Assembly: GCA_946405805.1 (NCBI GenBank)
Contig: CAMJIL010000005.1
Location: 1-64,000 of the forward strand
Length of the DNA: 64,000 nt
Origin: an uncultured Prevotellaceae bacterium
GTDB taxonomy: Bacteria; Bacteroidota; Bacteroidia; Bacteroidales; Bacteroidaceae
Reading direction: 5' to 3'
The notes under the pieces are model-generated. The model was not told the DNA's origin. It searched no databases and saw only the letters and a list, made by a program, of their open reading frames with translations. Numbering within the stretch: position 1 is the stretch's first letter; the number at the start of each line of letters is the position of its first letter. Below, in pieces: positions 1 to 64,000 of the stretch. A program made the position numbers and the translations under genes.

Positions 1-67
1 AAAACACACATAAAGAAAGGCAGGAAACTCCTGACCTGGATAACGTTTCACTTAATAATCTAATACT

Positions 68-673
68 ATGAGTAAAATTCTGTATGAAGTTTACAAGAAT
101 GACATCAAGGACTCAGAGTCTGTGATGTACGGGAAGTACTACGCCCGTCTGAAGAGTATCGAAACTCTTAACATGCCAAAGCTCGCAAGGCACATCAGCG
201 AGCACGGCTCAGTATTCACCGAGGACGTTGTTGAAGGCGTCATGAAGAAGTTTAAGTCTTGTCTGCTGGAGATGCTTCTTGAGAGCAAGAAGGTGAAGGT
301 GGCTGGCCTCGGCACTTTCTACCTTACCTGCGAGTGCCAGAAGGGTGGCGCCGACAAGGAGGAGGACTTCAACGTCAGGGAACACCTGAAGGCGCTGCAC
401 ATCCGCTTCCTGCCTGATCAGGCTGCGGAGGACAATCTCTCAAGCCGTGAGTTCATCAAGAAGGCCGAGTTCGTCAACATCAAAAACCTCATGTCGGGCA
501 ACACCGAGGCTGAAAGCCCTGTTGACCCTGAGGACGAGAATGGCACACAGACTGGTGACAACACTGGCACTCAGACTGGTGACAACACTAACCAGGGCGG
601 TAGCCAGAACCAGGGTGGTTCACAGGGTGGTAACACCGACCCTAATCCAGACGGCAGTGGCGATGAAGGGTAA
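68..673 (+). CDS. HU-like (HU-HIG type) DNA-binding protein with low-complexity Gly/Asn/Gln C-terminal tail
   Basis: HU-like core (ARHISEHGSVFTEDVVEGVMKKFKSCLLEMLLESKKVKVAGLGTFYL) followed by TGTQTGDN repeats and NQGGSQNQGGSQGGNTDPNPDGSGDEG tail. Confidence 0.75.
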   Translation: MSKILYEVYKNDIKDSESVMYGKYYARLKSIETLNMPKLARHISEHGSVFTEDVVEGVMKKFKSCLLEMLLESKKVKVAGLGTFYLTCECQKGGADKEEDFNVREHLKALHIRFLPDQAAEDNLSSREFIKKAEFVNIKNLMSGNTEAESPVDPEDENGTQTGDNTGTQTGDNTNQGGSQNQGGSQGGNTDPNPDGSGDEG

Positions 674-679
674 GACAAA

Positions 680-718
680 ACAAAAGCGAAGCGTGATGCC
701 GCTTCGCTTTTGTTTTTA
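680..718 (+). terminator. Intrinsic terminator after the HU-like gene
   Basis: acaaaagcgaagcg-tgatgc-cgcttcgcttttgt followed by T run. Confidence 0.85.
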
Positions 719-774
719 ATTAGGAATTAGGAATTAGGAGTTAGGAGTTAGGAGTTAGGAATTAGGAGTTAATT
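719..774. repeat. Heptanucleotide tandem repeat (attagga/gttagga)n
   Basis: attagga attagga gttagga gttagga gttagga attagga: 7-nt period. Confidence 0.85.
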
Positions 775-862
775 CCTCATTCCTCATTGCTCACTCCTAA
801 TTGTTTTTTTGCATCTTTCGTTATTTATTTGTATCTTTGTGCCCGGAAATACAATTACGATT

Positions 863-3800
863 ATGAAGACAGGTCTTTCGTTCCTTTTTGGTGCTTTTAT
901 TTCCTGCGTTGCCGTTTGTGCAGTGTCGGCGCAGGAGGTGCGCACGCTGCATTACCATCCCGATGGACGCGACATCGTGTGCCATGACGGAGAGACGCGC
1001 TATACCCGTGCGCTCTACGGCGGCTATACGGATTTCCGCCTGGAGACGAGCGACCGCCCCGTCTTTGCCACCTACCGCAAACGCAGCCACCGCAACATCC
1101 GTTTTTCGCTGACCACAGGCGGAAAGACCACTCCGCTGGAACAGACAACTCATTGCGAGGCACGCTATAATGCCGGCAAACGCGTGTATATCCTGACGGA
1201 CGACAGCTGGAAGAAAGGGCGGCTCACTATTACGGCCCTTGCGCAGCCCGACAGCGAGTCGGCCATCTGGCAGTTTGAGGCACAGGGCCTGCCCGAGGAT
1301 GCCCAGATAGGGTGTGTGGTCTGTGATGTGTTGCGACCAAAATTCCAACGTGCCGGCGACATGAATTCCGACCCCGCAGATTCTTTCGACCCGTCGCCTG
1401 CCGAGACCAACAAGCTGACGGCACAATGGGCCGTAGGAAAGAAAAAGACGTTTGCCGTACTGGACTGCGATTCCGAAGGCAAGTATTCGCTCTCAATACC
1501 CTCAGCCTCTGATGGCCAGCGCTTGTTTGAAAAAGTGTGGAAGCACCACGAATGGCTTGCAAACAGCATTGTCTTCAACACGCCCGACCCGTACATCAAC
1601 ACCCTCGGCGGTGCCCTGATGGCTGCCAGCGACGGCGCGTGGGACGGCGAGACATGGCTGCACGGCGCTGTGGTATGGCGTATGCAGCTGAACGGCTGGC
1701 GAGCAGGATACCTTGGCGATGTACTCGGAATGCCCGAACGTGCAAAGAGCCATTTCTCCGCCTATGCCAACAGCCAGGTGACCGACGTGGAACCGACCAT
1801 TGCCCATCCTTCGCCCGACCCCGAGAAAGGCCTCTCGCGGGCACGAAAAGAGTGGGGCACGCAGATGTATTCCAACGGCTATATCTGCCGCTATCCTAAC
1901 CGCACGGATGTCATGCACCACTACGACATGAACCTCAACTTCATCGACGAACTCCTGTGGCATTTTGAGTATGACGCCGACACCGCCTTCATGCGAAAAA
2001 TGTGGCCCGTGCTCACACGCCATCTGGCATGGGAGAAGCGTAACTTCGACCCCGACGATGACGGACTGTATGATGCCTATTGCTGCATCTGGGCGAGTGA
2101 TGCCCTGTATTACAATGGTGGTGCCGTGACCCATTCGTCAGCCTATAACTATCGCGGCTTTTCCCTTGCGGCACGCATAGCGGAAATCCTCGGCGAAGAC
2201 CCCACGTATTTCAGGCAGGAAGCCGCCAAGACCTTGAAGGCCATGAACCGGCGCCTGTGGCTGAAAGACCGCGGCCATTGGGCAGAATACCAGGACCTGA
2301 TGGGGCTGAAACGCACCCACGACCATGCCGCCCTGTGGAGCATCTACACCCCAATCGACTGCGGCGCCTGCACACCGGAACAAGCCTTCCAGGCAACACA
2401 GTACGTCGATTCCTGCATCCCCCACATTCCGGTAAACTATCACCTGTCACCTGTCACCTGTCAACTATCAACTATCAACTGTCACCCCGACTCCCGCCCT
2501 TTAAGGGAGGGCTGGGGAGGGTCTTCCCTCAGCACTTCCGACTGGCTGCCCTACGACTGGAGCATCAACAACGTGGCAGCAGAGGAGGTGATGCACATGG
2601 CACTGGCATACTTTCAGGCTGGACGCAACGACGAGGGGTTCCGACTCATCAAGGCAAACATCATGGATCAGGCCTATCTTGGCGGCAGCCCGGGCAACTT
2701 CGGGCAGATAAGCTATTACGACAAGGCCCGTGGGGAACTATACCGTGACTTCTCAGATAACTGCGGCATCTCGGCCCGCACCTTCATACAAGGTCTTTAC
2801 GGCATCATTCCCAATGCCCTGCAGGGACGCTGCTACATCCGCCCGGGATTTCCTGACGAATGGAATGAAGCCAGCATCGAGACTCCTTATTTCAAGTATT
2901 CCTTCCGTCGTGAGGGGGATAAGGATGTTTATGACGTGGAGCAGAATTTTGCGCAACCCTTGCAGATAGTATTGCGCCGGAATACCGGTGACGGCGGATA
3001 TGTCGAAACCCTTGGCAGCAGCGAGAAACACCAGACCTTTGTCGTGCCTCGCGTAAAGCAAAAGCCAGCCCCCAAACCGCTGATTACGGCCACTCATGCT
3101 GACGACCTCGACTGGGGAAACCGCTTCGACGATGTGCAGACCGACCGCCTCGAGACTGTCAATATGGATGCACAGTGGAACAGCAGCGTCAGCGACATTT
3201 TTACGAATTCATACCTCACGCCACGTCCGCCATATACCACCCTCCAGATACCTGTCCACGGCATCGGCGAGTGGTGCCATCCGGAGGCGATGGCTGATAT
3301 CGACGACAGCATGTTGCGCCAGAAGGCTGGTGCACAAGGAGTGCTCATGACCGACACCCTCGGCATCCCGTTCCGATATGCTGCGAAGGGACATAACATC
3401 GCCTACACCTCGCTGTGGGACAACTATCCCGATGCCGTCACCATGCCATTGTCAGGCAAGGCCTCTCACGCCTACCTCCTGATGGCCGGCTCTACCAATC
3501 ACATGCAGAGCCACATCGACAACGGCCTCGTCATAGTACGCTATACCGACAACACCGCTGACACCCTGCACTTGCATAATCCCCATAACTGGTGCCCCAT
3601 AGAGCAGGACTATTACGAAGACGGCCTGGCCTTCCATGCAGCACAGCCGCGTCCTTACCGCATCGACTTCGCCACAGCCCGCGTCACACGCCAGCTGATG
3701 CCGATGGGTGAACACTACGGCCGCCCCGCCAAAGGTGGTGTGGCAGGAAGCTATAACGACCGCTCGTTAGAGAAAGGCGCCGGCATCATCCTCGATATGC

Positions 3801-3898
3801 CTCTTGATGGTGAGAAGACACTGAAAAACCTCACCGTCCGCACCCTCTCAAACGACGTCGTGATAGGTCTGATGGCGGTCACGTTGCAGCGAAAATAA
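863..3898 (+). CDS. Secreted glycoside-hydrolase-like protein (DUF4450-like, six-hairpin-type)
   Basis: 1029-aa ORF; start at ATG 863 gives a signal peptide MKTGLSFLFGAFISCVAVCAVSAQE; contains an in-frame repeat insertion around 2433-2530. Confidence 0.65.
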   Translation: MKTGLSFLFGAFISCVAVCAVSAQEVRTLHYHPDGRDIVCHDGETRYTRALYGGYTDFRLETSDRPVFATYRKRSHRNIRFSLTTGGKTTPLEQTTHCEARYNAGKRVYILTDDSWKKGRLTITALAQPDSESAIWQFEAQGLPEDAQIGCVVCDVLRPKFQRAGDMNSDPADSFDPSPAETNKLTAQWAVGKKKTFAVLDCDSEGKYSLSIPSASDGQRLFEKVWKHHEWLANSIVFNTPDPYINTLGGALMAASDGAWDGETWLHGAVVWRMQLNGWRAGYLGDVLGMPERAKSHFSAYANSQVTDVEPTIAHPSPDPEKGLSRARKEWGTQMYSNGYICRYPNRTDVMHHYDMNLNFIDELLWHFEYDADTAFMRKMWPVLTRHLAWEKRNFDPDDDGLYDAYCCIWASDALYYNGGAVTHSSAYNYRGFSLAARIAEILGEDPTYFRQEAAKTLKAMNRRLWLKDRGHWAEYQDLMGLKRTHDHAALWSIYTPIDCGACTPEQAFQATQYVDSCIPHIPVNYHLSPVTCQLSTINCHPDSRPLREGWGGSSLSTSDWLPYDWSINNVAAEEVMHMALAYFQAGRNDEGFRLIKANIMDQAYLGGSPGNFGQISYYDKARGELYRDFSDNCGISARTFIQGLYGIIPNALQGRCYIRPGFPDEWNEASIETPYFKYSFRREGDKDVYDVEQNFAQPLQIVLRRNTGDGGYVETLGSSEKHQTFVVPRVKQKPAPKPLITATHADDLDWGNRFDDVQTDRLETVNMDAQWNSSVSDIFTNSYLTPRPPYTTLQIPVHGIGEWCHPEAMADIDDSMLRQKAGAQGVLMTDTLGIPFRYAAKGHNIAYTSLWDNYPDAVTMPLSGKASHAYLLMAGSTNHMQSHIDNGLVIVRYTDNTADTLHLHNPHNWCPIEQDYYEDGLAFHAAQPRPYRIDFATARVTRQLMPMGEHYGRPAKGGVAGSYNDRSLEKGAGIILDMPLDGEKTLKNLTVRTLSNDVVIGLMAVTLQRK
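2437..2483. repeat. Heptanucleotide repeat in frame inside a CDS
   Basis: cacctgt cacctgt cacctgt caactat caactat caactgt, translated as YHLSPVTCQLSTINC. Confidence 0.85.
2484..2525. repeat. GC-rich REP-like palindrome inside a CDS
   Basis: cccgactcccgccctttaagggagggctggggaggg; similar elements at 16010 and 24993. Confidence 0.6.
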
Positions 3899-3925
3899 AA
3901 ATAATTGTATTTTTAGGCATTTTTA

Positions 3926-3957
3926 TTTGGAGGTTTTAGAAACTTTTATTACCTTTG
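3926..3957 (+). promoter_or_regulatory. Bacteroidetes-type promoter (-33 TTTG, -7 TTACCTTTG)
   Basis: TTTG at 3926 and TTACCTTTGC at 3949, upstream of ATG 3997. Confidence 0.6.
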
Positions 3958-3996
3958 CAGCCGAATTGAAAAATAACATATAAAAAACAGAAAGTT

Positions 3997-5160
3997 ATGA
4001 ATTTCAAGACATTAATCCTTTCAATGTTGTGTGCACCACTTTTCGTGGCTTGTTCAAGTGACAGCAGCGATGAAGGCACAAGTACAAACACTGTTGACAA
4101 TTCTAATCTGCCCGAGACAGAGATTTATGTTCAGGGCCAGTTGCTCGGTGCTAATGCCGCTGAGACACGTAGTGTACCTGGTGAATACCAGTGGCCTTAT
4201 GTAAACACGGTTGATGGTTGGGAGACCGCCCGTTTCTCTATTCGTGTTGACGGTTATATTCCTGGCTATATCGACCAGAGTTCTACACTCTATTACGGAC
4301 GTGCAGCCGGCAAGGATGGCCGAAACAGGGGTGAGGTATATACCCTCTATCCTTACGGACGCTACAATGACCGCGACATGGATTATTACCAGATAGATAA
4401 GAAGACTGGCAACAACATCGGTATGTTCCGCTATGTTCTCGACCAGGCTGGCTTACAGACTCAGTTTGCCATAAAGAAGGCTCCTTCAGTGGTTGAAATC
4501 CTGCAGGATGAGATAGATGACAATAAGAAAAATCTTACTAAGGCTAATGAATGGATGGCCTTGGAGGCTGCAAATCCAGGCTACCTTGACAAGCACGTTC
4601 TCTGGTATGTTGTGAAGGAAGTCGGCAGGAAGAACGGATGGCACGTTAATGGTGTTATTGTTGATTATGAGGTTCCCAACAAGAGCACCATCGCATACAA
4701 TGATCCTAACAACGTAGAGATTGACATCCACCAGCAGATACACCAGGACTGGAACGAGATAAAGACCTCTATTCATGTTCGTGCTGACGTAGAGACAATA
4801 AAGATAAACATTCCTCTGAACCAGGCTGATGTTATAGAGAAGGATGACTTCGCTATCCGTGCGTTTGACTTCAACTATAAGGAGTATAACCTTACTCATA
4901 CCGTTACTCACGACCAGAATGGCATCACTATCGAGATATCAAACATCCCTGCAGAGCTCATTCAGGAGCTGAAGCAGAACTTCCACGATGGTCTGACTAT
5001 CGAGATTCATAGCTACTGCACCACAGAGGATATCTGGGAGCAACTCAGCAAGAGCAGCGTAGTGAAGCTTGGCAAGCCTTGCACTGTAAAGGGACAGGTA
5101 ACAAGTGCTCTGCGTCCTGACGAAAAAGTCGAGTTATACGCCCCGAATATGAAGAAATAA
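3997..5160 (+). CDS. Hypothetical lipoprotein
   Basis: MNFKTLILSMLCAPLFVACSSD lipobox; 387 aa; followed by a strong terminator. Confidence 0.7.
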   Translation: MNFKTLILSMLCAPLFVACSSDSSDEGTSTNTVDNSNLPETEIYVQGQLLGANAAETRSVPGEYQWPYVNTVDGWETARFSIRVDGYIPGYIDQSSTLYYGRAAGKDGRNRGEVYTLYPYGRYNDRDMDYYQIDKKTGNNIGMFRYVLDQAGLQTQFAIKKAPSVVEILQDEIDDNKKNLTKANEWMALEAANPGYLDKHVLWYVVKEVGRKNGWHVNGVIVDYEVPNKSTIAYNDPNNVEIDIHQQIHQDWNEIKTSIHVRADVETIKINIPLNQADVIEKDDFAIRAFDFNYKEYNLTHTVTHDQNGITIEISNIPAELIQELKQNFHDGLTIEIHSYCTTEDIWEQLSKSSVVKLGKPCTVKGQVTSALRPDEKVELYAPNMKK

Positions 5161-5193
5161 TAATCGAAGTTTCCGCTTCGTAAGAAAATAGCC

Positions 5194-5235
5194 ACTGCGG
5201 CAGTGCTCATGAAGAGTAACTGCCGCAGTTTTTTT
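5194..5235 (+). terminator. Intrinsic terminator
   Basis: actgcggcagt ... actgccgcagt + T7. Confidence 0.9.
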
Positions 5236-5309
5236 ATGGAAACCATCAATAAGTAACACCTGAAACAATATATGTTACAATAGAGAATGCTTGTATATAC
5301 CTTTTTGCG

Positions 5310-5317
5310 TACCTTTG
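5310..5317 (+). promoter_or_regulatory. -7 element TACCTTTG upstream of the CotH gene
   Basis: gcgTACCTTTGcag. Confidence 0.5.
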
Positions 5318-5326
5318 CAGCGGAAA

Positions 5327-5480
5327 CTTCGTACGAAACGCTTCGCTACGAAACGCTTCGCTACGAAAGACGAAAGACGAAAGACGAAAAACGATTAACG
5401 GTTAACGGCTGAGACTTCGTACGAAAGACGATAGACGAAAGACGAAAAACTTGAAACCTCAAACTTGAAACCAGAAACTT
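5327..5480. repeat. Composite heptanucleotide/short tandem repeats (gaaagac)n, (aacggtt)n, (cttgaaa)n
   Basis: cttcgtacgaaacgcttcgctacgaaacgcttcgctacgaaagacgaaagacgaaagacgaaaaacgattaacggttaacgg... Confidence 0.8.
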
Positions 5481-5483
5481 AAA

Positions 5484-7874
5484 ATGATTATGTTTACAAG
5501 GATTTTTCTTTTGATGGCAGGTATGTTGCTGTCTGCAACGGTTGGTATGGCACAACCTTCGTTCAGCATGCCGCATGGGTTGTATGATGAGAGCATAACA
5601 GTTTCTATAACTCCTCTGAATGCTGGGGCTGATGTCTATTACACTACAGACGGCAGCACACCAACGACGGAGAGCACGCACTATACCGGTCCGCTGACAT
5701 TGACGAAGACGACACTTCTGAGGGCTATTGAGGTGGCAGACGGACAAAGTTCCGCCATCACTACTGCCAGCTATATCATGGTGTCATCGGTGTTGAGTCA
5801 GCCGAATAATCCGGAAGGGTATCCTGATACATGGGGACAATATACGCAGTTTAGCGGTACTGCCATCGCTGACTATGAGATGGACCCGGACATGACAACG
5901 GATGCCACTCTGCGTCCGAAGATTATAGAGGGCCTGAAACAACTGCCTATTCTGAGCGTGGTGACAGATAAGGATAACCTCTTCAGCCATGAGAATGACG
6001 AAGAGAAGGGTGGTATATACATCTTTACCGGCCCTCCTGTCGGTGACAATACAGGAAACGGATGGACGCGCCAGTGTTGCGCAGAACTCTTTGGTGGTCC
6101 GCAACAGCATGACCTCACCATCGACTGCGGCTTAAAACTGCATGGTGGACACGGACGCCTGGCAGAGAAGAATCCGAAGCATTCCTTCCGCCTACAGTTT
6201 AAAAAGACATACGGTCCGGCATCGTTGGATTACCCATTGTTTGGCGAAAATGGTCCGCAGAAGTGTGACCAGGTGGTGTTGAGATGTCACTATGGCAACT
6301 CTTGGCAGCATTGGATGGAGGGTCATCGCAAGGTGGCACAATATACTCGTGATGTGTGGGCCCGTCGTATGCAGCGAAAGATAAGCAATATTGGTGTTGA
6401 TGCCGTTTATGTTCACCTCTTCCTGAACGGCATGTACTGGGGCCTCTATAATATTGCAGAGCGTATAGATGATACCTTTGGCAAGAACCATTTTGGCGGA
6501 AAGAAGTCTGACTATGACGTCATAAAGATGGAAGAGGAGGGTGGCAATCATATCGAAGCAAGTGAGGGAACCCTTGATGCCTGGAATGAGATGACACAGA
6601 CAATATATGCCGTAGGAGGCAGGAATAGCGAAATGTCTCCTGAAGAGGCTTATGAAAAACTGGATACTCTCTTGGATAAGGACAATTTCATCGACTACAT
6701 GTTAATAAACCAGTATGCCGGAAATGGCGATTGGGACCATCATAACTGGTTTGCTATACGTCGTGGTGGTACTGATAGCGAAGGCTTTAAGTTCCTGTGC
6801 TGGGATTCGGAGATGATTTTAGGAAATGCAACAGAGAATTCTCTCAAAATAAACAATACCGGTTGTCCGACAGAGTTCTTTAACCTGTTGCTGCGAAACG
6901 AGGACTTCACTCGGCGTTACTTCCAACGTGCCAAGGAATTGCTATCTGACGACGGCCTGTTAGGCGAGAGGTCTGTAGTGGAGGTATGGGACAGCCTTTA
7001 CAACACTATCTCTATGGCATTATATGACGAGTCTGCCCGTTGGGGTGACTATCGTCGTGATGTGCACCAGTGGTCCGACAATGCATCGCTATATACCGTT
7101 GATGGTACGTATATGGCAGAGCGCAACAGATTGCTGACAAGCTACTTCCCTGTAAGAACAGAAAACGTCCTGACGCAGATACGACTTTTCTTGGATATCG
7201 ACGACTTCGACGTTCCTGATAATTGGATAAAGATGAGGAGCGATATGTTCTGTAAATGGGACGGCTCTGGTGTTGATGCCCAACCATTGTACGTAGATGC
7301 TGGGGCTTCATGGAATATTGGTGTGGATAATTCCAATGGAGGTACTGTGGCTGGTTTTGTGAGTGTAGATCCTGACAGGTTTGCTGACATTAGCAAATAT
7401 GAGTATCTCGTGCTGCGTGGTGTGGAAGGTGGAAATGTCCGCCTGCTGGCAAACAGACTGGTGGCACACGGCGAATGGAAAGAGATAAATGCTACATTCA
7501 GCGCGAACGACCCGTATTGGAATGCTGAATACGGCGTTCTGATGATTCCGTTGGCAGACTTCAAAAATAAGGATACTTCAAGCAATAATCGCCGCATTGA
7601 TGCGTTTGTTCATTTAGATGCCATCAAGGCCAACTGGGGACAGCATGCCAACATAAAGGGTATATATCTCATTCCTTCATACCTGCGTGGTGATGCTAAT
7701 GGCGACGGCGAGGTGAATATGGCTGATGCAATGTCTGTTGCGAACTATATCCTCGGTACTTCAGATGATTCCTTCGATTTCGATGCTGCTGATGCTAATC
7801 TGGACGGCAAAGTGGGTATGGCTGATGTGATGTTTATAATGAATTATATCCGAAATGGGAAATTTCCAAAATAA
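5484..7874 (+). CDS. CotH kinase family protein with N-terminal chitobiase/hexosaminidase C-terminal-type beta-sandwich and C-terminal dockerin type I
   Basis: YYTTDGSTPTTESTHYTGPL motif; CotH-like core (LNGMYWGLYNIAERIDDTFGKNHFG); C-term GDANGDGEVNMADAMSVANYIL...DANLDGKVGMADVMFIMNYI. Confidence 0.85.
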   Translation: MIMFTRIFLLMAGMLLSATVGMAQPSFSMPHGLYDESITVSITPLNAGADVYYTTDGSTPTTESTHYTGPLTLTKTTLLRAIEVADGQSSAITTASYIMVSSVLSQPNNPEGYPDTWGQYTQFSGTAIADYEMDPDMTTDATLRPKIIEGLKQLPILSVVTDKDNLFSHENDEEKGGIYIFTGPPVGDNTGNGWTRQCCAELFGGPQQHDLTIDCGLKLHGGHGRLAEKNPKHSFRLQFKKTYGPASLDYPLFGENGPQKCDQVVLRCHYGNSWQHWMEGHRKVAQYTRDVWARRMQRKISNIGVDAVYVHLFLNGMYWGLYNIAERIDDTFGKNHFGGKKSDYDVIKMEEEGGNHIEASEGTLDAWNEMTQTIYAVGGRNSEMSPEEAYEKLDTLLDKDNFIDYMLINQYAGNGDWDHHNWFAIRRGGTDSEGFKFLCWDSEMILGNATENSLKINNTGCPTEFFNLLLRNEDFTRRYFQRAKELLSDDGLLGERSVVEVWDSLYNTISMALYDESARWGDYRRDVHQWSDNASLYTVDGTYMAERNRLLTSYFPVRTENVLTQIRLFLDIDDFDVPDNWIKMRSDMFCKWDGSGVDAQPLYVDAGASWNIGVDNSNGGTVAGFVSVDPDRFADISKYEYLVLRGVEGGNVRLLANRLVAHGEWKEINATFSANDPYWNAEYGVLMIPLADFKNKDTSSNNRRIDAFVHLDAIKANWGQHANIKGIYLIPSYLRGDANGDGEVNMADAMSVANYILGTSDDSFDFDAADANLDGKVGMADVMFIMNYIRNGKFPK

Positions 7875-7894
7875 CTAAATAATAAAAAGATAAT

Positions 7895-9901
7895 ATGAAA
7901 CGACTGACAACGTGTGTTGCGTTGCTGTTAGCAGCGACGATGGGTATGAATGCCCAGAAGCCTATGAATGCCCCAAAGGGTGGTAAGGCCATTAGTGACG
8001 AACTGATAGGTATATTCTTTGAGGATATCAGTTCCAGCGCTGATGGTGGCCTGTATGCAGAACTGATACAAAACGGCTCTTTCGAGTATTCTCCTGCTGA
8101 GCGAGACGGGTGGGGCGCAGGTACTTCTTGGAAGGTAACACGCCCTGGACATTCTCTGGGTATGCTGGAGGTGAGGATGGATAATGGCATACATCCTAAC
8201 AACCCAACCTATATGCGTCTCACAGCAGAGCGTGTGAAGGAGTTCTACGACTACAAAGGCTGGAGAGGCTACGGCATTGAAAATAGCGGCTTTGGCGGCA
8301 TCAGTGTGAAGAGTGGGGCAATGTACGACTTCTCTGTCTTCCTGCGTAACTATGGTCAGGCAAAGCAGCTGCGAGTTGTCTTGGTAGAGCCACAGAGGGG
8401 TAAGGAGCCAAAGCTGTTGGCAGAGGCTTTCGTTACAGCCGATGCTGCTGACTGGAAGAAATACAATGCTGTCCTCGTTCCAAATGCTGACAGCAAGAAA
8501 GCCGTGCTGCAGATTCTCATGCTGACACAGGGCGTTATGGATGTTGATATGGTGTCGCTGATGCCACAGGATACATATAAGGGTCACGGCCTGCGAAAGG
8601 ATTTGGCGCAGACACTTGCTGACCTGCAGCCTAAGTTTATGCGTTTCCCAGGCGGTTGCGTGGTACACGGCGGTGGTGACGGATTCTGGGATACATATCG
8701 CTGGAAGACCACAATAGGTCCAAAGGAGCAGCGTCGCGGCCTGAAGAATACATGGGGCTATCATCAGAGCATGGGATTGGGATTCTATGAGTATTTCCAG
8801 TTCTGCGAAGACCTCGGCATGGAGCCTGTTCCTATCCTGCCTTCCGGCGTAAGCTGTCAGGGAACAAACGGTGGTTGGAACATGTGGCCTACCCAGGCAC
8901 AGGAAGTTGTTCCGATGTCAGAGATGGACGAGTGGGTTAGCGAAGCAATCGACCTCATAGAGTGGGCTAACGGCGACCCTGCTACTAACAAGTGGGCAAA
9001 GATGCGTGCTGATGCAGGTCATCCAAAGCCTTTCAACCTGAAGTATTTAGGTATTGGTAACGAAGAGAAAATATCTCCTGAGTTCTGCGAACGCTTTAAA
9101 TATATATATGAGCGCGTGACAAAGGCACATCCTGAGATTATCATCGTTGGAACAGCTGGTCCTGGCTCTCATCCAAAGAATCCTGACTTCGAGGCTGGTT
9201 GGAAACTGGCAGAAGAGTTGGATATGCCAATCATCGACGAGCACTATTATGAGAAGGACAGCTTCTTCCTCAGCAAGCGCCAGTATGACAGCTATCCACG
9301 CACTCGTAAGACAAAGGTATATCTGGGTGAATATGCAGCAAAGGACAAGCGCCTCATTGATGCTTTGGCAGAGGGACTCTATCTGTTGCATGTAGAGCGT
9401 AACGGTGATGTTGTCTGCATGACATCATACGCACCACTCTTTGCAAAGAAGGATGCTACAAACTGGAATCCGGACCTTATCTACTTCGATAACGAACGTC
9501 CTTACCTGACATGCAGCTATTATGTACAACAGATGTTCGGACAGTCATCAGGACAGTATTACTATGGCGACTGCGTGCAGTTCAAGGGTGATGCTGCTGG
9601 CGTTGAGCAGCCACAGGTGGATGTTCACTATGGTCAGAGCGTAGTGCTTAACGTGAAGAAGCGTAAACTGTATGTGAAGTTGGTGAATGCTTCTGCCGAA
9701 AAGAAGGTGGCAGACATCGACCTGAGCCGCTTCCCAATAAAGAAGAATGTTGTGAAGACAGTGCTGACAGGCGATGCTAAGGACGAGAACAACTACGAAA
9801 AGCAGCCTATCGCTCCAAAGAAGGAAACCGTTAAGGCACAGAAGAAGTTCAGTTTCGACTTGGAGCCATACACAATGGTGATGTTGGAATACGAGATGTA
9901 A
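7895..9901 (+). CDS. Alpha-L-arabinofuranosidase (GH51-like)
   Basis: MRFPGGCVVHGGG, GIGNEEKISPEFCERF, IDEHYYEKDSFF motifs; 668 aa with signal peptide. Confidence 0.85.
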   Translation: MKRLTTCVALLLAATMGMNAQKPMNAPKGGKAISDELIGIFFEDISSSADGGLYAELIQNGSFEYSPAERDGWGAGTSWKVTRPGHSLGMLEVRMDNGIHPNNPTYMRLTAERVKEFYDYKGWRGYGIENSGFGGISVKSGAMYDFSVFLRNYGQAKQLRVVLVEPQRGKEPKLLAEAFVTADAADWKKYNAVLVPNADSKKAVLQILMLTQGVMDVDMVSLMPQDTYKGHGLRKDLAQTLADLQPKFMRFPGGCVVHGGGDGFWDTYRWKTTIGPKEQRRGLKNTWGYHQSMGLGFYEYFQFCEDLGMEPVPILPSGVSCQGTNGGWNMWPTQAQEVVPMSEMDEWVSEAIDLIEWANGDPATNKWAKMRADAGHPKPFNLKYLGIGNEEKISPEFCERFKYIYERVTKAHPEIIIVGTAGPGSHPKNPDFEAGWKLAEELDMPIIDEHYYEKDSFFLSKRQYDSYPRTRKTKVYLGEYAAKDKRLIDALAEGLYLLHVERNGDVVCMTSYAPLFAKKDATNWNPDLIYFDNERPYLTCSYYVQQMFGQSSGQYYYGDCVQFKGDAAGVEQPQVDVHYGQSVVLNVKKRKLYVKLVNASAEKKVADIDLSRFPIKKNVVKTVLTGDAKDENNYEKQPIAPKKETVKAQKKFSFDLEPYTMVMLEYEM

Positions 9902-9930
9902 CGATTTACGTTTAACGATTAATGGTTAAA
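9902..9930. repeat. Short heptanucleotide-type repeat
   Basis: gatttacgtttaacgattaatggttaaag. Confidence 0.5.
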
Positions 9931-10026
9931 GACAGTGGCGCAGGATGCTTTGTATCTTGCGCCATTGAATTTACATTAAAAAAAGTTAAGGTTAGCGTTA
10001 ACGTAAAGGTTGAGAAAAAAAAATCG

Positions 10027-10034
10027 TATCTTTG
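10027..10034 (+). promoter_or_regulatory. -7 element TATCTTTG, near-leaderless HAD gene
   Basis: cgTATCTTTGcaccctgATG; start codon 8 nt after the -7 box. Confidence 0.55.
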
Positions 10035-10041
10035 CACCCTG

Positions 10042-10668
10042 ATGGAACGAAAATTTAAAGCAGCTCTTTTCGATCTCGATGGTACGCTCATCGATACAGA
10101 AGACCAATATACTGTCATTTGGGGACGCATTGCGCGAAAATATCGTCCTGATATTCCTGACCTGGAGTATATCATAAAGGGTACTACGCTAACGAATATC
10201 CTGGCGACATATTTCAGCCCTGAGACACACGAGGCGGTGATAAGGGAACTGGATGCGTTTGAGGCGCAGATGGACTATAGCTTCTTTCCCTTTGTGGAGG
10301 AGTTTCTTGCTGACATACGCAGTCATGGCGTGAAATGTGCCATCGCCACCTCGTCAAACAAACAGAAGATGCTATATGCCACGAGGAATAATCCTCTCAT
10401 CGGCACGATGTTCGACAAGATACTGACAGCGGAGGATTTTAGCGCCTCGAAGCCTAATCCAGATTGTTACCTGAAGGCTGCGGAGGCATTGCAGACGCCA
10501 TTGGACAGCTGTATAGTCTTTGAGGATGCCTACACAGGTCTGCAGGCAGGCATGGCATCAGGGATATATACCGTAGGCCTCGCCACAGGACATACCATAG
10601 AGGAAATAACACCCCTCTGCCACAAGGCGCTGAAAAGCTTCGAAGGAGTGGGGTATGAAGATTTTTGA
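10042..10668 (+). CDS. HAD-superfamily hydrolase (beta-phosphoglucomutase-like)
   Basis: FDLDGTLIDTEDQYTV, ATSSNKQKML, KPNPDCYLKAAEALQ, VFEDAYTGLQAGMASG; ATG at 10042 fits better than the upstream ORF start. Confidence 0.85.
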   Translation: MERKFKAALFDLDGTLIDTEDQYTVIWGRIARKYRPDIPDLEYIIKGTTLTNILATYFSPETHEAVIRELDAFEAQMDYSFFPFVEEFLADIRSHGVKCAIATSSNKQKMLYATRNNPLIGTMFDKILTAEDFSASKPNPDCYLKAAEALQTPLDSCIVFEDAYTGLQAGMASGIYTVGLATGHTIEEITPLCHKALKSFEGVGYEDF

Positions 10669-10769
10669 AAAAAACCGAGAAAAACCCCAACGAGGGCAGT
10701 TAAGTCTTTTCAGAATGTTTTTTAGCGTAGCGAGGTTTTTGTGGTTTTTGTTAAAATAAAAATAAGACA

Positions 10770-11588
10770 TTGAAACGGATTTATTACATATTATTCTCTC
10801 TTCTTCTTGCGCTGAATGTGTCGGCGCAGGAGACGGACGATATTGCGGCATCGCTGAATCTGCCAGAGACAGTGGTGCTGGCAGACGGCATGACATTCGA
10901 AGAATACCTGCTGAAACAGGTGCTGGCGAATGCAAAACCATTGAAGGCTCGCATCAATACCCTAAGATATTCTGTTACGTGCCAGTTAGAGAAGGATATT
11001 GACCTGAAGGCGATACCACATCGCAGAACCATATCGTTCGCAGCACGTCTGGCAGGATTCGGACCTATCGTGTCGGCCCTCATGGAGCATAAGCATTTTG
11101 GAATCACCATGGCGGAGGATGTATTGTTTAACAAAGGAAAGATAACGACCTCCAACGTCCGCATGGTAGAGATGAAACAGCAGCTGACAGAGAAGCAGAT
11201 AGCATCGTTCCTGAAACACGACGGCATGATGAGTGCCAATGTCTATGACAAATTCTATGAAAAGGTGCGCGACAAGGTAAAGGAATTGCAGAAGAAATAT
11301 CGCAAGAAGCAGGAAACGGGCATGAAATATAGTGGCAGCTATACTGCTGGCAACCGAACCTTCTATATCGTGAAGCTCGACAATATGGAGGTACACATCG
11401 CAGACGGCTGTTGGCAGATATCGCGCATCAGCTACAGCGAGGGCCAGAATACCATGTACTACGAATTCAAAGAGGTAAGGTCGGGCCTCTTCCTGCTCAG
11501 CAACGGCAGAGCGAAACTGTTCCTCGACAGAAAGAAATGGCCGAAAGGATATATCGCAATGAAGATGAACTACGATTATAATTCATAA
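10770..11588 (+). CDS. Hypothetical secreted protein
   Basis: 272 aa with signal peptide (KRIYYILFSLLLALNVSAQE). Confidence 0.6.
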   Translation: MKRIYYILFSLLLALNVSAQETDDIAASLNLPETVVLADGMTFEEYLLKQVLANAKPLKARINTLRYSVTCQLEKDIDLKAIPHRRTISFAARLAGFGPIVSALMEHKHFGITMAEDVLFNKGKITTSNVRMVEMKQQLTEKQIASFLKHDGMMSANVYDKFYEKVRDKVKELQKKYRKKQETGMKYSGSYTAGNRTFYIVKLDNMEVHIADGCWQISRISYSEGQNTMYYEFKEVRSGLFLLSNGRAKLFLDRKKWPKGYIAMKMNYDYNS

Positions 11589-11595
11589 TTCATAA

Positions 11596-14183
11596 TTGAA
11601 CAAAATGAAGACAAGAAGCACACTTGCAGCTTTGGTGCTGCTGCTTGGCATTAGTATGCCGATGATGTCACAGACGTCACAACCTAAGTACAAAGACCCA
11701 AACCTTAGCGCCCACGAAAGGGCTGTTGACCTCTGTTCGCAGCTTACTCTTGAAGAGAAGGCAAAACTGATGCTCGACGAGAGTCCGGCTATCCCTCGCT
11801 TGGGAATAAAGAAATTCTTCTGGTGGAGCGAGGCTCTGCATGGCGCAGCCAACATGGGTAATGTGACAGTGTTCCCAGAACCTGTGGCAATGGCAGCATC
11901 GTTCAATCCTGATTTGCTTTATAAGTGCTTCGATGTTGCGAGCACAGAATTCCGCGCACAGTATAACCACCGCATGTATGACCAGAAGGGTGAGGACGAG
12001 AAGTTCCACAGCCTTTCTGTCTGGACTCCTAATGTTAACATTTTTCGTGACCCGCGTTGGGGCAGGGGACAGGAAACCTATGGTGAGGACCCATACCTGA
12101 CCAGCGTTATGGGTGTGCAGGTTGTAAAGGGCTTGCAAGGTCCTGAGACAGCAAAATATCGTAAGCTGTGGGCTTGTGCAAAACACTATGCCGTACACAG
12201 CGGTCCTGAATATACACGCCATTCGGCAAACCTTACTGATGTGTCGCCACGCGATATGTGGGAGACATATATGCCTGCCTTCAAGACTCTTGTTCAGGAT
12301 GCAAAGGTGCGCGAGGTGATGTGTGCCTATCAGCGTCTCGACGACGACCCTTGTTGTGGCAGCCAGCGCCTGTTGCAGACCATACTGCGCGATGAGTGGG
12401 GCTTCAAATATCTTGTGGTGAGCGACTGTGGCGCTGTCAGTGATTTCTATGAGTCTCACAAGTCTTCCTCCGACCCTGTTCATGCTTCTGCAAAGGCTAC
12501 TATCGCTGGCACTGATGTGGAGTGTGGCTATGGCTATGCCTACAAGAGCATCCCAGAGGCTGTAAAGCGTGGCTTCATAACTGAGGCTGAGGTTGATAAG
12601 CATGTCATCCGCCTGCTGGAAGGCCGTTTCGACCTTGGCGAGATGGATGACCCGTCTCTCGTCGAATGGTCTAAGATACCTTATTCTGCTATGTCAACAA
12701 AGGCGTCTGCCAATATCTCCCTCGATATGGCTCGCCAGACTATCGTGCTTCTTCAGAACAAGGGTGGCATCCTGCCTCTCAGTAAGAATAAGGAAAAGAT
12801 TGCTGTCATAGGTCCTAATGCTGACAATATGCCTATGATGTGGGGCAACTATAATGGCCAGCCAAATCATACTATTACTATTCTCAATGGCATTAAGGCT
12901 AAGCAGAAGAAAATCACCTATATCCCTGGCTGCGACCTTACCTATGATAAGGTGATGGAATGCCTCATGGCATCGCAGTGCAGTTTTGAGGGCAAGAAGG
13001 GTATGAAGGGCACTTTCTGGAACAATCGCAATATGGAGGGCAAGCCTGTCACTACACAGTATTATACTACGCCGCTGGCAGTCACCACCTTTGGTATGCA
13101 CAACTTCGCCCCTGGCGTACAGCTTGAGGATTTCTCTGCTAAGTACGAGACGGTCTTCACCCCAAGCGAGGCTGGTGAATATGTGGTGAATGTGGATGGC
13201 TGCGGACAGTTTGAACTCTACATCGATGGAGAGCGCAAGTTCAGACATCGCATCTGGCGCACTACGCCTAATCGTGTTGCCATTCAGGCTGAGAAGGGCA
13301 AGAGCTATAACATAGAGGTGCGCTTCTCTCATGTTCATACCTATAATGCCAACCTTGCTATCAACATCGCTAAGGAGCATCCTATCGACTATCAGGAGAC
13401 CATCGCACAACTCAAGGGCATCGACAAGGTTATCTTCGTGGGTGGTATATCTCCTGCTCTCGAAGGCGAGGAAATGCCTGTTGACATCGAGGGCTTCAAG
13501 GGGGGCGATCGTACTAACATCGAACTGCCAAAGGTACAGCGCGACTTCCTGAAGGCTCTAAAGGATGCTGGCAAGCATATTATCTTCGTCAACTGCTCTG
13601 GTTCTTGCATCGCCCTACAGCCTGAGACTGAGACCTGCGAGGCCATCGTACAGGCTTGGTATCCTGGTCAGGAGGGTGGCACTGCTGTTGCTGATGTGTT
13701 GTTTGGCGACTGCAACCCAGCAGGAAAGTTGCCTGTGACATTCTATAAAAATAGCAATCAGCTGCCTGACTATGAGGACTACTCTATGAAGGGCCGCACA
13801 TACAGATATTTCTCTGATGCTCTCTATCCATTCGGCTATGGATTGTCATACACCACCTTCAAGATGGGCAACGAAAAACTGACAGCTGCTGCTGATGGCA
13901 CAGGAAGCCTAAGCGTGGATGTTACCAATACAGGCAATCGCGAGGGTACGGAGATTGTTCAACTCTATGTACGCGACAAGGCTGACACAGAAGGTCCTAC
14001 GAAGAGTCTCAGGGGCTTCCAGCGTGTAACCCTGAAGGCTGGCGAGACAAAGACTGTTACCATTCCTCTTACAAGAAAAACCTTCGAACTGTGGGACGGC
14101 ATCACCAGCACTATGCGCACCAAGGCTGGTAACTATGAGGTGATGTGTGGCACAAGTTCTGCAGACCCGAACATGAAGAAATT

Positions 14184-14205
<22 letters not shown>
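11596..14205 (+). CDS. GH3 beta-glucosidase/beta-xylosidase with PA14-like insert and FnIII-like C-terminus
   Basis: VSDCGAVSDFYESH (catalytic Asp region), KHYAVHSGPEYTRH, YPFGYGLSYTTF; likely start 11605. Confidence 0.9.
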
Positions 14206-15382
<1,177 letters not shown>

Positions 15383-15386
15383 TAAT

Positions 15387-15418
15387 TGTGCATTATGCAT
15401 TGTGCATTATGAATTATG
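15387..15418. repeat. Heptanucleotide repeat overlapping the start of the NUDIX gene
   Basis: gtgcatt atgcatt gtgcatt atgaatt atgaaga. Confidence 0.8.
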
Positions 15419-16011
15419 AAGATATAATCTCAAACATCGACAGCTTTTCTCGTCAGGAGTTGCGACAATTCTTTGCTGAGCATGACGAAGAGACCTCTTC
15501 AAAGGTGGCTCGTGCGAAGGCTCTTTCGGAATGGCGCAAGAAGACGGTTTATTGTTCCCGTTGTGGCACAAAACTCGTTGAGGATACAGAATTTACAGCG
15601 ATGAAGTGTCCTAATTGTGGGGAACTGTTGTTTCCACGTATCGACCCCTGCATCATAGTATTGGTAAGGAATGGTGACAAGATACTCCTTGCTCGCCACA
15701 CACAACGCAATCAGGATATCTATGCCTGTCTGGCTGGATATGTGGAAGCTGGCGAGACGATAGAAAATGCTGTCCGCAGAGAGATATTTGAGGAGACAGG
15801 TATAAAGGTCAAGAATATACAGTATCGTGGCAGCCAGAGCTGGCCTTTCCCACGACAGCTGATGCTGGCATTCTATGCTGACTATGAGAGTGGAGAGATA
15901 AAGGTGCAGGAAGAGGAAATAGAGGATGCTAAGTGGTTTGACATTAACGATCTGCCAGCCACTCCAGCACCAGGGTCAATAGCATACAGACTTATTCATG
16001 GGGAGATATGA
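15409..16011 (+). CDS. nudC: NAD(+) diphosphatase-like NUDIX hydrolase
   Basis: CSRCGTKL...CPNCGE zinc ribbon, GYVEAGETIENAVRREIFEETGI NUDIX box, SQSWPFPRQLM motif. Confidence 0.85.
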   Translation: MNYEDIISNIDSFSRQELRQFFAEHDEETSSKVARAKALSEWRKKTVYCSRCGTKLVEDTEFTAMKCPNCGELLFPRIDPCIIVLVRNGDKILLARHTQRNQDIYACLAGYVEAGETIENAVRREIFEETGIKVKNIQYRGSQSWPFPRQLMLAFYADYESGEIKVQEEEIEDAKWFDINDLPATPAPGSIAYRLIHGEI

Positions 16012-16046
16012 CCCCCTCCCGTCCTCCCCAAGGGGAGAGAGTGGGA
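16010..16046. repeat. GC-rich REP-like palindrome
   Basis: gaccccctcccgtcctccccaaggggagagagtgggaag. Confidence 0.5.
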
Positions 16047-16097
16047 AGAAGGGTGAATGGAAGAAGGAAGAAAGTTTAATACTGACTACCCCTACAA

Positions 16098-16172
16098 ATA
16101 AACCTTCATCCTTCATCCATAAACCTTCATCCAAAATAACAATTTTCAATGTTCAATGTTCCATGTTCAATA
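16098..16172. repeat. Heptanucleotide repeats (cttcatc)n and (gttcaat)n
   Basis: cttcatccttcatccataaaccttcatcc...caatgttcaatgttccatgttcaat. Confidence 0.75.
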
Positions 16173-16657
16173 AAAATACAAACTGGGAAACAGAGACAGA
16201 GGCACGCGTAGCGAAGGGCGTGGCTTATTTTAAGGAGGGCTACAACTGTGCGCAGTCTGTTGCTCGCGCCTTTGCTGATGTATATGACGTGCCACTGCCA
16301 CTGATGACCCTGATGTCTGCCAGCTTTGGTGCAGGCATAGGGCGAATGCGCGAAACGTGTGGCACTGCCAGCGGAATGTTTATGCTGGCAGGACTGGAGA
16401 CTGCTTCTGTGGAAGCCAGTCAGGAGACAAAGGCAAGGAATTATGCTGCTGTACAGGAATTGGCAGCGGATTTCAAGGCGCAGACGGGTTCGCTGATTTG
16501 TCGCGAACTGCTGAAAGGGTATGTGAAGGATATAAACACTAATCCTACGCCTGAGGCAAGGACTGATGAGTATTATCGCAAGCGTCCATGTGTGAAAATG
16601 GTAGAACTCGCCATCCGCACATACATGGCATGGCTCAAACGCAGCCACGAGGGTTAG
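16163..16657 (+). CDS. C_GCAxxG_C_C family redox-type protein
   Basis: GYNCAQSVARAFAD, SFGAGIGRMRETCGTASGMFMLAGL, CRELLKGY; upstream ORF extension is repeat DNA, so ATG 16163 preferred. Confidence 0.8.
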   Translation: MFNKNTNWETETEARVAKGVAYFKEGYNCAQSVARAFADVYDVPLPLMTLMSASFGAGIGRMRETCGTASGMFMLAGLETASVEASQETKARNYAAVQELAADFKAQTGSLICRELLKGYVKDINTNPTPEARTDEYYRKRPCVKMVELAIRTYMAWLKRSHEG

Positions 16658-18783
16658 AAGAAAAACAAACGTCTCTTCAGATGCCTCCACCAGAGCACGA
16701 ATTCATGGTATGCTGACATCTGTTCAGTATGCTGTGCTGTGGCGAATGTCATCACATCAGGAGCAGGCCCAAACTGGTCTGGGAAGAGGATAATATAGTT
16801 ATTGCCCCTGTAGTTCTCTGTCATCTCCTCTGGCAGATTATTTAATGCCGCCTTATAGGAAACAGTACCAGGACGTGCTGTGACAACAACAAGCATCTCG
16901 TCTTCCTTCACACTTTGCATAAGTGCTATGAGCCCCTTCCATTTTGGCATCGAGATAAATTCCGCTCTTACGCCAGGATGTTTGTGGGTGATGTATTGGT
17001 CGATGAGGTTGAGGGATGTCATTCTGCCATGAAAACAAATGCGACAGCCTATATTCTTTGCCAATCGTGACAGACGCTCTATCCAACGATAGAAGCCTGG
17101 TTCGAATTCTGCTCGTGAAGGAACAGCAACATGTATGGCGCGAAGGGTGCTCAGCGGCTGTACACAACGCACAATGCTGATTTGGCGCGAGAGACCATTG
17201 AAGACACTCTGTGCAAATTCTCCCCAGAAGGCACGACGCGAATTATCGTGAACATGGGCACCCATGATAATCTCAGAACAGTCATACTCCTTAAAGGCAT
17301 GCTTGATGCCATTGGCGATGTTGGCAGCCAGGCGCACCTGTGTCTGCATCCTCACATCGGCCTCTGCAGCCTTGCGGACTACCTTCTCAAGCAACTCGCG
17401 ACCTCTCTGCTGGTCTTCTTCTGCCTCCTCACCGTCATATACCACATTGAGGGCTATAAGGCCACGATTGAGCTCCGTATTGCGCATCATGATGGCGAGA
17501 TTGACGAGGGTGTTGCATGTTTCGTGATATTTCACAGGAATGAGAATCTTCTCGTCATCACTGTCGTTATTCTTCTGGCTTTTGCGAAGACCGCCCTTGA
17601 GGACTATATCTCGTGCTGCCTTGTCAGTAACGATGGTAGAGATGATGCAGGTGAAGAGTATCATCATCACAACGCCATTCAGCATGTTGTCATCGATGAT
17701 GTTGAGCTGCATGCCTATCATTACGATGGCAATACCACCTGCAGCATGGGCTGAGGTAAGGCCAAACATCAGATGCCCGTCATGAAGTGGCAGACGGAAT
17801 GCCAAACAAGAACCATAGGCTGCTATTGCCTTGCCCAACGTACCAACGATGACGATAATCAGTACTGTTGGTATGATACCGATAGTGGTCGTGTCGTGTG
17901 CAGAATCGAAGAGCAGTCCGACATTGATGAGCATGCCGACACCAATAAGGAAATATGGGATGAAGATGGCATTTCCTATGAATTCGATGCGTTGCATCAG
18001 TGGTGACACATGGGGGATGAAACGATTGAGAATCAATCCGCTATAGAAAGCTCCGAAGATGCCGTCAATGCCTATTACTTCTGACAATGCGGCACTGAAG
18101 AACATCATGCCGAGGACGAAGATATACTGCATTACGGAATCGCTGTAACTCCTTAGGAACCAACGGGTGGCAATGCGCAGAATGTAGTGGGTCGCTACAC
18201 AGAATAACAGGAATTTTGCCACAAAGAGCGACCAGAACCCTATTCCTGCTCCGCCAAGGGCACTGCCTTTTACTGCTGTCACAACGATGAGGGCCAGCAG
18301 AAGGGATGACATCGAGGCTCCAACGCTGATGGTCGTCGTAGAGTGCTTTTGCAGGCCATAGCGCGTAATGATGGGGTAGGAGATGAGGGTGTTTGCTGCC
18401 ATCACACACGAGAGAATGACAGAGGCAAGAGGGGTATAGCCTAACAGGTATATACCTGCCACATACATCATCGCAAAAGGCGTCAGAAACGAGGCTATAC
18501 TGAAAATGCCAATCTTATGGCGGCCATTCTTGAGATCTTGCAAATCCATCTCCAAACCTGCAAGAAACATGATATAAAGAATTCCTACGCGACCAAATAA
18601 CTCAAAGGAGGCATCGCGCTCAAGAATATTAAACCCGTATGGGCCGATAACAACACCTGCCAACACCATACCTATTATATGGGGTATGCGAAGCTTTCCC
18701 ATCACAATAGGTGCGAAGAGAATAATCAGCAACACGGTAAAGAATACCATAGTCGGACTGGTTATAGGGAAATATTCTGACAT
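16654..18783 (-). CDS. Cation:proton antiporter (CPA2 family) with C-terminal USP-like region
   Basis: Multi-TM ...LRIPHIIGMVLAGVVIGPYGFNIL...; cytosolic C-terminus with SCSEIIMGAH-like USP motif. Confidence 0.85.
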   Translation of the reverse strand: MSEYFPITSPTMVFFTVLLIILFAPIVMGKLRIPHIIGMVLAGVVIGPYGFNILERDASFELFGRVGILYIMFLAGLEMDLQDLKNGRHKIGIFSIASFLTPFAMMYVAGIYLLGYTPLASVILSCVMAANTLISYPIITRYGLQKHSTTTISVGASMSSLLLALIVVTAVKGSALGGAGIGFWSLFVAKFLLFCVATHYILRIATRWFLRSYSDSVMQYIFVLGMMFFSAALSEVIGIDGIFGAFYSGLILNRFIPHVSPLMQRIEFIGNAIFIPYFLIGVGMLINVGLLFDSAHDTTTIGIIPTVLIIVIVGTLGKAIAAYGSCLAFRLPLHDGHLMFGLTSAHAAGGIAIVMIGMQLNIIDDNMLNGVVMMILFTCIISTIVTDKAARDIVLKGGLRKSQKNNDSDDEKILIPVKYHETCNTLVNLAIMMRNTELNRGLIALNVVYDGEEAEEDQQRGRELLEKVVRKAAEADVRMQTQVRLAANIANGIKHAFKEYDCSEIIMGAHVHDNSRRAFWGEFAQSVFNGLSRQISIVRCVQPLSTLRAIHVAVPSRAEFEPGFYRWIERLSRLAKNIGCRICFHGRMTSLNLIDQYITHKHPGVRAEFISMPKWKGLIALMQSVKEDEMLVVVTARPGTVSYKAALNNLPEEMTENYRGNNYIILFPDQFGPAPDVMTFATAQHTEQMSAYHEFVLWWRHLKRRLFFF

Positions 18784-18815
18784 GTGTTTGAGTGCTGTAT
18801 ATCAAAAAATTTTTG

Positions 18816-18823
18816 CAAAGGTA
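18816..18823 (-). promoter_or_regulatory. -7 element for the antiporter
   Basis: TACCTTTG on the minus strand. Confidence 0.5.
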
Positions 18824-18866
18824 ATAAAAAAATATTAAGAATGTGCGAAATAAAGAAAAAAAATCG

Positions 18867-18874
18867 TAACTTTG
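18867..18874 (+). promoter_or_regulatory. -7 element TAACTTTG upstream of asd
   Basis: atcgTAACTTTGcgcccg. Confidence 0.55.
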
Positions 18875-18910
18875 CGCCCGAAAAATGTTAATTATAATAT
18901 AAAAGAAGAT

Positions 18911-19969
18911 ATGAAAGTAGCAATTGTTGGCGCTTCTGGCGCAGTAGGACAGGAGTTTCTCCGCGTTCTTGATGAAAGAAATTTTCCACTCGATGAGTTA
19001 GTTCTCTTTGGTTCACAGCGTTCTGCTGGAACAAAATATACTTTCCGCGGAAAGGAATATGAGGTAAAGCTGTTACAGCATAATGACGACTTCAAGGATG
19101 TTGACATCGCATTCACCAGTGCTGGTGCTGGCACCTCAAAGGAATTCTGCGAGGACATCACAAAGTATGGTGCTGTGATGATTGACAACTCCAGCGCCTT
19201 CCGCATGGATGATGATGTGCCTTTGGTAGTGCCTGAGTGTAATGCTGAGGATGCTCTGAAGAGACCTCGTGGCATCATCGCTAACCCTAACTGTACTACT
19301 ATCATGATGGTGGTATGTCTGCAGCCATTGGAGAAGCTCTCTCACATCGAGCGCATACACATCGCTTCTTACCAGAGTGCTTCTGGTGCTGGCGCTGCTG
19401 CTATGGCAGAACTGAAGCAGCAGTATAAGGAATTGGCTGAGGACAAACAGCCTACAGTAAACAAGTTTGCTTATCAGCTGGCTTATAACGTTATTCCTCA
19501 GATTGACGTCTTCCAGGATAATGGCTATACAAAGGAGGAGATGAAGATGTTCAATGAGACACGAAAAATTATGCATACAGATGCTCGTTGCTCTGCTATG
19601 TGTGTCAGAATCTCTTCTTTGCGTGCCCATTCTGAGGCTGTATGGATTGAGACTGAGAAGAAAATCAGCGTCGAGGCTGCTCAGGAGGCTTTGAGAAATG
19701 CTCCTGGCGTAACTCTCGTTGACGACCCAAAGAAGGTGGGCGCAAAGGCTAATGCTGACAGCTCTAAGGAGACAATGGAGGGACTGCCTTACCCAATGCC
19801 GCTCTATACTGCTGGAAAGGATGATGTCTATGTAGGTCGTGTACGCGAAGACCTCGCTAACGAGAATGGCCTGACATTCTGGCTCTCTGGCGACCAGATA
19901 AAGAAAGGCGCCGCCCTCAACGCAGTACAGATTGCAGAATATCTCATAAAGGTCGGTAACGTAAAGTAA
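18911..19969 (+). CDS. asd: Aspartate-semialdehyde dehydrogenase
   Basis: [40 protein letters not shown]. Confidence 0.95.
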
Positions 19970-19973
19970 AGAC

Positions 19974-21830
19974 GTGTATAAATATCTCTCACACATCCAA
20001 TTTCCTGCTGACCTACGCGCTTTGCCCGTCGAGGCACTCCCAGAGGTCTGCGCGGAACTGCGTGATGACATAGTGAAGGAACTCTCCGTGAATCCAGGAC
20101 ATCTGGCTTCATCATTGGGAACAATAGAACTGACTGTTGCTCTGCATTATGTCTATGATACCCCTGAAGACAGAATAGTCTGGGACGTGGGGCATCAGGC
20201 TTATGGACATAAGATTCTTACTGGCAGACGCGACGTCTTCAATACCAATCGTAAGTTTGGTGGTCTGCACCCCTTCCCGACACCTGCTGAGAGCGAATAT
20301 GACACCTTCGTCTGCGGACATGCTTCCAACAGCATCTCTGCGGCCTTGGGAATGGCTGTCGCTGATGCTAAGATGGGAAACCATCGCAATGTGGTCGCTG
20401 TGATAGGCGACGGAAGCCTCAGTGGTGGACTGGCGTTTGAAGGACTCAATAACGTGTCACAATCGCCAAACAACCTGCTCATCATTCTCAACGACAATAA
20501 TATGTCGATTGATCGCAGCGTGGGTGGCATGAAGCAATATCTCCTATCGCTGAATACCAACGAGTCGTATAACCGTTGGCGCGACAGGGTAGGGCGATGG
20601 CTCATGGGAAAAGGCTATCTGGATGATTCGAGAAGAAAGACGGTCATACGCCTCTCTAATGCCTTCAAGTCTGCTATCTCACAGCAGCAGAATATCTTCG
20701 AGGGCATGAACATACGCTATTTCGGACCTGTTGACGGACATAATATCAAAGAACTGGTACGTGTCATTCGCCAGCTGAAGGATATGCGTGGCCCGAAACT
20801 GCTTCATATTCACACTGTTAAGGGAAAAGGCTATGAGCCGGCTGAAAAGGCGGCTACGATATGGCATGCCCCTGGCCGCTTTAATCCTGAGACGGGCGAA
20901 CGCCTCGATAAGGATAAGAGGGCGAAGTACCAGAATGTCTTTGGCGAGACTCTCGTGGAACTGGCGAAGGCTAATGACAAGATAGTGGGCATCACGCCTG
21001 CTATGCCTACTGGCTGCTCTATGAACAAACTCATGGAGGCAATGCCTGACAGGGCCTTTGACGTGGGTATTGCTGAGGGACATGCTGCCACCTTCGCTGG
21101 GGGATTGGCAAAAGAGGGCATGGTTCCTTTCTGTAATATCTACAGTGCCTTTGCACAGCGTGCCTATGACAACATAATACACGATGTGGCAATAGGAAAC
21201 CTTCATGTGGTGTTCTGCTTCGACAGGGCTGGCATCGTGGGCGAGGATGGTGCTACACATCATGGAGCCTTCGATATGGCTGCCCTGAAACCTGTTCCTA
21301 ACCTCACTATCTGTGCTCCGCTGAATGAGCATGAGCTGCGAAAGATGATGTTTACTGCCCAGCTGCCTGACCAAGGGCCGTGGGTGATACGCTATCCGCG
21401 TGGACGTGGCGTGATGGACGATTGGAGGTGTCCTCTGGAGGCAATAGAGGTCGGAAAGGGTCGTAAGTTGAAGGATGGCAAGGGAACAGCAGTGTTGTCG
21501 ATAGGTCACATTGGAAACAATGTTGCTGAGGCTGTGAAGGGTACTGATGTGGCACACTACGATATGCGATTCCTTAAGCCTATAGATACTGCCCTGCTCG
21601 ACGAGGTGGGAAGCACCTATGACAGAGTCATCACTGTAGAAGACGGAGTACGCGACGGAGGCCTCGGCTCTGCCGTGCTGGAGTATTTCGCTGACAAGGG
21701 ATACACAGCAAAAGTAACCCGCATCGGAATGCCAACAGACACCTTCGTAGAACACGGCACCATAGCAGAACTCCAAAAACTCTACAACATGGACGCGGAA
21801 GGAATTAAGAAGACAATACATAATTCATAA
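19974..21830 (+). CDS. dxs: 1-deoxy-D-xylulose-5-phosphate synthase
   Basis: GTG start; [51 protein letters not shown]. Confidence 0.95.
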
Positions 21831-21884
21831 TTCAAAATTCATAATTCATAATTCAAAATTCATAATTCAAAATTCAAAATTGAC
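21820..21884. repeat. Heptanucleotide repeat spanning the dxs stop codon
   Basis: cataattcataattcaaaattcataattcataattcaaaattcataattcaaaattcaaaattga. Confidence 0.85.
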
Positions 21885-21886
21885 TT

Positions 21887-23230
21887 ATGAAAATAATCAT
21901 CGCAGGCGCTTACGCCATTGGTAACTATCTCGCTTCGTTGCTCGCTCGCAGCAATGAGGAGATTACCATCATCGATACTGATGAAGAGGCTCTGGAAAGC
22001 ATCAACCCAGACCTTGACGTGCTCACTATGCATGCTTCGCCTATTTCTATCAAGGCGCTGCGTGAGATAGGTGCTCCAGATGCTGACCTGTTCATCGCTG
22101 TGACGCATAATCAGGAAGTCAATATGTGTGCTTGCACCATGGCGAAAAGCCTTGGCGTCAGACATACTGTGGCAAAGGTGGAGGAGTATGAGTATGCTAA
22201 AAAGAAAAACAGCGACGTGCTCAAGGCTATGGGCATCGATAGCATCATATACCCTGAGATGCTGGCAGCACAGGATATCATCAGTGGCCTGAAGATGTCG
22301 TGGGTGCGACAGCGTTGGGATGTGTATGGTGGAGCCCTGACAATGCTGGGCATCAAGTTGCGTGAAGGATGTACTATCCTCGATCGTCCGCTGAAAGAAC
22401 TCATCGGACCTGATGACCCGTATCACGTGGTGGCCATAAAGCGTGGCAATGAGACCATCATTCCGCGTGGTGACGATACCCTGCAGCTCTATGATATAGC
22501 ATATTTCATGACCACTCCGCCAAACATACCGCTCATCCGTCGCATCGTGGGAAAAGAGAAGTATGAGGATGTGTCGAACGTCATGATAATGGGTGGCGGA
22601 AAGACGGCTTTACGTACTGCCATGACCATGCCTGAGTATATGAACTATAAGCTCATCGAGATTGACCCGCAGCGTTGTGAGGAACTCAATGAGATACTCA
22701 AGCGCAATGACTACATCATCAATGGCGATGCGCGTGATACGTCGCTCCTCATAGAGGAGGGCATACGCAGTGCGCAGGCGTTCGTGGCTCTGACAGGTAG
22801 TTCGGAGGCGAATATTCTGGCGTGTCTCACTGCTAAGCGGCATGGCGTGCGAAAGACTGTCGCCATCGTGGAAAATGTCGATTATGTCGATATGGCTGAA
22901 AGCCTTGACATTGGCACCATTATCAATAAAAAGGCCATAGCAGCATCGCGTATCTATGAGATGATGCTCGAAGGAAAAGCCTCTAATGTCAGATTCCTCA
23001 TGCATGCAAAGGCCGATGTGGCAGAGTTTACAGCCTCACCAGGGTCTTTAGTAACCAAAAAGCGTGTCTTTGAACTGTCCCTGCCAAAGGGCTGCACCCT
23101 CGGAGGACTCGTGCGAAATGGCGAAGGAATACTCATATCAGGTGGCACACAAATCCAGGCCGGCGACATCGTCATGGCCTTCTGCCACAACGCCGATATG
23201 CACAGGCTTGAAAAACTATTCGTGAAATAA
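21887..23230 (+). CDS. trkA: Trk potassium uptake system protein TrkA
   Basis: Two Rossmann NAD-binding repeats (MKIIIAGAYAIGNYLASLL; VMIMGGGKTALRTA) and TrkA_C domains. Confidence 0.93.
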   Translation: MKIIIAGAYAIGNYLASLLARSNEEITIIDTDEEALESINPDLDVLTMHASPISIKALREIGAPDADLFIAVTHNQEVNMCACTMAKSLGVRHTVAKVEEYEYAKKKNSDVLKAMGIDSIIYPEMLAAQDIISGLKMSWVRQRWDVYGGALTMLGIKLREGCTILDRPLKELIGPDDPYHVVAIKRGNETIIPRGDDTLQLYDIAYFMTTPPNIPLIRRIVGKEKYEDVSNVMIMGGGKTALRTAMTMPEYMNYKLIEIDPQRCEELNEILKRNDYIINGDARDTSLLIEEGIRSAQAFVALTGSSEANILACLTAKRHGVRKTVAIVENVDYVDMAESLDIGTIINKKAIAASRIYEMMLEGKASNVRFLMHAKADVAEFTASPGSLVTKKRVFELSLPKGCTLGGLVRNGEGILISGGTQIQAGDIVMAFCHNADMHRLEKLFVK

Positions 23231-23296
23231 AGTTTAGAGTTTAGAGTTTAAAGTTTAAAGGCAGTTTTAAAGTTTAGTGTTTAAAGTTGAAAGTGA
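23231..23296. repeat. Heptanucleotide repeat (tttagag/tttaaag)n
   Basis: agtttagagtttagagtttaaagtttaaaggcagttttaaagtttagtgtttaaagttgaaag. Confidence 0.8.
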
Positions 23297-23374
23297 ATTA
23301 AAACGGTTTTTCTTGTCGCAGACATGGGTTTTTAAGGTTTTTGTTAAAATCAAGAACAACCGAAAGAAAAGAAA

Positions 23375-24832
23375 ATGCTCAATTTCAAACTCATATACAA
23401 AATTCTCGGCTCACTCCTCTTCCTGGAGTCCCTGTTTATGCTGATATGCCTCGTGATATCACTGTCATATCAGGAGGATGATGTCTTCTCCTTTATCATC
23501 TCTATCCTCGTGACACAGATGGGAGCGTATATCCTGCGATACCTGGGACGTGATGCCAATAATAACATGTCGCGAAAAGACTCCTTCCTCGTCGTCACCC
23601 TGACGTGGGCCGTCTATAGCCTCTTTGGTACGCTGCCGTATATGGTGGGAGGATATATCACTGACTTTACCAATGCCTATTTTGAGGCCATGTCGGGCTT
23701 TACTACGACAGGTGCCAGTATTCTCGATGATGTGGAGCATCTGCCGCATGGCATACTGTTCTGGCGTACCTTCTCGCAGTGGATTGGGGCGTTGGGAATA
23801 GTGTTCTTCACTATTGCCATCCTGCCATCGATGGTGGGAGGGTCTGTGAAGGTCTTCTCGTTAGAGACTACAGGACCTATCAAGACGAAGCTCCATCCGC
23901 GTCTATCAACGTCTGCAAAGACGTTGTGGGTGGTGTTTATAGTGTTGACGGTGTCATGCTTCCTTATATTCCATGTCCTTGGCATGAACTGGTTCGATGC
24001 CATCAATTATTCCATGACCACCATTGCCACGGGAGGGTTCTCGCCCCATAATGATAGCGTGGCACACTTCCATTCCCCTGCGATGGAATATACATCCACC
24101 CTGTTCTGTTTCCTGTCCGGTATCAATTTCATACTGCTGTACAGGCTGTTCATGAAGCGTGATTTGAGTGGGATGATCAATAACTCCGAGATGAAGATTT
24201 ACTGTAGTTTGACAGTTGTCTTTACTGCATTTATTATGGTCATGCTCATGCACTTCAATGACTATGGCATTGAGAGAGCATTCAGGTGTTCGCTCTATCA
24301 GGTCGTGTCGTTCCTGACCACGACCGGGTTGTTTAATGACGATGCCGCCAAGTGGCCGCATGTCACGTGGGTGGTGCTCGCCATCTGTATGTTCTGTGGC
24401 GCGTGCGCCGGCAGTACGTCGGGAGGATTTAAGTGCGTCAGGGTTACCATGCTGTTTAAGGTGATGCTCAATGAGTTTAAGCAGATACTGCACCCCAAGG
24501 CCGTGCTGCCGCTGAAGATAGGCGAGACCAATGTCAATATGCAGCAGAGAGTAACGTTGATGGCGTTTTTGACAGCCTATTGTTTTCTCTGTGTGTTCTG
24601 TGCTACGGTGATGATAGTCGCTGGGGTGGATATCACCAATTCCATTACGATTACTATTTCGACCCTTAGTAATGTTGGTCCCACGTTGGGTACCGAGATT
24701 GGGCCCACCATGTCGTGGAATGATTTGCCCATATTTGCAAAGTGGATATGCTCCATCCTGATGTTGATGGGCCGTCTTGAGATATTCTCTGTGCTCATCA
24801 TATTTACCCCACTTTTCTGGAAAGATAGATGA
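23375..24832 (+). CDS. trkH: Trk potassium uptake system membrane protein TrkH
   Basis: MSGFTTTGASIL, TIATGGFSPH, GACAGSTSGGFKCVR, SNVGPTLG. Confidence 0.93.
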   Translation: MLNFKLIYKILGSLLFLESLFMLICLVISLSYQEDDVFSFIISILVTQMGAYILRYLGRDANNNMSRKDSFLVVTLTWAVYSLFGTLPYMVGGYITDFTNAYFEAMSGFTTTGASILDDVEHLPHGILFWRTFSQWIGALGIVFFTIAILPSMVGGSVKVFSLETTGPIKTKLHPRLSTSAKTLWVVFIVLTVSCFLIFHVLGMNWFDAINYSMTTIATGGFSPHNDSVAHFHSPAMEYTSTLFCFLSGINFILLYRLFMKRDLSGMINNSEMKIYCSLTVVFTAFIMVMLMHFNDYGIERAFRCSLYQVVSFLTTTGLFNDDAAKWPHVTWVVLAICMFCGACAGSTSGGFKCVRVTMLFKVMLNEFKQILHPKAVLPLKIGETNVNMQQRVTLMAFLTAYCFLCVFCATVMIVAGVDITNSITITISTLSNVGPTLGTEIGPTMSWNDLPIFAKWICSILMLMGRLEIFSVLIIFTPLFWKDR

Positions 24833-25965
24833 GCCTGCTGCTGACGCTTCTTTTTACCATTGTCTCTTACAACTGCGAAAACCTTTTCGACTGCCGCCAC
24901 GACAGCCTGAAAAATGATTACGAATTCCTCCCCCCCGCCTCCGCGAACGCGAACGCTTTCGCTTCCGCTTCCGCGAACGAAAACGAAAACGAAAAGGCCC
25001 CTCCCCGGCCCTCCCTTAAAGGGCGGGGGAAACAGTTGAAGGATGAAAACCAAAACGAAAACCCTTCGACAGGCTCAGGGCGAGGCGAAAACCTTAACCT
25101 TAACCTTGGTGCTTCTCGTAACTGGAATTTTGGGCGGTATTGGAGGAAATTAAATAACATTGGGCGTGTGATTCAGCAGTGTGGAAGTGCGACCTCTCCT
25201 GGAACTCTTCCGGATATAGTAGCATTGTTGGAGGTAGAGAATGATTCTACTCTTTTTATGCTGACAAGGCGCAGCTTGCTAAAGGGTGCGGGCTACAAAT
25301 ATGTGATGACTAATTCTCTTGATGCGCGTGGCATTGATGTGGCAATGATATACAATCCTCTGACATTCCGATTGGAAAAGAGTTATTCTATCAGGCCGGA
25401 ACTTAAACGGTCGAAGTCGGACACGGTGGGCATCAAGACTCGCGACATATTGTATGCGAAGGGCGTCATGCGTGCGCGCGATACATTACATATATTTGTT
25501 GTGCATGCTCCGAGTCGCAGGAATGGTAAGTCTGCTACGGAGGGGTATCGTCTGCAGGTGGAGCAGCGGATGATGGAGTCGGTGGATTCTATCAGGAATA
25601 TCAATCCCAACGCGAAAATAGTCTTGATGGGTGATTTTAATGATTATTCGAATGACAGGGCTTTGAAGGATATTGTGAGCAGGGGATTTGTGGAGACTTC
25701 CAAGGGCATAAGGGGGCTGAACTACGAGAAGACAGGGGTGTCTGGAACGTATAAATATCAGGGGGCGTGGAACAGTCTTGACCATATTTTCCTGTCCACA
25801 GCGGTGCAGCAGCAGGTGGAGCGGTGTTTCATATATGATGCTGCGTGGCTGTTGGAGGAGGATAATCAGGGTGGTTATAAGCCTTTCAGAACGTATTTGG
25901 GTCCGAGGTATCATGATGGGGTGAGTGATCATCTGCCGATAGTGTTGCAGCTGAAGTTGGAATGA
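24829..25965 (+). CDS. Endonuclease/exonuclease/phosphatase family protein carrying an in-frame repeat insertion
   Basis: VSYNCENLFD, LLEVEND, MGDFNDYSND, DHLPI; insertion between EFLP and RNWNFGRYW; start overlaps trkH stop (ATGA). Confidence 0.85.
   Translation: MSLLLTLLFTIVSYNCENLFDCRHDSLKNDYEFLPPASANANAFASASANENENEKAPPRPSLKGRGKQLKDENQNENPSTGSGRGENLNLNLGASRNWNFGRYWRKLNNIGRVIQQCGSATSPGTLPDIVALLEVENDSTLFMLTRRSLLKGAGYKYVMTNSLDARGIDVAMIYNPLTFRLEKSYSIRPELKRSKSDTVGIKTRDILYAKGVMRARDTLHIFVVHAPSRRNGKSATEGYRLQVEQRMMESVDSIRNINPNAKIVLMGDFNDYSNDRALKDIVSRGFVETSKGIRGLNYEKTGVSGTYKYQGAWNSLDHIFLSTAVQQQVERCFIYDAAWLLEEDNQGGYKPFRTYLGPRYHDGVSDHLPIVLQLKLE
24934..25118. repeat. Composite in-CDS repeat: 6-mer tract, REP-like palindrome, cgaaaac tract, CCTTCGACAGGCTCAGGG element
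   Basis: cgaacgcgaacgctttcgcttccg...; ccctccccggccctcccttaaagggcggggg; cccttcgacaggctcagggcgagg; ccttaaccttaacctt. Confidence 0.8.
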
Positions 25966-25967
25966 TG

Positions 25968-26000
25968 GATGAAGGATGAAGGATGAAGGATGAAGGGTGA
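25968..26000. repeat. Heptanucleotide repeat (ggatgaa)n
   Basis: ggatgaaggatgaaggatgaaggatgaaggg. Confidence 0.85.
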
Positions 26001-26076
26001 TTAGCCTCGCGGGCTGATAATATGGAAAAAAACCGGAAAAACATCCTTTACACAGTTCGTGGTGCTGATAGCACCA

Positions 26077-26205
26077 ATGTTGCAAGGCTTGTACTGCCTG
26101 CTGGCAAACAAGTTTTCCGACAGTCAGCCCAACCCTCACAACAGGCCTAAGGCCTACGAACTGCTAAAGGCAAAGAACCCCGGCCTGAGCTCAACGCCGG
26201 CCTAA
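26077..26205 (+). CDS. Possible small ORF (42 aa) ending inside the first unit of the 49-bp array
   Basis: MLQGLYCLLANKFSDSQPNPHNRPKAYELLKAKNPGLSSTPA*; frame is open further upstream without ATG. Confidence 0.3.
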   Translation: MLQGLYCLLANKFSDSQPNPHNRPKAYELLKAKNPGLSSTPA

Positions 26206-26438
26206 AAAACCAAATTTTGTTATACTGAGTCAAGATGGCTCAACGCCGGCCTAAAAAACCAAATTTTGTTATACTGAGTCAAGAAGGCTCAACGCCGGCC
26301 TAAAAGACCAAATTTTGTGTTAGACTGGATCAAGAAGGCTCAACGCAGGCCTGAAAAACCAAATTTTGTTATACTGAGTCAAGATGGTTCAACGCCGGCC
26401 TAAAAAACCAAATTTTGTGTTAGACTGACTCAAAAACC
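26189..26438. repeat. Tandem direct-repeat array, about 5 copies of a 49-51 bp unit
   Basis: Unit gctcaacgccggcctaaaaaaccaaattttgttatactgagtcaagatg starting at 26189, 26238, 26287, 26338, 26387. Confidence 0.92.
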
Positions 26439-26464
26439 AGGTTATTCAACCAAAATGAAAACGG

Positions 26465-26530
26465 GGTGAAGGATGAAGGTTTAAATGTGAAAGGTGAAAC
26501 GTGAACAGTGAAACGTGAAAAGGTGAACGA
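26465..26530. repeat. Heptanucleotide repeat (gtgaaac)n
   Basis: gtgaaaggtgaaacgtgaacagtgaaacgtgaaaaggtgaac. Confidence 0.75.
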
Positions 26531-26597
26531 AGAGTTAAAAAATATTAAAAATGCGGTTTTGCGTGATGATAATACCTTTGCTTTAACAAATTTTTTC

Positions 26598-26605
26598 TAC
26601 CTTTG
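26598..26605 (+). promoter_or_regulatory. -7 element TACCTTTG for the infC operon
   Basis: tttttcTACCTTTGcatcg, followed by palindrome TACGCATGCGTA at 26620-26631. Confidence 0.55.
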
Positions 26606-26677
26606 CATCGCTTTTTGCGTACGCATGCGTAAGCATCGTGGCATTTAGTAGATATAATATTCACTTCAAAATAGTTA

Positions 26678-27376
26678 ATGAAACCAGACAAACGTAAAGT
26701 AGATCCTAAAAGCCAGTATCGCATCAATGAGGAGATCAGGGTGCGCGAGGTTAGAGTAGTGGGTGACAATGGTGCCACTGTGATGTCAACCAGAGAGGCA
26801 TTAGAATTAGCACAGCAGAGGGGGGAAGATCTCGTAGAGATAAGCCCAAATGCGGAACCACCAGTATGTCGTATCATTGACTATTCAAAGTTCCTTTATC
26901 AGCAGAAGAAGAAGGCAAAGGAAATAAAGTCACGACAGGTTAAGGTCGATATCAAGGAAATCCGTTTCGGCCCTCAGACTGACGACCACGACTATAACTT
27001 CAAGCTGAAGCATGCCAAGGAGTTCCTGGAAGAGGGAAACAAGGTGAGAGCCTATGTATTTTTCCGTGGCCGCTCTATATTGTTCAAGGAACAGGGTGAG
27101 GTATTGCTGTTGAGATTTGCCAATGACTTGGAAGAGTATGGCAAGGTGGAGCAGATGCCGAAGTTGGAAGGCAAGAAGATGTTCCTGTTCATGGCACCTA
27201 AGAAGGCTGGTGTAGCGAAGAAGTCTCAGCAGAAGGTTGATCGTGAAAGACGTGAAGCAGAAGCGGCGAGTGCGGCAGCCAATGCGCCTCAAGAGGTAAA
27301 GGAGAGCACTGGTGATGGTCTTGCAGCAAATGCGAAGGGACTGGAAGCGCTTGCAGCGTTGAAGTTTGACGAATAA
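26678..27376 (+). CDS. infC: Translation initiation factor IF-3
   Basis: [60 protein letters not shown]. Confidence 0.95.
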
Positions 27377-27406
27377 CGGTTAAAGGTTAACGGTTAACGG
27401 TTAAAG
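27377..27406. repeat. Heptanucleotide repeat (aacggtt)n
   Basis: cggttaaaggttaacggttaacggttaaag. Confidence 0.75.
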
Positions 27407-27496
27407 AGTAAAACGAAAAAAAGAAAAGAACGAGTGCGTAACGCCTGGTATATGCGTTGCCACCATATTAGTTAATCAATAAATAAATTTAAAAAA

Positions 27497-27694
27497 ATGC
27501 CAAAAGTAAAGACAAATTCCGGAGCTAAAAAACGCTTTGCGTTCACCGGTTCAGGTAAGGTGAAAAGACGTCACGCTTTCCACAGTCACATCCTGACAAA
27601 GAAGACAAAGAAGCAGAAGAGAAATCTTCTTGGTTCAACAATTGTAGATTCTACAAACATGAAGCAGGTACGTGATCTGCTGTGTTTGCGTTAA
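27497..27694 (+). CDS. rpmI: 50S ribosomal protein L35
   Basis: [44 protein letters not shown]. Confidence 0.96.
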
Positions 27695-27731
27695 TTAACC
27701 CTACCGTCTAACTTTTTAAAGTAAGAAAATT

Positions 27732-28076
27732 ATGCCAAGATCAGTAAATCATGTTGCCTCTAAGGCAAAGAGAACTCGTATTCTGAAGCTTACCAAGGGT
27801 TATTATGGCGCACGCAAGAATGTTTGGACAGTTGCTAAGAACACTTGGGAGAAGGGTCTGACCTATGCTTATCGTGATCGTAAGAACAAGAAGCGTACTT
27901 TCCGCGCACTGTGGATCCAGCGTATCAATGCTGCTGCACGCATGGAGGGACTTTCTTATTCAGTTCTGATGGGCCTCCTTCACAAGGCAGGAATCGAAAT
28001 TAACCGTAAGGTCCTTGCTGACCTCGCTGTTAACAATCCAGAGGCTTTCAAGGCCATCGTGGATAAGGTAAAGTAA
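27732..28076 (+). CDS. rplT: 50S ribosomal protein L20
   Basis: [37 protein letters not shown]. Confidence 0.96.
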
Positions 28077-28102
28077 ATTAAAGGTTACAATACCCTACAG
28101 GG

Positions 28103-28140
28103 CTGCGGATACTACTTCATGGGTGTCCGCAGTTTTTTTT
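28103..28140 (+). terminator. Intrinsic terminator after rplT
   Basis: ctgcgga ... tccgcag + T8. Confidence 0.9.
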
Positions 28141-28210
28141 GTGAAACTTTTATTATAAATCCATACAATAAAAGGATAGGTGTGTGCGTTAAATAAGAAA
28201 ACACCCGCCT

Positions 28211-28339
28211 ATGAAACAAGATTACTCAGATTATTTCACCCCTTCAGAAGCCGTACTCAGTTATATACGCTTTTTCGCTTACAATTATGATAGTATCCCC
28301 GTCGCTACTCGCAGCAGACTTTCTTCATCTGGATCGTGA
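28211..28339 (+). CDS. Possible small ORF (42 aa) overlapping the rpe start
   Basis: MKQDYSDYFTPSEAVLSYIRFFAYNYDSIPVATRSRLSSSGS*. Confidence 0.35.
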   Translation: MKQDYSDYFTPSEAVLSYIRFFAYNYDSIPVATRSRLSSSGS

Positions 28340-28931
28340 TATCGAGATGATAAACACCAGTGAGGCCCAGTGGCTTCATCTTGATGTGATGGATGGCAGT
28401 TTTGTACCTAATATCTCATTTGGCTTCCCAGTACTCGAAGCTGTTGCCAAGGTATGTACAAAGTCGCTTGATGTGCATTATATGATAGAAAAGCCAGAGC
28501 GTTATATTCGTCAGACGGCGAAGCTCGGGGCTATGATGATGAATGTGCACTATGAGGCATGTACGCATCTGCATCGCACACTGCAGGAGATACATGATGC
28601 AGGCATGAAGGCAGGTGTGACGCTGAATCCGTCAACGCCTATCTGTGTGCTGGAGGATATCATCACAGACATCGACATGGTATTGCTGATGAGTGTTAAT
28701 CCAGGCTTTGGTGGTCAGAAGTTTATTGAGAGCACCATTGACAAGGTAAAGCGCCTGAAGCAGATGATAAACGAGAAGGGTGCCAAGACACTTATCGAAG
28801 TCGATGGCGGAGTGCAGGGCGAAACAGCCCCTCGCTTATCAGTTGCTGGCGTCGATGTGCTTGTCAGTGGCAGTTATGTCTTTGGGGCGAAGGACCCACA
28901 TGAGGTGATTAAAGCGCTGAGAGCGCTTTGA
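28287..28931 (+). CDS. rpe: Ribulose-phosphate 3-epimerase
   Basis: SPSLLAADFLHLDRDIEMI, HLDVMDGSFVPNISFG, MSVNPGFGGQKF, VDGGV. Confidence 0.95.
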   Translation: MIVSPSLLAADFLHLDRDIEMINTSEAQWLHLDVMDGSFVPNISFGFPVLEAVAKVCTKSLDVHYMIEKPERYIRQTAKLGAMMMNVHYEACTHLHRTLQEIHDAGMKAGVTLNPSTPICVLEDIITDIDMVLLMSVNPGFGGQKFIESTIDKVKRLKQMINEKGAKTLIEVDGGVQGETAPRLSVAGVDVLVSGSYVFGAKDPHEVIKALRAL

Positions 28932-28962
28932 TGAATTAAGAATTAAGAATTAAGAAATTATA
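28932..28962. repeat. Heptanucleotide repeat (gaattaa)n
   Basis: gaattaagaattaagaattaagaaattat. Confidence 0.7.
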
Positions 28963-28983
28963 AATAAAAAACACCTGAATCTA

Positions 28984-30435
28984 ATGGAACAGAAAGATCT
29001 ACAACAAATTAAAGCTAAAGGAATTAGTGAGGCACAGATAGAAAAGCAGATAAAGCAGTTTGAGACTGGTTTTCCTTTTCTGAAGTTAGAGGCTGCTGCC
29101 GCTATTGGTAAAGGTATTATGGCCCCTAATAAGCAGGAGGCTGATGCTTACGTAAAGGCTTGGGAAGAATATAAAGCCAGTGGCAAGAAGATAGTAAAGT
29201 TTGTGCCAGCATCTGGTGCTGCTTCACGTATGTTCAAGAATCTTTTCGAATATTTGGATAATGGTGAAGAGACAGACTTCATCAAGAAGTTCATGGCAGG
29301 CAAGGATAAGTTTGCTTTTGGCCCACAATTGGCAGGCAAGGAAGGTAAGGAGGCTGTTTCATACCTTCTCAACGATATGAACTATGGCAACCTTCCAAAG
29401 GGACTCCTGTTGTTCCATAAGTATGATGACGGCCCACGCACTCCTGCGCTGGAGCATCTCGTAGAGGGCGCCCTCTATGCTTCTTCCAACGGAAAGGTGA
29501 ACCTCCATTTCACAGTGTCTCACGACCACTTGGAGCTCTTCAAGAAGCACATAGCAGAGAACCTGCCAAAATTTGAGGCAAAGTATGGTGTGAAGTATGA
29601 TGTGTCATTCTCTGAGCAGAAACCATCAACAGACACTGTGGCAGTTAATCCAGACAACACCCTGTTCCGCAACAGCGACGGCTCATTGCTGTTCCGTCCA
29701 GGAGGACATGGTGCACTGATAGAGAATCTCAACGAGATAGATGGCGATGTCATCTTCATTAAGAATATCGATAATGTCGTTCCAGACCGTCTGAAGCCAG
29801 AGACAGTAGAGTGGAAGCAGATTATTGCTGGTGTCCTCGTGACACTGCAAAAACAAGCCTTCGAATACCTCAATATCCTTGACAGCGGAAAGTATGACCA
29901 TGCAAAGCTGGAGGAGATAATCCGTTTTGTACAGCAGGATTTGTGCTGCCGCAAGAGTGATATCAAGGAGTTGGAAGATGCAGAATTGGTAATCTACCTA
30001 AAGAAGAAACTCAACCGTCCTATGCGTGTCTGTGGCGTTGTGAAGAATGTCGGCGAGCCTGGTGGTGGTCCGTTCCTCACATACAATCAGGATGGTACCG
30101 TTTCACTGCAGATTCTGGAGTCAAGCCAGATAGACAAGAACAATGCAGAGTATATGAAGATGTTCACAGGCGGCACACACTTCAATCCTGTTGACCTTGT
30201 ATGCGCTGTGAAGGATTATAAGGGCAATGCCTTCAATCTGCCTGACTATGTAGATCCATCTACAGGCTTCATCTCAAGCAAGTCAAAGAATGGTAAGGAG
30301 TTGCGTGCTCTCGAACTGCCAGGACTGTGGAATGGTGCAATGTCTGATTGGTCAACAGTATTCGTAGAGGTGCCACTCGGAACCTTCAATCCAGTAAAGA
30401 CAGTTAATGATCTGCTCAGAGAGCAGCATCAGTAA
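28984..30435 (+). CDS. DUF4301 family protein
   Basis: FVPASGAASRMFKNLFEYLD, RPGGHGALIENLNEIDGDVIFIKNIDNVVPDR. Confidence 0.8.
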   Translation: MEQKDLQQIKAKGISEAQIEKQIKQFETGFPFLKLEAAAAIGKGIMAPNKQEADAYVKAWEEYKASGKKIVKFVPASGAASRMFKNLFEYLDNGEETDFIKKFMAGKDKFAFGPQLAGKEGKEAVSYLLNDMNYGNLPKGLLLFHKYDDGPRTPALEHLVEGALYASSNGKVNLHFTVSHDHLELFKKHIAENLPKFEAKYGVKYDVSFSEQKPSTDTVAVNPDNTLFRNSDGSLLFRPGGHGALIENLNEIDGDVIFIKNIDNVVPDRLKPETVEWKQIIAGVLVTLQKQAFEYLNILDSGKYDHAKLEEIIRFVQQDLCCRKSDIKELEDAELVIYLKKKLNRPMRVCGVVKNVGEPGGGPFLTYNQDGTVSLQILESSQIDKNNAEYMKMFTGGTHFNPVDLVCAVKDYKGNAFNLPDYVDPSTGFISSKSKNGKELRALELPGLWNGAMSDWSTVFVEVPLGTFNPVKTVNDLLREQHQ

Positions 30436-30513
30436 AGACGAAAACCAAAACGAAAACGAAATTATAATTGGTCCCACCTCAATTTTTGTGAAAAAATGGG
30501 GTGGGATTTGAAA

Positions 30514-30602
30514 GGAAGATTGGCAGAGTGACCGAATGCGCTGGACTCGAAATCCGGTATACCCCTTACAGGGTATCGGGGGTTTGAATCCCTCATCTTC
30601 CG
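30514..30602 (+). tRNA. tRNA-Ser (anticodon CGA)
   Basis: ggaagat...atcttcc acceptor pairing, anticodon loop ctCGAaa, long variable arm, T-arm ggtttgaatcc. Confidence 0.92.
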
Positions 30603-30616
30603 CTGAGAAAGAAAAA

Positions 30617-30655
30617 ATAGAATGCTTCAAAAATTATGAGGCATTCTATTTTTTC
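30617..30655. terminator. Bidirectional terminator between tRNA-Ser and the NRPS operon
   Basis: atagaatgc ... gcattctat with T-rich tails on both strands. Confidence 0.75.
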
Positions 30656-33600
30656 TATTCTGTTCTTTCGTTGTTTGATTTAGACCAGAAAGTGAAGCTG
30701 TCAATGATTCCTTTTATGAATTTCAAGTTTTCCGGATTGGTTATTGCCTGCATGTGTGTATAGTCAACGAAGGTAATAGGCATATCGGGTTGTGATTTTT
30801 TCCAGTTGGCTATATTGTGAGGGAACATGGCAATACCTTGTTCACGGGTCTGACCTGGTGAATCATCGAATTTGCTGCACAAAATCAGATGTACCGGACC
30901 AGAATAATAACGCTGGACGCAAGAGCCGGATACTGCGTGCAGGATTTGACTTCTGATTTTTACTAACTCTTCGGAAACGCCAGGCTCTACGACGACGGTG
31001 CCTATCTCTTCACCATATTCTGAACGGCACGCGTAACCATCAATGTTGATGACAGGAATAGTGCCAATGCCTTGCTCCTGGAGTTCCACAGCCAGACGAA
31101 GCGCCATATCGCCACCGAGACAAAATCCAGTTGCCAGTATAGGCATGGTTCGGTCTTTGAGAATAGGACGAAGTATCCGTACATATTCTGCTATCAGTGC
31201 ATCCACATTTTTGGGGAAGTCGGGACGCAGTGAACATAATTCGCTTACTGACTCTATCACAAGGATGGTATATGTGTCTTTGAGCGTATGATAGAAGTCC
31301 ATGTATATCGTTTCGAAATAAGGTGCGCCAGCACAAATGATGAGCAGGGGTTTGTTAGGATTGTCTGGGGTATAGAAATATACAACCCTGTTGTCAATCT
31401 GCTCCTGTGTCAGCGGTTCCTTATTGGTCTCCATAAAGGATGCCAGATTGTGGATGGTCTTGCAATGATAGACATCTGAGGCGTGTAGCTGATAGCCACG
31501 TGTCTGCATCTGACTGACATATTCAAGGACTTGCAGCGAACTCATTCCAATGTCTTCCATCAGATTGGCATTGACATCGATGGTACTGGCTTCGATGCCC
31601 AGAATAGTGGAGATGGCATGGCGACAGCGGCATTCTACCTCCGGCAGTTCTTCGTTGTCTGCTTTTTCTGTAACACACAATTGCGGCTCGGGCAGGCGCT
31701 TACGGTCTATCTTTCCGTTGTGGGTGAGAGGGAATGATTTTGAGAATGTCCAATAGGCAGGTGTCATATAGGCAGGCAGTTTGTCGGCCAGCCATGTACG
31801 AAGACTGGTACCATCCAACTGACTATCGGTTGTTTCTACATGAGCCACCAACTGTTTGGCATCGCCTATCTGACGAATCTCAGCAATACACTGTCGCACA
31901 TCGGGGTGGGAGAGTAGTGTACTCTCGATATCAGCCAGTTCAATACGATATCCGCGCAGCTTTATTTGAAAATCCTTACGTCCCATGAAGTATAGCAGGC
32001 CATCAGCTTTTCTGCATACCAAATCGCCCGTAGCATAGAGGCGTGTATTGATGCCTTGCTCCTTATCAGACTGGCTGACGAATGGGTTATTGATAAAGCT
32101 CTTGCTGTTGAGCTCCGGACGGTTGTGATAGCCTGTGGCCAGTTGCAGACCGCCAAGATACAACTCACCTGTGACACCGTCGGGCAAAAGGTTGTGATCA
32201 TCATCAAGCACATAACATGTTACACCAGGCAATGGTTTGCCAATACAATTAGATGCCGACACCTTACTGCCAGCATAGGTGTGGCTGGTGCTGCATACAG
32301 TACTCTCCGTAGGTCCGTAGCCATTGATGAAGGTAATATTGCTATAACGGTTGATAAGTTCCTGGCTGGGTGACTCACCACCTACGAGGACCTTCTTCAG
32401 CGATGTCGTCGGGTCTTTATGGCAGGAATGTAGGAATGCTGGTGGAATGCAGGCCCACGTAATCTTCTCGTCCTCCATAAACTGGAACAGCTGTTCTGCA
32501 TCTTTTTTCATTGCTTCTGGTGCCGTTACCAGTGTGGCACCGCTCAGCAAGGTGCAGAAGATATCAATGACGGAAGCATCGAAGAGATATGTTGAGAACT
32601 GGATGACGCGATCGTCTGCAGAAGGACGATAGATATTCGGAGAACCTATCGTTACCATTGAAACAACGCTACTATGAGGTACGATAACACCCTTCGGCTT
32701 TCCTGTGGTGCCTGACGTGTAAATCATGTAGGCAGGGGAGGACAATTGACAATTGACAGTTGACAATTGACAGGTGGAATGTCTAAGGTCAAAGGTCAAA
32801 GGTCTAAGGCTTTCGTTATCGTTATCGTTATCGTTTTCGTTATACAGATATATACGAACATCTGGTACGAGTCCCTCAACATCTTTCAGCAGATTTCGTG
32901 TTGTCACGAGGCGTTGCATACCGCTGTCAATGATTATATCCTTCAGGCGCTCCTGAGGGTATGTGTCATTAAGGGGCACATAGAAACAGCCGGCTTTTAT
33001 GATACCCATTATTGTAGCCAGGGCCTGTGACGAACGGCCGGAATATATGCCTACGGCACCCTGAGGGAGTCCGTCGGACAACAGAACAGAGGCAACATTA
33101 TCCGAAATCTTGTCGAGTTGCTCATAAGTATAGCTGTGACTCTCATCCTTGAGGGCCACATGGTCGGGATAGAGCTCCACCTGTTTTCGGAATACGTCAA
33201 CTATAGTTTCTGTTGGTAATGAGAGCGGAGAAACAGTACTCTGTTCCACCATATGCTGATAAGCAGCCTTATCTAACATGGACAGCTTACGAGCAGGTAT
33301 ATTCTCAGCCTCAACAATCTGCTGAATAAGTGCAAGATAGCAACGGCTCAGCAGTTCAATCTGCTCTGTCTCTGCCATTGCGCTGCGATAGAGCCAGCGG
33401 CACTGCAACTTTTTCTCGTCGGTATCGACAGTCAGCATCAGGGGTGCCAACTGATAAGGCAGATCAATTCCCATACGTGTCTCGTAGCGCATTTCCTCAA
33501 GAGTGAAATTCACTGGAGGCAGTTTTACCATCGCATACGAATGAGCTGTCGCTTCACGGATATCGTCAATGGTGTGTTTGCAGAGTTGGTCGAAAGTCAT

Positions 33601-36243
33601 GTCGAGCAAAGACTCTTCGAACTTCATCGGGTATGGATGAACGAAATAGCCGAGCATATTGAGACTTTCGGAAGAGGTCCTGCCGGACGTAGGATAGCCA
33701 AGCGTGAACTTCTGCTGACGCGAAACACGATACAGCACTAGCATCAATGCTGATGACAGGAAGGAGAAGAGAGTAATCTGATGCTGGGAACAATACTTGT
33801 AAATTGCCTCTGACAGGGAGTCATCCACCTGCTTCAAGACACATCCGGTAGTATAGTCATTGTTGTCGCTGTCTTCAATAATTCCAGGCAGTTTCAGTTC
33901 TGGAACATCTTCCAGATAGGCATCCCAATACTTCGTGCTGTCAGCACCTAATGGCCCCTGCTCCTTATTATACGTATCATATACATAATTGGCAAAGTTG
34001 CCTGCAATATCCAAACCCTTCTGTGCATAAAGGACATAGAGTTGCAGCCTCACCTCGTCAAGCGACCAACCATCGGAAATGAGGTGATGCATATAGACGG
34101 CACACACCCATTTGCCATTAGGGAAATGATATAGTTCTACGAAGTAAAGTGGTCCCTTCTCCAAGTCGTACGGACGAGAGAGACGTTCCGTTACCAAAGC
34201 CTTAAGTTCCTCGTCGTCAGCAACGGAGAATTCAGGGATGTCTTCCTGTACCTTAATGTCATTCACCTTCATAAAAGGTTTTCCGAAAGCATCAGTATGA
34301 AAAGTCATACGGAAGGCATCATGGGTCTGTAGCAACCTGTTCCATGCATTGAGCAAAGTGTCTTTCTTAAATGACTTCCCGAATGGTATCAGTTCCACCA
34401 GATTATATGCCAGTGAGGCCTGCTGATTCAGCTTACAGTGAACATAGACGTTGGAGAGGTGGGAAGGGAGTTGGCAGTTGACAATTGATAATTGACAATT
34501 GACAATTGATAAGTTATCGTTTTCGTTATCGTTTTCATTGATGGCTGAAGCCAGTTGGCTCAATGTCAGATTATGATATATATCATTAACCGTCAGTTGG
34601 GTGTTAAATTGCTTATTGATGCGTTGCATCAGGTAGATGATAGAAATGGAATCACCACCCAGTTCGATAAAGTTGCTGTCTGACCTGATGCTTTCCATAT
34701 TGCCCAGCAAGTCATGCCAGATGGCAGCAATCTGTTCCTCTGTCTCGCCAGAAACCTCGTCTGTCTGCTGTTCTGAAGGCAGCATGTCAGCGAGGGCTTT
34801 GAAATCTATTTTCCCGTTAATATTCTTTGGTATATCAGACACCTCTATTATACGAGTAGGTATCATGTAAGACGGCAGTACTCCCTTGAGCTCTTGTTTT
34901 ATCTGTTCTATATCGAGAGGAGTGATATCGGCTTTTACAAAGGCACGCAGATATCTCTGTTCACCCTGCGTAGCCACCTCTATAGCAGCTGCTTCTACCT
35001 GGGAGCATTGCTCAATAGCAGTTTTTATCTCGCCCAATTCTATGCGAAAACCATGAAGCTTTACCTGATTGTCTTTGCGTCCGCAGCAGATGAAATGCCC
35101 GTTAGGCAACTGATAAGCTATGTCACCGCTGGCATACAGTATGGGGTCAGAAGCACCTTCTTCTGCAAAAGGATTAGCAATAAACTTCTGCTTATTCAAT
35201 TCTTCCTTGTTAAGATAACCATCTGTCACCTGAATACCTCCAATAAACAATTCGCCTTTCTCACCTTGCGGCACCTGACGATATTGTTCATCCAAAATAT
35301 AACACGTTGTACCTTCCAGAGGCAGACCGATATCATTGGCAGAATCCTCTTTTCCCAATATGTTGGCAGTAATAAAGACGGTTGCCTCAGTCGGTCCGTA
35401 TGCATTGACGATAGTGCTTGTATTCTGCCATTTTCTTACTAAGGGTTCTGGGCAAGGCTCTCCTCCAAATACCAGATATTTCAAATCCGGGAGAGGGCGA
35501 TAGGGAATCAAGGAAAGATATGTAGGAGTTGTGCTAAACGTTGTAACATGTTGTTCTTCCAATATCTCTGCTATACGTTCAGGATTTGCCTTTTCTTCTT
35601 CGCTGAAGAAATAGACTGCTGTTCCAGTCATCAGCGGACAGAATATTTCCCAAACGGAATAATCAAACGCAATGCTGGCAATACAGGTCTCCAACGTGTT
35701 CTCTACGTGAGAATAGAGGGCTTTATGGCGGACTTCTACCAGATTACGCAGTCCGGCATGAGTAATTGGTATGCCTTTGGGTTTGCCCGTTGTGCCAGAG
35801 GTGTAGATGACGTAGCCAAGGGAGGATGGTTGGCAGGTGACAGTTGATAGTTGACAGGTGACAGTTGAAATGTTGGAATCAATAGTAAGCCACTGGACCT
35901 GTGGATATTCTGAGACAGGGGCATCACAATCTGTGAGTATCAGGTTCAGCTTACAATCATCTATGATATACCCTATACGCTCTGAAGAGTATTTAGGGTC
36001 CATTGGGACGTAAGCAAATCCTGCCTTCCAGATGCCTATCATCATCGGAATAGTATATTGGGTACGCGATGAATATATACCGACAAAAGGGCTTTTCGCT
36101 GGAGTATGTCCACTTTGCAGAATCAACTGTGCTATACAATCAGAGATTCTGTCCAACTCACTATATGAAAAAGACAGACTTCCGAATTTAAGAGCCGTTT
36201 TCTCTGAATTCTGTTTTACGATATTCTGAAAAATACTTATCAT
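30655..36243 (-). CDS. Dimodular nonribosomal peptide synthetase, apparent order A-T-C-A-T-TE
   Basis: YTSGTTGKPKG twice; carrier motifs ELGGDSISI and EDIGMSSLQVL; condensation motif MHHLISDGWS; thioesterase ATGFCLGGDMAL. Confidence 0.93.
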   Translation of the reverse strand: MISIFQNIVKQNSEKTALKFGSLSFSYSELDRISDCIAQLILQSGHTPAKSPFVGIYSSRTQYTIPMMIGIWKAGFAYVPMDPKYSSERIGYIIDDCKLNLILTDCDAPVSEYPQVQWLTIDSNISTVTCQLSTVTCQPSSLGYVIYTSGTTGKPKGIPITHAGLRNLVEVRHKALYSHVENTLETCIASIAFDYSVWEIFCPLMTGTAVYFFSEEEKANPERIAEILEEQHVTTFSTTPTYLSLIPYRPLPDLKYLVFGGEPCPEPLVRKWQNTSTIVNAYGPTEATVFITANILGKEDSANDIGLPLEGTTCYILDEQYRQVPQGEKGELFIGGIQVTDGYLNKEELNKQKFIANPFAEEGASDPILYASGDIAYQLPNGHFICCGRKDNQVKLHGFRIELGEIKTAIEQCSQVEAAAIEVATQGEQRYLRAFVKADITPLDIEQIKQELKGVLPSYMIPTRIIEVSDIPKNINGKIDFKALADMLPSEQQTDEVSGETEEQIAAIWHDLLGNMESIRSDSNFIELGGDSISIIYLMQRINKQFNTQLTVNDIYHNLTLSQLASAINENDNENDNLSIVNCQLSIVNCQLPSHLSNVYVHCKLNQQASLAYNLVELIPFGKSFKKDTLLNAWNRLLQTHDAFRMTFHTDAFGKPFMKVNDIKVQEDIPEFSVADDEELKALVTERLSRPYDLEKGPLYFVELYHFPNGKWVCAVYMHHLISDGWSLDEVRLQLYVLYAQKGLDIAGNFANYVYDTYNKEQGPLGADSTKYWDAYLEDVPELKLPGIIEDSDNNDYTTGCVLKQVDDSLSEAIYKYCSQHQITLFSFLSSALMLVLYRVSRQQKFTLGYPTSGRTSSESLNMLGYFVHPYPMKFEESLLDMTFDQLCKHTIDDIREATAHSYAMVKLPPVNFTLEEMRYETRMGIDLPYQLAPLMLTVDTDEKKLQCRWLYRSAMAETEQIELLSRCYLALIQQIVEAENIPARKLSMLDKAAYQHMVEQSTVSPLSLPTETIVDVFRKQVELYPDHVALKDESHSYTYEQLDKISDNVASVLLSDGLPQGAVGIYSGRSSQALATIMGIIKAGCFYVPLNDTYPQERLKDIIIDSGMQRLVTTRNLLKDVEGLVPDVRIYLYNENDNDNDNESLRPLTFDLRHSTCQLSTVNCQLSSPAYMIYTSGTTGKPKGVIVPHSSVVSMVTIGSPNIYRPSADDRVIQFSTYLFDASVIDIFCTLLSGATLVTAPEAMKKDAEQLFQFMEDEKITWACIPPAFLHSCHKDPTTSLKKVLVGGESPSQELINRYSNITFINGYGPTESTVCSTSHTYAGSKVSASNCIGKPLPGVTCYVLDDDHNLLPDGVTGELYLGGLQLATGYHNRPELNSKSFINNPFVSQSDKEQGINTRLYATGDLVCRKADGLLYFMGRKDFQIKLRGYRIELADIESTLLSHPDVRQCIAEIRQIGDAKQLVAHVETTDSQLDGTSLRTWLADKLPAYMTPAYWTFSKSFPLTHNGKIDRKRLPEPQLCVTEKADNEELPEVECRCRHAISTILGIEASTIDVNANLMEDIGMSSLQVLEYVSQMQTRGYQLHASDVYHCKTIHNLASFMETNKEPLTQEQIDNRVVYFYTPDNPNKPLLIICAGAPYFETIYMDFYHTLKDTYTILVIESVSELCSLRPDFPKNVDALIAEYVRILRPILKDRTMPILATGFCLGGDMALRLAVELQEQGIGTIPVINIDGYACRSEYGEEIGTVVVEPGVSEELVKIRSQILHAVSGSCVQRYYSGPVHLILCSKFDDSPGQTREQGIAMFPHNIANWKKSQPDMPITFVDYTHMQAITNPENLKFIKGIIDSFTFWSKSNNERTE
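32738..32857. repeat. In-CDS repeats in NRPS A2 just before core motif A3
   Basis: (gacaatt)n, (caaaggt/ctaaggt)n and (cgttat)n; peptide NENDNDNDNESLRPLTFDLRHSTCQLSTVNCQLSS. Confidence 0.85.
34466..34540. repeat. In-CDS repeats in the NRPS T1-C linker
   Basis: (gacaatt/gataatt)n plus (cgttat/cgtttt)n; peptide NENDNENDNLSIVNCQLSIVNCQL. Confidence 0.85.
35832..35873. repeat. In-CDS heptanucleotide repeat in NRPS A1 just before core motif A3
   Basis: caggtga cagttga tagttga caggtga cagttga; peptide STVTCQLSTVTCQ. Confidence 0.85.
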
Positions 36244-36246
36244 TGC

Positions 36247-38673
36247 CTATAGTGTGAATTTTACGTTTGCCATAAACGTACGTCCTGGTTTATACCAAGG
36301 CATAGAGGCCAACGTAGCTCCAGACATATATGTTGTTTTATCGAAAATATTCTCACAGTTAACCTGTAGTGTCACATGATTGCCAATCTGGTATTTAGTT
36401 CCCAAATCGAATAAGATATTCGAAGACATTTTCCCATCCTCATATGTTTCGGTATTCAATATATTTACATAAGAATTGGTGGAGAACCGGATATTTGAAG
36501 TAACCCAAAGTCGGTGAGAAGTTTTATCTAATATCTGATAAGAGAAAACTCCGTTAGTGACGAAGTTAGGAATGGCATAGATGTGGTTATCCTTGTAATA
36601 ATAGTCTTTGGCAGACAGCAGATAGGAATAGCTTGCTATCAAGTCAGCCTTCAGGCGCTTGTGATTATAGTGTACATCCATCTCTGCACCCATTATCTCC
36701 AGTTTACCGGAGTTGCGGAATTTCGCATCCTCAAGTCCTGCTCCGGGAATTGCATAGATGATATCAGTGAACTTGTTATAGAACAGATTGACATCGTAAG
36801 TCAGATGTATCGGTTTAATCTCACCCAAGATATCAAATTGGATAGCATTGAGATACTCAGGCTTCAAATCTTCGGCGCCCAAGTAGGAGTTGTCTATATT
36901 ACGACGATAGAAATATGGAGCATCGACAAAGGAACGCGAATACGACAGTTTCATACTGAAATCATTCTTGGGCATATAGATAAATGCCACACGTGGAGAG
37001 AGGGCATTGATGCGTACGCTGTTTGCCCTATACTTGCTATCGAATCGTAATCCTGCATTCAAAATGAGTTTCTTCGTAAAGTAATGTTTGTCTTGCAAGA
37101 AGAACGATATGATGTTTTCTCTTCCTGTAAGAATAGGGTTTTCTGATTCCTTAATAACAAATTGAATCGCATCATAATTGCGTCCCACCATACCGTAAGT
37201 ATCGTACAATGAGAAATATTCATACTGCAAACCTGCGAGCAGAGAGCCGTTCATACTACCTAACGTATAATTGCAGTCTCCCCTCACAGTACCTCCTATA
37301 GTCATTTCTTTCCAGGCATACACCTGATAAGCTCCTTGCCACTCTGTAATTACGGGATTCCCCTGTTCGTCTTTCTTAGGAGTACCATCATCATTAAATT
37401 CCGAATAGAACATAGCATCGGAAGCCACACTATAGTCAGAAATGTCATACCAGTCGCCATAGATAGATGCATTCAGGGAAAACTTTTCCCAATTCTTCAT
37501 ATAGCCAAAGTTTGCATGATTCTCATCCATACCATATCCTGGCTTTAGACCATTAAACCTGCGATAGGCATCATAATTGTAGGTATGTCCCATCATAGAA
37601 AATTGCTGCGTCTTTTTGCCACTCTTGCGTGAAAACATCAGGTTGAAGTCATTCAGTTTCAGGTTTATACCGACATCGTATGAAGGTTTGTCAGTATATT
37701 TATTGATATACGCATTGCCGCCATATATCAGTGGAGGGGCTGCTCTGTAAATATCTAATGACTGATCATATGTTGGTGAGATATATCTTTCTTCGCCCTT
37801 AGAGGTATATATCGACCCCCACATAGAGATGTCGTAATTCATAAAGTGCATTCCCGCCAAGATGTCTGCCTTATGCGTATTCCTTGAACCATAACCATAT
37901 CGTGCTGATACACCGTTGATGCTGCTTCCGTCTTTTGTGATGATATTTACCACTGCGGTAAGAGCGACATTACCATACAGGGAAGATGCAGGACCACGCA
38001 GCACCTCTATATGGTCTATCTTCTGGGTGCTGATAGCATAATCAGTGCGTCCCAGGTTTGTGGAACGGGCATTAAGACGGTGGCCGTTCTCCATGATGAG
38101 AATCTTTTCCTGACCTGAGGTATAAGCACCATGCATGGCAATGTTGTCAAGATTTCGGGATGCTACCTCTGTGATGCCTGGGACGTAGGCAGCCAGAATC
38201 TGGTTGAGGCTTTTGTTGTAGCCCAGAGCATCTATCATCTCAGCAGTAATAATAGTCACAGGTACAGGTGTCTCAAGAACACTTTCTGCCTGACTAGAAG
38301 CTGTGGTGATAGTTGTTCCGCGTCCCATCTTCAGTCGGGAAATCATCTCTTCGAAACGTACAGGGTCCTGTACTGATGAATAGTAAGGATTCTCTTTTAA
38401 CAACAGATTGGCGTAATATTCTGATTTCTCTTGATTGTCCTGGGCCAGAAAGCAGAGAGAAATAAGGCGGTAGGCATTCTGTTTCAGGTTCCCCTGAAAA
38501 TCGTTGATGTTTGTTTCCAATAAGTTCAGAGCATCATCAAAACGGCCTATCTTATAATCATTTTCAGCTTGTGTGTATATATCACGTGACGTACCATTGT
38601 CTTGAGCCTGAATGTTCATCGGAACGAACAGGACAGCTATTATAAATGTAATGAGGTATTGTAATCTCTTCAT
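36247..38673 (-). CDS. TonB-dependent receptor with N-terminal TPR-like segment
   Basis: Plug-like TPVPVTIITAEMIDALGYNKSLNQILAAYVPG...IDHIEVLRGPASSLYGNVALTAVVNIITKDG; beta-barrel C-terminus ending in aromatic/hydrophobic ANVKFTL. Confidence 0.9.
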   Translation of the reverse strand: MKRLQYLITFIIAVLFVPMNIQAQDNGTSRDIYTQAENDYKIGRFDDALNLLETNINDFQGNLKQNAYRLISLCFLAQDNQEKSEYYANLLLKENPYYSSVQDPVRFEEMISRLKMGRGTTITTASSQAESVLETPVPVTIITAEMIDALGYNKSLNQILAAYVPGITEVASRNLDNIAMHGAYTSGQEKILIMENGHRLNARSTNLGRTDYAISTQKIDHIEVLRGPASSLYGNVALTAVVNIITKDGSSINGVSARYGYGSRNTHKADILAGMHFMNYDISMWGSIYTSKGEERYISPTYDQSLDIYRAAPPLIYGGNAYINKYTDKPSYDVGINLKLNDFNLMFSRKSGKKTQQFSMMGHTYNYDAYRRFNGLKPGYGMDENHANFGYMKNWEKFSLNASIYGDWYDISDYSVASDAMFYSEFNDDGTPKKDEQGNPVITEWQGAYQVYAWKEMTIGGTVRGDCNYTLGSMNGSLLAGLQYEYFSLYDTYGMVGRNYDAIQFVIKESENPILTGRENIISFFLQDKHYFTKKLILNAGLRFDSKYRANSVRINALSPRVAFIYMPKNDFSMKLSYSRSFVDAPYFYRRNIDNSYLGAEDLKPEYLNAIQFDILGEIKPIHLTYDVNLFYNKFTDIIYAIPGAGLEDAKFRNSGKLEIMGAEMDVHYNHKRLKADLIASYSYLLSAKDYYYKDNHIYAIPNFVTNGVFSYQILDKTSHRLWVTSNIRFSTNSYVNILNTETYEDGKMSSNILFDLGTKYQIGNHVTLQVNCENIFDKTTYMSGATLASMPWYKPGRTFMANVKFTL

Positions 38674-38687
38674 CGGACTAAACTTTT

Positions 38688-41588
38688 TTATGTGGGCAAC
38701 GTAATGGTAAACTCACTGTAATTATCCTTGACAGAATTCATATGTATGTCGCCCCCGTGGTTCTGCACAATCTCACGACTCAGGTACAAGCCGACGCCTG
38801 ATGCCTCGCCTGTTGTCTTTGTTGTAAAGAATGGGTCGAATATCTTCTCTTTAATAGTATCCTCAATACCTATACCGTTGTCTCTCACTATGATAGATAC
38901 GCTATTATCACCGATAGCGGCCTTTAGAGATATCTCAGGCGTGTAGGTATCAGGCTTTTCACGCTTCGCCTTCTTGACGACGGCATAAACGGCATTAGCC
39001 AGAATGCTCATCACCATCTTGCTCAGCTGGGTGGCATTACCGTTGATGCTTATTTCGTTTTCTGGAATATTGAGTATTGTCTTGATGCCATACTGCTTGA
39101 TGTCGTCAGCATAGTAGGCATTCAGCATGTCAAAGTCTTGTTTAAGGACAGAAGTCAGAGACATTGGCACGATACCTCCTGAACGGTCTTTCAGCATTTC
39201 TTCCATAGCCTTCAGTGTTCGGGTGGTATTTTGTCCGTGCTGGCTGACTTTCTGCAGATTGCCTCGTAACATGTCGAGTACGTCAACAGTATCTTCATAA
39301 TTTTCGCTGTCCATCTTTTCTTTGTCGTCCTCAATGTTTGCCTCAATATCCTTGACGAGACCTTCCGACAGCTTTGAGAAGTTATTGATATAGTTCAGCG
39401 GGTTCAATATGCGGTCAATAAGTCCCTGTGTCAGCTTACCGACGGTAGCCATCTTCTCCTGACGTATCAGCTCGTGTTGGGCATTGTTCAGGTCGTCGAG
39501 AGCTTTCTCAAGACTCTTTGACTTCTCCTCAATTTCGTCTCTCTGCTTTACGACCTCAGAGGTGCGTTCCTTAACGACACGCTCCAGTTTCTCCTTCTCC
39601 CTATTCAGCCTGTGCAGACGGTAGCGGAATACCATCATCACCATGAGTCCGAACAGCAGCAGATACAGCACATTCATATACCAACGCATATAGAATGGGT
39701 AGGCAATACTGAAATCCATCGTAGCAATTTCCGATAGCTTGCCATTAGCCAGTCTTGCTTGCACGAATAGTCTGTATGAGCCATAGGAAAGGTTCAGATA
39801 TTCTACTTGATTATCCTCATCCCACGCGCTCCAGGAACCATTGTTAAGTCGATAACGGTACAGCGTTTTTCCTACCAGGGGAATGTGATTCAGGGCAAAG
39901 GTAAAACTCAGGTCTCTCTGGTTAGAATTCAAATCCAAGAGTTCCTTTCTAATCTTATTATATCCGCCCCACAATACGCTGTCGCCATTCAGTACGACGG
40001 AACGGAACTGCAATGTTGGCTTGTGTGTCAAAGCAAGGTCCTTCTCCTGAAGGTTTATGACCATCAGCCCGTTGTCCAGTCCAAGCCATACTTCTTTATC
40101 GTTATTGTAAAGGGCACGTATGCTATTATCATTAAAAGGAAACAGTTGTGTGTCAATATCGTGCAACTTACGATTGTTTTTCCAACGATACAGTCCCTTT
40201 CCGTCATTATTCGTCAGCCACGTTACCTTCCTCTTGTCGATGTGAGAGAATTGAGGGTAGGGGAATGGGGTAGTAGTCAGAATGTTTACGACGCAGACAG
40301 AGTCCTCAAGAGGCACCAATGTTGAGATGTTGTTATCAACATAATTGAATTTGTATGGTTTGAAGATAGTATTATTGTTGTCAGTTCGCCACACTTCTCC
40401 ATACAGATTTTGCGCCCAGATATGTCCCTTGGAATCTCTTTGAAAGACCTTCGTTATTTCGAGCCTACATATCTTCTTACGATTGTTTCCATCCGGTGTC
40501 ATAGTATAGATACCATCCTGCTCACCCGTGTATATCACTCCGTCGTAATACATAATGCTGGTGGTACTCGTGGTCGTCAGCTGTCTTGGCATCCCCTCTC
40601 CAGAAATGCGGAATGTTCCGCTGGCTGTTGCGGCATACATGGCGTTAGGAGCAAGAGCAATGCCCCAACAAGCATGATTGATACCCGGAACTTTTTCCAT
40701 GCGGTGTCCTACCTGTCGGAACAGACCTGTGCTGGTACCAACATATTTTCTGCCCATAAAGACATCTATTACCGTCACGTCACCCTTTAGTCCCTCGTAG
40801 GTTGTGAAACGTGAATAGATAGAAGGTATCTGTACGGCAAACACACCATTGTCGGTAACGCCCCATACTATGCCGTGACCATCATAGTCAATCCATGAAA
40901 CATTATTGTTACAGAGGCCGCTATCCTCGTTCAGTTTGTAAAGCTCATGTCCGGCAGCATCTGTCACGATGAGTCCTTCTCCCGATATGACAAGGACTTT
41001 GTATCCGTTATTGAGTTCAAGTTCCTGAGTGACGTCTCTCAGTACAAGGTTGTTGTCTTTGCCGCTTTCTAGAGCATTGATATCCACGATGTCGGTCAGT
41101 CCTTGATTGGTCAGGTTTTTGCTAACCAGCTTCTCCAGCACCACCTTGTTGTTCTTCATCATGTACATGTTGCCGTCGTTGACAAGGAAATGCAGGAAAC
41201 CGTTCTTCTCCCATATCTCCAGTACTTCACCACGAAACTGTCCAGTCTTGGCCACCTGTTGCAGAGCCAGCTCGCCGTTATCTTTAGTGATTACCCTTCC
41301 GAAATAGTTGTAGCCACCAACCCATATTACGCCTTTAATGTCTTGATATACCACGGTGATACGCGTAATGCCAGGATTGTGTAGCATGCGCCATTCAGCC
41401 TTGTCATAGTACATCAGACCCTCGAAGTTAGCAACAAAGACAGTGCCGTCACGACTGACTTCTACGTCAAAATTGCTCTTGTTGCCGTGATACTCCTCAG
41501 CAGTAAAATTTCTTATAATCGGCATACCCTGTGCCATCGCCATACATGTTGACAGCAGCATGAGTCCAAAGAGAAACAGTCTTTTCAT
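38688..41588 (-). CDS. Two-component-type sensor: beta-propeller, Y_Y_Y domain, TM helix, coiled coil, HisKA-like and HATPase domains
   Basis: RYRLNNGSWSAWDEDN (Y_Y_Y), QEKMATVGKLTQGLIDRILNPLNYINNFS, DNGIGIEDTIKEKIFDPFFTTKTTGEASGVGLYLSREIVQNHGG. Confidence 0.88.
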   Translation of the reverse strand: MKRLFLFGLMLLSTCMAMAQGMPIIRNFTAEEYHGNKSNFDVEVSRDGTVFVANFEGLMYYDKAEWRMLHNPGITRITVVYQDIKGVIWVGGYNYFGRVITKDNGELALQQVAKTGQFRGEVLEIWEKNGFLHFLVNDGNMYMMKNNKVVLEKLVSKNLTNQGLTDIVDINALESGKDNNLVLRDVTQELELNNGYKVLVISGEGLIVTDAAGHELYKLNEDSGLCNNNVSWIDYDGHGIVWGVTDNGVFAVQIPSIYSRFTTYEGLKGDVTVIDVFMGRKYVGTSTGLFRQVGHRMEKVPGINHACWGIALAPNAMYAATASGTFRISGEGMPRQLTTTSTTSIMYYDGVIYTGEQDGIYTMTPDGNNRKKICRLEITKVFQRDSKGHIWAQNLYGEVWRTDNNNTIFKPYKFNYVDNNISTLVPLEDSVCVVNILTTTPFPYPQFSHIDKRKVTWLTNNDGKGLYRWKNNRKLHDIDTQLFPFNDNSIRALYNNDKEVWLGLDNGLMVINLQEKDLALTHKPTLQFRSVVLNGDSVLWGGYNKIRKELLDLNSNQRDLSFTFALNHIPLVGKTLYRYRLNNGSWSAWDEDNQVEYLNLSYGSYRLFVQARLANGKLSEIATMDFSIAYPFYMRWYMNVLYLLLFGLMVMMVFRYRLHRLNREKEKLERVVKERTSEVVKQRDEIEEKSKSLEKALDDLNNAQHELIRQEKMATVGKLTQGLIDRILNPLNYINNFSKLSEGLVKDIEANIEDDKEKMDSENYEDTVDVLDMLRGNLQKVSQHGQNTTRTLKAMEEMLKDRSGGIVPMSLTSVLKQDFDMLNAYYADDIKQYGIKTILNIPENEISINGNATQLSKMVMSILANAVYAVVKKAKREKPDTYTPEISLKAAIGDNSVSIIVRDNGIGIEDTIKEKIFDPFFTTKTTGEASGVGLYLSREIVQNHGGDIHMNSVKDNYSEFTITLPT

Positions 41589-43168
41589 CGCTTCACCTCC
41601 TTTCCGTTGATAAACGATTCATAAGGAACGTTCTTTCCGATGTAGTAGTTCCATTCCTCGTTAGTGAGATTGCGCTTCAGCTTCTTCTTCAGCACATCAA
41701 CCATAACAGGCACCGATAGTAACGCATCGGTGATGACACCATCTTGGTCGCCAATCCATATTGACTCTTTCTTCTTGTCGTAGCAGAAGTCCATTATCCA
41801 TGAATTTGTTGTCACCATTGTTGTCGGCGCTATCTTCTCGCTGGCTGTATTCCAGAACATCACGGTGCCGTCATAGCTTGATGTCAGCAGTTTGTAGCTG
41901 TTCAGCTTTATTTGCGAGATGCGTGACAGGTGTCCGACAAGCTTTGTTACCTTCGATGTCCTCTCGTTATACAGATATACTGTGCCGTCGCTCATGCCAT
42001 AGACCTGTTGCTTGCTATTTTTTGAACTGGCAAAGGCTGTCACACGTCCTGATACAGGATTTTGAGAGGTAGATATCTCGTTTGTGCTCTTCACCAGATG
42101 CTGCTTACCCTTGTCGTCAAAAAGAATCGGCAGGTTGTTGTAGCGGCTCCAACATGTTATGCGGAAGTTAAGGCTGCGGCTGGCGATGACCCTCTTCTCT
42201 TTGATATTGTAGAATGCCAGTCCGTTATTGCTTGCCACCAGCAAAATGTTGTCGTCAAGCGAGGTGACAAACATCGGATTTTCGAGCCCCGTCAGAGGTG
42301 TTGTCTTGTAAGAGCCGTTCTCAAAACATACCAGGTCACCGCTTCTGCTTACAACGGCAAAGAATGTACCGTCCTTATTCACATAAGCGCTGCGGAAGTC
42401 ATATTTAGAATCATTAAAGAGAGTCTTGCTAACGAGTTTCTCTCCCTGTTTCTGGTGTACCATGACAGTACCGTATGAATCTGCCGTCATAATCCGTTCT
42501 TCCTTTGTCGGCAGGTCGTACACACACATCACAGCCCCACGATGCTTCGGGTAAGAATGCATACCCTTACTTGTCAGCAGCAGCGACTGGAAAACGGCAG
42601 GGTAATACACATCACCCTTATAGCGGGTAGTATATAGATGTGAAGCATAAGCCAAGAGGGTAGCCAATTCCGTATTTCCCGACATCTCCTCCGCTATAGC
42701 CACCGACCCTAACGAACGCCCCAGTGCGATATAGCTCAAGGTATCAGCCACGCGTTTTGAGAATTCTGCCTGCACACGCTGGTGCTCAGCCATCAGCCTC
42801 TCGCTTTCTGCCACCTCACGCGCATCCTGAGCCTGATGTTCCGATACTATAGCCTTCTGCTGCGCCTCCAGAGCATTCTGTCGCTCTATTTCCGCGCTCT
42901 GCCTCATGTCGTCAGCCATACGTTTCTGCTGCAAAGCCTCTTCGCGCTGTTCGTCAGAAATCTCCTTCTGCTGAAAGGCGATATCCTCCATCTGCTTACT
43001 GATGCTACGCAGTACCACAGAGCGCTTCTCGTCCTTCTGGAGTCCCGCAATCTGTGCCTCCATCTCAGCAACACGCCCACGTTCCGAGTACCAACCAATG
43101 ATACCCGCTACAGCCGCTCCCAACAAAGCAAGCCCGACAATCACTTCTGCTATAATTCTTTTCTTCAC
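41585..43168 (-). CDS. Membrane-anchored coiled-coil protein with WD40-like repeat region
   Basis: N-terminal TM helix, Gln/Glu/Arg-rich coiled coil, KLLTSSYDGTVMFWNTASEK WD40-like unit; ATGA overlap with the next gene. Confidence 0.8.
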   Translation of the reverse strand: MKKRIIAEVIVGLALLGAAVAGIIGWYSERGRVAEMEAQIAGLQKDEKRSVVLRSISKQMEDIAFQQKEISDEQREEALQQKRMADDMRQSAEIERQNALEAQQKAIVSEHQAQDAREVAESERLMAEHQRVQAEFSKRVADTLSYIALGRSLGSVAIAEEMSGNTELATLLAYASHLYTTRYKGDVYYPAVFQSLLLTSKGMHSYPKHRGAVMCVYDLPTKEERIMTADSYGTVMVHQKQGEKLVSKTLFNDSKYDFRSAYVNKDGTFFAVVSRSGDLVCFENGSYKTTPLTGLENPMFVTSLDDNILLVASNNGLAFYNIKEKRVIASRSLNFRITCWSRYNNLPILFDDKGKQHLVKSTNEISTSQNPVSGRVTAFASSKNSKQQVYGMSDGTVYLYNERTSKVTKLVGHLSRISQIKLNSYKLLTSSYDGTVMFWNTASEKIAPTTMVTTNSWIMDFCYDKKKESIWIGDQDGVITDALLSVPVMVDVLKKKLKRNLTNEEWNYYIGKNVPYESFINGKEVKR

Positions 43169-43338
43169 AGTAATTTTGATAATATACTATCAGCGCACAA
43201 ATTTATATATTTTATTTCTAATATCCAAATTTTCGCGTAATATTTACCAATATTTTTTTAATGTAAAAGATAATAGTATAATAACCAATTACTTTTTTGT
43301 AAAATTGCAGCCATAATCAAAGAAAAAACGAACAGACA

Positions 43339-43923
43339 ATGATGAAAAAGATTTTTACTTTAGCCCTTTTGGCAGTGACAGTATTGGTGACACTCAGTTC
43401 CTGCCGCGATGATGAAATAGCAGAAGACCTCGCAGGTATCTGGGAGGGCGAGGTGGCACAGGCCTATTTTCTCAACCGTTACTCCACGGCAGTAGATTAT
43501 CAGTCCGTGGATATAGAATTCTATAAGAACCCTTATCGCTACGCCCAGGGCGATGGCATTGAGTATGACTACACCGGCTACGACCGTCATGGCAACTGCT
43601 ACTATTATGTGAGCCGTTTTGTGTATGAGGTAAGGAATGGCAGAATTTACATGGACTATGATGATAGAACTCGCGTGGTGATATCACGCTATTCGCTGTC
43701 CGGTACGCGATTCTCAGGCACATTCAACGACTACTACAGTGGTAGTTATCTGGCAGACTTCGACCTGTATCGTGTAGATGGCTATTACTACAACACCCAC
43801 GCAGGAAGCTGGCATGCTCGTTTCCGCTCCGGCGACGGAGAAGCAGTTGATTCCGTAAAGATGATTAAGGACGACTCCTACGAAGCATCCCATCAGCGAG
43901 TCCTGCAAAGAATGAAAGAATAA
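43339..43923 (+). CDS. Hypothetical Tyr-rich lipoprotein
   Basis: MMKKIFTLALLAVTVLVTLSSCRDDE lipobox; 194 aa. Confidence 0.65.
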   Translation: MMKKIFTLALLAVTVLVTLSSCRDDEIAEDLAGIWEGEVAQAYFLNRYSTAVDYQSVDIEFYKNPYRYAQGDGIEYDYTGYDRHGNCYYYVSRFVYEVRNGRIYMDYDDRTRVVISRYSLSGTRFSGTFNDYYSGSYLADFDLYRVDGYYYNTHAGSWHARFRSGDGEAVDSVKMIKDDSYEASHQRVLQRMKE

Positions 43924-43932
43924 AAGAATGAA

Positions 43933-43970
43933 AAACCGGAAAGATGAATCGACATCCTTCCGGTTTTTTT
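43933..43970. terminator. Terminator hairpin (aaaccggaaagatg...catccttccggttt)
   Basis: Inverted repeat with T7. Confidence 0.85.
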
Positions 43971-43976
43971 GTGTAA

Positions 43977-46475
43977 TCATTTCACGTATTTCTTTCCTTT
44001 CTTTATATACAACCCATGAGACGTTGGTTTCACCTTGCGTCCCATGAGGTCATAACACTGTTCCTCTGACGACAATTCATCATTGTTCCTTTCCTGTTGC
44101 TCAACAGTCTTTATGGCATTAGGTTTATTGTCACCGAGGCGATAAAGCTTCACACCATGACTTGGAACGCTTGTCTTCAATGTGCCGGAAACCTCGCCAA
44201 CGGAAGTCTTTTCCCAAATATCATAGACAGGCACCTTCTCATCTGCCGCATACCCGAATTGCGTAAGATCAACAACATGGTCAGCATTTTGTCCTGTTGC
44301 ATAGATGAAGAATTCCATTGTTGTGCCGCTTGAAGATGTATTGTCTGTATCACAGCTGGTGTCATATCCGCACAGTCCCTTGAAGGTCTTGTACTTATGT
44401 CCTTCCGGCAGGTCGTATATCAGGGTGCATTCACCATTCATTCCCAAACCATTCTCATATGTTGTTCCCTCAATGCGCAGAGTCTGTCCTTCAACATTTT
44501 TGTTGATGTGTAGAGACCCCCATTCCGACTTGTATGATGTATAGTTAAGAGATGTAAGTTTTGTCTCATTGCCGTCAACATCAATGAGCACAGGATTTAC
44601 GATATTCGCTCTGTCGTATGCAAAGCCGTCACCGTTGTTGCTGACAAAAATCTTAAGTTGTCTTGCACCAGTTATATCAGCCTCTAACAGCTTGGATTTT
44701 GTTCCTGTACGGTTTATCAGTCCTGAGCGGGCTACATAGTCATCCTGTTCGTTGGTAAGCGGATTCTGGTCGAATACCATGAAGCGCAAACTTGTCGTAG
44801 CATTCGTCTGATTGATGCCCGAATCGTCAGCAGCTCCCATAGCCTTGAAGCGTACCACGTCCATATCAGCAGGAATAGTAAAGAAGATTGCAGCGTTGGC
44901 ATCTGTAGAGAAGCCCCTGTCGTATGCCGTTCCCATCACCTTCATCTTTCCGCCGTTATCTACATTCTTGTTTTCATATACGCGGTTGAAATACGACTTT
45001 GTATATTGTCGTGTCTTATATGTACCCGTAAGCGGTACCTCTGTGCCATCACGCAATACGAGAGTCGGATTTATCCAGTCGCCGTGGTCATAGTTGTAGT
45101 TGTCTCCGCCGTCATCAACCACGAGCACCAATGTCTTTGAGCCCTCTGGCCATGGAATGTCCACGTCCACAGCGTGTCCGTCGGTAGTGTAGGCAACCAC
45201 TTCTGACTTGTAAAGAGCCTTTGCACCTACCACCCAGCGGGTGTTGTCGCGTTGGAATAGAGCCAGATACCTGTTTCCAGTTGTTGGATCGAGAGATGTC
45301 CATACCACTTGTCCATTATCCTCGTCGTTTACTACCTGATGAGCATCCTGTCCGTATTTGTGCATCTGGTGATACTCCTCGTTGTTAAGCAGCGAGAGGG
45401 TGAAGGCATCGTTCTTTGTCATCTCTCCACCAAAGAATAGGGGTGAATGACAAATGCCCCACAAGGTCATCATCGTCAGTTGTTCATTTTGTGTCAGATT
45501 TGTCCATCGTCCGTTGTCTGCACCAGTATATCCGTTGTCGGCAATCGTCATAGCAATCTGTCCTAGCGGCAGCATGTCGCAATCGGCATAGTTACCCGGA
45601 CGGGCATATTTGCTCCATTCATGTGCCTCATTGAAGACAGCATCCACTGCGCTCCAGTTGTCCCACAGGTCGTCCATCATGCGCCACATATTGGCGTTGT
45701 CAAGACATTCCTGCGCATACACATACTGCGTCTTGCCGGGCGACAGCGACAGAACAATAGGTCTGCCCGTCTGGTCAATGGCCTTGCGTATCATGTGTAT
45801 CTCGTCAATATAGAAAGGACGTGACAGGTCGTCAATTTTCAAGAAGTCAACGCCCCATTCAGCATACAGGTCCATTATGCTGTTATAGTACATCTGTCCG
45901 GCCTCGTTGTTACGCACCAGCAGGTTGTCCTTCAGCCATGTACAAGGCGAAGTCGTACCGTTATAGACAGACGACCAAGGAGTCGATTCGCTGCCCTTCA
46001 GTTTATAGCTGGAACCAACTACCGACTTTGGCACACCACGCATTATGTGGATGCCAAACTTCAGTCCCATCTTATGTATGGCATCTGCAAGAGCCTTGAA
46101 ACCAATATTCTTTCCTTCCTTCATACACGATGGGAAGCGTGTTGGTGAAGGTAGATATCGACCATATTCGTCAAGCACATAATCCTGGGTACCATTCTGG
46201 TTATAGTTACCGCCTCCCAGTGATGGATGATTACAATACCATCGTATGTCCACCACGACATATTCCCATCCGTGCCTTACAAGGTCATTATCGACAAGAT
46301 ACTGCGCATTCTGCATTACCTCTTTCTCTGTAACAGAAGAGTAATAGCAGTCCCAAGAGTTCCATCCCATCGGTGGGGTAAGTGCCCACTGGCGGAAAGT
46401 AGCCATTTCATCTTGCGCGTTAATGCTACCCATAGCAAGCATAGCACACCAAATCAAAGTAAATAATTTTTTCAT
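43977..46475 (-). CDS. GH27 alpha-galactosidase with NPCBM-type domains and T9SS-like C-terminal tail
   Basis: TPPMGWNSWDCYYSSVTEKE, DFLKIDDLSRPF; C-term CYDLMGRKVKPTSHGLYIKKGKKYVK. Confidence 0.9.
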   Translation of the reverse strand: MKKLFTLIWCAMLAMGSINAQDEMATFRQWALTPPMGWNSWDCYYSSVTEKEVMQNAQYLVDNDLVRHGWEYVVVDIRWYCNHPSLGGGNYNQNGTQDYVLDEYGRYLPSPTRFPSCMKEGKNIGFKALADAIHKMGLKFGIHIMRGVPKSVVGSSYKLKGSESTPWSSVYNGTTSPCTWLKDNLLVRNNEAGQMYYNSIMDLYAEWGVDFLKIDDLSRPFYIDEIHMIRKAIDQTGRPIVLSLSPGKTQYVYAQECLDNANMWRMMDDLWDNWSAVDAVFNEAHEWSKYARPGNYADCDMLPLGQIAMTIADNGYTGADNGRWTNLTQNEQLTMMTLWGICHSPLFFGGEMTKNDAFTLSLLNNEEYHQMHKYGQDAHQVVNDEDNGQVVWTSLDPTTGNRYLALFQRDNTRWVVGAKALYKSEVVAYTTDGHAVDVDIPWPEGSKTLVLVVDDGGDNYNYDHGDWINPTLVLRDGTEVPLTGTYKTRQYTKSYFNRVYENKNVDNGGKMKVMGTAYDRGFSTDANAAIFFTIPADMDVVRFKAMGAADDSGINQTNATTSLRFMVFDQNPLTNEQDDYVARSGLINRTGTKSKLLEADITGARQLKIFVSNNGDGFAYDRANIVNPVLIDVDGNETKLTSLNYTSYKSEWGSLHINKNVEGQTLRIEGTTYENGLGMNGECTLIYDLPEGHKYKTFKGLCGYDTSCDTDNTSSSGTTMEFFIYATGQNADHVVDLTQFGYAADEKVPVYDIWEKTSVGEVSGTLKTSVPSHGVKLYRLGDNKPNAIKTVEQQERNNDELSSEEQCYDLMGRKVKPTSHGLYIKKGKKYVK

Positions 46476-46515
46476 AACAGTTAGTAAGTAGTTTTATTTA
46501 TTTAGTTACACGCCG

Positions 46516-46523
46516 CAAAGGTA
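46516..46523 (-). promoter_or_regulatory. -7 element for GH27
   Basis: TACCTTTG on the minus strand. Confidence 0.5.
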
Positions 46524-46551
46524 CGAAAAAAAAAATGAAATACCAAAAAAA

Positions 46552-46588
46552 TAATCCGGAAAGATGACGACATCCTTCCGGTATTTTT
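46552..46588 (-). terminator. Second copy of the ccggaaagatg/catccttccgg hairpin
   Basis: tccggaaagatg-acga-catccttccgg with T-rich tail on the minus strand. Confidence 0.75.
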
Positions 46589-46661
46589 GTGTGGGCTTTA
46601 TTTTGAACTCTTTTTCTTATACTTCCGGACTCTTTGCTTTACTCCAGTGACTATGCTACAT

Positions 46662-46695
46662 AAAAAAGCTCACGCAGAGAAGATTCTACGTGAGC
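46662..46695 (-). terminator. Terminator of first BspA-like gene
   Basis: gctcacgcaga gaagat tctacgtgagc; T6 tail on minus strand. Confidence 0.85.
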
Positions 46696-46746
46696 AAGTT
46701 CTTAATCTTTTAATATCTTAAAATTACTCGTTTTAATATCTTAAAA

Positions 46747-48849
46747 TTACTCGTTTCCCGACATGATGTTAGAAATGACCACCATATCACCTACATTAAC
46801 CTCACCGTCTTGGTTCACATCAGCAGCATCCTTTGAGACTAACACATCACCGGCCATGAAGTTACTTACCGATACAAGGTCACCTACGTTAACCTCGCCG
46901 TCACCATTAGCATCACCGCGAAGAAAATCTGGCTCGCTGCCGACATATTCCCGCCAATCATTTTCACTTACAGCATAATATGGAAACCAGTATTTAGCTT
47001 TTGCTGCAGCCACCTGAGTGGTTGTCATTACGTTGCCTTCGTTCTCGAAGTATAATACACCCACATGGTTCTCAAAATCGAATGTCGGCAGATCCTCCAC
47101 AAGCTTGTTCATCGCAACACCCTTTAACTGGTTGCAATAGATACTAAGAATTGACAAGTTAGGACATCCCGACACATCAAGCGAGGTAAGCTGGTTATTG
47201 TTGCATGATAGCCAGTACAGCGCTGTTTTATTCGACACATCAAGCGACGTAAGTTGGTTATATTCGCATTCTAACATTTGCAATGCCGTACATTTTGACA
47301 CATCGAGCGAAGTAAGTTGGTTATATTTGCATACTAATGATTTTAGTGCCGTATTATTCGACAAATCAAGCGATGTAAGCAGGTTGCCGAAACAATTCAA
47401 GCTTATCAGCGCTTTATTCTGTGACAAATCAAGCGAAGTAAACATGTTACCATAGCAATACAAACTTTCCAACTTCGTATTTTTCGATACATCGAGCGAA
47501 GTAAGGTTGCCACCTGAAATATCAATAGATCTTAGTGCCGTAAAGAACTCTAAGCCTTGCATATTCTGAATATTATATTCGGGAGGATACAAATTCATAT
47601 TTTTCACACAAGCAATCTCGGCATCAGTAAGAACACCATCCTTGCCATAGAACTGCGACAGCACCCAGTTGCGGAAATTCTCGTCAGGGAAATTTGTTTC
47701 GTTGATGGCTATAATCTCTATTACAGGCTCATCACCGATGACAACGATATTGCCGAAATCGCTCCAAGGTTCCGTAGCTTTGTATGCTTCCAAAGCAGAA
47801 GCAGGCACATAGAGAGTTGCAGGAACATTATTAAAAACATCACTTCCTGTTGAAGGAACAGATGTTGCCTCGCAGGTGATAGATGTCAAACCAATGCAGT
47901 CACGAAAAGCATTGTCTCCTATTGACGTCACGCTGTTGGGGATGGTAACTGATGTCAGATCGGTATGACCAGAGAAAGCACTGCTTCCTATTGATTTCAC
48001 ACCGTTGGGGATTACTGTGTTCCCACAACCCATGATCAGATTGTTGGTTGCTGTTTCTATTATAGCATTACAATTATCACGGGAGTCATATTCTGGATTT
48101 CCGCTTTCTACTGATATTGATGTCAGGCCATAGCAGCCATAGAAAGCATTGCCACCTATTGACGTCACGCTATTGCCAATTGTCACTGATGTAAGACCGG
48201 AGCAATTAGAGAAAGCACAGTATCCAATTGATGTCACACTGTTGGGGATTTCAATGGACGCCAGGCTAGAGCAATTAGAGAAAGTGTAGTTTCCTATTGA
48301 TGTAATGCTGTTGGGAATCGTCACCGATGTAAGGCCGGAACAGTCATTGAAAGCATTTGTTCCTATAAATGTCACGCTGTTGGGGATTGTCACCGATGTC
48401 AGGCTAGAACAGCCAGCGAAAGCATTGTTTCCTATTGACGTCACACTATTGCCAATTGTCACTGATGTAAGGGCTTTGCAGTAATAGAAAGCATCTCTCC
48501 CTATTGATGTCACGCTGTTGGGGATTATCACCGATGTCAGGCTGGAGCAGCCAGGAAAAGCTTCGTTCCCAATCAAAGTAACGCTGTTGGGAATTGTCAC
48601 TGATGTAAGGTTTCTGCAATAAAAGAAAGCCCTATTACCTATTGATGTCACGCTGCAGCTAACATCATTGTAGGTTACGGTTTCGGGAATTGTAACGCTA
48701 CCAGTGTATTTAGTATCACCCGATGTCACTGTCGCTGTTTTGGCAGATGTATCGAAATTGTAATATATGCCATCAATCTGAGCATCATACGCACTTGACG
48801 TCAATGTTGACAGCATCAAAGCAAATAGTAATGATAGTTTTTTAGTCAT
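46747..48849 (-). CDS. BspA-type LRR protein with additional classical LRRs and dockerin type I domain
   Basis: SVTIPNSVTSIGxxAFxxCxxLT repeats; LTSLDVSxNTAL repeats; C-term GDANGDGEVNVGDLVSVSNFMAG...ADVNQDGEVNVGDMVVISNIMSGNE. Confidence 0.9.
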   Translation of the reverse strand: MTKKLSLLFALMLSTLTSSAYDAQIDGIYYNFDTSAKTATVTSGDTKYTGSVTIPETVTYNDVSCSVTSIGNRAFFYCRNLTSVTIPNSVTLIGNEAFPGCSSLTSVIIPNSVTSIGRDAFYYCKALTSVTIGNSVTSIGNNAFAGCSSLTSVTIPNSVTFIGTNAFNDCSGLTSVTIPNSITSIGNYTFSNCSSLASIEIPNSVTSIGYCAFSNCSGLTSVTIGNSVTSIGGNAFYGCYGLTSISVESGNPEYDSRDNCNAIIETATNNLIMGCGNTVIPNGVKSIGSSAFSGHTDLTSVTIPNSVTSIGDNAFRDCIGLTSITCEATSVPSTGSDVFNNVPATLYVPASALEAYKATEPWSDFGNIVVIGDEPVIEIIAINETNFPDENFRNWVLSQFYGKDGVLTDAEIACVKNMNLYPPEYNIQNMQGLEFFTALRSIDISGGNLTSLDVSKNTKLESLYCYGNMFTSLDLSQNKALISLNCFGNLLTSLDLSNNTALKSLVCKYNQLTSLDVSKCTALQMLECEYNQLTSLDVSNKTALYWLSCNNNQLTSLDVSGCPNLSILSIYCNQLKGVAMNKLVEDLPTFDFENHVGVLYFENEGNVMTTTQVAAAKAKYWFPYYAVSENDWREYVGSEPDFLRGDANGDGEVNVGDLVSVSNFMAGDVLVSKDAADVNQDGEVNVGDMVVISNIMSGNE

Positions 48850-48914
48850 TTTTTAGTTTTAGTTAAGTTCTTGGGTGCAAAGAAATGGTGTCTATAAAAA
48901 ACATTTACGTAGTC

Positions 48915-49070
48915 TTACCAGTTGGACTGACTTGCAAGACGTTGTTCCCGCAAGAGTCTCAATTTCTTCAAGGACTCTTTGCGCGACTTCGGATGCTGCA
49001 TCCAGAATGCTACTTTTGCTATTTTGATAGCGTTCGCTTTCTTGTGATATTCGTTCAATATAATCTCCAT
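48915..49070 (-). CDS. Candidate small protein (51 aa)
   Basis: MEIILNEYHKKANAIKIAKVAFWMQHPKSRKESLKKLRLLREQRLASQSNW*; TACCTTTG promoter upstream; overlapping alternative-frame ORF 48892..49074. Confidence 0.5.
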   Translation of the reverse strand: MEIILNEYHKKANAIKIAKVAFWMQHPKSRKESLKKLRLLREQRLASQSNW

Positions 49071-49108
49071 CCATTGATTTTTTTTAGTTTTGCAAAACTT
49101 TCTGTGTG

Positions 49109-49116
49109 CAAAGGTA
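49109..49116 (-). promoter_or_regulatory. -7 element upstream of the small ORF
   Basis: cgTACCTTTGcacac on the minus strand. Confidence 0.5.
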
Positions 49117-49302
49117 CGATTAAGTTATGAGAAATACAAATAAAAACGCGTTTTTTTTATTTTAAACATAGACGAAGAAAGATGACAGCGATGACAACGA
49201 CCCTAATTTATTATATTAAAGATTAAAAATTGAAGATTAAATTCGGACTTGCGGTCCTCAAACCTTGGACCTTTGACGAAAATCTTGTCCGCTAAAGAAA
49301 AG

Positions 49303-49335
49303 AAAAAGCCCACGCAGAGAAGATTCTACGTGAGC
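49303..49335 (-). terminator. Terminator of second BspA-like gene
   Basis: gcccacgcaga gaagat tctacgtgagc; near-identical to 46662-46695. Confidence 0.8.
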
Positions 49336-49363
49336 AGGTTCTTAATCTTTTAATATCTTAAAA

Positions 49364-50905
49364 TTACTCGTTTCCCGACATGATATTTGAGATAACCACC
49401 ATATCACCTACATTAACCTCACCATCTTCGTTGACGTCACCACGGAGGCCGCTTGCACCACCGCTGATGTTAATCTCCAGGGTGGCAATATCGGAATTGA
49501 TATAACCCGCCTTTGTGGCATAGACGGTGACCTTGTAGGTCGTAGGAAGACTAATTTCATCACTATTGCCATCACATGAGGACATGATATGACTTATAAA
49601 CTCAACACCCTCAGTCTCGCATGAGAACTGCAACTTACCATCAACATAGCTGATGGTAGGCATTGCACACTTTGGTGTTTCGGGTATTTCTCCCGACAAA
49701 ATCTTAAAAGTTCCAAATCCACTCCAAGGCGCCCTAGCCTTGTACGTCGTCATAGATGTCTCTGGAACATATAGCGTAGCGTATTCTACGAATGCGTCTC
49801 TGAATACATCAGTACCCGTTGAAGGCACATTCTCTGCATAGCAATAAACATCTGACAGTTCTGAGCAATTCACAAAAGTATAGCTACCTATAGATTTTAC
49901 GCCACTACCAATTATGACGGTTTTTAATTTGTTACAACCGATAAAAACTTGATTTCCTATGGAGGTAACACTATTTGGGATAACAATGGACGTTAAGCTT
50001 GTACAACCAGAGAAAGCGCCACCATAAATATTATCACCACCTATGGATGTAACACTTTGGGGGATGGTGATTGAAGTTAAACTAGAGCAACTTGAAAAGG
50101 CTCCATTACTAATAGAGGAAATACTCTCAGGAATTGTGATTGAGGTGAGAGCACGACAACCGGAGAAAGCACCCTTGCCAATATAACTTACACTATTGGG
50201 AATATTGATTGAAGTAAAACCACAACCAGAGAAAGCTTGGTTCCCAATTGAGTACACTGTGTTTGGGATGGTGACATCTGTCAACCCTGAGCATCCTAAG
50301 AATGCAGCTTCTTCAATACTATTTATATTGTCGGGAATTGTAATAGAAGTCAAACCGGTACAACCGTAGAACACACTATTTCCAATGGATGACCAACTAC
50401 TGGGGATTGTAATGGAAGTCAAGCCAGTGCACTCTCTAAAAGCAGCCTCGCCAATGGATGTCGCGCTTTCGGGGATGGCAATGGAAGTCAAGCCGCCGCA
50501 GCCCATAAAAGCATATCCGTCAATGGATGTCACACCCTCAGGGATGTTTACAGAAGTCATGCCGCTACATCCATAAAAAGCGCCATAGCCGATGGATTTC
50601 ACACTGTTAGGAATAGTGACTGAGGTTATGCCGGAACATCCTCTAAAAGCTCCCCCTAAATACGTGCCACCATTATGAGTAACATTACCGGCAATTGATG
50701 TCACTTTATAATCAACACCCTCAAAACTTACTTTTTCCGGTATAACCACATTACCAGAATAACTACTATTAAAATTTCGAGTAACTTCTGCTACATTTCC
50801 TTTTTTTATAAGGTTGTAACAAATGCCATCAATCTCAACTTCGTCTGCACTTGCCGTCAGGGTTGACAGCATCAAAGTTAATAGTAATGTTATTTTTTTT
50901 GTCAT
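49364..50905 (-). CDS. BspA-type LRR protein with single-EF-hand (half) dockerin tail
   Basis: SITIPxSVTSIGxxAFxGCxxLT repeats; C-term LRGDVNEDGEVNVGDMVVISNIMSGNE. Confidence 0.88.
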   Translation of the reverse strand: MTKKITLLLTLMLSTLTASADEVEIDGICYNLIKKGNVAEVTRNFNSSYSGNVVIPEKVSFEGVDYKVTSIAGNVTHNGGTYLGGAFRGCSGITSVTIPNSVKSIGYGAFYGCSGMTSVNIPEGVTSIDGYAFMGCGGLTSIAIPESATSIGEAAFRECTGLTSITIPSSWSSIGNSVFYGCTGLTSITIPDNINSIEEAAFLGCSGLTDVTIPNTVYSIGNQAFSGCGFTSINIPNSVSYIGKGAFSGCRALTSITIPESISSISNGAFSSCSSLTSITIPQSVTSIGGDNIYGGAFSGCTSLTSIVIPNSVTSIGNQVFIGCNKLKTVIIGSGVKSIGSYTFVNCSELSDVYCYAENVPSTGTDVFRDAFVEYATLYVPETSMTTYKARAPWSGFGTFKILSGEIPETPKCAMPTISYVDGKLQFSCETEGVEFISHIMSSCDGNSDEISLPTTYKVTVYATKAGYINSDIATLEINISGGASGLRGDVNEDGEVNVGDMVVISNIMSGNE

Positions 50906-51159
50906 TATTTTTGAGTTTTAGTTTCTATTCTGAGCGCGAAGGTAGTAAAATTTTCCGATATACCAAAAGAAATGGGAAGAATTTTTGTTGTAAGGTTTTG
51001 GGCGGTTGTTAATATCTTTTGGATTGATTATTATCAAGGATTTGTGCAATTTCTGCATTCTAATCTAAATTTTGGTAATAATACGGATTGTTTTTGTTAA
51101 TTTTGCAGATGTTAAAAAATACTTTTATTATCTTATTAATTTTATTATTACATATATCT

Positions 51160-52359
51160 ATGGATAATCAGGAAGAAATAAAGCAGTCGTATTACAGCAG
51201 AGATATTGAGCCAACACTCGATAATCTAAATGATATTATAAGAATCTGTGAAACCTTTATGAAAGAAGGTGGTGACAGATTAATGTGTGCCATGAGTATG
51301 CGCAAGTGGGATATTGATGAAATAGAACGCTTGTCGACCTATATTGTGGAGTCTCGACAGAAAATGGAAAAGGAATTGATACGTTTGAAGAAATATAAAG
51401 ATTCTTTTAACGATATGTTTGCAACAGACCATAATGAATATTATGATTCTGTCGCGGCTATTTTGTCTAAAATAAGAAGTCATACATCGCCTCTGAATCA
51501 ATTGTTACAGAAGACATGTAGTCGTAAACATCCTAATAAGTATGTATGTAAACAATTCGGAATTAAACCTAAATCTGTAAGACAGGAATCGGTTTTAGTC
51601 TCAGATTCTTTTCAAAAGCCCCTATATAGTATAGATGATCCTGCTACTCCAACTCAAGTATTGGGTTTCTTTAATGAGCTGAATAAGTTTTTTGCTGACG
51701 AAAAAGAATGTATGGAAATATGTGTACAAGTTCTGGACGAAGAAGCAGAAATACGCAAAGACCCAGTTAAGAGTAAGTATGTGCTTGATAAATACAGACG
51801 TAAGGCATTTGAAAAACTGAGAAGAGTTATTATGCTTATATCGGACGATACTATTAGCACTCTTAAAGAAATTACTCCTGCCTATCAGCGTTTAAAGAAT
51901 TATGCGACAGACGAGGCTTTTGCGCAAGAAGAATTTCACAAACACAATGTGGCTGATATGGATCACTTTTGCTTGATAGAATTGGCTATTGCCAAGCAGA
52001 AGAACCAACTGGATAATGATGAACTCGCATATTGGGGCAACAATCCATCATGGGTGAAAAGAATCAGGTATGTCATCAAACATTATGATGAACTGCTCCC
52101 TGATAATTTTACGCATAAGATGATGGGTAGGTTTCAGTATTATTTTTGTAAATGGGCATTACCTACTAATATTAGCAATGCTACAAAATATTTTATCAAA
52201 CACTATCATGGAAAGTGGAAGGTATCAAAATATGCAGCAGTTAATAATCACGGAAAGGAATATGATAAAAACTCGGCCGAAGTAATTAACTTCCATACTG
52301 CTATTCAAACGTTGTTAAGCAAAGCAAATGTGCAAGAACAGGCAGAACAAAGTGCATAA
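51160..52359 (+). CDS. Hypothetical protein
   Basis: MDNQEEIKQSYYSRDIEPTLDNLNDII...; ORF opens at 51088 but ATG 51160 is the better start; followed by a terminator. Confidence 0.6.
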   Translation: MDNQEEIKQSYYSRDIEPTLDNLNDIIRICETFMKEGGDRLMCAMSMRKWDIDEIERLSTYIVESRQKMEKELIRLKKYKDSFNDMFATDHNEYYDSVAAILSKIRSHTSPLNQLLQKTCSRKHPNKYVCKQFGIKPKSVRQESVLVSDSFQKPLYSIDDPATPTQVLGFFNELNKFFADEKECMEICVQVLDEEAEIRKDPVKSKYVLDKYRRKAFEKLRRVIMLISDDTISTLKEITPAYQRLKNYATDEAFAQEEFHKHNVADMDHFCLIELAIAKQKNQLDNDELAYWGNNPSWVKRIRYVIKHYDELLPDNFTHKMMGRFQYYFCKWALPTNISNATKYFIKHYHGKWKVSKYAAVNNHGKEYDKNSAEVINFHTAIQTLLSKANVQEQAEQSA

Positions 52360-52403
52360 GAATTAGATTTCTTCTTTGTTGGAATTTTATAAAACAAACT
52401 ATA

Positions 52404-52440
52404 ATGTATCGACCTCGAAAGGTGCGATACATTTTTTTTG
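52404..52440 (+). terminator. Intrinsic terminator
   Basis: atgtatcg acctcgaaaggtg cgatacat + T8. Confidence 0.85.
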
Positions 52441-52667
52441 TGCAATAATAAACGTTGTAATCTAATTAAATGTAATAATAGATACAATATGCATCTATTT
52501 TAGATTGCCAAAAGATTCCTAAATCTAAAACCATAAACCATAAAATATAGAATGAACAAAACAAATCTAAAATGGTATGAATATAGGCTTGTTTGTGGGT
52601 TAGTTTACCGCATATTTATCGCATAAACGAATCTAATTTATTCTTTGCATAACCAAAGACTTCTCCG

Positions 52668-52675
52668 TACCTTTG
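52668..52675 (+). promoter_or_regulatory. -7 element TACCTTTG upstream of the VirE pair
   Basis: ctccgTACCTTTGcattt. Confidence 0.55.
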
Positions 52676-52750
52676 CATTTGGAAATCCACTCCGAGTGCA
52701 TCTCGTATTTGTGCCGGGAGCTGGAGTAAAATTTTAAAGGTTAGAAAATA

Positions 52751-53365
52751 ATGATGAATATAAATAATACACAGTTCTCGTTATTCGGATACGGATACAG
52801 GAACAATCGGGGGGAGGCTGTACTTCAGACACGGCCTAAAAACGTAACTGACATTTTGTCGGTTTACGAGTACATAACATCGGGTGCTGCAAAGAGTGCA
52901 CAAGATACTTTAAGAGGTATGCGCACAACGGCATCAAAAGAGGAATGTAGCGACTACAAAAAACTGAACTTCCAGTTTGTTACTTTTCGCGGCATATTCT
53001 CTTCGCGTAAGGCCAGTGCATTAACAAAGTTGTCACCTTATATAGTTATAGACATTGATGGCCTTCCTTCTAATGAAGCGGCACAAAGCCTGGTGAAACA
53101 GCTTTCTGGTGATGTGTATGTAGAGACGGCTCTTGCTTTTGTCTCACCGAGCGGATTAGGCGTTAAATGGGTGGTAGAGATACCTGAGTGGCTACAGGGT
53201 GAGAGTTACAAGGAACAATACCTTGGACTTTGCCGACATGTTGTGTTGCAATATGGTTATGAGCCTGATTGGGGATGCAGCGATGTTTGCAGGGCTTGCT
53301 TCCTTGGATATGATGATAAATGTTTTATTAATAATAAATTTTTAGGTAATGAACAGAAAAACTAA
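52751..53365 (+). CDS. VirE N-terminal domain-like (BT4734/BF3469-type) protein
   Basis: SPYIVIDIDGLPSNEAAQSLVKQL, ALAFVSPSGLGVKWVVEIP. Confidence 0.75.
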   Translation: MMNINNTQFSLFGYGYRNNRGEAVLQTRPKNVTDILSVYEYITSGAAKSAQDTLRGMRTTASKEECSDYKKLNFQFVTFRGIFSSRKASALTKLSPYIVIDIDGLPSNEAAQSLVKQLSGDVYVETALAFVSPSGLGVKWVVEIPEWLQGESYKEQYLGLCRHVVLQYGYEPDWGCSDVCRACFLGYDDKCFINNKFLGNEQKN

Positions 53366-54959
53366 TTCTATGACAGACCAGCAGTATTTTGAACTGTTGT
53401 GTCAACGCATCTATGATGCTTCTTGTAACATTGCTCATACTTATGATGAGTATCTTAGGTTTGCCTTCGTATGTTCTGTTTTTGGAGAAATAGGAAGGGA
53501 GTGGTTTCACAAAATCTGTGCTTTGGACGAAAAGTACGATGTAAGGAATTGTGACACACAGTTTGACAATTGTCAGAAGACTACGCGTCATGAAATTACG
53601 TTGGGTACGCTTGTCCACATGGCACAGGAACATGGGATAGATGTTTCCATACCAGAGGAAGCAAAGCCACACCGAGGACGGCCCTGTAAAACAGAGGATG
53701 AACGGGAAGAAGAGCGTAGGAACCAGTTTGAACTGGTCAGTCAGTTTCTTAATAACGAATATTCGTTTCGTTATAATATCCTCAGTGAACGTATAGAGTT
53801 GAAGCAGGGTGATGAGGAATGGAGGGAGTTTAACGAACGGGAACTCAACAGTATTCTCACCAATATGCACAGCAACAATGTCAGAGTGTCGAAAGATAAT
53901 CTCAATACTTATATCAACTCTGGAGTGTTCTCTTCTCCTTACAATCCTGTTGAGGAATTTGTGAAGACAATGAAACCATGGAATGGGCGTACTGACTATA
54001 TACGTCAGGTGTTTGACCATCTGCACTTGGAAGATGGGTGCGATAAGGACTTTCTTTTTGAATGTTTCAAGTTCTATTATGTTTGTCTTGTAGGTCGCGG
54101 TGCTGACCTTGATATTGTCAATCAGTTGATACTGGTGCTTGCTGGTGAGAAAGAGGGAACGGGAAAAACGGAGTTCGTATTGCGTATGCTACCGTCTGCT
54201 TTACATAAGTACATTCATAACCCGGTACAGCTCACGTCATTTAAGGATAAGGATGAGACACTTGCAACAGCTCATAACCTTCTGTTCTTTTTGGATGAGG
54301 TGTCGCTGAACAGGCAGACTTTTAACAAACTGAAGAATATGGTAGGTGGTGCTGGCGCTAATAAAGTAACTGATAGGGCACCATACGCTCATACATCGGA
54401 GGTGCGTAATGTTCATGCCTCTTTCGCTGCTACTACCAATCACATAGATTTCCTGCCGGAAGACTTGGGTGACCGCAGGTTTCTGGTACTCCCTGTAGTA
54501 GGCAGTGATGACTATGCTAAGATGCCCATTGACAAGGCTTTTGTTCAAGCATACTACTTAGCTACACATCCGAAACGTTTTTCTACACGAATATCGCGTG
54601 AAATGATGGCCCGACTGAAGGAAATCAACTGGAAATATGTCGCTGAAGACATCTGTACAGCAGTATTACCTACGGTATTAAGGGAACCTAATCCGGGAGA
54701 GCAGGCACAAGCTGTCCTTGTAGGCGAAATCATTGGCTGGTTGTCAGGCAGAACGGGACAAAATAAAGACTATACTCCACAAAAAGTCAATGCTGCAATG
54801 AAAAAAATGGGTTTCTTGCCTAAAAGAACCAATAAAGGTAACGTGTATTTGGTAAAGAGACTTTCTGCTGACGACCTGAAACATCAGGGGGAAATGCTTG
54901 CAAATCAGGAAATTAAGCAGGAAGAAGAAAAGAGCATAGAGCAAGAACTTCCGTTCTGA
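53349..54959 (+). CDS. Virulence-associated E (VirE/VapE) family ATPase
   Basis: KPWNGRTDYIRQVFDHL, Walker A LVLAGEKEGTGKTEF, FFLDEVSLNRQTFNKLKNMVGG, DRRFLVLPV. Confidence 0.85.
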   Translation: MNRKTNSMTDQQYFELLCQRIYDASCNIAHTYDEYLRFAFVCSVFGEIGREWFHKICALDEKYDVRNCDTQFDNCQKTTRHEITLGTLVHMAQEHGIDVSIPEEAKPHRGRPCKTEDEREEERRNQFELVSQFLNNEYSFRYNILSERIELKQGDEEWREFNERELNSILTNMHSNNVRVSKDNLNTYINSGVFSSPYNPVEEFVKTMKPWNGRTDYIRQVFDHLHLEDGCDKDFLFECFKFYYVCLVGRGADLDIVNQLILVLAGEKEGTGKTEFVLRMLPSALHKYIHNPVQLTSFKDKDETLATAHNLLFFLDEVSLNRQTFNKLKNMVGGAGANKVTDRAPYAHTSEVRNVHASFAATTNHIDFLPEDLGDRRFLVLPVVGSDDYAKMPIDKAFVQAYYLATHPKRFSTRISREMMARLKEINWKYVAEDICTAVLPTVLREPNPGEQAQAVLVGEIIGWLSGRTGQNKDYTPQKVNAAMKKMGFLPKRTNKGNVYLVKRLSADDLKHQGEMLANQEIKQEEEKSIEQELPF

Positions 54960-55092
54960 AAGTGACGAGTGATGATTGATGTTATAACTTTCCCAAAAAT
55001 AAATAGAAAATATAGTGTAGCGTTTATTATTTTTAATAGGAAAGTATAATATTTCTCCGTCACTCGTCACCTCCTTCACACACCTCTTTTTC

Positions 55093-55137
55093 CTCCACTG
55101 CACTTTGGGATTTTTTCCTGTGCAGTGGAGATTTTTT
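55093..55137. repeat. Perfect 11-bp inverted repeat, possible terminator or RAYT-associated hairpin
   Basis: ctccactgcac ... gtgcagtggag followed by T7. Confidence 0.7.
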
Positions 55138-55163
55138 TACTCCGCAGTCGAGAAAAATAGGGG

Positions 55164-56378
55164 TTATCTGATTATCTTTGCTTCGCCGTTGAAGGTGCTT
55201 ATCTCTGCTGCGAGGGTGTTGAGGTTGTGAAAGCGGCTGTAGTCGCTGTCTGATGGTACATTGCCGACATCACCCATGGTGTCGAGGTTCCAAGGGGCAA
55301 GGATAAGTAATGTGCCTTTTTCACAAGCGTCAAAGCGTTTTTTCTCGGGTTTCCAATACTGACCGATGGGTTCCTTCTGCAGATGTATCAGCGGATAGCC
55401 CTGTTCTATGCACTCGTTCTTCATCAGCAGTTCCCCGCGTGATATGCCTGGGGTGACGATAGCTGTGCCGCCTTCCATGATTTCTGCTACCCATTGGCTG
55501 TGCTCACGGGCATAGTCGTCAGTTGTTTCGTAAGGGCGGCGGCTTACGGGGTGGAGGCGATGGCACATCACCTGCACCTTACGAGGCCATCTCAGCAGGA
55601 AGAGATTACCGAATGCTCCATAGCTGCGGTTGCCTATCTGTACATGCAGACATCTGCGCATATAGTCGGGCAGGAGGCGTCGCAACATGGCTCGTCTCGG
55701 GTTGTCATGCACATAGGCTATCATTGCTTGCCGGTGGCGTTCGTTGAGGCATACGGTATCGTCGTAGTTGTCATCGAAGAGGGGCCTTTGGCTACGTCCC
55801 ACGAAGGTGTAGTATTCCTGCCGCTGTTTCTTTGACATGGTGCGTATCAAGGCTCCCTCATTATAATGCTGGGTGGCTTTCTCGCGTAGCCAGGCTGGGG
55901 CGCGGTCGGAGAAGCAATCAACCGATATCGGCCGATTGGTGGAAGAGGGGAGGCCCTGCCCTTGCTGCCAACGGCTGGTACAGACGGCCTTGAAGGCCTG
56001 AATGATATCGCCAAGGCTCCATTGCATAGGCTCAAGCACCTCTATGACACCATGGAAATGGTCAGGCATACATACGCAGGCATGCACTACTACGTTGTTG
56101 CCATGAGCTGACTGGTGGGTGGGTATCTGTAGCCATGTCTCCTGTACCGCTTCGCCAAGAGGGGTGAGGGCAAGGCGGGTTTGTTTGCGACCGGAGGTGG
56201 GGTGTTTGCGACCAGAGGTGGGGTGTTCGCGACCGGAGGTGGGGTGTTCGCGACCGAAATCGGTCACGAAATGGGAGAGCAGCTGCTCACGGCCACTCAC
56301 AACAATGGTGATGAGATAGGTGCCACGACCATAGTAGTCGTGACCAGCATTACGTGGACGATAGGATAGTGCTTCCAT
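55164..56378 (-). CDS. REP-associated tyrosine transposase (RAYT/Y1)-like protein with long C-terminal extension
   Basis: GTYLITIVVSGR, VCMPDHFHGVIEV (HUH-type HFH), YVHDNPRRAMLRR; C-terminal GGTAIVTPGISRGELLMKNECIEQGYPLIHLQKEPIG...GTLLILAPW. Confidence 0.78.
   Translation of the reverse strand: MEALSYRPRNAGHDYYGRGTYLITIVVSGREQLLSHFVTDFGREHPTSGREHPTSGRKHPTSGRKQTRLALTPLGEAVQETWLQIPTHQSAHGNNVVVHACVCMPDHFHGVIEVLEPMQWSLGDIIQAFKAVCTSRWQQGQGLPSSTNRPISVDCFSDRAPAWLREKATQHYNEGALIRTMSKKQRQEYYTFVGRSQRPLFDDNYDDTVCLNERHRQAMIAYVHDNPRRAMLRRLLPDYMRRCLHVQIGNRSYGAFGNLFLLRWPRKVQVMCHRLHPVSRRPYETTDDYAREHSQWVAEIMEGGTAIVTPGISRGELLMKNECIEQGYPLIHLQKEPIGQYWKPEKKRFDACEKGTLLILAPWNLDTMGDVGNVPSDSDYSRFHNLNTLAAEISTFNGEAKIIR
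56186..56250. repeat. 21-bp in-frame tandem repeat (3 units) inside the RAYT-like gene
   Basis: gcgaccggaggtggggtgttt x3 on the plus strand; peptide GREHPTSGREHPTSGRKHPTS. Confidence 0.85.
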
Positions 56379-56388
56379 ACTCGGTGAG

Positions 56389-56396
56389 CAAAGGTA
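56389..56396 (-). promoter_or_regulatory. -7 element for the RAYT-like gene
   Basis: TACCTTTG on the minus strand ~11 nt from ATG 56378. Confidence 0.5.
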
Positions 56397-56519
56397 CAAA
56401 TTTTCTTTGAAACAACCAAATTTATTACGAAGAACATCTCCGTATTTTACTTTATAAAAATAAATACAATTTATTGAAAAATAATTGCTTAAATATTTGC
56501 ATATGTCATTTATTTTTTG

Positions 56520-56527
56520 TAACTTTG
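56520..56527 (+). promoter_or_regulatory. -7 element TAACTTTG upstream of the second HU-like gene
   Basis: ttttgTAACTTTGcagatag. Confidence 0.55.
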
Positions 56528-56593
56528 CAGATAGAAAAAGAGAATAAAATGCAAGCTTTTTTTCTCATAGCATTCGAAGTAAATTCGTCTGCT

Positions 56594-56735
56594 AAATCTC
56601 CAAAAGAGATTTGATCATCAGCGATGTTGCTTTCGCTCGATAATCTGAAAGTGAACTTTCATTATCCTCGCTTACTCGCAACATTGTCAATAGAAAATAA
56701 GGATAACAAAATAGCGGGATGTGACCACCCGATGT
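56594..56735 (+). ncRNA. Candidate structured 5' leader of the second HU-like gene
   Basis: Hairpins aaatctc-caaaa-gagattt; gatgttgc ... gcaacatt enclosing gataat-ct-gaaag/ctttc-attatc. Confidence 0.4.
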
Positions 56736-56781
56736 AGTTGGTTGCTTATGCCTTTTAAAGTAAAAAGATTGTATTAAAGTT

Positions 56782-57411
56782 ATGGCATTAAAAGTTAAAG
56801 CAAAAGAACGTGAGTTCAAGGTCGGCAAGTATGCCGGCGAGTATCGTTACGTGATGGCGCCTGAGTTGTACTCAGCACTTTCACAAGACAAGGTAATCAG
56901 GGAAGCTGCTCTTCGCAGTGGGGTCTCTGAAGGAGTTATGAAGGCTTGCTGGGATGCAGCCGGAGAAGTTATCAAGGCGTGGTTGCCTGAGGGCCACAGT
57001 ATTCCTATCCCAGGCCTCGGCAGTGCCCGTTTTGGTTTGAGTGCAAAGAGTGTTGCTGACGTCAATGACGTCAAGGCAGGCTTGATCCGCACACGTCGCA
57101 TCGTCTTCACACCAGCTGTTGAGTTGAAGCAGGAACTGAAGGAGACTTCTGTTGTCATCACCTGCTACGACCGCACTGGCAAAGAGGTTAAGCGCGTCAC
57201 CAGTGACGACGACGGCACTGTAGAGGAGCCGGACAACACCACCGAAACTGGTGAGAACGATGGTACCACTAACGGTGGTAACGAAAACCCTTCGACAGGC
57301 TCAGGGCAGGACGAAAACCAAAACCAAAACCAAGGTGGTAGCCAGAACCAGGGTGGTTCACAGGGTGGTAACACCGACCCTAATCCAGACGGTAGTGGCG
57401 ATGAAGGATAA
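56782..57411 (+). CDS. HU-like (HU-HIG type) DNA-binding protein with low-complexity tail
   Basis: MALKVKAKEREFKVGKYAGEYRYVMAPEL...; tail NQNQNQGGSQNQGGSQGGNTDPNPDGSGDEG shared with 68..673. Confidence 0.75.
   Translation: MALKVKAKEREFKVGKYAGEYRYVMAPELYSALSQDKVIREAALRSGVSEGVMKACWDAAGEVIKAWLPEGHSIPIPGLGSARFGLSAKSVADVNDVKAGLIRTRRIVFTPAVELKQELKETSVVITCYDRTGKEVKRVTSDDDGTVEEPDNTTETGENDGTTNGGNENPSTGSGQDENQNQNQGGSQNQGGSQGGNTDPNPDGSGDEG
57278..57340. repeat. CCTTCGACAGGCTCAGGG element plus (caaaac)n tract in the HU-like CDS
   Basis: aacgaaaacccttcgacaggctcagggcaggacgaaaaccaaaaccaaaaccaagg. Confidence 0.75.
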
Positions 57412-57412
57412 G

Positions 57413-57447
57413 CTTCGCACGAAAGACGAAGTACGAAAAACGAAAGA
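57413..57447. repeat. Heptanucleotide-type repeat (cgaaaga)n
   Basis: gcttcgcacgaaagacgaagtacgaaaaacgaaagac. Confidence 0.6.
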
Positions 57448-57500
57448 CTGGGATGAGCCCTTCGGGGCTCTCCCTCTTCTTAAGGATTCAAGATTATTGG

Positions 57501-57527
57501 CCTTTCAATTGAAAGGTCATTTTTTAT
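57501..57527. terminator. Terminator palindrome between the convergent HU-like and M6 genes
   Basis: cctttcaattgaaagg followed by tcatttttta. Confidence 0.65.
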
Positions 57528-59316
57528 TGAGAATGTGGTTGACGATATACATGGCATCTGACATGTTTATCTCACCGTCATCGTTTGCATCGGCTGCTAC
57601 GGCATCAAAGGATGGGGCAGGGGTGCCGAGGGTGTAATTGACAATAAACATAACGTCTGACATGTTTATTTCGCCATCGCCATTGGCATCGCCACGACGA
57701 TACCTGAAAGTGAAGTTAACACTATAGTCGGCATTCTGCACGATGTCGTATATAGGCTTGTCTATAGTGCCGTCCTTTACCCAATAGTCTGTCAGCTGTG
57801 TTACGCCCTGTGTGCCTGGGAACGGGTCACCGAGAAGGGATTTGTCGTAAGCGTCTTTTGTTTCTGCATAATCGAAGAAACCTATCAGTCTTCCGTCGGC
57901 TGGGAGTATGGTTATACCAGGTTTTCCTGCTGTACTGTTGGGAAGACCGTTTTTGATGCTGAATTTCTCGAGTGAGGCATTAATATGTGTTACCACCATT
58001 CCGGTGCCGGTATAGCTCTTAAATTGCATATACCACTCTTTATCGTGAGGGATGGCTTCAAGAATCCAGTATTCATTGTCGTTATTTCCTGATATCTTGT
58101 ATGCCTGTCCTCCGTCTTTGAGTGGCGTGAGGGTTACGGTCTGAGAATCAGTTAGTTCCTGTATGTCGTCAATCCATCCGAAGAGATAGCGCTCGAAGGC
58201 ATTCAGAGGGGTGGGCAGACAGCCGTTAAGACGATTCTCACCACCATCCATCAGCGACCATTCCTCCATGCTCTGGTTGTCGTATTTAGAATCAGTCCAT
58301 GATTTTTTGCTGGTTGCATACAGGTCTGTAATACCCATTGTGTGGCAGAATTCGTGAACCATGACGCCAATGCCTGCCAGTTGTGGGTCAATGTTAAGTT
58401 GTGAGTATAAATCAGGACTGAAATTTATCTCGTTACTCATAGCGGCACGATGAATATTCATACCGTCAACGGTGCAGATGTAACTGCTGGTGTTATCTTG
58501 TATTTGAGGCCATATAACATTTTGTACCCCCCAGCTCCCTCCATATCCGGCATAGAGGAGATATACGAGGTCAACATATCCGTCACCATCAGAATCGTAC
58601 TGTGTGAAGTCAACGTCATCTGCGGCTGCTACACAGGCATCCTTGACGAAGGTATATGGACGGGTAGAATAGTAGGCGGCAGTATTATTGACCTTGATAG
58701 GACCACAGACATCAAACCTCGGGTGGAACTGGTCACCGCTGCAGGACTTGAAATAATTGGCTACGGAGCCTTGACTTTTGGCAACAATGTGATGGACAAT
58801 GCCTTCTTTGTCTGTGTACGGTACCCTTACGTTGGTTGTCATTTCGTCGCTATTGAAGAGTCTATCAATGTCTTCCTTTTGGTAGGTGAACGAAACGTCG
58901 GAGAACTCTACCATCAGTACCAACACCTTTGGGGCGCCCTTGCTGGGGAAGAGACGATATCCCAAAAGCTGTCCGTTGGTGGTAGTGCCGGAATCTGCAC
59001 CCGTCAGAGATGGTGTGCCCTTTTTCTTTAACGTGTTTTCGATTACCTGCTGCTGTTGTTGGTCTGCGATAGCATTGAGGCTGTCAATCTGTTCCTTTGA
59101 GGCAGCATAGTAGTAGTCGCCTTCGGAATTGTAGAGAATTATCTCCCCGCTTTGGCTTCTGTAGAAATGCAGGTTCTCGTCACCCACTAACGTAGCAGAG
59201 ACAATGCGTCCGTCATTCAGGGTGAAGTCTCTGAAAAAACGCACAGCCTTAGAAGCGTTGACACTAACGGATGCCAAGGTGACAAGAAGAAGGAGTATTA
59301 AGCGAATAGTTTTCAA
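57517..59316 (-). CDS. M6 family secreted metalloprotease with C-terminal dockerin type I
   Basis: VMVHEFCHTMGITDLY (HExxH); GDANGDGEINMSDVMFIVNYTL...DANDDGEINMSDAMYIVNHIL; apparent TTG start. Confidence 0.87.
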   Translation of the reverse strand: MKTIRLILLLLVTLASVSVNASKAVRFFRDFTLNDGRIVSATLVGDENLHFYRSQSGEIILYNSEGDYYYAASKEQIDSLNAIADQQQQQVIENTLKKKGTPSLTGADSGTTTNGQLLGYRLFPSKGAPKVLVLMVEFSDVSFTYQKEDIDRLFNSDEMTTNVRVPYTDKEGIVHHIVAKSQGSVANYFKSCSGDQFHPRFDVCGPIKVNNTAAYYSTRPYTFVKDACVAAADDVDFTQYDSDGDGYVDLVYLLYAGYGGSWGVQNVIWPQIQDNTSSYICTVDGMNIHRAAMSNEINFSPDLYSQLNIDPQLAGIGVMVHEFCHTMGITDLYATSKKSWTDSKYDNQSMEEWSLMDGGENRLNGCLPTPLNAFERYLFGWIDDIQELTDSQTVTLTPLKDGGQAYKISGNNDNEYWILEAIPHDKEWYMQFKSYTGTGMVVTHINASLEKFSIKNGLPNSTAGKPGITILPADGRLIGFFDYAETKDAYDKSLLGDPFPGTQGVTQLTDYWVKDGTIDKPIYDIVQNADYSVNFTFRYRRGDANGDGEINMSDVMFIVNYTLGTPAPSFDAVAADANDDGEINMSDAMYIVNHILNKK

Positions 59317-59342
59317 TTTTCAATTATCAATTTTCAATGTTC
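59310..59342. repeat. Heptanucleotide repeat spanning the GH28-GH105 stop and the M6 start
   Basis: minus strand: attgaaaattgataattgaaaattgaaaac. Confidence 0.8.
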
Positions 59343-61915
59343 TCCATTTCCAACGCTGCCCAGATGAAAGGTCCTATGCCTTTTGCATCGTTGTCGCGGA
59401 TGGGTTCTGACATATAGTATTCGAATGAGCCGTCGCGTTTAGGGCTGCTCTCAGGTCCCAAGCCGCTGACAGAGCAGCATTTCGTGAGGCTGATAGTCGG
59501 AATGCCAGAAGATGGTGTAGGAGTATCGATTCTGATGAAGTTTTTCAGCAGCGCTTCGTAAGCCTTCTTACCTTTCTCCTTATATGACTCATCAAGATAT
59601 CCCAGACGGGCACCCTTTAGCATAACGTAAGTGAACATAGCCGATGCTGTTGACTCAAGATAGTTGCGTGGGTCTTTCACGTCGAGGACATCATACCAAA
59701 CACCACTTTCCTTGTCCTGATACTTATATACGGCATCCATAGCCTGCTGGAGCATCGTCTTTACTTCGTCACGACGTTTGTAGTTCTCTGGCATTCCGTC
59801 GAGTATCTCTGTCATCGCCATTACGAACCATCCCATTGCTCTTGCCCATGAATGCTGGCTGAGACCAGTCTCCTTATTTGCCCAGAACATGCTGTGTTTC
59901 TCGTCCCAGGCATGCTTCCACAAGCCGGTTGCTGCGTCATAGGTGCGTGCAAAGGTGCTGCTAACCTGCTTTACGGCATCATCGTAATACTTCGGAGCCT
60001 TCTTACCCCTCAGGTCTTCGGCAGCCAGAACATAGAACGGTAGTCCCATAAAGATGCCGTCGAGCCACACCTGGTCGTGGTATATCTTCTTGTGCCACCA
60101 CACACCTTCTTTCGTGCGTGGCTGGTTCTCCAGCTGTTTATAGTAAGTCTGCAGGGCTTTGTCAAGACCTGGTTGTGGGAAAAGCTTGTTGAGGCGATAT
60201 ATGAAGTGGGATGTGCGGATGTTGTCGAGATTGAAGTCTTCGTACTTATATCCTACAGTATTTCCCTCTGCGTCAATCATCTGCTTGGCATAGCTGCAGA
60301 CATATTCCTTCACAGCGTCGTTACGATATGCCAGCCAAGTGTCGAGCATACTCTCCAGCTCTATTCCCATTACATACGACCACTTGCCCTTTGGGCGTTT
60401 CGCAGGGTCTGTGAAGTCGAGATATATAGGGTTGGGATTGCGCTGCATCTCGCTATAGGTCATCCATTCAGAATAATGTCCGTTGAAAGGCAGTTCGGCA
60501 AGAACCTGTTCGCCGTTGATGACAAGATTCTCGAAGAAAATGTCGTGCGACTTTCCTGTCCTGCGTACCTTCTCATCACTGACACCGTTGAAGGTGCAGT
60601 TCTTTACATTTATATTATATATCTGGTCGGCATCTTCAAGACCGTTGAGGAGTATGCCGTATTTAGACTTCTGACACGTTACGTTCTCCATATACACATT
60701 CCGTACTGTTGGGATGTGTCCGCGTTCAGAAATCTCTTTTGGTTCATATACAAGGTTTATACGCAGAACAGCCTCGCGGCATTGTCCCACCTCGATATTT
60801 CGCATATAGATGCCTTCTGTAATGCCTCCGCGACAGGTGTTTGTCTTTATGCGAAGCACTCGATCGAGGTTAGGGGAATCCATCTTACAATCTTCTGCAA
60901 AGACATTCTTCACTCCTGCAGAAATCTCAGACCCTACCACGACACCTCCGTGTCCGTCTTCCATAGTACATCCGCGGATGATGATATTCTGCGAAGGTGT
61001 TCCGTTGCGTCTGCCGTCAGCATTACGTCCTGACTTGATGGCAATGCAGTCGTCACCGGTATGGAAGATAGTGTTTTCTATCAGTACGTTCTCGCACGAC
61101 TCCGGGTCGCAGCCGTCGCCATTAGGGCCATTGTTGATAATCTTACAGTTGCGGACGGTGATGTTCTTTGAGAGAACAGGATGGATAACCCAGAATGGTG
61201 AGCGCAGCATTGTGACGCCCTCGATGAGGATATTCTGGCATTCATAGAAACACACCAGCTGTGGACGCATACCGTGTCCCATACCAAAGACGCGCTGTTC
61301 TGTTGGCACACCATTGTCGGACATCTTCAGAAGGGTGTTCCTGTTGGTGTCGCCACCTGGCTTGAAAGGCATCTTCTGACTTTCTGTTGTCTGACCTTCC
61401 ACATATCCGAATTTTGTTGCTCCGCACCAAGGCCACCATGTCTCTTTGCTGCCATTGCCGTCGATGGTTCCTGTGCCGGAGATTGCTATATTCTCAGCCT
61501 GATAGGCATAGATACAGGGAGAATAGTTCATGATGTCGAGCCCTTCCCAACGTGTCTTCACGAGGGGATAGAGAGCCGGCTCATAGGCAAAGAGTAGGGT
61601 AGCACCTTGCTCTATTACCAGGTTTACGTTCGACTGCATGCGGATGGCACCAGTGAGGTATGTGCCTTCTGGAATAATAACCTTTCCGCCACCTGCCTTC
61701 GAACATACAGCAATGGCTTTGTTGATAGCCTGCTGATTGATTTTTGCTGATGCCTTGGGTGAGGCACCGTATTTCGTAACTCTATAACTCTTGTCTGCAA
61801 ATGTGGGGGCAACAATGCTGCTCTCTATCTGCTTATAAAGTACATTATCCCACCCCTTAGCATTGCTGCTAAGAAATGGGATAATGCTAAGTAGTATTAT
61901 GCTTAAAGTCTTCAC
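59327..61915 (-). CDS. GH28 polygalacturonase - GH105 unsaturated rhamnogalacturonyl hydrolase fusion
   Basis: N-half: NGPNGDGCDPESCENVLIENTIFHTGDDCIAIKSGRN; C-half: HKKIYHDQVWLDGIFMGLPFYV, SQHSWARAMGWFVMAMTEIL. Confidence 0.9.
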   Translation of the reverse strand: MKTLSIILLSIIPFLSSNAKGWDNVLYKQIESSIVAPTFADKSYRVTKYGASPKASAKINQQAINKAIAVCSKAGGGKVIIPEGTYLTGAIRMQSNVNLVIEQGATLLFAYEPALYPLVKTRWEGLDIMNYSPCIYAYQAENIAISGTGTIDGNGSKETWWPWCGATKFGYVEGQTTESQKMPFKPGGDTNRNTLLKMSDNGVPTEQRVFGMGHGMRPQLVCFYECQNILIEGVTMLRSPFWVIHPVLSKNITVRNCKIINNGPNGDGCDPESCENVLIENTIFHTGDDCIAIKSGRNADGRRNGTPSQNIIIRGCTMEDGHGGVVVGSEISAGVKNVFAEDCKMDSPNLDRVLRIKTNTCRGGITEGIYMRNIEVGQCREAVLRINLVYEPKEISERGHIPTVRNVYMENVTCQKSKYGILLNGLEDADQIYNINVKNCTFNGVSDEKVRRTGKSHDIFFENLVINGEQVLAELPFNGHYSEWMTYSEMQRNPNPIYLDFTDPAKRPKGKWSYVMGIELESMLDTWLAYRNDAVKEYVCSYAKQMIDAEGNTVGYKYEDFNLDNIRTSHFIYRLNKLFPQPGLDKALQTYYKQLENQPRTKEGVWWHKKIYHDQVWLDGIFMGLPFYVLAAEDLRGKKAPKYYDDAVKQVSSTFARTYDAATGLWKHAWDEKHSMFWANKETGLSQHSWARAMGWFVMAMTEILDGMPENYKRRDEVKTMLQQAMDAVYKYQDKESGVWYDVLDVKDPRNYLESTASAMFTYVMLKGARLGYLDESYKEKGKKAYEALLKNFIRIDTPTPSSGIPTISLTKCCSVSGLGPESSPKRDGSFEYYMSEPIRDNDAKGIGPFIWAALEMENIEN

Positions 61916-62649
61916 TCTGGCTTCATGTTAGTATATACTGTCTGTACGTCGTCAAATTCCTCGAGTTTCTCTACCATCTTGTCAATGGTTGCGCGCTGCT
62001 CATCATTAACGTCCTTCAGGTCATTTGGGATGTAGGTGAATTCACCACCGATATCCTCAAAACCTTTCTCCTCAAGGAACTTCTGAATCTGTGCATATGA
62101 CTTTGGGTCACCATAGACTGAGATTGTTGTCTCGTCCTTCTCCTCATCATAGTTCTCGTCGTACTCGTCATCAACGTTATAGTCGATGAGCTCCAGAATG
62201 AGGTCGTCCATATCAACGTCATCCTTCTTCTTGAAGGTGAAGACACACTTATGGTCGAAGAGGAAGCTCAGCGAACCGGTTGTTCCGAGGTTGCCAGAGA
62301 ATTTGTTGAATACTGAACGCACATCAGCAACGGTACGTGTAGTGTTGTCAGTCAGAGTATCCACGAATACAGCGATGCCATGAGGGCCATATCCTTCGTA
62401 TGTCACCTCCTTGTATTCTGACTGGTCCTTACCCATAGCGTTCTTGATAGCACGCTCGATGTTGTCCTTAGGCATGTTCTCACGCTTACAGGTAGCGATA
62501 ATAGAACGCAGTGTAGGATTAGTATCTGGCTCAGGACCACCTGCCTTTACTGCTATGGCAATCTGTTTTCCCAAGCGTGTGAAGGTCTTTGCCATATGAC
62601 CCCAACGCTTCATCTTCGTAGCTTTACGATATTCAAATGCTCTTCCCAT
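61912..62649 (-). CDS. yebC: YebC/PmpR family transcriptional regulator
   Basis: MGRAFEYRKATKMKRWGHMAKTFTRLGKQIAIAVKAGG, YEGYGPHGIAVFVDTLTDN. Confidence 0.93.
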   Translation of the reverse strand: MGRAFEYRKATKMKRWGHMAKTFTRLGKQIAIAVKAGGPEPDTNPTLRSIIATCKRENMPKDNIERAIKNAMGKDQSEYKEVTYEGYGPHGIAVFVDTLTDNTTRTVADVRSVFNKFSGNLGTTGSLSFLFDHKCVFTFKKKDDVDMDDLILELIDYNVDDEYDENYDEEKDETTISVYGDPKSYAQIQKFLEEKGFEDIGGEFTYIPNDLKDVNDEQRATIDKMVEKLEEFDDVQTVYTNMKPE

Positions 62650-62677
62650 GTTGTTGTATTATTTTTAGTTGTTTTTA

Positions 62678-64000
62678 TTATCTCAGTTCACAATTTAGTT
62701 CCTTCTTCAGATTCAGAATGAGTTTTGTCATAATGGCTTCTATCTGTCTGTCGTTCATAGTCTTCTCAGGGTCGGTGAAGACGAAGTTAACAGCATACGA
62801 CTTCTTACCCTCAGGCAGATTCTTGCCTTCATAGACGTCAAACAACTCTACCTTCGTCAGCAGTTTCTTCTCTGTCTGGCGTGCAATCTTCTCTACCTGT
62901 GCAAACTCTATCTTAGAATCAAGCAGCAGAGCGAGGTCGCGTGAAACAGAAGGGAACTTTGGTATCTCTGAAAAATGTACCTCTGCCTTCTTAACGGCGT
63001 TGGTAACCTGTGTCCAATAGATGTCTGCAAAATATACAGGAGCATCGATAAGTACATTCAGAGCCTTGTTCATTGACTGCTTCTTGTTTACGATACCCAT
63101 CTCTACGAATACCTTGCCGCTACGGTTCTTCAGGGTGAGGCCTGCAGAGAAGATGTCATTGTCACTCTTCTCACATACCAGCATACCTTCTGGCATACCG
63201 ATGCGCTTGAGGATATTCTCAACATGAGCCTTCAACTCATAGAAAGATGAGTCCTCATTAGGATGTGCCCAAGAGCCCTCTACCTTCTTACCTGTTATCC
63301 AGAGTCCAAGATGTGTCTCCTCAGAATATGCCTTCATAGGATTCTCGTCATCTCTCTTGTCTTCGAAGTGCTGGTAGCAGTTACCGAATTCAAAGAAGCG
63401 GAGGTTTGGCATTTTTCTGTTGGCATTTCTCATGATGCTCTCAAGACCTCCGAAGAGAAGTGTCTGACGCATTACGTTGAGGTCGCTGGAGAGTGGGTTA
63501 ACGATAGTAACGAGGTTCTCCTTCGGATAAGCCTTCAGTTCGTTATAGTATGCACCCTTGGTGAGGGAGTTGTTAAGTATCTCGTTAAAGCCGCTACCTA
63601 CTAGCTGCTCTGCCACCAGATTCTGCATCTTGTGTCTCTGGTCCTCGAAAGCCTTTGTGGTGAGGCTTGACTTCAGCTGTGTAGGAATCTCAACGTTGTT
63701 ATATCCGTAAATGCGGAGGATGTCCTCTACAACGTCACAAGGCCTCTGTACGTCAACCCTGTATGCAGGAACAGTAATCTGCAAGCCCTCAGCATCCTCG
63801 CTGTTTATCTCAATCTCTAAGGATGTCAGTATGTTCTTGATAACATCGTGACCTATCTTCTTACCGATGAGGTTATCAACATAAGAGAAGTCCAGTCTCA
63901 TGGTAGGATTCTCAATCTTGTTAGGATATTCATCCACGATGTCGCTTGAAATCTTTGCACCAGCCAATTCCTTGCAGAGCAATGCTGCCTGCTTCAGAGC
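62678..64000 (-). CDS. pheT: Phenylalanine--tRNA ligase beta subunit (partial, continues beyond window)
   Basis: DVVEDILRIYGYNNVEIP, NNSLTKGAYY, NPLSSDLNVMRQTLLFGGLE, FPSVSRDLALLLD; frame open to the window edge. Confidence 0.93.
   Translation of the reverse strand, partial: ALKQAALLCKELAGAKISSDIVDEYPNKIENPTMRLDFSYVDNLIGKKIGHDVIKNILTSLEIEINSEDAEGLQITVPAYRVDVQRPCDVVEDILRIYGYNNVEIPTQLKSSLTTKAFEDQRHKMQNLVAEQLVGSGFNEILNNSLTKGAYYNELKAYPKENLVTIVNPLSSDLNVMRQTLLFGGLESIMRNANRKMPNLRFFEFGNCYQHFEDKRDDENPMKAYSEETHLGLWITGKKVEGSWAHPNEDSSFYELKAHVENILKRIGMPEGMLVCEKSDNDIFSAGLTLKNRSGKVFVEMGIVNKKQSMNKALNVLIDAPVYFADIYWTQVTNAVKKAEVHFSEIPKFPSVSRDLALLLDSKIEFAQVEKIARQTEKKLLTKVELFDVYEGKNLPEGKKSYAVNFVFTDPEKTMNDRQIEAIMTKLILNLKKELNCELR

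Follow-up and report, generated by a model that had tools for sequence, protein, structure and literature searches.

In-frame repeat DNA of intergenic type in a DUF4450 protein gene of an uncultured Prevotellaceae bacterium

Why does the gene of a secreted protein carry, within its reading frame, a run of heptanucleotide repeats and a GC-rich palindrome? We addressed this question for a gene near the start of a 64,000-nucleotide stretch of genomic DNA (the window). The segment is very probably intergenic-type repeat DNA that is carried in frame by a functional gene, turns over fast, and is tolerated where loops are permissive, with purifying selection preserving the frame. We are confident that the insert is in-frame repeat DNA; our account of the process that writes such arrays is a guess.

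The insert and the corresponding loop in homologs

The locus contains the following features.

718-803, no strand assigned: intergenic heptamer arrays, AATTAGG and then ATTCCTC, directly upstream of the DUF4450 gene
863-3898, plus strand: gene of a 1011-residue secreted DUF4450 / GH-like protein (P0001), containing the insert
2435-2486, plus strand: heptanucleotide array AACTAT(CACCTGT)3(CAACTAT)2CAACTGT, translated as NYHLSPVTCQLSTINC, with kin arrays elsewhere in the genome
2488-2526, plus strand: GC-rich REP-like hairpin element, translated as HPDSRPLREGWGGS, with dispersed copies in both orientations
2435-2533, plus strand: the whole inserted or variable loop, residues 525-557, without repeats in most homologs

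An in-frame heptamer array followed by a GC-rich palindrome had been predicted here, and both are present in an unbroken frame. The array holds 6.7 copies of a 7-mer in 52 bp (TRF score 59, 90% matches). The GC-rich inverted repeat after it is CTCCCGCCCTTTAAGGGAGGGCTGGGGAGGGT (2491-2522), and the two are read together as NYHLSPVTCQLSTINCHPDSRPLREGWGGSSLS, residues 525-557 of the ORF from 863, with no frameshift or stop. The description of the host as a DUF4450-like protein can be refined. P0001 does match Pfam DUF4450 (PF14614; 56.8 bits against a cut-off of 27), but only over residues 78-177, and the insert lies further on. Weak GH116/MGH1-like matches (residues 348-477) also end ahead of the insert, and the protein has an apparent signal peptide. 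The RNA fold of the hairpin (2488-2526) is not clearly better than that of same-composition shuffles (z -1.0), and we regard the hairpin as an element because it has dispersed copies, not because of RNA stability.

We compared the loop (residues ~521-562 of P0001) among 67 aligned homologs from the genus. It is 126 nt long in P0001 and 51-87 nt in most homologs; in the nearest one (L032, 78% identity) it is 75 nt and has no repeat. On either side, DNA homology extends as far as the insert, across which it is interrupted (query 834 to 935). The original prediction expected the ~30-residue segment to be missing from most close homologs, and it is missing from most of these 67. Conservation of the peptide, which would have counted against the prediction, is not seen. 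No solved relative of P0001 was found at E<0.01, and an AlphaFold model from the single sequence (pLDDT 33, pTM 0.25) was left unused; length variation among the homologs suggests that the insert lies in a surface loop. Differences between P0001 and L032 at codon positions 1, 2 and 3 are 0.18, 0.14 and 0.51 upstream of the loop and 0.14, 0.10 and 0.47 downstream of it, and such differences to the nearest homologs indicate constraint on both flanks of the insert.

This constraint bears on whether the insert could be an artefact, that is, an assembly error, a pseudogene or a mis-called gene. The genome is a metagenome-assembled genome (MAG) of 1.93 Mb in 60 contigs and 73% complete, which would leave room for such errors. 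However, the codons are constrained on both sides of the insert, the arrays are shorter than usual reads, and both a sister genome that is 99% complete and the genes for TsaD and MetH (below) show the same pattern. We consider an artefact extremely unlikely.

Several other species independently hold different repeats in the loop that corresponds to that of P0001. L033 and L034 have CTCTAAA-type heptamers, and L041 has five TCAACTG/TCAACAG units. Degenerate heptamers are found in L276 (lag-7 score 16) and L045 (15). L274 was rejected as a heptamer case, its lag-7 score being 13 of 21 and other lags reaching 13 by chance. Hairpins occupy the loop in L278 (CCCGAAGC...GCTTCGGG), L275 (GGGGATTTGTAATCCCC) and L300 (of the CTCCC...GGGAGGGG kind), and the loop of L284 is ~190 nt long with direct repeats of its own. 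In a tree from which the loop was left out, the presence of heptamers changes at least 5 times and that of any repeat at least 9 times, counts that take in the borderline L274. The variety of repeats and the tree indicate that one loop has been given different extragenic repeats many times.

Refilling of the same loop in unrelated lineages might also reflect positive selection for a low-complexity loop rich in Ser, Thr, Asn and Gln that has a role in binding or stability, with repeat DNA as a convenient source. Most homologs do without a repeat loop, however, and its sequence, length and composition are not kept (compare the hairpin-derived RPLREGWGG with QLSTVNC). Furthermore, intergenic DNA has a far higher density of the same repeats. 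Selection for the loop itself is therefore a very unlikely explanation.

Heptamer arrays and hairpins across the genome

The insert has 43 matches in its own genome, some to the array only and many to the hairpin only (query 59-94); at one other locus, the array end and the hairpin occur together. We surveyed arrays in 0.80 Mb of the 1.93 Mb, partly on contigs chosen for known repeat hits, and found 190: 141 of period 7, 36 of period 14 and 13 of period 21. Periods 6 and 8 account for 14 and 5 arrays, respectively, in the same 0.80 Mb. No arrays arose in first-order Markov shuffles, and two other members of the genus (320 kb and 80 kb) had no period-7 array and, in the 320 kb, one period-21 array. 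The units belong to 59 of 1172 possible classes, with strong preferences for AAAGGTT, AACCGTT, AACTGTC, AAACTTT and others.

When genes are placed with a simple caller, 118 arrays fall in intergenic DNA, 37 overlap gene ends and 36 are intragenic. One array in the window (21815-21881, no strand assigned, unit AATTCAT) lies over a stop codon and intergenic spacer. Array density is 16-fold higher in intergenic DNA than in genes (0.88 versus 0.054 per kb), both values being somewhat high since the sample favours contigs with repeat hits. The original prediction that intergenic-type repeat DNA had been accepted as coding sequence is supported. Array and hairpin are both dispersed repeats of this genome.

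The intragenic arrays are beyond chance, as 0.67 Mb of genes contain 35 of period 7 and 20 sets of codon-shuffled genes contain none. Of the 36 intragenic units, 30 lack stops on the coding strand and 3 on the opposite strand, compared with 27% per strand for intergenic units. A stop-codon filter would be expected to produce this bias, which is partly built in because called genes cannot hold stops.

Arrays of TCAACTG are found in 40 of 398 genomes of the genus and in distant phyla, above all in cyanobacteria; they are also present on eight viral contigs (L257-L264). TCAACTG is mirror-symmetric, the unit read backwards being a rotation of itself, and for this reason a reversed-pattern control matched equally often. 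Elsewhere in the window there are an intergenic 49-bp tandem repeat of 4.7 copies (26189-26433), which differs from a plain heptamer array, and 69-bp periodic coding repeats (48118-48655 and 50402-50546) that are leucine-rich and BspA-like by look.

Seven of 18 hairpins lie within 15 bp of an array, against ~10% expected, and a heptamer-hairpin composite is found at two coding loci of the genome, 85% alike over 65 bp. Both observations would fit the view that the inserts are MITE- or REP-like mobile elements, driven by a RAYT or another transposase and with the heptamers as passengers; transposase-driven movement has been proposed for Rickettsia palindromic elements. The sister species G098 has a RAYT-like Y1 transposase (L333:17265-18137) with flanking TTTTCAC and TGATCCC heptamers. 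However, a RAYT-like protein is missing from the array-richest genomes (G290, G009, G204, G154 and the MAG studied here). It is found in 13 of 40 array-positive and 62 of 358 array-negative genomes, only a weak association, and we rejected a RAYT/Y1 transposase as the cause. In addition, the arrays vary in length, lack fixed ends and target duplications, and are made of dozens of different units. From these distributions, a RAYT transposase is not required for the arrays, and we think it unlikely that the inserts are mobile elements.

Coding slots and the replacement of their contents between sister species

The insert in P0001 is one of several. The peptide style encoded by its array was said to recur in a nonribosomal peptide synthetase (NRPS) of the window, and we confirmed this; arrays there are translated as ISTVTCQLSTVTCQ, LSIVNCQLSIVN and CQLSTVNCQLS.

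30655-36243, minus strand: NRPS ORF of 1862 residues with four further in-frame arrays
35825-35870, minus strand: in-frame array at residue ~125
34471-34512, minus strand: in-frame array at residue ~578, between the carrier (503-568) and condensation (600-903) domains
32781-32809, minus strand: in-frame array at residue ~1145, shortly ahead of the A-domain motif YTSGTTGKPKG and missing from LgrA
32741-32772, minus strand: in-frame array at residue ~1158, in the same loop as the array at ~1145

A second NRPS (L068:6748-13608), 2287 residues long and reductase-ended, has five in-frame arrays.

Core enzymes carry such arrays as well. TsaD is an essential enzyme that acts in the t6A modification of tRNA. 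In the genome studied here (G000), TsaD (L088:5240-6349, contig C23) has a heptamer-encoded insert of ~27 residues at a place where ~3 residues are found in solved TsaD chains; those chains contain nothing that corresponds to residues ~107-134 of the query (in L088, counted from base 5315). Elsewhere the same loop is filled by (AGGAGTC)n (L409) or GC-rich hairpins (L386), and its plain form is ~11 residues long. MetH has an in-frame array in the linker between its homocysteine and folate domains. A U32 peptidase (L080:12436-14307, contig C21 of G000) has arrays at residues ~102-141 and a heptamer-hairpin composite near residue 550, and further in-frame arrays are found in an alpha-2-macroglobulin and in TPR proteins. 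Alignment to solved relatives suggests that the array sites in TsaD, MetH and the NRPS lie in loops.

The contents of these slots differ between G000 and its sister species G098, which is represented by the 99%-complete genome and is 93.1% identical to G000 over 303 kb of aligned DNA. The TsaD slot is filled with TCACCTG/TCAACTC in G000 and GTCAAAG in G098, in proteins that are 95% identical. The U32 peptidase slot contains a TCAACTG/GGTTTCA array in G000 and AATTCAT/TTCACTC in G098, and at one coding slot a GC hairpin in G098 stands in place of the heptamer array of G000. In only 4 of 17 comparisons were coding-site arrays at least 80% identical between the species, though their flanks were 88-98% identical, and none of 23 intergenic sites reached that identity (some sites in these comparisons were counted from both sides). 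For sites that lie within a gene in one species, 17 of 18 comparisons placed the site of the other species within an open gene as well, a count that includes some sites from both sides and depends partly on gene calling, since lengths that are multiples of three are partly built into pairs of called genes. At intergenic sites, 12 of 23 length differences were multiples of three, so the contrast with coding sites is modest and rests on small numbers. At one coding site the length difference was not divisible by three, and because both genes are open across it we took this to be an alignment edge. As judged from the aligned genomes, the repeats at a given slot are usually replaced between the two species and the flanks and frame are kept. 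Replaced arrays beside such similar flanks indicate that array turnover outruns point mutation.

Replacement left no clean target duplication at these sites. Mismatches between neighbouring units within arrays have a transition/transversion ratio of 0.77, compared with 1.9 for substitutions between G000 and G098. Unit variants thus look as though they were drawn from a pool and not point-mutated in place, and we rejected ordinary point mutation as their source.

A 7-nt unit shifts the frame, and copy gain or loss could in principle switch a gene on and off, as in neuO, which is reportedly phase-variable and controlled by heptanucleotide repeats. The arrays fit such a contingency switch poorly, however. 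Thirty-seven arrays are read through in one frame, as against a handful of gene pairs possibly frameshifted at an array, and orthologous slots remain in frame despite replacement of the array. Paired in-frame and out-of-frame alleles, the mark of a phase-variable contingency locus, were not found between the species. The units are also imperfect, which slows slippage, and the slots include those in TsaD and MetH, where an OFF state would be lethal or costly. We regard phase variation as highly unlikely.

Possible origin of the arrays and relation to known repeats

We favor tolerated, rapidly rewritten repeat DNA as the explanation for the insert in P0001. Arrays would arise and be rewritten much faster than point mutation, mostly in intergenic DNA, perhaps through slippage or template switching during synthesis, with a pool of heptamers and hairpins as the source of the copies; this step is a guess. 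Slippage accounts for expansion of an array but not for wholesale change of its unit, for which templated or recombinational copying from other arrays could account. Within genes, an insert would survive only if it had no stop on the coding strand, a length divisible by three and a position in a permissive loop or linker. The outcome would be a neutral or nearly neutral loop, polar and flexible, of the QLSTVNC heptapeptide type. It is also conceivable, though rather unlikely, that a dedicated enzyme or repair pathway adds 7-nt units, drawing on a pool of short templates, and rewrites fixed sites, including the coding slots of core enzymes, such that the loops would be an evolving, exchangeable cassette.

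The cyanobacterial short tandemly repeated repetitive (STRR) sequences are also heptamers, and TCAACTG itself is a common unit in Microcoleus, Richelia and others. STRR sequences have been described mostly in spacers and RNA genes. In the literature that we searched, there was no report of coding-slot turnover of this kind for them.

Other systems share some of these properties. Rickettsia palindromic elements (RPEs) are dispersed between genes and in frame within conserved genes (Ogata et al. 2000, as reviewed in PMC2229807). They are palindromes of 105-146 bp in fixed families, and the product of gmk, the one case tested, is reported to be still active with an RPE. As with RPEs, members of one repeat family lie here in intergenic DNA and also, in frame, within conserved genes, and the insert is missing from orthologs of a gene that is otherwise intact. 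In contrast to RPEs, most of the repeats here are arrays of 7-nt units plus GC-rich hairpins of ~35 bp, and the content of slots is replaced between sister species. We do not file the insert as an RPE because it is a 52-bp array of no fixed length with a ~35-bp hairpin and not a 100-150-bp palindrome with defined ends. Like REP elements (PMC3733652), the hairpins are GC-rich palindromes that are short and dispersed; here they often have other repeats as neighbors. With regard to the GTAG/CGTC tags and RAYT dependence of REPs, the hairpin is only a candidate, and the array-richest genomes have no cognate RAYT of the sort that mobilizes REP/BIME elements.

A further likeness is to the tandem arrays of 5-11-nt units known as long simple sequence repeats (LSSRs), which exceed expectation in length or frequency and of which heptamers are the commonest. 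Slippage was proposed for heptamers by Mrazek in 2007, as summarised in PMC4679880. GGGAATC/GGGGATT repeats in Xanthomonas and Nostoc are 7-32% intragenic (PMC4692102), and TAACTGA repeats occur in Beggiatoaceae, with heptanucleotide arrays also in cyanobacteria and five Bacteroidetes (PMC4679880). Like LSSRs, the arrays described here exceed expectation, have a period of seven, are many per genome and mainly intergenic with some in ORFs, are patchy in phylogeny, and vary between close relatives. The described cases mainly involve one or a few units, whereas the 0.8 Mb sampled here has 59 classes, and core enzymes have coding slots that are refilled in frame with different units. Our search, which mostly excluded subscription journals, found no paper on heptamers in Prevotella. 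The kind of repeat is already known; what is new is that many units are combined with the refilling of coding slots in core enzymes and with replacement from one sister species to the other.

If this reading is correct, the reading frames of working bacterial enzymes, even essential ones, can take up ordinary extragenic repeats and exchange them for others, at a rate well above that of point substitution. The inserts would then be a natural, countable record of protein loops that tolerate random insertion, and comparison of sister strains would provide a system to test why bacterial repeats favor a period of seven.

Follow-up and report, generated by a model that had tools for sequence, protein, structure and literature searches.

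How does an intact gene come to hold several families of repeat DNA at one point of its reading frame? The question arises from an endonuclease/exonuclease/phosphatase (EEP) gene of an uncultured Prevotellaceae bacterium, a Prevotella that probably lives in the ruminant gut. A preliminary description of the window, by which we mean the whole 64,000-nucleotide stretch of DNA analysed here, had reported that simple-repeat tracts, a REP-like palindrome and a further element nest in this gene while its frame stays open.

Data

The source assembly is a draft of 60 contigs, 73% complete and probably metagenomic like those of its relatives. Array statistics come from a 461-kb sample of this genome and pattern counts from the whole assembly (1.93 Mb). 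The relatives are uncultured Prevotella or Prevotellaceae assemblies, several of them derived from sheep or rumen, and the genus sample comprised 60 genomes, 58 of which gave an EEP match. The evidence base is thus one draft genome, with genes called by ORF length, a structure modelled on nine sequences and several counts taken by inspection.

Results

The EEP protein matches PF19580 from residue 95 on in a profile search (E 1.3e-58), and its 198.9 bits against a curated cut-off of 27 bits place it in that family. Across nine aligned homologs N15, E137, H226, G268-D269-F270-N271 and S366-D367-H368 are invariant, and we take these motif residues, from knowledge of the family, to have a catalytic role. 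Solved structures searched by sequence with the protein gave no match; the best Foldseek match of the predicted model is 3mpr, an EEP protein of Bacteroides thetaiotaomicron, and the fold search also returned Bacteroides EEP and TDP2-like proteins. The gene has a dN/dS of about 0.1 and, judged from sequence comparison, its core is under purifying selection. Given the full reading frame, the invariant motifs that are kept and this low dN/dS, the gene is not a pseudogene, a possibility that the preliminary description had raised. An incomplete draft of probably metagenomic origin is where a misassembly might be expected, but synteny is intact on both sides and the same class of insert is found in the independent assemblies of relatives, so that we regard a pseudogene or an assembly artefact as extremely improbable.

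Within the protein the insert splits EFLP from SRNWxxGRYW (Table 1); its boundaries were set against the closest ortholog, and their placement is uncertain by a few codons. In the predicted model residues 22-95 have pLDDT values below 50 and the EEP core is mostly around 85-95; the model was built on a 9-row alignment in which no other row holds the insert, which partly explains its low pLDDT. The insert is probably a surface loop that is disordered. An Rfam search of the insert returned nothing at E up to 1, and its RNA is predicted to fold more stably than shuffled sequences (z -2.7), as expected for a palindrome, from which we draw no function. That the frame is open is not as remarkable as it may seem, given that 2 of the 6 frames of the insert contain no stop, as do 23 of 30 frames of the intergenic hexamer arrays of this genome (77%; for intergenic heptamer arrays 110 of 450, 24%).

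Table 1 Features of the window discussed in the text, with positions counted from its first nucleotide.
Feature	Position	Strand	Remarks
EEP gene, PF19580 (Exo_endo_phos_3)	24829-25965	+	open ORF, 378 aa
Composite in-frame insert	about 24934-25107	+	174 nt / 58 aa, residues 36-93 of 378; lacking in the syntenic ortholog and in all sampled genus orthologs
6-mer tract	24943-24995	+	units GCGAAC / CTTCCG / AACGAA; translated ANANAFASASANENENEK
REP-like unit GGCCCCTCCCCGG-CCCTCCCTTAAAGGGCGGGGGAA	24996-25031	+	about 36 nt; palindrome core 25009-25028
Putative decayed heptamer-like stretch cagttgaaggatga	25033-25046	+	3' of the palindrome; assignment inferred
6-mer tract GAAAACCAAAACGAAAACC	25045-25063	+	shares 14-mers with other loci
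Second palindrome-like element cccttcgacaggctcaggg	25062-25080	+	translated N-P-S-T-G-S-G
(AACCTT)3 tract	25090-25107	+	translated NLNLNL
Second small in-frame insertion in the EEP gene	25408-25428	+	RSKSDTV; from comparison with relatives
DUF4450-containing protein	809-3898	+	near 2435-2511: in-frame heptamer tract and REP-like palindrome NYHLSPVTCQLSTINCHPDSRPLREGWGG
NRPS gene (condensation, AMP-binding, PP-binding)	30655-36243	-	heptamer/hexamer coding tracts 32741-32843, 34471-34536 and 35825-35868, in three loops/linkers

A direct EFLP-to-WxxGRYW junction had been predicted for homologs, and this is what comparison gave. In about 50 genus orthologs the part equivalent to residues 2-37 directly adjoins the part from residue 96 onward, and loop 1 holds no insert in two further relatives (L069, L070). 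The closest ortholog (L067, genome G101), on a syntenic contig and 91% identical in the EEP core, has an empty loop 1 reading EFCEDSSRNW. Proteins compared on that contig are mostly 92-99% identical, and the EEP gene is alone among the block genes compared in having indels of more than 33 nt between G101 and this genome. The 58-residue insert was seen in this genome alone among those sampled, and no homolog examined carries this insert in a form free of nucleotide repeats. A search of 399 genomes of the genus gave no further insert outside the clade among the best-matching EEP orthologs examined.

Within the rumen/sheep Prevotella clade, repeat inserts that are in frame but different from one another lie in the EEP loops of 4 of 6 genomes. 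In the loop of the insert, L068 holds NENQNQNEN plus (SSRSSN)n, hexamers without palindromes. L066 has PTITPTITHTITH a few residues upstream; in a second loop it has (NAAQSGTT)n, and L067 has (GAMLSQQRG)n there. Such loops, in a gene with more indels than any other in the syntenic block, fit a contingency locus, in which a hypervariable functional loop would tune the binding of a partner or substrate or escape recognition, and change at this hot spot could be diversifying rather than neutral. However, hexamer units make on/off frame switching impossible, and the same kinds of tract with the same turnover occur in the LigA linker, NRPS linkers, a TPR protein and intergenic DNA, which indicates a genome-wide mutational process. 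We therefore consider a functional, contingency-type loop improbable.

The extent of this process is seen from the arrays of the genome (461-kb sample), which were placed by simple ORF calling, so that single assignments may err. Heptamer-type arrays (n = 159) divide into 74 intergenic, 59 at gene edges and 26 in CDS, and hexamer-type arrays (n = 35) into 5, 8 and 22. In small samples, most clade members have a heptamer density of about 15-35 per 100 kb, with G102 at 6. Of the 10 other genus genomes sampled, 9 have a low density. The exception, G009, is a more distant genome of the genus with 45 heptamers per 100 kb in a 20-kb sample (L120); going by these sequence samples, the heptamer-rich trait may have more than one origin, or it may be patchy. 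When the same intergenic site is compared between the window and G101, the tract is sometimes conserved and often built from another unit. In the NRPS linkers, five species have unlike repeat units at two shared positions between conserved flanks. The linker of LigA from the BRCT domain to the terminal QLSLF motif is likewise variable and often made of hexamer repeats (relatives L145-L149, longest in G101); in the source genome's own LigA (L001, C4 near 59297) it holds the second element, NPSTGSG. The EEP insert is, on these comparisons, one example of a genome-wide and clade-wide process.

Longer repeat units are also present in the window. An intergenic array of a 49-nt unit (26189-26433, about 5 copies, fewer in the syntenic G101 contig) lies upstream of a gene at 26678, apparently that of translation initiation factor IF-3, and two genes at 46747-48849 and 49364-50905 (minus strand) encode proteins with leucine-rich-type repeats of 63-69 nt (21-23 residues).

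The EEP insert is a mosaic of repeat families found genome-wide: 6-mer tracts, the REP-like unit and cccttcgacaggctcaggg. Its 14-mers bear this out, as 35 of them recur at about 24 other sites in 461 kb of the same genome, whereas 320 CDS tiles of equal length average 2.4, so that the repeat content of the insert is more than chance would give; the top-scoring tiles are themselves other repeat-bearing CDS sites. The central claim of the preliminary description, several repeat families at one point in an intact gene, is therefore borne out by the ORF, by the positions of the pieces and by their recurrence in the genome. Its layout holds as well in that the pieces lie where they had been placed, while the extent is refined to 174 nt and cagttgaaggatga, which lies between the palindrome and the next 6-mer tract, resembles a heptamer tract in decay. 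We tentatively read it as a heptamer remnant because the REP-like family carries heptamer tracts on its 3' side.

The second element, cccttcgacaggctcaggg, has 4 exact copies in the genome and none in the controls. All 4 lie in CDS and all 4 are read in the same frame (NPSTGSG), though 5 of 6 frames are open; two of them are paralogous tails, which leaves about 3 independent cases and makes the frame statistics weak. The shared frame could reflect selection for a particular peptide, or copying between coding tracts. Proteins of HU-HIG type (window 56782-57411, plus strand, and L004) have C-terminal tails with ENPSTGSG and ENQNQNQ repeats.

One alternative for the insert as a whole is a single MITE-like mobile cassette that transposed in one piece into the EEP loop. 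In its favour, palindromic elements of Rickettsia enter reading frames as single units (PMC10969869), the REP-like family is sharply bounded on its 5' side, its net insertion at the TPR gene measures 36 nt, and 28 nt of the EEP insert, AACGAAAACCCTTCGACAGGCTCAGGGC, are also found in the HU-HIG tail at window 57280. Yet parts of the insert are found singly at other sites, the palindrome has other copies that come without these hexamer tracts or the second element, and the same loop of L068 has hexamers without palindromes. Inspection of the EEP insert junctions revealed no evident target-site duplication. Taken together, transposition of one cassette is highly unlikely. A GCCTCC/GCTTCT echo (AS...AS) at the EEP junctions, considered as a candidate duplication, is weak and likely due to chance.

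A search of 1.93 Mb for the palindrome pattern of the REP-like family, with up to 3 mismatches allowed, gave 26 places per strand, while its reversed control gave 1 and 0. The 5' end of the family, RGACCCTCCCCnn-CCCTCCCTTAAAGGGCGGGAGA, is sharp. A clear heptamer tract lies beside the 3' side of 8 of 17 copies and beside the 5' side of none (0/17). The 36-nt unit is exactly 12 codons long and open in 4 of 6 frames. About a quarter of the placed copies are intragenic (5 of about 17-20) and most copies are intergenic; palindromes lie in frame in the unrelated genes for EEP, a DUF4450 protein, a U32 peptidase (two copies) and a TPR protein.

The last two genes allow the order of arrival to be read. 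At the TPR gene the site is empty in G100 and G104, holds a heptamer tract in G101, G102 and G103, and holds the tract plus a 36-nt REP-like unit in the source genome; heptamer number is equal by eye and automatic alignment splits the gap otherwise, while the net difference is exactly 36 nt. The U32-peptidase gene has the tract in G101, G102 and G103 and REP-like units only in the source genome and G101. From these two patterns, and from the hexamers without palindromes in the EEP loop of L068, it follows that tracts came before palindromes in the cases compared.

Near-exact REP-like copies number about 18 here and 3 in a close relative (G098, whose coordinates match those of G101), and all 3 of the latter sit in stretches matching palindrome-bearing stretches of the source genome. 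These counts and the shared location suggest that the family recently multiplied here or was lost in the relative. The uneven copy numbers would also suit a classical REP moved by a RAYT (Y1) transposase, an alternative that concerns only the arrival of the palindromic layer, as would palindromes that are short, GC-rich, dispersed and mostly intergenic. A profile search for Y1_Tnp (PF01797) in the 73%-complete assembly had no match, however, while 5 of 14 control genomes were positive, and we think RAYT-driven movement unlikely. The unit has a sharp 5' end, yet a clear duplication is absent at the TPR and EEP junctions. A more speculative view, which we entertain with considerable doubt, is that of a selfish 36-nt unit that homes to simple-repeat tracts in permissive coding loops, has recently multiplied and is spreading through the proteome without breaking genes.

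Discussion

We propose, with a probability of roughly three in four, that the EEP insert is a layered build-up of the genome's dispersed repeats in a length-tolerant loop, filtered by selection for an open frame. Tracts would first arise and turn over at permissive sites through slippage, exchange with similar tracts or both, hexamers in coding DNA and heptamers mostly between genes; it is the turnover of tracts between relatives that points to slippage or exchange. The tracts or adjoining DNA would then receive REP-like units, each about 36 nt or 12 codons long, and cccttcgacaggctcaggg. Selection would purge versions that are out of frame or contain stops, because the enzyme is needed, and open, hydrophilic and probably disordered versions would stay. 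The enzyme would thus be produced with a floppy 58-residue loop, probably without a function of its own. Several observations stand behind this proposal: the ortholog junctions are empty, the repeat families are shared, relatives have independent inserts of their own, tracts precede REP-like units at the TPR gene, and the core is under purifying selection. From them we infer that inserts are filtered passively and that this one is probably neutral for the protein.

If layered build-up is correct, many proteins of this lineage gain new segments from repeat DNA, and the origin of disordered segments from repeat DNA becomes directly testable with strain collections. For annotators, differences in loop length in these species can derive from repeats.

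Several known systems resemble parts of what is described here. The Bacteroides EEP structures 3mpr and 3g6s have the fold of the core of the window protein; compared with the Bacteroides EEP proteins, orthologs of the window gene join the flanks directly, and the 58-residue insert is particular to this genome among those sampled. REP elements are widespread, and REP/RAYT elements include GTAG- and CGTC-tagged families (PMC3733652). The units studied here are likewise small dispersed palindromes, but no such tags are evident in them by inspection, a Y1 transposase is undetected in the 73%-complete assembly and about a quarter of the placed copies are intragenic.

Among long simple sequence repeats, which are tandem arrays of units of 5-11 nt, heptamers have been described as the commonest long unit, mostly intergenic, with 3n units in coding DNA (Mrazek et al. 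2007, via PMC4679880). The present genome agrees, with heptamers commonest and CDS shares of 26/159 for heptamer and 22/35 for hexamer arrays. Genomes rich in heptamers occur in several phyla (PMC4679880 and the work cited in it). TAACTGA repeats are found in Beggiatoaceae, Cyanobacteria and five Bacteroidetes (PMC4679880); unlike these, the tracts here have many units, the unit is swapped between close relatives and palindromes are located at the tracts. A literature search that covered few subscription journals found nothing specific on heptamer or in-frame repeat insertions in Prevotella.

The closest parallel is with the RPEs of Rickettsia, from which in-frame palindromes are best known, summarised as ten families with a unit size of about 150 bp (Ogata et al. 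2000, 2002, in PMC10969869). As with RPEs, dispersed palindromes lie in frame within functional genes for unrelated proteins, whose products they make longer. In contrast to RPEs, the unit here is about 36 nt and is a single layer of a mosaic, situated within or next to simple-repeat tracts that were there before it; given the difference in unit size we would not file it as an RPE, and the likeness we see is one of mode. Here the repeats lengthen proteins in a free-living Prevotella lineage, and what is new is repeat layering with a readable order in a free-living gut lineage.
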